In this document: piece by piece, positions 1 to 9,875 of the stretch
Position numbering within the stretch: position 1 is the stretch's first letter
How the letters are laid out: the number at the start of each line of letters is the position of its first letter
Source of the DNA: Thermodesulfovibrionia bacterium
GTDB taxonomy: Bacteria; Nitrospirota; Thermodesulfovibrionia; UBA6902
Length of the DNA stretch: 9,875 nt
NCBI GenBank assembly: GCA_947258735.1
Contig: CAMYJJ010000102.1
Coordinates: 1-9,875, forward strand
Direction of reading: 5' to 3'
Made by a program: the position numbers and the translations under genes
Notes under the pieces: generated by a model
The model's database searches: none
The model's input: the letters and a program-made list of their open reading frames with translations, nothing else
Told to the model about the DNA's origin: nothing

Positions 1-558
1 CTCATATCCCCGTCTTGTAGCATCCAGATTACCGTCAATGATCTTCTGCGCAAATTTCTTGCCGAAACTCTTTTTGACATTTTCCAGAAGCACATCCATC
101 TCAACAACACCTGTCGCCTTGATAAGTGCGCCCAGCATTGATGAATTCGGCAGAGGCCGTCCAAAAGAGTCTACAGCAATTTTTGTTGCGTCAACTGCGA
201 ATACTTTCTGAGAGTCCTTTGCCTGGAGCTTTGCCCTTACTTCTTTCGGGTCTTTTGAAGTATTTACTACATAAATAGCATCATCCGGCGCGCCTTCGGA
301 TACATTTACCGCGTCCATAAGAGTAGCATCTGCTATACTGATGACCTTTGGATGAAGGACCGGTCCGTACATTCTTATTACATTGTCACTTATCCTGTTA
401 AATGCCCTGATCGGGGCCCCTGCTCTTTCAGGCCCGTATTCCGGGAACGCCTGAACATAACCGCCGCCGCTGAGGCATGCGTCTGCCAGGACCTTGGCAG
501 CAGTAACAGTACCCTGTCCGCCGCGGCCGTGCCAGCGAATTTCAATTGCTTTTGCCAT
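1..558 (-). CDS. porC: Pyruvate:ferredoxin oxidoreductase, gamma subunit (3' end beyond the window)
   Basis: The visible 186 codons start at the ATG at 558-556, preceded by a GGAGG ribosome site (567-571, 8 nt away). The protein opens with RWHGRGGQGTVTAAK (residues 8-22) and continues with PEYGPERAGAP (39-49) and PNSSMLGAL (137-145), the hallmark stretches of the gamma domain of 2-oxoacid:acceptor oxidoreductases. In this family the gamma subunit combines with alpha, beta and ferredoxin-like delta subunits. The cytoplasmic complex interconverts pyruvate plus CoA with acetyl-CoA, CO2 and reduced ferredoxin. Family members are usually about 185-195 residues, so only a few codons are missing. 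The gene is first in its transcription unit, so the delta, alpha and beta genes probably follow to the left of the window (inference). The motifs fit the pyruvate enzyme best, but a related 2-oxoacid substrate cannot be excluded. Confidence 0.9.
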   Translation of the reverse strand, partial: MAKAIEIRWHGRGGQGTVTAAKVLADACLSGGGYVQAFPEYGPERAGAPIRAFNRISDNVIRMYGPVLHPKVISIADATLMDAVNVSEGAPDDAIYVVNTSKDPKEVRAKLQAKDSQKVFAVDATKIAVDSFGRPLPNSSMLGALIKATGVVEMDVLLENVKKSFGKKFAQKIIDGNLDATRRGYE

Positions 559-610
559 AGTGTTTTCCTCCAGAACTGCTGGTTTATAGCTATCAGATAA
601 AAAGAAGACT

Positions 611-640
611 ACTATAGCCTAAATTTCATGCTAATTACAA
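611..640 (-). promoter_or_regulatory. Candidate sigma-70 promoter for the por gene
   Basis: On the minus strand TTGTAA (640-635) is followed after 18 nt by TATAGT (616-611), about 50 nt upstream of the por start codon. The match is 4/6 at -35 and 5/6 at -10. It is read by eye, with no experimental support. Confidence 0.4.
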
Positions 641-700
641 GTAAACGGACCAGAAAAGTTGTTTTGCTATTTCCCTTAAGAATACACGTAAATCAGTGTG

Positions 701-711
701 CCGGGCATGAC
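701..711 (-). repeat. Terminal fragment of the GTCATGCCCG intergenic repeat
   Basis: The minus strand reads GTCATGCCCGG, preceded by TTTT. This is the same end as the longer copies at 2918 and 8078. Only the terminus remains, just beyond the stop codon of the kinase remnant. Confidence 0.45.
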
Positions 712-719
712 AAAAGCAA

Positions 720-1259
720 TTATGATGAAGAAGGAATGGAATCAGAAAATTTAGGGAAATACAGCGAAAACACAGTTCCTTTTGTCTCTTTGCTCTGAAC
801 GTCCATTCTGCCGTTATGGTTTTCTATTATTTCCTTCACGATACTGAGGCCCAGCCCGTAACCGGTATGGCTGTTCATCTTACCCTGTCTTTCACGGCTC
901 CTTGACGCATCTACCCGGTAGAACCTTTGGAAAATGTTTTCGATTTTGTCTTCCGGTATTCCCATGCCTGTGTCTGTTACCTCTATAACTGCCTCGTTCG
1001 AGGTCTCACCTACTTTCATTATTACGGAACCACCCTCATGAGTGTACTTAAGAGCATTGTCCAGCACATTTATCAGCGCGTCATCAACAGATGGTTTATC
1101 ACCCTGTATACATACATCATTCCGGCAGATAACAGATTCCAGACGTATTCCCTTATTTTTGGCGACCGTTGAAAACATTGAAGTAATGTTACCAGTAATA
1201 TCATTAAGGGAAATTCTCTCTTTTTTCATATGGTATCTATTCTGTTCGAGCCGGGATAA
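720..1259 (-). pseudogene. Sensor histidine kinase remnant (C-terminal ATPase domain only)
   Basis: From the first possible start (ATG 1229-1227) 169 residues are open. They hold a complete HATPase_c domain: N box with LDNALKY (56-62), G1 box DTGMGIP (86-92), F box FQRFYR (100-105) and G2 box GYGLGLSIV (123-131). The dimerisation/phosphotransfer domain with its H-box histidine, and any sensor domain, are absent. Kinase-like sequence continues upstream of that ATG without a start codon: the codons at 1259-1230 read LSRLEQNRYH, which resembles the usual end of the HisKA helix pair. The frame then loses similarity and meets a TGA at 1286-1284, inside the 3' end of the cytochrome gene. No ribosome site precedes the ATG. 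I read it as a 5'-truncated kinase whose front was replaced or deleted. A stand-alone ATPase protein made from the ATG is a less likely alternative. Confidence 0.75.
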
Positions 1260-1278
1260 TGGATGCTTATTGAATAAA

Positions 1279-2037
1279 TTATTTCAGGCCCCGGGTGTAT
1301 GTAAACAGGTCAGTGATATCTGTATCAGTTAAATTCATGTCCATGACTCCTGAGGGCATATCAGACCCGGGGTGTCCCCACCTGATTTTGTGCAGGGTTT
1401 CCTGGGGGTTGTCATTGGACAGCCAGCCCACTCCCTGTATACCGTCTGACTTGCTTTTGAAGTCAAGTTCCTTTCCATCGCTGCCATGACAATCGGCGCA
1501 GTGAGTTTCATACAGAGGTTTTCCTGCAAAAGGACTCCCCTTGCCAGAGCCATCTGGATTCAGTGCAGCTGACATATCTGTAAGTCCTTCTCTTATAAAT
1601 TTTACCAGTGCCCATGTTTGCCCATCAGATAAATATCCGGAAAAGGAATGGTCAGGCATGGAACCGGTCATAATGCCATATAGGTCCTTTGGTGATCTGG
1701 TTCTTGAATTGTAAACGCCTTTAATGCCTGTGTAGTGAGAGCCTTTGCTGTATCTGCCGTCTTTACCAATGTAATCCCACCCGTGACACTCTTTACATCT
1801 CCATGTTGAAGAACCACTTTTTTTAGCTGAAGGCGGATAGGCCGGATGATTACCATTGACCCTGGCATTTACAACGTTTAACCAATTGTCATAAAGAAGT
1901 CCGCCGAGCTTAATGTCAGCCTTTCTGTAGTCATCAGGAGCTTCCTGTGACCTCAGATTTTTATCTGTACATGCCTGAATAAAAAACAACGATGCCAGGA
2001 TGGTGATTAACGAGAAAAGAAATATCTTTTTTTCCAT
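1279..2037 (-). CDS. Diheme cytochrome c lipoprotein
   Basis: The 252-residue protein begins with a short basic segment and a hydrophobic stretch (5-20) ending in FIQAC, a plausible lipobox with Cys23 as the lipidated residue, so it is probably exported and anchored to a membrane facing the periplasm. There are two heme c sites: CKECH (81-85) and CADCH (180-184). Methionines in GSMPDH (125-130) and SDMPSG (225-230) are likely distal ligands, which suggests a tandem two-domain class I cytochrome. Its role would be electron transfer; the partner cannot be told from the sequence. The start is fixed by AGGAGG (2050-2045), 7 nt before the ATG. It reads divergently from the exonuclease gene, and its stop lies only about 20 bp before the kinase remnant begins. 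Confidence 0.9.
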   Translation of the reverse strand: MEKKIFLFSLITILASLFFIQACTDKNLRSQEAPDDYRKADIKLGGLLYDNWLNVVNARVNGNHPAYPPSAKKSGSSTWRCKECHGWDYIGKDGRYSKGSHYTGIKGVYNSRTRSPKDLYGIMTGSMPDHSFSGYLSDGQTWALVKFIREGLTDMSAALNPDGSGKGSPFAGKPLYETHCADCHGSDGKELDFKSKSDGIQGVGWLSNDNPQETLHKIRWGHPGSDMPSGVMDMNLTDTDITDLFTYTRGLK

Positions 2038-2065
2038 TTTACGTCCTCCTTTTTTGTGATGTGTA

Positions 2066-2094
2066 ATTATATTGACTTACCGTTTTGATATGAA
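2066..2094 (-). promoter_or_regulatory. Candidate sigma-70 promoter for the cytochrome gene
   Basis: On the minus strand TTCATA (2094-2089), a 17-nt spacer and a perfect TATAAT (2071-2066) lie just upstream of the AGGAGG ribosome site. Spacing and -10 are ideal; the -35 matches 4/6. Confidence 0.55.
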
Positions 2095-2162
2095 ACTGCA
2101 GTCGTCATAAATGTGAGTATAAAATTATAATATAAAACCTAACATTAAGAAATGATTAAGAG

Positions 2163-2191
2163 ATTACAAACATCTTGCAAGTTCCTATATA
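2163..2191 (+). promoter_or_regulatory. Candidate sigma-70 promoter for the exonuclease gene
   Basis: ATTACA (2163-2168), 17 nt, TATATA (2186-2191). Transcription would begin near 2198, leaving a leader of about 12 nt before the ATG at 2210 and placing the GTG at 2195 outside the transcript. A second -10-like TATAAT lies at 2126-2131 with a poor -35 (TCGTCA, 2102-2107). Confidence 0.3.
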
Positions 2192-2209
2192 AACGTGTTA
2201 AAAAGCTTA

Positions 2210-2893
2210 ATGCCTAAAAGAATAGTGGTTGATATCGAAACGATCGGCAAGGATTTTGATACTTTTGATGAGATAACCAAAGACTATCTTCTTAAATTTG
2301 CAGAGTCAGATGAAGAAATACAGGCGGTGAAGGAAGGGATGGGTTTTTCTCCGTTGACAGGGGAAATCGCGGCAATTGGGATGCTCAACCCTGAATCAGT
2401 CAAAGGAGTTGTGTATTACCAGTCACCCGATACTCCTCAGGAAGACCTTGAAGAAGAGGGGATAGAGTACATTGCTGATACAGAAGAGGGGATCCTGACC
2501 AGGTTCTGGGATACGGTCAAGTATTATGATCAATTCATTACATTCAACGGCAGAAGCTTTGATGCGCCTTTTCTCCTGATCAGGTCGGCCTTCCACAGGA
2601 TTAAACCGACAAAGGACCTTATGCCGAACCGGTATAATCTCTCCCACGCAGACCTTCTTGATCTGCTCACGTTTTACGGTGCAGTCAGGAGGAAATTCAG
2701 CCTGCATATGTGGTGCAAGGCCTTTGGAATCAAGAGCCCTAAGGAGGAGGGTGTGACCGGATATGAGGTCAGCGACCTCTTTAAACAGGGGCAGTATCTT
2801 GATATAGCGAAATATTGTGTCGGGGATTTATATGCGACAAAGGAATTGTTTAATTACTGGAATGATTATGTGAAATTTAGTCCGAATGCGTAA
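2210..2893 (+). CDS. Predicted 3'-5' exonuclease, PolB-like DEDDy family
   Basis: This is a 227-residue protein with a ribonuclease H-like exonuclease fold. In order it shows IVVDIET (Exo I, acidic pair D8 and E10), FNGRSFDAPFL (Exo II, D118) and YCVGD (Exo III, Y202 and D206), giving the DEDDy set that binds two metal ions and removes nucleotides from a 3' end. It resembles the stand-alone exonuclease family related to the proofreading domain of B-family DNA polymerases; no polymerase domain follows. Substrate and pathway are unknown, with DNA repair or RNA trimming both possible. An upstream in-frame GTG at 2195 would add five residues (MLKSL). I prefer the ATG because the motif begins right after it and because a likely promoter would place the GTG outside the mRNA. 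Neither start has a Shine-Dalgarno sequence. Confidence 0.85.
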   Translation: MPKRIVVDIETIGKDFDTFDEITKDYLLKFAESDEEIQAVKEGMGFSPLTGEIAAIGMLNPESVKGVVYYQSPDTPQEDLEEEGIEYIADTEEGILTRFWDTVKYYDQFITFNGRSFDAPFLLIRSAFHRIKPTKDLMPNRYNLSHADLLDLLTFYGAVRRKFSLHMWCKAFGIKSPKEEGVTGYEVSDLFKQGQYLDIAKYCVGDLYATKELFNYWNDYVKFSPNA

Positions 2894-2917
2894 TACCTAA
2901 TACTGTTTTTAATTTTT

Positions 2918-2949
2918 GTCATGCCCGAAGATAGTGATCGGGAATCCAG
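2918..2949 (+). repeat. Half copy of the GTCATGCCCG intergenic repeat
   Basis: It begins GTCATGCCCGA and ends ATCGGGAATCCAG, so CCCGA and TCGGG can pair across a loop of about 10 nt. It corresponds to the left half of the longer copy at 8078-8175, but without the inserted CCTGCCT palindrome, so it shows the uninterrupted form. It lies between the exonuclease and protease genes. Confidence 0.6.
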
Positions 2950-2960
2950 AATTTATTGAA

Positions 2961-2989
2961 AAGACAGAAAAACGACTTAAGCTTATACA
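2961..2989 (+). promoter_or_regulatory. Weak candidate promoter for the serine protease gene
   Basis: AAGACA (2961-2966), 17 nt, TATACA (2984-2989); transcription would start near 2996, about 9 nt before the ATG at 3005. Each hexamer matches only 4/6. Confidence 0.25.
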
Positions 2990-3004
2990 TAAACACTAAA
3001 TAAC

Positions 3005-4129
3005 ATGAACCCGTCATACAATAATAATAATGAAAATAAAAGCAGCCTGCTTCGTCTTCTCATAATTCTTACTGCAATAGCTGCCGGCCTCTGGTATCTG
3101 TCATCTCCCGGAAGCCTTTTTGATCCTGAATCAGAACCACGGCCGGTGACAGCCCGGGGCAATCTGGCAGATGACGAACAGAATAACATCGGCCTGTTTG
3201 AGAACACTTCTGCCTCAGTAGTATATATAACAAGTATCGAGTTGAGGAGAAACCTGTTCAGCCTGAATGTGTATGAGATCCCCCAGGGTACGGGATCGGG
3301 ATTTATATGGGACAGGGAAGGGCGAATCGTTACCAATTATCATGTCATTGAAGATGCTAACCGGGTTGAGGTGACCCTGGCCGATCACTCTACCTGGAAG
3401 GGTTCTGTGGTAGGGGTTTCCCCTGACAAGGACCTGGCAGTTCTTCAGATATCAGCGCCTTCTGACAGGCTGCATCCGATCATGATAGGGGAGTCTGATA
3501 ATCTCCAGGTCGGGCAGAAGGTCTTTGCTATTGGCAACCCGTTTGGTCTTGACCAGACCATGACAACAGGAATTGTAAGTGCGTTAGGGAGAGAAATCAA
3601 CTCGGTGTCTGGCAGAACAATTCAGGGAGTGATTCAGACAGACGCAGCCATTAATCCGGGTAATTCGGGAGGGCCGCTGCTTGACAGTGCAGGCAGACTG
3701 ATCGGTATAAATACCGCAATTTACAGTCCATCAGGGGCAAGTGCCGGTATCGGGTTTGCCGTGCCGGTAAATATTGTGAACAGGGTGGTGCCTGAATTAA
3801 TAAAGTACGGACGGGCCATGAAGCCCGGTATCGGAGTGACGATAGCAAACAGTCAGATAACAGGACGCCTTGGAGTTGAGGGAGTTTTATTGATAAATAT
3901 CCAGCCTGGCAGCGCCGCAGAAAAAGCGGGGCTCAGAGGCACAAGAAGAATAGGAAGTGAAATTGTACTTGGAGATATTATCGTCTCAGTAAACAGCAAA
4001 ACAGTATCGACATTTGATGATCTTCTTAATGAATTTGAACGGTATCGTGTAGGTGATGAAGTTGTTCTTGGAATAATCCGTGATGATGCACGGATAGATG
4101 TCAGAATCGCCCTGGAAATGGTTGAGTAG
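3005..4129 (+). CDS. Membrane-anchored HtrA/Deg-like serine protease with PDZ domain
   Basis: The protein has 374 residues. A hydrophobic segment at about 15-33 after a short polar N-terminus acts as a signal anchor or signal peptide, so the enzyme should face the periplasm. The trypsin-like domain (about 66-265) has the full triad: His113 in TNYHVIEDA, Asp143 in DKDLAVLQI and Ser221 in NPGNSGGPL. One PDZ domain follows (about 274-372, with GVLLINIQPGSAAEKAGL and GDIIVSVN). One PDZ domain makes it Deg1/DegS-like rather than DegP-like, which has two. Family members cleave misfolded envelope proteins or signal envelope stress. The start is fixed by an in-frame TAA about 15 nt upstream with no other start codon between, yet no Shine-Dalgarno sequence is present. 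I see no rseA-like substrate gene nearby, so a DegS-type signalling role is unsupported. Confidence 0.92.
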   Translation: MNPSYNNNNENKSSLLRLLIILTAIAAGLWYLSSPGSLFDPESEPRPVTARGNLADDEQNNIGLFENTSASVVYITSIELRRNLFSLNVYEIPQGTGSGFIWDREGRIVTNYHVIEDANRVEVTLADHSTWKGSVVGVSPDKDLAVLQISAPSDRLHPIMIGESDNLQVGQKVFAIGNPFGLDQTMTTGIVSALGREINSVSGRTIQGVIQTDAAINPGNSGGPLLDSAGRLIGINTAIYSPSGASAGIGFAVPVNIVNRVVPELIKYGRAMKPGIGVTIANSQITGRLGVEGVLLINIQPGSAAEKAGLRGTRRIGSEIVLGDIIVSVNSKTVSTFDDLLNEFERYRVGDEVVLGIIRDDARIDVRIALEMVE

Positions 4130-4248
4130 CTTCTCTGTTTTTCACATTGGTTTCAGATTCTTCAATCAGACTATTGAGCCTTATTTTTTACTGTTTCACC
4201 CATAGTACATTTTCTCTTTTATCACGAGCTGGAAAGTATTTATTGCAT

Positions 4249-4269
4249 GTTAACAATAAGTTAACAATA
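4249..4269 (+). repeat. Tandem GTTAACAATA pair upstream of the PAS gene (possible operator)
   Basis: GTTAACAATA occurs at 4249-4258 and 4260-4269, 11 bp apart, so both copies face the same side of the helix. Each contains the palindrome GTTAAC. The pair falls between a TTGCAT (4243-4248) and a poor AATATC (4266-4271) at 17-nt spacing, as an operator within a weak promoter would. The rest of the gap at 4130-4321 shows no gene or terminator. Confidence 0.4.
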
Positions 4270-4321
4270 TCTTTCCAGTCACGGCTAAAGAGCCCCCCGG
4301 CATATTCCGTATTAATGAATT

Positions 4322-4912
4322 ATGATTGTGAAAGATCAGGATAAGAGCAAGGAGCAGCTTGTCTCTGAGCTGGTAGAATTGCGTAACTGGGCCAGAAAGC
4401 TTCAGCATTTATATGATGAGTATGAACAGGCCCTCAAAACATTAAGGTCGTTTGAGAAAGCCCTTGAGACAATGCAGATAGGGGTAACCATCACGGACCT
4501 CAGGGGTAAAATTCTTTATATCAATCCAGCTGATCAGGTGCTGCATGGTTATGAAGGGGTGAACCTGAAAGGAAAAAGCGTTAAACTTTTTGCGCCTGAT
4601 AACAACTGGAAGCCCATGTCCAAAGAGAGAATCCATTCCATGAAAAGATGGAAGAGGGACGGAATCAACAGGAAGAAAGATGGAACTACATTCCCTGTTC
4701 ATATGATGTCTGATGTTGTGACAAATGAAGAAGGTGAGCCCATAGGAATTGTTACCACCTGCGAAGATATTACAGAGCGAAAGAATATGGAAAAGGAACT
4801 CAAGATGAAAGTGGAAGACCTGGAAAAATTTTATGAGATGTCAATTGGCAGGGAAGTCAAGATGAAAGAGCTCAAGAAGGAGATTAAAAGACTTAAGGCG
4901 AATAATACGTGA
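4322..4912 (+). CDS. PAS-domain sensor protein without an output domain
   Basis: The 196-residue soluble protein has three parts: an N-terminal coiled-coil-like helix (about 5-45), one PAS domain (about 46-155) and a charged C-terminal coiled coil (about 152-193). PAS features include GVTITDLRGKILYINPA (54-70), the KKDGTTFPV stretch (118-126) and the closing IVTTCEDITERK (143-154). There is no kinase, cyclase, HTH or receiver part. It may bind a small ligand or cofactor and signal through dimer or partner contacts; no ligand residue can be assigned. The tail REVKMKELKKEIKRLK resembles linkers after PAS domains in larger sensors, so it could descend from a longer kinase, although the gene ends cleanly with a stop. 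The ATG at 4322 has no ribosome site, so the start is less certain. Confidence 0.8.
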   Translation: MIVKDQDKSKEQLVSELVELRNWARKLQHLYDEYEQALKTLRSFEKALETMQIGVTITDLRGKILYINPADQVLHGYEGVNLKGKSVKLFAPDNNWKPMSKERIHSMKRWKRDGINRKKDGTTFPVHMMSDVVTNEEGEPIGIVTTCEDITERKNMEKELKMKVEDLEKFYEMSIGREVKMKELKKEIKRLKANNT

Positions 4913-4920
4913 CCGGAGAC

Positions 4921-5001
4921 GCGTAACTCGTAACGAGCGACGAACAACGAACAACGAACGACGAACGACGAATAACAAATAACGAATAACGAATAACGAA
5001 T
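4921..5001. repeat. Tandem 7-bp repeat, about 11 units
   Basis: Successive heptamers read GCGTAAC, TCGTAAC, GAGCGAC, then GAACAAC twice, GAACGAC twice, GAATAAC, AAATAAC and GAATAAC twice, ending in GAA beside the stop codon of the Mur ligase. The array fills the space between two convergent genes and grades from GAACRAC units on the left to GAATAAC units on the right. No terminator hairpin is visible in this gap. Confidence 0.9.
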
Positions 5002-6372
5002 TTAGTGCTGATGTTTTTTTACAACCCCTGCTAGTTTTTGTGCAAAAACCGATAATGTTTCATCCCTTGCCCCGAAAATAATAAAGCTTCTGAAATCGTT
5101 TACCTTTTTACATATATCTTCCCTGTCCTGTAAAACCTCTGCTGATTTCCCTCGGGCAGTGATTTCATCGGCAAGGTCTTCACTTGAAATGTCTTTCCCT
5201 GCTGTTCCTCCCACAAAATATATTGGCAGCAGCACCAGATGATCATCTTCACGAAGATTTTTCACAAAGGTCTCGATATACTCGTTTTTCATCATTCGCG
5301 TGGGACCAAATCCATGGGGCTGATAAATAAAACATATGTTCCTGCTCAGCTTTTGTACGGTCCTCATCATGTACTGTATTTTATGTGGATTGTGCGCATA
5401 GTCGTCAATGACAAATACATCGCCTTCATTCATATGTATATCAAAGCGTCTGTCTATGCCATGGAATTCCGGTAGCATAGTAGCTATGTCAGCAAGTGAT
5501 ATGCCGATTTCTGAAAGAAAGGAAATACATGAAAGTGCATTATACATATTATGCTCGCCCGGGAGAGACAGGCTGAATTTTGTGTTGTGAACGGTAAACT
5601 CAGAGCGTAATGGATGCATCGTTATATGTTCTGCCCTGTAAGCTGATGCAGCATGTATTGAAAATGTAATGGTGCCTTTTTCAGAAATTCCATCAAGATT
5701 TCTGTCATCAGCATTTATCATGATTTTGTCCTGTGTATTTTTAACGAGAGTTTTAAACATCTCAGCAGTATCTTCAATGGAGTGATGGTCAAGAGACAGA
5801 TTAAGAATTATGGTGTGCTGTGGTCTGTAACTGACAATCGAACCGTCTGATTCGCAGGCCTCAATAATCAGGCTGTCTGATGTTCCGACAAGTGAGTTGC
5901 CGGGATGATCATCTGATTTAAACTGTTTTACTCTCCCTCCACCGATGAAATTAGGTTCGAGTCCAAGTCTGCTCATCAGAAAGGCGAGGAGTCCTGAAGC
6001 CGTTGATTTACCGCTCGTGCCGGATACAGCGATTGTTCTGAACGATGCAGTGATTGCTGCGAGATATTCGGGCCTTGATGTTAAAAGAATGCCAAGTTCT
6101 CTGGCCTTGATAATCTCAGGTTTATCATCCTCAACAGCTGTGCTGAAAACCGCAACGTCATATGTCCTGTCCAGACCGCTTCCGTCCTGGGGAAAGATGG
6201 ATATTCCCCTGGACAGGAACACTTTTTTTAAAGGGTGATCCGGATCAAGATCAAATGCCCTGTCAGAGCCGGCAATGACATTTCCTTTATCAGCCATGAA
6301 ACAGGCTATGGCAGATACGCCGCTGCCTGCGATACCTGAGAAAAATATTTTCTTTATCTGATTAGCACTCAT
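5002..6372 (-). CDS. Mur ligase, MurC/Mpl-like (UDP-N-acetylmuramate ligase family)
   Basis: The 456-residue protein has the three Mur ligase domains. The N-terminal nucleotide-sugar domain starts IFFSGIAGSGVSAIA (9-23). The central ATPase has P-loop GTSGKST (118-124), EACESDGS (171-178), LDHH (194-197) and PGEHNMYNALS (271-281). The C-terminal domain has RRFD (308-311), DDYAHNP (323-329) and QPHGFGPTR (351-359). Length and order fit MurC, which adds L-alanine to UDP-N-acetylmuramate in the cytoplasm, or Mpl, which reattaches recycled peptide. The P-loop differs from the GTHGKTT usual in MurC, and no other cell-wall genes are adjacent, so this may be a second, specialised ligase rather than the essential MurC. 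No Shine-Dalgarno sequence precedes the ATG, and the candidate -10 sits 7 nt upstream, so the mRNA may be leaderless. Confidence 0.8.
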   Translation of the reverse strand: MSANQIKKIFFSGIAGSGVSAIACFMADKGNVIAGSDRAFDLDPDHPLKKVFLSRGISIFPQDGSGLDRTYDVAVFSTAVEDDKPEIIKARELGILLTSRPEYLAAITASFRTIAVSGTSGKSTASGLLAFLMSRLGLEPNFIGGGRVKQFKSDDHPGNSLVGTSDSLIIEACESDGSIVSYRPQHTIILNLSLDHHSIEDTAEMFKTLVKNTQDKIMINADDRNLDGISEKGTITFSIHAASAYRAEHITMHPLRSEFTVHNTKFSLSLPGEHNMYNALSCISFLSEIGISLADIATMLPEFHGIDRRFDIHMNEGDVFVIDDYAHNPHKIQYMMRTVQKLSRNICFIYQPHGFGPTRMMKNEYIETFVKNLREDDHLVLLPIYFVGGTAGKDISSEDLADEITARGKSAEVLQDREDICKKVNDFRSFIIFGARDETLSVFAQKLAGVVKKHQH

Positions 6373-6378
6373 TATGCA

Positions 6379-6407
6379 ATTATATTAACTTACAATCTGT
6401 ATTGAAA
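6379..6407 (-). promoter_or_regulatory. Candidate promoter giving a leaderless Mur ligase transcript
   Basis: On the minus strand a perfect TATAAT (6384-6379) is followed after six bases by the ATG, so the expected start of transcription coincides with the start codon. The -35 at 17-nt spacing is poor (TTTCAA, 6407-6402). Confidence 0.45.
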
Positions 6408-6440
6408 ACATACTAATTTAAAAATACCGTACTGTTGCTG

Positions 6441-6520
6441 GTATTCCCGAGGGCAGTTAATCGGATCGCTGCGACCCGCTCAGAGGACCTGCCTACCGGC
6501 AGGCAGGCTGCTGGAATAAC
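6441..6520 (+). repeat. Palindromic intergenic repeat, copy interrupted by a CCTGCCT palindrome
   Basis: The element begins GTATTCCCGAGGGCAG, continues TTAATCGG and later CCCGCTCAGAGGA, and ends CTGGAATAAC, so its ends are imperfect inverted repeats. These blocks match the copy at 8078-8175 in the same order. Compared with that copy, a 20-bp palindrome is present between CAGAGGA and CTG. It lies in the gap between the divergent Mur ligase and activator genes. Confidence 0.65.
6488..6507. repeat. 20-bp palindrome nested in the repeat
   Basis: CCTGCCTACCGGCAGGCAGG: 7-bp perfect arms around ACCGGC, with one mismatched pair near the centre. It is nearly the same as the palindrome at 8101-8121 but lies at a different place in the host repeat. 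Confidence 0.8.
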
Positions 6521-6555
6521 GAATGAATGTGAACTCCCACTCTATTTCCTGATTT

Positions 6556-6563
6556 GATATAAT
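6556..6563 (+). promoter_or_regulatory. Candidate extended -10 promoter for the activator gene
   Basis: TGATATAAT (6555-6563 including the preceding T context) contains a perfect TATAAT at 6558-6563 with the TG dinucleotide of an extended -10 at 6555-6556. No -35 hexamer is recognisable, as extended -10 promoters allow. Transcription would start near 6570, leaving a leader of about 65 nt. Confidence 0.45.
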
Positions 6564-6634
6564 CATGTATTCTTAAATAACTGTTATTATGCGGCCATAC
6601 CATAATCAGAAAGAGTAAGTAAACAACGGTGATT

Positions 6635-8035
6635 ATGAACGAACTTCACAGTTTAAAAGGTCTGTCAGTCCTTGTGATAGATAGTGAGAGTGCAGCTCTT
6701 GACTCAATGGAACAGTCATTGCAGGGGGCAGGGGCCCAGGTAAGCAGGGCACTAACTGTCAAACTGGCGCAGGGTGTTCTTCAAAACAAGGCAATAGACA
6801 TCATCATTGCAGCGCTTGATCTGGTGAATGAGCAGTGCATCGACATGATCAAGGACTATAAGCTGCGCTACCCGGCATGCCTTTTTTACGTTCTTACCGA
6901 TCAGGAATATGAGTCGGTTGAGACGTCCCAGGAATCGGTACGATACATTGTTGATGACTATATAAAAAAACCGCTGAACATAGAACGTTTTGTTGTTATG
7001 GTGGAGACAAGCATGGGAAGGACAATTGCCGGAAGCACGTCATTGACGGTAGTTGACCCTCTGGTGACCAAGGTCAAACCATATTTTCTGTTCCGTTCTC
7101 CTGTCATGCGGCGCGCCCTCACTCACCTTCCGCAGATATCATCCTCTGAGCAGACCGTTCTTATTACCGGAGAGACAGGTTCAGGAAAGGAGATTGTCGC
7201 CAGGGGAATTCATGTGCTCAGCCGCCGCTCATCAGGGCCTTTTGTCCCCATCAACTGCGGAGCTGTGCCTGAAAGCCTGATTGAAGGTGAGCTGTTCGGT
7301 CATGAGAAGGGTGCCTTTACCGGCGCTATTAAGACAAGAAAAGGGAAATTTGAGACTGCTGATAAAGGTACATTATTTCTTGATGAAATCAGCGAGATGC
7401 CCCTTACCCTTCAGGTCAGACTGCTTCGTGTTCTGGAAGACGGGATCATATACCGCGTTGGCGGAGAAGAACCGCTGGATATTGATGTACGGGTTATAGC
7501 AGCATCAAATGTAGACCTTCATAAGGCGGTAAAAGACGGACTGTTTCGGGAGGACCTTTATTACAGGATCAATGTGCTGCGTATTCACCTTCCCCCATTA
7601 CGGGAACGGATTGAGGACATACCTCTTCTGGCGGTCCATTTTCTTGAAAGGGCCTTTGTCGAGATGGGATGGGAACCTCCTTTTCCCAGCCTCTCTGCAG
7701 AAACAATATATGTGCTGGAGCAATATAAATGGAAAGGAAATGTTCGTGAACTGAGAAACATTATGACCCGCATTGCTACACTGCTTCCTCAGAACACCAA
7801 ACGGATTTTCCCGCATCATATCCTTCCCCATATAGAAGATGCAGATCGTGTAAAAGCTGCTCAACAGTATGAGTCTGCACCGGATGGTGTGTTCATTCCG
7901 CTTGGTACGCCCATGAAAAAAGTGGAAGACATCATGATTAAAGAGGCATTGAAACAGACCAACGGCAATAAAACAAAAGCAGCTGAAATTCTTGGCATCA
8001 GCCTGAGAAATCTCCGGAGAAAAATCAATAAGTAA
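6635..8035 (+). CDS. Sigma-54-dependent activator (NtrC family) with degenerate receiver
   Basis: This 466-residue protein has the three-part NtrC layout. The AAA+ domain (about 150-385) carries Walker A GETGSGKE (179-186), the sigma-54-contacting loop GAFTGA (226-231), Walker B TLFLDEI (246-252) and the arginine-finger region REDLYYRINV. A Fis-type helix-turn-helix (about 433-464, ending NKTKAAEILGISLRNLRRK) should bind an upstream activating sequence. The N-terminal 125 residues have a receiver fold but lack key residues: the VIDSES strand keeps one of the paired acids, and the position of the phosphorylated Asp is Ala60 in DIIIAA, while the lysine of IKKP and a threonine (VLTD) remain. It is therefore probably not switched by ordinary phosphorylation. 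An in-frame GTG at 6629 would add two residues; ATG 6635 is preferred. The closest downstream unit is a small heat-shock operon with a -24/-12 promoter, its likely target. Confidence 0.92.
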   Translation: MNELHSLKGLSVLVIDSESAALDSMEQSLQGAGAQVSRALTVKLAQGVLQNKAIDIIIAALDLVNEQCIDMIKDYKLRYPACLFYVLTDQEYESVETSQESVRYIVDDYIKKPLNIERFVVMVETSMGRTIAGSTSLTVVDPLVTKVKPYFLFRSPVMRRALTHLPQISSSEQTVLITGETGSGKEIVARGIHVLSRRSSGPFVPINCGAVPESLIEGELFGHEKGAFTGAIKTRKGKFETADKGTLFLDEISEMPLTLQVRLLRVLEDGIIYRVGGEEPLDIDVRVIAASNVDLHKAVKDGLFREDLYYRINVLRIHLPPLRERIEDIPLLAVHFLERAFVEMGWEPPFPSLSAETIYVLEQYKWKGNVRELRNIMTRIATLLPQNTKRIFPHHILPHIEDADRVKAAQQYESAPDGVFIPLGTPMKKVEDIMIKEALKQTNGNKTKAAEILGISLRNLRRKINK

Positions 8036-8077
8036 GTAGTTATGAGTATTGTTTGTCCATAAATTGCCACTTTTTTT

Positions 8078-8175
8078 GTCATGCCGAAAGCCTTAATCGG
8101 GCCTGCCTGCGGTAGGCAGGCACCCAGAGCTCAGCGAAAACACTGGATTCCCGCTCAAAGGACTATGGGAATGAC
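8078..8175 (+). repeat. Palindromic intergenic repeat, longest copy (98 bp)
   Basis: It starts GTCATGCC and ends GGGAATGAC, forming imperfect terminal inverted repeats. Inside are TTAATCGGG, an inserted palindrome, ACCCAGAG, and TGGATTCCCGC...GGGAAT, where ATTCCC and GGGAAT can pair. It lies in the 381-bp gap (8036-8416) between the activator and the sHSP operon. A run of seven T's precedes it. No open frame is encoded, so it is a small non-coding element, possibly mobilised in trans. Confidence 0.7.
8101..8121. repeat. Palindrome nested in the 98-bp repeat
   Basis: GCCTGCCT (8101-8108), five bases, then AGGCAGGC (8114-8121): 8-bp perfect arms. The uninterrupted copy at 2918 reads TCGGGAATCCAGA across this point, so the palindrome interrupts the host element between GGG and the CCAGA block. 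Confidence 0.8.
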
Positions 8176-8213
8176 GGTTCAGTATTTGAATGTATAGAAA
8201 GACTCTTATTATT

Positions 8214-8234
8214 CCTGATCAGGTCAAATTAACC
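8214..8234. promoter_or_regulatory. Overlapping inverted repeats upstream of the sHSP operon (possible activator site)
   Basis: CCTGATCAGG (8214-8223) is a perfect 10-bp palindrome. Overlapping it is GGTCAAATTAACC (8222-8234), an inverted repeat with five of six pairs. They lie about 130-150 bp upstream of the expected sigma-54 start of transcription, within the usual range for enhancer-type activator sites. That the activator binds here is inference. Confidence 0.35.
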
Positions 8235-8256
8235 TACAGGCCATAATAGCCTAGCG

Positions 8257-8272
8257 AATATGGGTCAATATG
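8257..8272 (+). promoter_or_regulatory. Direct repeat AATATG, one helical turn apart
   Basis: AATATG occurs at 8257-8262 and 8267-8272, exactly 10 bp apart, roughly 100 bp upstream of the expected start of transcription. It could be a tandem protein-binding site, but six bases repeated once in an AT-rich gap may be chance. Confidence 0.2.
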
Positions 8273-8339
8273 TCCTCTTAGCTCATTCAAGATTAAGTCC
8301 ACCCTTCATAACAACTTGAATTTAAATGATTTTAAATAC

Positions 8340-8355
8340 TGGTATCTGTCTTGCA
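8340..8355 (+). promoter_or_regulatory. Sigma-54 (-24/-12) promoter of the sHSP operon
   Basis: TGGTATCTGTCTTGCA fits the sigma-54 consensus TGGCACRNNNNTTGCW at the TGG, one internal A and the whole TTGCA, with the required 10 bases between GG (8341-8342) and GC (8353-8354). Transcription would start near 8366, about 50 nt before the first sHSP codon. No convincing sigma-70 or sigma-32 promoter was found in the same gap, and an NtrC-type activator is encoded directly upstream. Confidence 0.65.
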
Positions 8356-8400
8356 TTATAACTGGCGTAATGAGCAAAAAAAGAGATAATTAAAATATAG

Positions 8401-8410
8401 AAGGAGGGTG
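8401..8410 (+). promoter_or_regulatory. Ribosome binding site of sHSP 1, fixes the start at ATG 8417
   Basis: AAGGAGGGTGATC (8401-8413) is almost the full complement of the 16S rRNA tail, with one extra G. The in-frame GTG at 8408 lies inside this site and cannot be its own start; the ATG is 9 nt after AGGAGG. Confidence 0.85.
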
Positions 8411-8416
8411 ATCATT

Positions 8417-8842
8417 ATGTTATGGACAGAATTTAACAACACATTTATAGACCCCTGGCGTGAGTTTGAGAGACTGAACAGGATGTTTCAACGAGTACCA
8501 GCGCAGAGGTCCTGTGAATTTCCGGCTATCAACCTTTGGGTAGACTCGGACCGTTCAATAGTGACTACAGAGATTCCGGGCATTGAACCTGATGATATAG
8601 AGATCTCTGTCATTGAAAAATCACTAACGTTGCGCGGCACGCGCAAGGCCGATGACCTTAAGGAGAACGAGGCCTTCCACAGGAGAGAGCGCTGGCACGG
8701 ACAGTTCTCTAAAACGATTGAGCTTCCTTTCAGGGTTGAGACAGCAAAGGTAAATGCCTCATTTAAGAAAGGGACACTCTACATTACACTGCCGCGGGCA
8801 GAAGAAGAAAAGCCGAAAAAGATAGAAATTAAATCAGAATAG
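8417..8842 (+). CDS. Small heat-shock protein (Hsp20/alpha-crystallin family), first of three
   Basis: This is a 141-residue ATP-independent holdase-type chaperone. The N-terminal arm (1-35) is aromatic (LWTEF, WREFERL) and typical of oligomerising sHSP tails. The alpha-crystallin domain (about 36-127) includes TEIPGIEPDDIEISV (51-65), the HRRERWHGQFSKTIELP stretch (88-104) and the signature KKGTLYITLP (117-126). The C-terminal IEI (136-138) is the I-x-I/V motif that docks into a neighbouring subunit. Members bind unfolding proteins and hand them to Hsp70/ClpB systems in the cytoplasm. Its stop codon (8840-8842) overlaps the ribosome site of the next gene, so the two are probably translated together. 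The sequence differs clearly from sHSP 2 and 3, so the trio is not a recent tandem copy. Confidence 0.93.
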   Translation: MLWTEFNNTFIDPWREFERLNRMFQRVPAQRSCEFPAINLWVDSDRSIVTTEIPGIEPDDIEISVIEKSLTLRGTRKADDLKENEAFHRRERWHGQFSKTIELPFRVETAKVNASFKKGTLYITLPRAEEEKPKKIEIKSE

Positions 8843-8850
8843 GGAGGTGA
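8842..8850 (+). promoter_or_regulatory. Ribosome binding site of sHSP 2, fixes the start at ATG 8856
   Basis: GGGAGGTGA (8842-8850) overlaps the stop codon of sHSP 1. An in-frame GTG at 8847 is part of this site, so the ATG at 8856 is the start. Confidence 0.85.
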
Positions 8851-8855
8851 GCAAC

Positions 8856-9263
8856 ATGACAGTAGCTGCTAAAGAAGTAGAAAAAAAGGAAGCAAAACTC
8901 CATGAAGGAGTAGAGAGGACCAGGGCAAAAAGGGTATATAAACCTGCAGTTGATATTATTGAAAAAAATGAGGACATATATCTGTTAGCTGATATGCCCG
9001 GTGTTGATAATGAAAGCGTAGAAGTAACGCTTGAAAAAGACACCCTTACCATATACGGGAAGGTCGAGCCTGAAATCCCCGAGGGAATGAGGCTCACCGG
9101 ATCAGAATATGGTGTAGGCGATTTCCAGAGGACCTTCACCCTGTCTGATGAAATAGACAGGGAAAAGATACAGGCTTCGGTTAAAAACGGGGTATTGAGA
9201 CTTACCCTGCCCAAAGCCGAAGCAGTAAAGACAAGAAAAATTCCGGTCAGGGCAGAAGCCTGA
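8856..9263 (+). CDS. Small heat-shock protein (Hsp20 family), second of three
   Basis: The 135-residue protein has a short, strongly charged N-terminal arm (MTVAAKEVEKKEAKLHEG) without the aromatic residues of its two neighbours, then an alpha-crystallin domain (about 30-120) with LLADMPGVDNESVEVTLE (43-60) and NGVLRLTLPK (111-120). The C-terminal docking motif is IPV (129-131). The arginine-rich R-x-Y-G-x-F stretch before the last strands is replaced by EYGVGDFQRTFTL (84-96). The charged arm and altered stretch suggest different oligomer or substrate behaviour, for example as a co-chaperone in mixed assemblies (inference). Thirteen bases separate it from sHSP 1. Confidence 0.92.
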   Translation: MTVAAKEVEKKEAKLHEGVERTRAKRVYKPAVDIIEKNEDIYLLADMPGVDNESVEVTLEKDTLTIYGKVEPEIPEGMRLTGSEYGVGDFQRTFTLSDEIDREKIQASVKNGVLRLTLPKAEAVKTRKIPVRAEA

Positions 9264-9265
9264 GG

Positions 9266-9276
9266 AAAGGAGGTGA
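9266..9276 (+). promoter_or_regulatory. Ribosome binding site of sHSP 3, fixes the start at ATG 9282
   Basis: AAAGGAGGTGA (9266-9276), GGAGG 8 nt before the ATG. The in-frame GTG at 9273 lies inside the site. Confidence 0.85.
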
Positions 9277-9281
9277 GAGGT

Positions 9282-9776
9282 ATGTCATTCAGAGATTTGA
9301 GTTTATTCAGGAAAAAAAGTGTCCCGGTAAAGCGTGCGGCTCATGATCCGTTTTCACTGATGCATCGCGATATGGACAACCTCTTTGATGATTTTTTTAA
9401 AGGGTTTGATCTGGAGCCGTTCTTCGGACCGGACGTCAGTGCATACTCTCCCAAAATTGATGTAAAAGAGGGAGACAAGGAGATCAAGGTGCTGGCAGAA
9501 CTTCCGGGAATGGACGAAAAGGACATCAACGTTACTCTTAATAAGGATTCTCTTACGCTGAAAGGTGAAAAAAGGGAAGAGAAAGAGGACAATGACAAAG
9601 GATATCATCGTCTTGAACGTTCATACGGATCATTCTGCAGGACAATTCCACTTCCTGTTGAAATAGAAAAAGAAAAGGTATCGGCCAGTTACAAAAAAGG
9701 GATACTGACCATTACCATTCCCAAAAGTAAAAAGGCGATTGAAGAGAAGAAAAAAATAACGATTGAAGTTGAGTAG
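9282..9776 (+). CDS. Small heat-shock protein (Hsp20 family), third of three
   Basis: The longest of the trio at 164 residues. The N-terminal arm (1-56) is phenylalanine-rich (DNLFDDFFKGFDLEPFFG, 32-49), the common bacterial class A pattern. The alpha-crystallin domain (about 57-148) shows VLAELPGMDEKDINVTL (70-86), YHRLERSYGSFCRTIPLP (108-125) and KKGILTITIPK (138-148). The tail ends ITIEVE, giving I-x-I and I-x-V docking options. It is closest to the canonical Hsp20 sequence and probably carries the general aggregation-preventing activity. The gene starts 18 nt after sHSP 2, and the terminator follows 24 nt after its stop, so it closes the operon. Confidence 0.95.
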   Translation: MSFRDLSLFRKKSVPVKRAAHDPFSLMHRDMDNLFDDFFKGFDLEPFFGPDVSAYSPKIDVKEGDKEIKVLAELPGMDEKDINVTLNKDSLTLKGEKREEKEDNDKGYHRLERSYGSFCRTIPLPVEIEKEKVSASYKKGILTITIPKSKKAIEEKKKITIEVE

Positions 9777-9800
9777 GTAATGCGAATGTCGGAGACGTTG

Positions 9801-9836
9801 CCGGCCCTTTCCCTCATCAGGGAAGGGGCCGGTTTT
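9801..9836 (+). terminator. Intrinsic terminator of the sHSP operon
   Basis: CCGGCCCTTTCCCT (9801-9814) pairs with AGGGAAGGGGCCGG (9819-9832) over 14 positions, one of them G-U, around a CATC loop. TTTTATTA follows. This is the only clear rho-independent terminator in the window. Confidence 0.92.
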
Positions 9837-9875
9837 ATTATGGCCATTTAGAATTCAAGTTTACTTAATCCGGCA

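Follow-up and report, generated by a model that had tools for sequence, protein, structure and literature searches.

The window, a stretch of 9,875 nt from Thermodesulfovibrionia bacterium (assembly GCA_947258735.1, contig CAMYJJ010000102.1, forward strand) whose positions serve as coordinates throughout, carries at 6635–8035 on the + strand the gene of an NtrC-type enhancer-binding activator, recognised from its ORF, profile matches and alignment and composed of a degenerate receiver with Ala60, an AAA+ domain with GAFTGA and a Fis-type HTH. The ORF list gives alternative starts at 6629 (GTG) and 6635 (ATG) and an end at 8035. A gap of 381 bp separates this stop from the ATG (8417) of the first of three small heat-shock protein (sHSP, Hsp20) genes, which lie on the + strand at 8417–8842, 8856–9263 and 9282–9776 (alternative starts 8408, 8847 and 9273, respectively); the three ORFs match PF00011 with 69.3, 68.4 and 84.9 bits against a cut-off of 20.8, identifying the alpha-crystallin domain in each. 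They are followed by a predicted intrinsic terminator-like hairpin of 15 pairs (9800–9833, +). A first-pass annotation of this DNA had proposed an activator with an intact GAFTGA loop, the 381-bp gap with a GG-N10-GC element at 8340–8355, three Hsp20 genes and a terminator; all of these are present at 6635–9833, and the loop was borne out by a motif check of the protein. Three palindromes upstream of the promoter, an IHF-like site and the missing Asp of the receiver, all described below, are absent from that annotation. Scanning the window with Rfam at gathering scores gave no match.

The activator and its receiver-like domain

The activator matches Sigma54_activat (PF00158) with 229.9 bits and combines a Walker A motif (GETGSGKE) with GAFTGA, as in the AAA+ domain of bEBPs. 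The protein also matches the AAA lid and HTH_8 profiles, and a PF02954 score of 50.8 bits places a Fis-type HTH at its C-terminus. It scores below the curated cut-offs of both the NtrC (NR(I)) equivalog (373.6 vs. 558.6 bits) and the PspF equivalog (280.9 vs. 443.55 bits) and is assigned to neither. The Response_reg match is marginal (31.1 bits, cut-off 30.2), and Ala60 aligns with the Asp of NtrC1, placing the protein outside the Group I bEBPs, which have the acceptor Asp. The acceptor place is occupied by Ala in 62, Ser in 7 and Asp in 1 of 72 homologous proteins, whereas Asp is present in 74 of 75 control activators; among the genome orthologs, Asp is retained in 11/53 and the receiver Lys is mostly kept. 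The AlphaFold model of the activator is poor overall (mean pLDDT 60.4) and its receiver-like part alone was used; there the receiver fold is retained, with residues ~10–80 at high confidence.

As judged from these alignments, the receiver-like domain has lost the predicted acceptor Asp in this lineage. Since a receiver without it has no phospho-acceptor, classical phosphorylation is probably not the trigger, and contact with a protein or ligand is the more likely input to the activator. An ordinary two-component output, in which a histidine kinase phosphorylates the receiver, would be consistent with the retained fold and Lys and with those orthologs that keep Asp, but it is improbable given Ala60, the contrast between homologues and controls at the acceptor place, and the finding of no complete kinase gene in the window by ORFs and profile search. 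This activator family offers a natural case of a receiver that lacks its phospho-acceptor yet has apparently kept its targets, which makes it useful for questions of domain rewiring.

Promoter and upstream elements in the gap

The predicted sigma-54 -24/-12 promoter, TGGTATCTGTCTTGCA (8340–8355, +), was recognised by sequence match and conservation and has GG at 8341–8342 and, after N10, GC at 8353–8354. The pattern TGGYAN6TTGC occurs once in the window against 0.14 expected; as at least one occurrence was also seen in 26 of 200 shuffles, the window element alone is only suggestive, and the case rests on comparison. The sigma-54 -24 consensus is TGGCACG, from which the -24 half in the window, TGGTATC, departs.

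Upstream of the promoter, a palindrome scan found three + strand copies of the palindrome GGNCANNNTGNCC, which we regard as candidate UAS: GGTCAAATTAACC at 8222–8234, GGCCATAATAGCC at 8239–8251 and GGTCAATATGTCC at 8263–8275, beginning 118, 101 and 77 bp before the -24 start, respectively. The first two match 7 of the 8 fixed bases, each thus carrying a mismatch, and the third matches all 8; none of 5000 shuffles of the window gap contained three such palindromes. The consensus was drawn by eye from the activator-adjacent loci, window included, and loci apart from the activator together with loci from the remainder of the phylum served as the hold-out. Between the palindromes and the promoter, 31 bp before the -24 start, lies TAACAACTTGAAT (8309–8321, +), which we take to be an IHF-like site from its 8/9 match to the IHF consensus. 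In the window alone this match is not significant, 18% of shuffles being as good; of 48 promoters compared, 29 have their best IHF-like match on the promoter's own strand, 30–32 bp upstream of -24. Together, the conserved palindromes and this near-fixed site complete a predicted sigma-54 enhancer layout. A 19-mer from an insert in the window gap has no exact match among 288 loci, and no inverted repeat is listed at the ends of that insert. Autoregulation through the same UAS was considered and set aside, there being no such site upstream of the window activator gene and only scattered sites in some genomes; one full UAS match precedes the activator gene in each of L092, L095 and L193.

Conservation across genomes and control loci

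Orthologs of the activator were detected in 27/47 genomes of one Nitrospirae order and in 45/395 genomes of the phylum sample, and in 0/297 and 0/188 genomes sampled from two other phyla (E ≤ 1e-120, with no positive control there). Scan rules vary between tallies, and each count is valid under its own rule. A search of genome contigs with six activator peptides was dominated by other activators and was used to supply the entry genome (L061). Same-strand Hsp20 genes lie downstream of the activator in 34 of 56 activator-bearing genomes, a tally in which L103, with broken Hsp20 frames ~1.2 kb on, counts as non-adjacent and L165, with a 2.7 kb gap, as adjacent. The element GG(C/T)A...TG was found by script in 33 of these 34 loci and in the last, L101, by other scans; L101 was counted without the element in the scripted tally because the script picked an ATG upstream of or within it. 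The -12 dinucleotide is GC in 26 loci (the strict GG-N10-GC form) and GA or GT in 8. Moreover, rpoN was found in 46/47 genomes of the order. Loss of the adjacency or of the promoter in relatives had been named by the first-pass annotation as grounds for abandoning its interpretation; this comparative half of its test, with adjacency in 34/56 genomes and the -24/-12 in 34/34 adjacent loci, brought no refutation and supports that interpretation as largely right.

That the -24/-12 match arose by chance, the operon being read from a promoter of the sigma-70 or sigma-32 type, would agree with its frequency in shuffled sequence, but the element recurs in relatives, ahead of the sHSP start and at a near-fixed distance to the UAS, and the sigma-70-like sites listed for 6500–9875 are all on the other strand, which leaves this explanation scarcely credible. 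A sigma-70 reading of the gap was itself rejected, with no coding-strand site listed.

The UAS palindromes are conserved in place upstream of the promoter in relatives, with at least one in 33/34 and at least two in 27/34 adjacent loci. Under one joint rule requiring the -24/-12 and at least two UAS, the set was found in 27/30 second-sHSP loci of the order, including 12 of the 13 located apart from a detected activator, and in 0/30 groES loci (30 of at least 44 matches) and 0/30 clpB loci (30 among the matches listed), the controls coming both from activator-bearing genomes and from genomes that lack it; 28 of the 30 groES loci carry CIRCE-like sites. Across a further control set, 89 loci of other activators with 1.88 Mb of strand sequence in all, the joint element matched once. 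G021, a close relative of the window, has a single strong UAS and failed the joint rule (L126).

In 22 of the 56 activator genomes, no intact Hsp20 match was found downstream within the sequence examined. In 14 of these, the element and two or more palindromes are found at an Hsp20 locus elsewhere or farther on; one has the element with one palindrome and three the element only. G209, G367 and G329 have the -24/-12 and lack UAS of the GGNCANNNTGNCC type, and the loci examined of G049, G039, G204 and G354 (one G354 Hsp20 pair left out) yielded no Hsp20 promoter of the sigma-54 type. The activator could be a broader stress regulator with the sHSP operon as one of many targets, as these 22 genomes and the lone UAS matches before activator genes might indicate, but the recurrent adjacency to Hsp20 and the absence of the joint element from groES and clpB, and near absence from the other control loci, make this rather unlikely.

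Among the 47 genomes of the order, 23 have both the activator and the second sHSP, 4 the activator only, 5 the sHSP only and 15 neither (Fisher p 5.5e-5, kinship and incomplete assemblies ignored). The five with a second sHSP and no detected activator, and the many related regulators in these genomes (G001 has 35 matches, weak and strong together), would fit a different enhancer-binding protein acting at the UAS, with the neighbouring activator controlling something else. This is quite improbable, as the adjacency is conserved, the two genes co-occur, and the form of the UAS is kept even where activator and operon lie apart.

Proposed regulation and comparison with known systems

Orthology, adjacency, promoter, UAS and UAS spacing are established here at the level of sequence comparison. 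Cumulatively, these findings point, with a probability of roughly 0.86, to a predicted sigma-54-dependent regulon in which the sHSP genes answer to a cognate enhancer-binding protein. The activator would bind the GGNCANNNTGNCC palindromes ~77–120 bp upstream of the -24/-12, a bending protein acting at the near-fixed IHF-like site would bring it into contact with sigma-54 RNA polymerase, its AAA+ GAFTGA motor would open the promoter, and the sHSP genes, presumably the main target, would be transcribed as one operon. That the module is 'self-contained' and the regulator 'dedicated' we likewise infer. A sigma-54 promoter drives no transcription unless its activator is at work, so the sHSPs would be tightly controlled by a signal of their own. 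In this group of little-studied environmental bacteria, expression of the protective sHSPs appears to be turned on through an activator of their own, encoded next to them, and a sigma-54 promoter, not by the usual heat-shock controls. More speculatively, and on balance unlikely, the dead receiver could be a stress sensor that binds sHSPs or unfolded protein, the activator being kept off by free chaperone and released by client load, which would make an ATP-driven sigma-54 heat-shock circuit without kinase, repressor or alternative heat-shock sigma factor. The UAS, IHF-like site and -24/-12 are explicit enough for direct testing.

No report of such an activator–sHSP sigma-54 system was found in the literature by title or opening of abstract. 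In the phage shock protein system, one enhancer-binding protein, PspF, adjoins a sigma-54 stress operon with UAS, an arrangement much like the present one; PspF lacks a receiver and governs membrane-stress proteins rather than Hsp20, whereas the window activator has a receiver-like domain and Hsp20 neighbours and scores below the PspF cut-off. HsfA/HsfB is a two-component pair that controls lonD, a protease target, and differs from the present case in both respects. The likeness to HsfA/HsfB of Myxococcus xanthus, named in PMC9548883, lies in an NtrC-type regulator linked with heat-shock genes; a sample of 188 genomes from the phylum to which G421 belongs (entry: a Myxococcales record) holds no ortholog of the window activator family at E ≤ 1e-120. 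Vibrio DctD, according to PMC11077940, is a receiver-bearing activator turned on by dephospho-IIAGlc without phosphorylation, and the window activator may resemble it in having a protein partner rather than phosphorylation as its switch; DctD, however, is phosphorylatable, while here the Asp itself is gone. A precedent for the target is E. coli ibpB, a small heat-shock gene read, as predicted here, by sigma-54 RNA polymerase, for which a sigma-54 promoter is described in PMC4370416. In E. coli, however, ibpAB is also transcribed by sigma-32, whereas here the coding strand of the gap has no listed sigma-70-like site, and an adjacent activator with conserved UAS is found repeatedly in genomes across a phylum. 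HrcA/CIRCE represents heat-shock control by repression and is represented in the same order by the CIRCE-like sites at groES; the sHSP operons have a sigma-54 activation layout instead, and, if the proposed regulon is real, the sHSP set in these bacteria is uncoupled from the CIRCE-type control at groES.

The activator-Hsp20 arrangement and its spread

The first-pass annotation had proposed a self-contained sigma-54 module at 6635..9836, and all of its parts were borne out in the window: the activator gene, the promoter element, the three genes of the Hsp20 family and, behind them, a strong terminator-like hairpin lie on one common strand. The NtrC-type activator (466 residues, + strand, from ATG 6635 or possibly GTG 6629) matches the Pfam domain Sigma54_activat, with GAFTGA, a Fis-type HTH and, barely above the cut-off, an N-terminal receiver. 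The -24/-12 element TGGTATCTGTCTTGCA (8340-8355, + strand) sits inside the 381-bp gap and is by itself weak evidence, because 26 of 200 shuffled windows hold an element of this type. The gap is longer than in most relatives, in part because of a stretch of ~100 bp (8078-8175) that is REP- or MITE-like by eye (GTCATGCC ... GGGAATGAC); one 19-mer from this stretch had no exact match in 288 loci, and the ends of the stretch did not come up as an inverted repeat.

When 7997 candidates were scored against activator residues 1-155, 73 proteins of 44-100% identity, including the window's own, were recovered. Relatives were reached via a Nitrospirae record (L061) whose genome encodes an ortholog at 59% followed by two Hsp20 genes. 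A single ortholog was found in each of 27 of the 47 genomes of one Nitrospirae order (hereafter the order; E <= 1e-120), 46 of which carry rpoN, and in 45 of 395 genomes sampled across the phylum (E <= 1e-130), while samples of two other phyla yielded none (0/297 and 0/188 genomes, E <= 1e-120). As the nearest activators among the genomes compared, those of G021 and G022, reach 87-89% identity, we infer that the window belongs to the same order.

Adjacency of activator and sHSP genes, one of the checks proposed in the first-pass annotation, was assessed in 56 different activator genomes (27 of the order, 29 others of the phylum) and is conserved in 34, where Hsp20 genes follow in the activator's orientation at no more than 3 kb. 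Activator and Hsp20 genes are 128-307 bp apart in 29 of these and 422, 492, 570, 805 and 2733 bp in the remaining five, the 570 bp being counted from a broken activator frame (L115). The other 22 genomes have no intact Hsp20 within the stretch examined; at one of them (L103) broken Hsp20 frames lie ~1.2 kb downstream. The activator frame is interrupted in both the L115 and L116 assemblies. A Mur-ligase-like gene (5002-6372, - strand, in the window) is oriented divergently to the activator gene both there and in seven relatives, at L091, L092, L094, L095, L100, L101 and L115.

A shared promoter element with upstream palindromes

An element of the form (T/C/A)GG(C/T)A...TG is present in 34/34 adjacent genomes (33 in one scan, the last in other scans), so the promoter proposed for the window is conserved as an element. 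The strict GG-N10-GC form holds in 26; the other eight, seven of them outside the order, have GA or GT at -12. Upstream of it we found palindromes of the type GGNCANNNTGNCC, putative activator sites (UAS), each retaining 7 or 8 of 8 fixed bases: at least two in 27 of the 34 genomes and at least one in 33. Measured from the start of the -24 box, their own starts often lie ~120, 102 and 77 bp upstream, and some arrangements are offset by about one DNA turn; those of the window start at 118, 101 and 77 bp, and three such palindromes arose in 0/5000 shuffles of its gap.

Because the UAS consensus was drawn from adjacent loci, Hsp20 operons elsewhere provide a fair test. Under one scan rule, the joint element (-24/-12 plus at least two UAS) was detected at 27 of 30 loci in the order encoding the second sHSP type (8856..9263 in the window), including 12 of the 13 not adjoining a detected activator, with L127, at the edge of a contig, as the sole exception. 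The other two misses, L126 (from G021, a close relative of the window) and L129, have weaker UAS. By the same rule the joint element was absent from 30 groES and 30 clpB loci. In a separate scan, 1.88 Mb of strand sequence from 89 loci with other activators gave one match to the joint element. CIRCE-like sites occur at 28/30 groES loci vs 1/30 clpB loci.

Among the 22 genomes lacking an adjacent intact Hsp20, the joint element precedes a non-adjacent Hsp20 operon in seven of the order (G017, G018, G025, G027, G028, G029, G040) and the broken Hsp20 of L103. A search for Hsp20 in the other fourteen revealed a -24/-12 element with at least two UAS in six (G369, G283, G134 and G388, and with wider spacing G113 and G359), with one UAS in G346, and without UAS in G209, G367 and G329; no such element was seen in the Hsp20 loci examined of G354 (one Hsp20 pair left out), G204, G049 and G039. 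Hsp20 operons at L276, L280 and L277 have a -24/-12 element without UAS of the GGNCANNNTGNCC type; perhaps the binding site has changed there. At L131 (G020), the full element is found at an Hsp20 operon that lies behind a piece matching only the last 124 residues of the activator (52%), with no activator match beyond it.

Within the order, 23 genomes have both activator and second sHSP, 4 the activator only, 5 the sHSP only and 15 neither (Fisher p 5.5e-5, a value that ignores kinship and incomplete assemblies). One activator-only genome (G022) has the first sHSP (8417..8842 in the window), at a contig end.

Promoters were also scanned with an IHF consensus. In 29 of 48, the window's included, the best match between the nearest UAS and -24 is on the same strand and 30-32 bp upstream of the -24 start, and matches of 8 of 9 bases occur in 22/48 vs 6.8 expected from shuffles. 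Since promoters of relatives are not independent, these counts lend support without amounting to a probability; for the window alone, 18% of shuffles match equally well. In an IHF study, the Geobacter Hsp20 gene GSU2408 is listed among the genes with changed expression (PMC7962754), a lead only.

A receiver lacking its acceptor aspartate

In alignment with NtrC1, the window's activator has Ala60 at the acceptor-Asp position. This position holds 62 Ala, 7 Ser and 1 Asp among 72 homologous proteins, and 17 Ala, 18 Ser and 11 Asp among 53 genome orthologs, every Asp-keeping one from outside the order; control activators have Asp in 74/75. With the acceptor replaced in most of the family, most members cannot use phosphorylation there. 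AlphaFold gives an alternating receiver fold with good confidence at about residues 10-80 and a poor AAA+ part. A precedent for protein-partner switching of a receiver-bearing activator is DctD, which is turned on by dephospho-IIAGlc (PMC11077940).

Elsewhere in the window, a cytochrome c gene (1279-2037) that encodes two CxxCH motifs is closely followed by a 169-residue ORF (720-1229, - strand). Of a histidine kinase this ORF has the ATPase part and nothing more, and it is possibly a truncated kinase. A stand-alone PAS protein (4322-4912), in which no output domain was found, lies near an HtrA-type protease (3005-4129).

Comparison with known sigma-54 chaperone systems

The central proposal, that the activator regulates the sHSP operon, appears right as far as comparison of genomes can tell. 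The analysis adds to it the set of UAS palindromes, an IHF-like site, the loss of the acceptor Asp from the receiver, the contrast with groES and its CIRCE-like sites, and a wide distribution in Nitrospirae. We found no report of an activator-linked sigma-54 sHSP system in a literature search covering mainly open-access papers; the main text of a Desulfovibrio regulome paper does not include Hsp20 (PMC4641369), and that of a 2025 sigma-54 survey has no word starting "Nitrospir" (PMC12316311). In that survey, sigma-54 control is predicted for a chaperone group including IbpA and enriched in Planctomycetota and Bacteroidota (PMC12316311), and sigma-54 transcription is stated for E. coli ibpB in another paper (PMC4370416).
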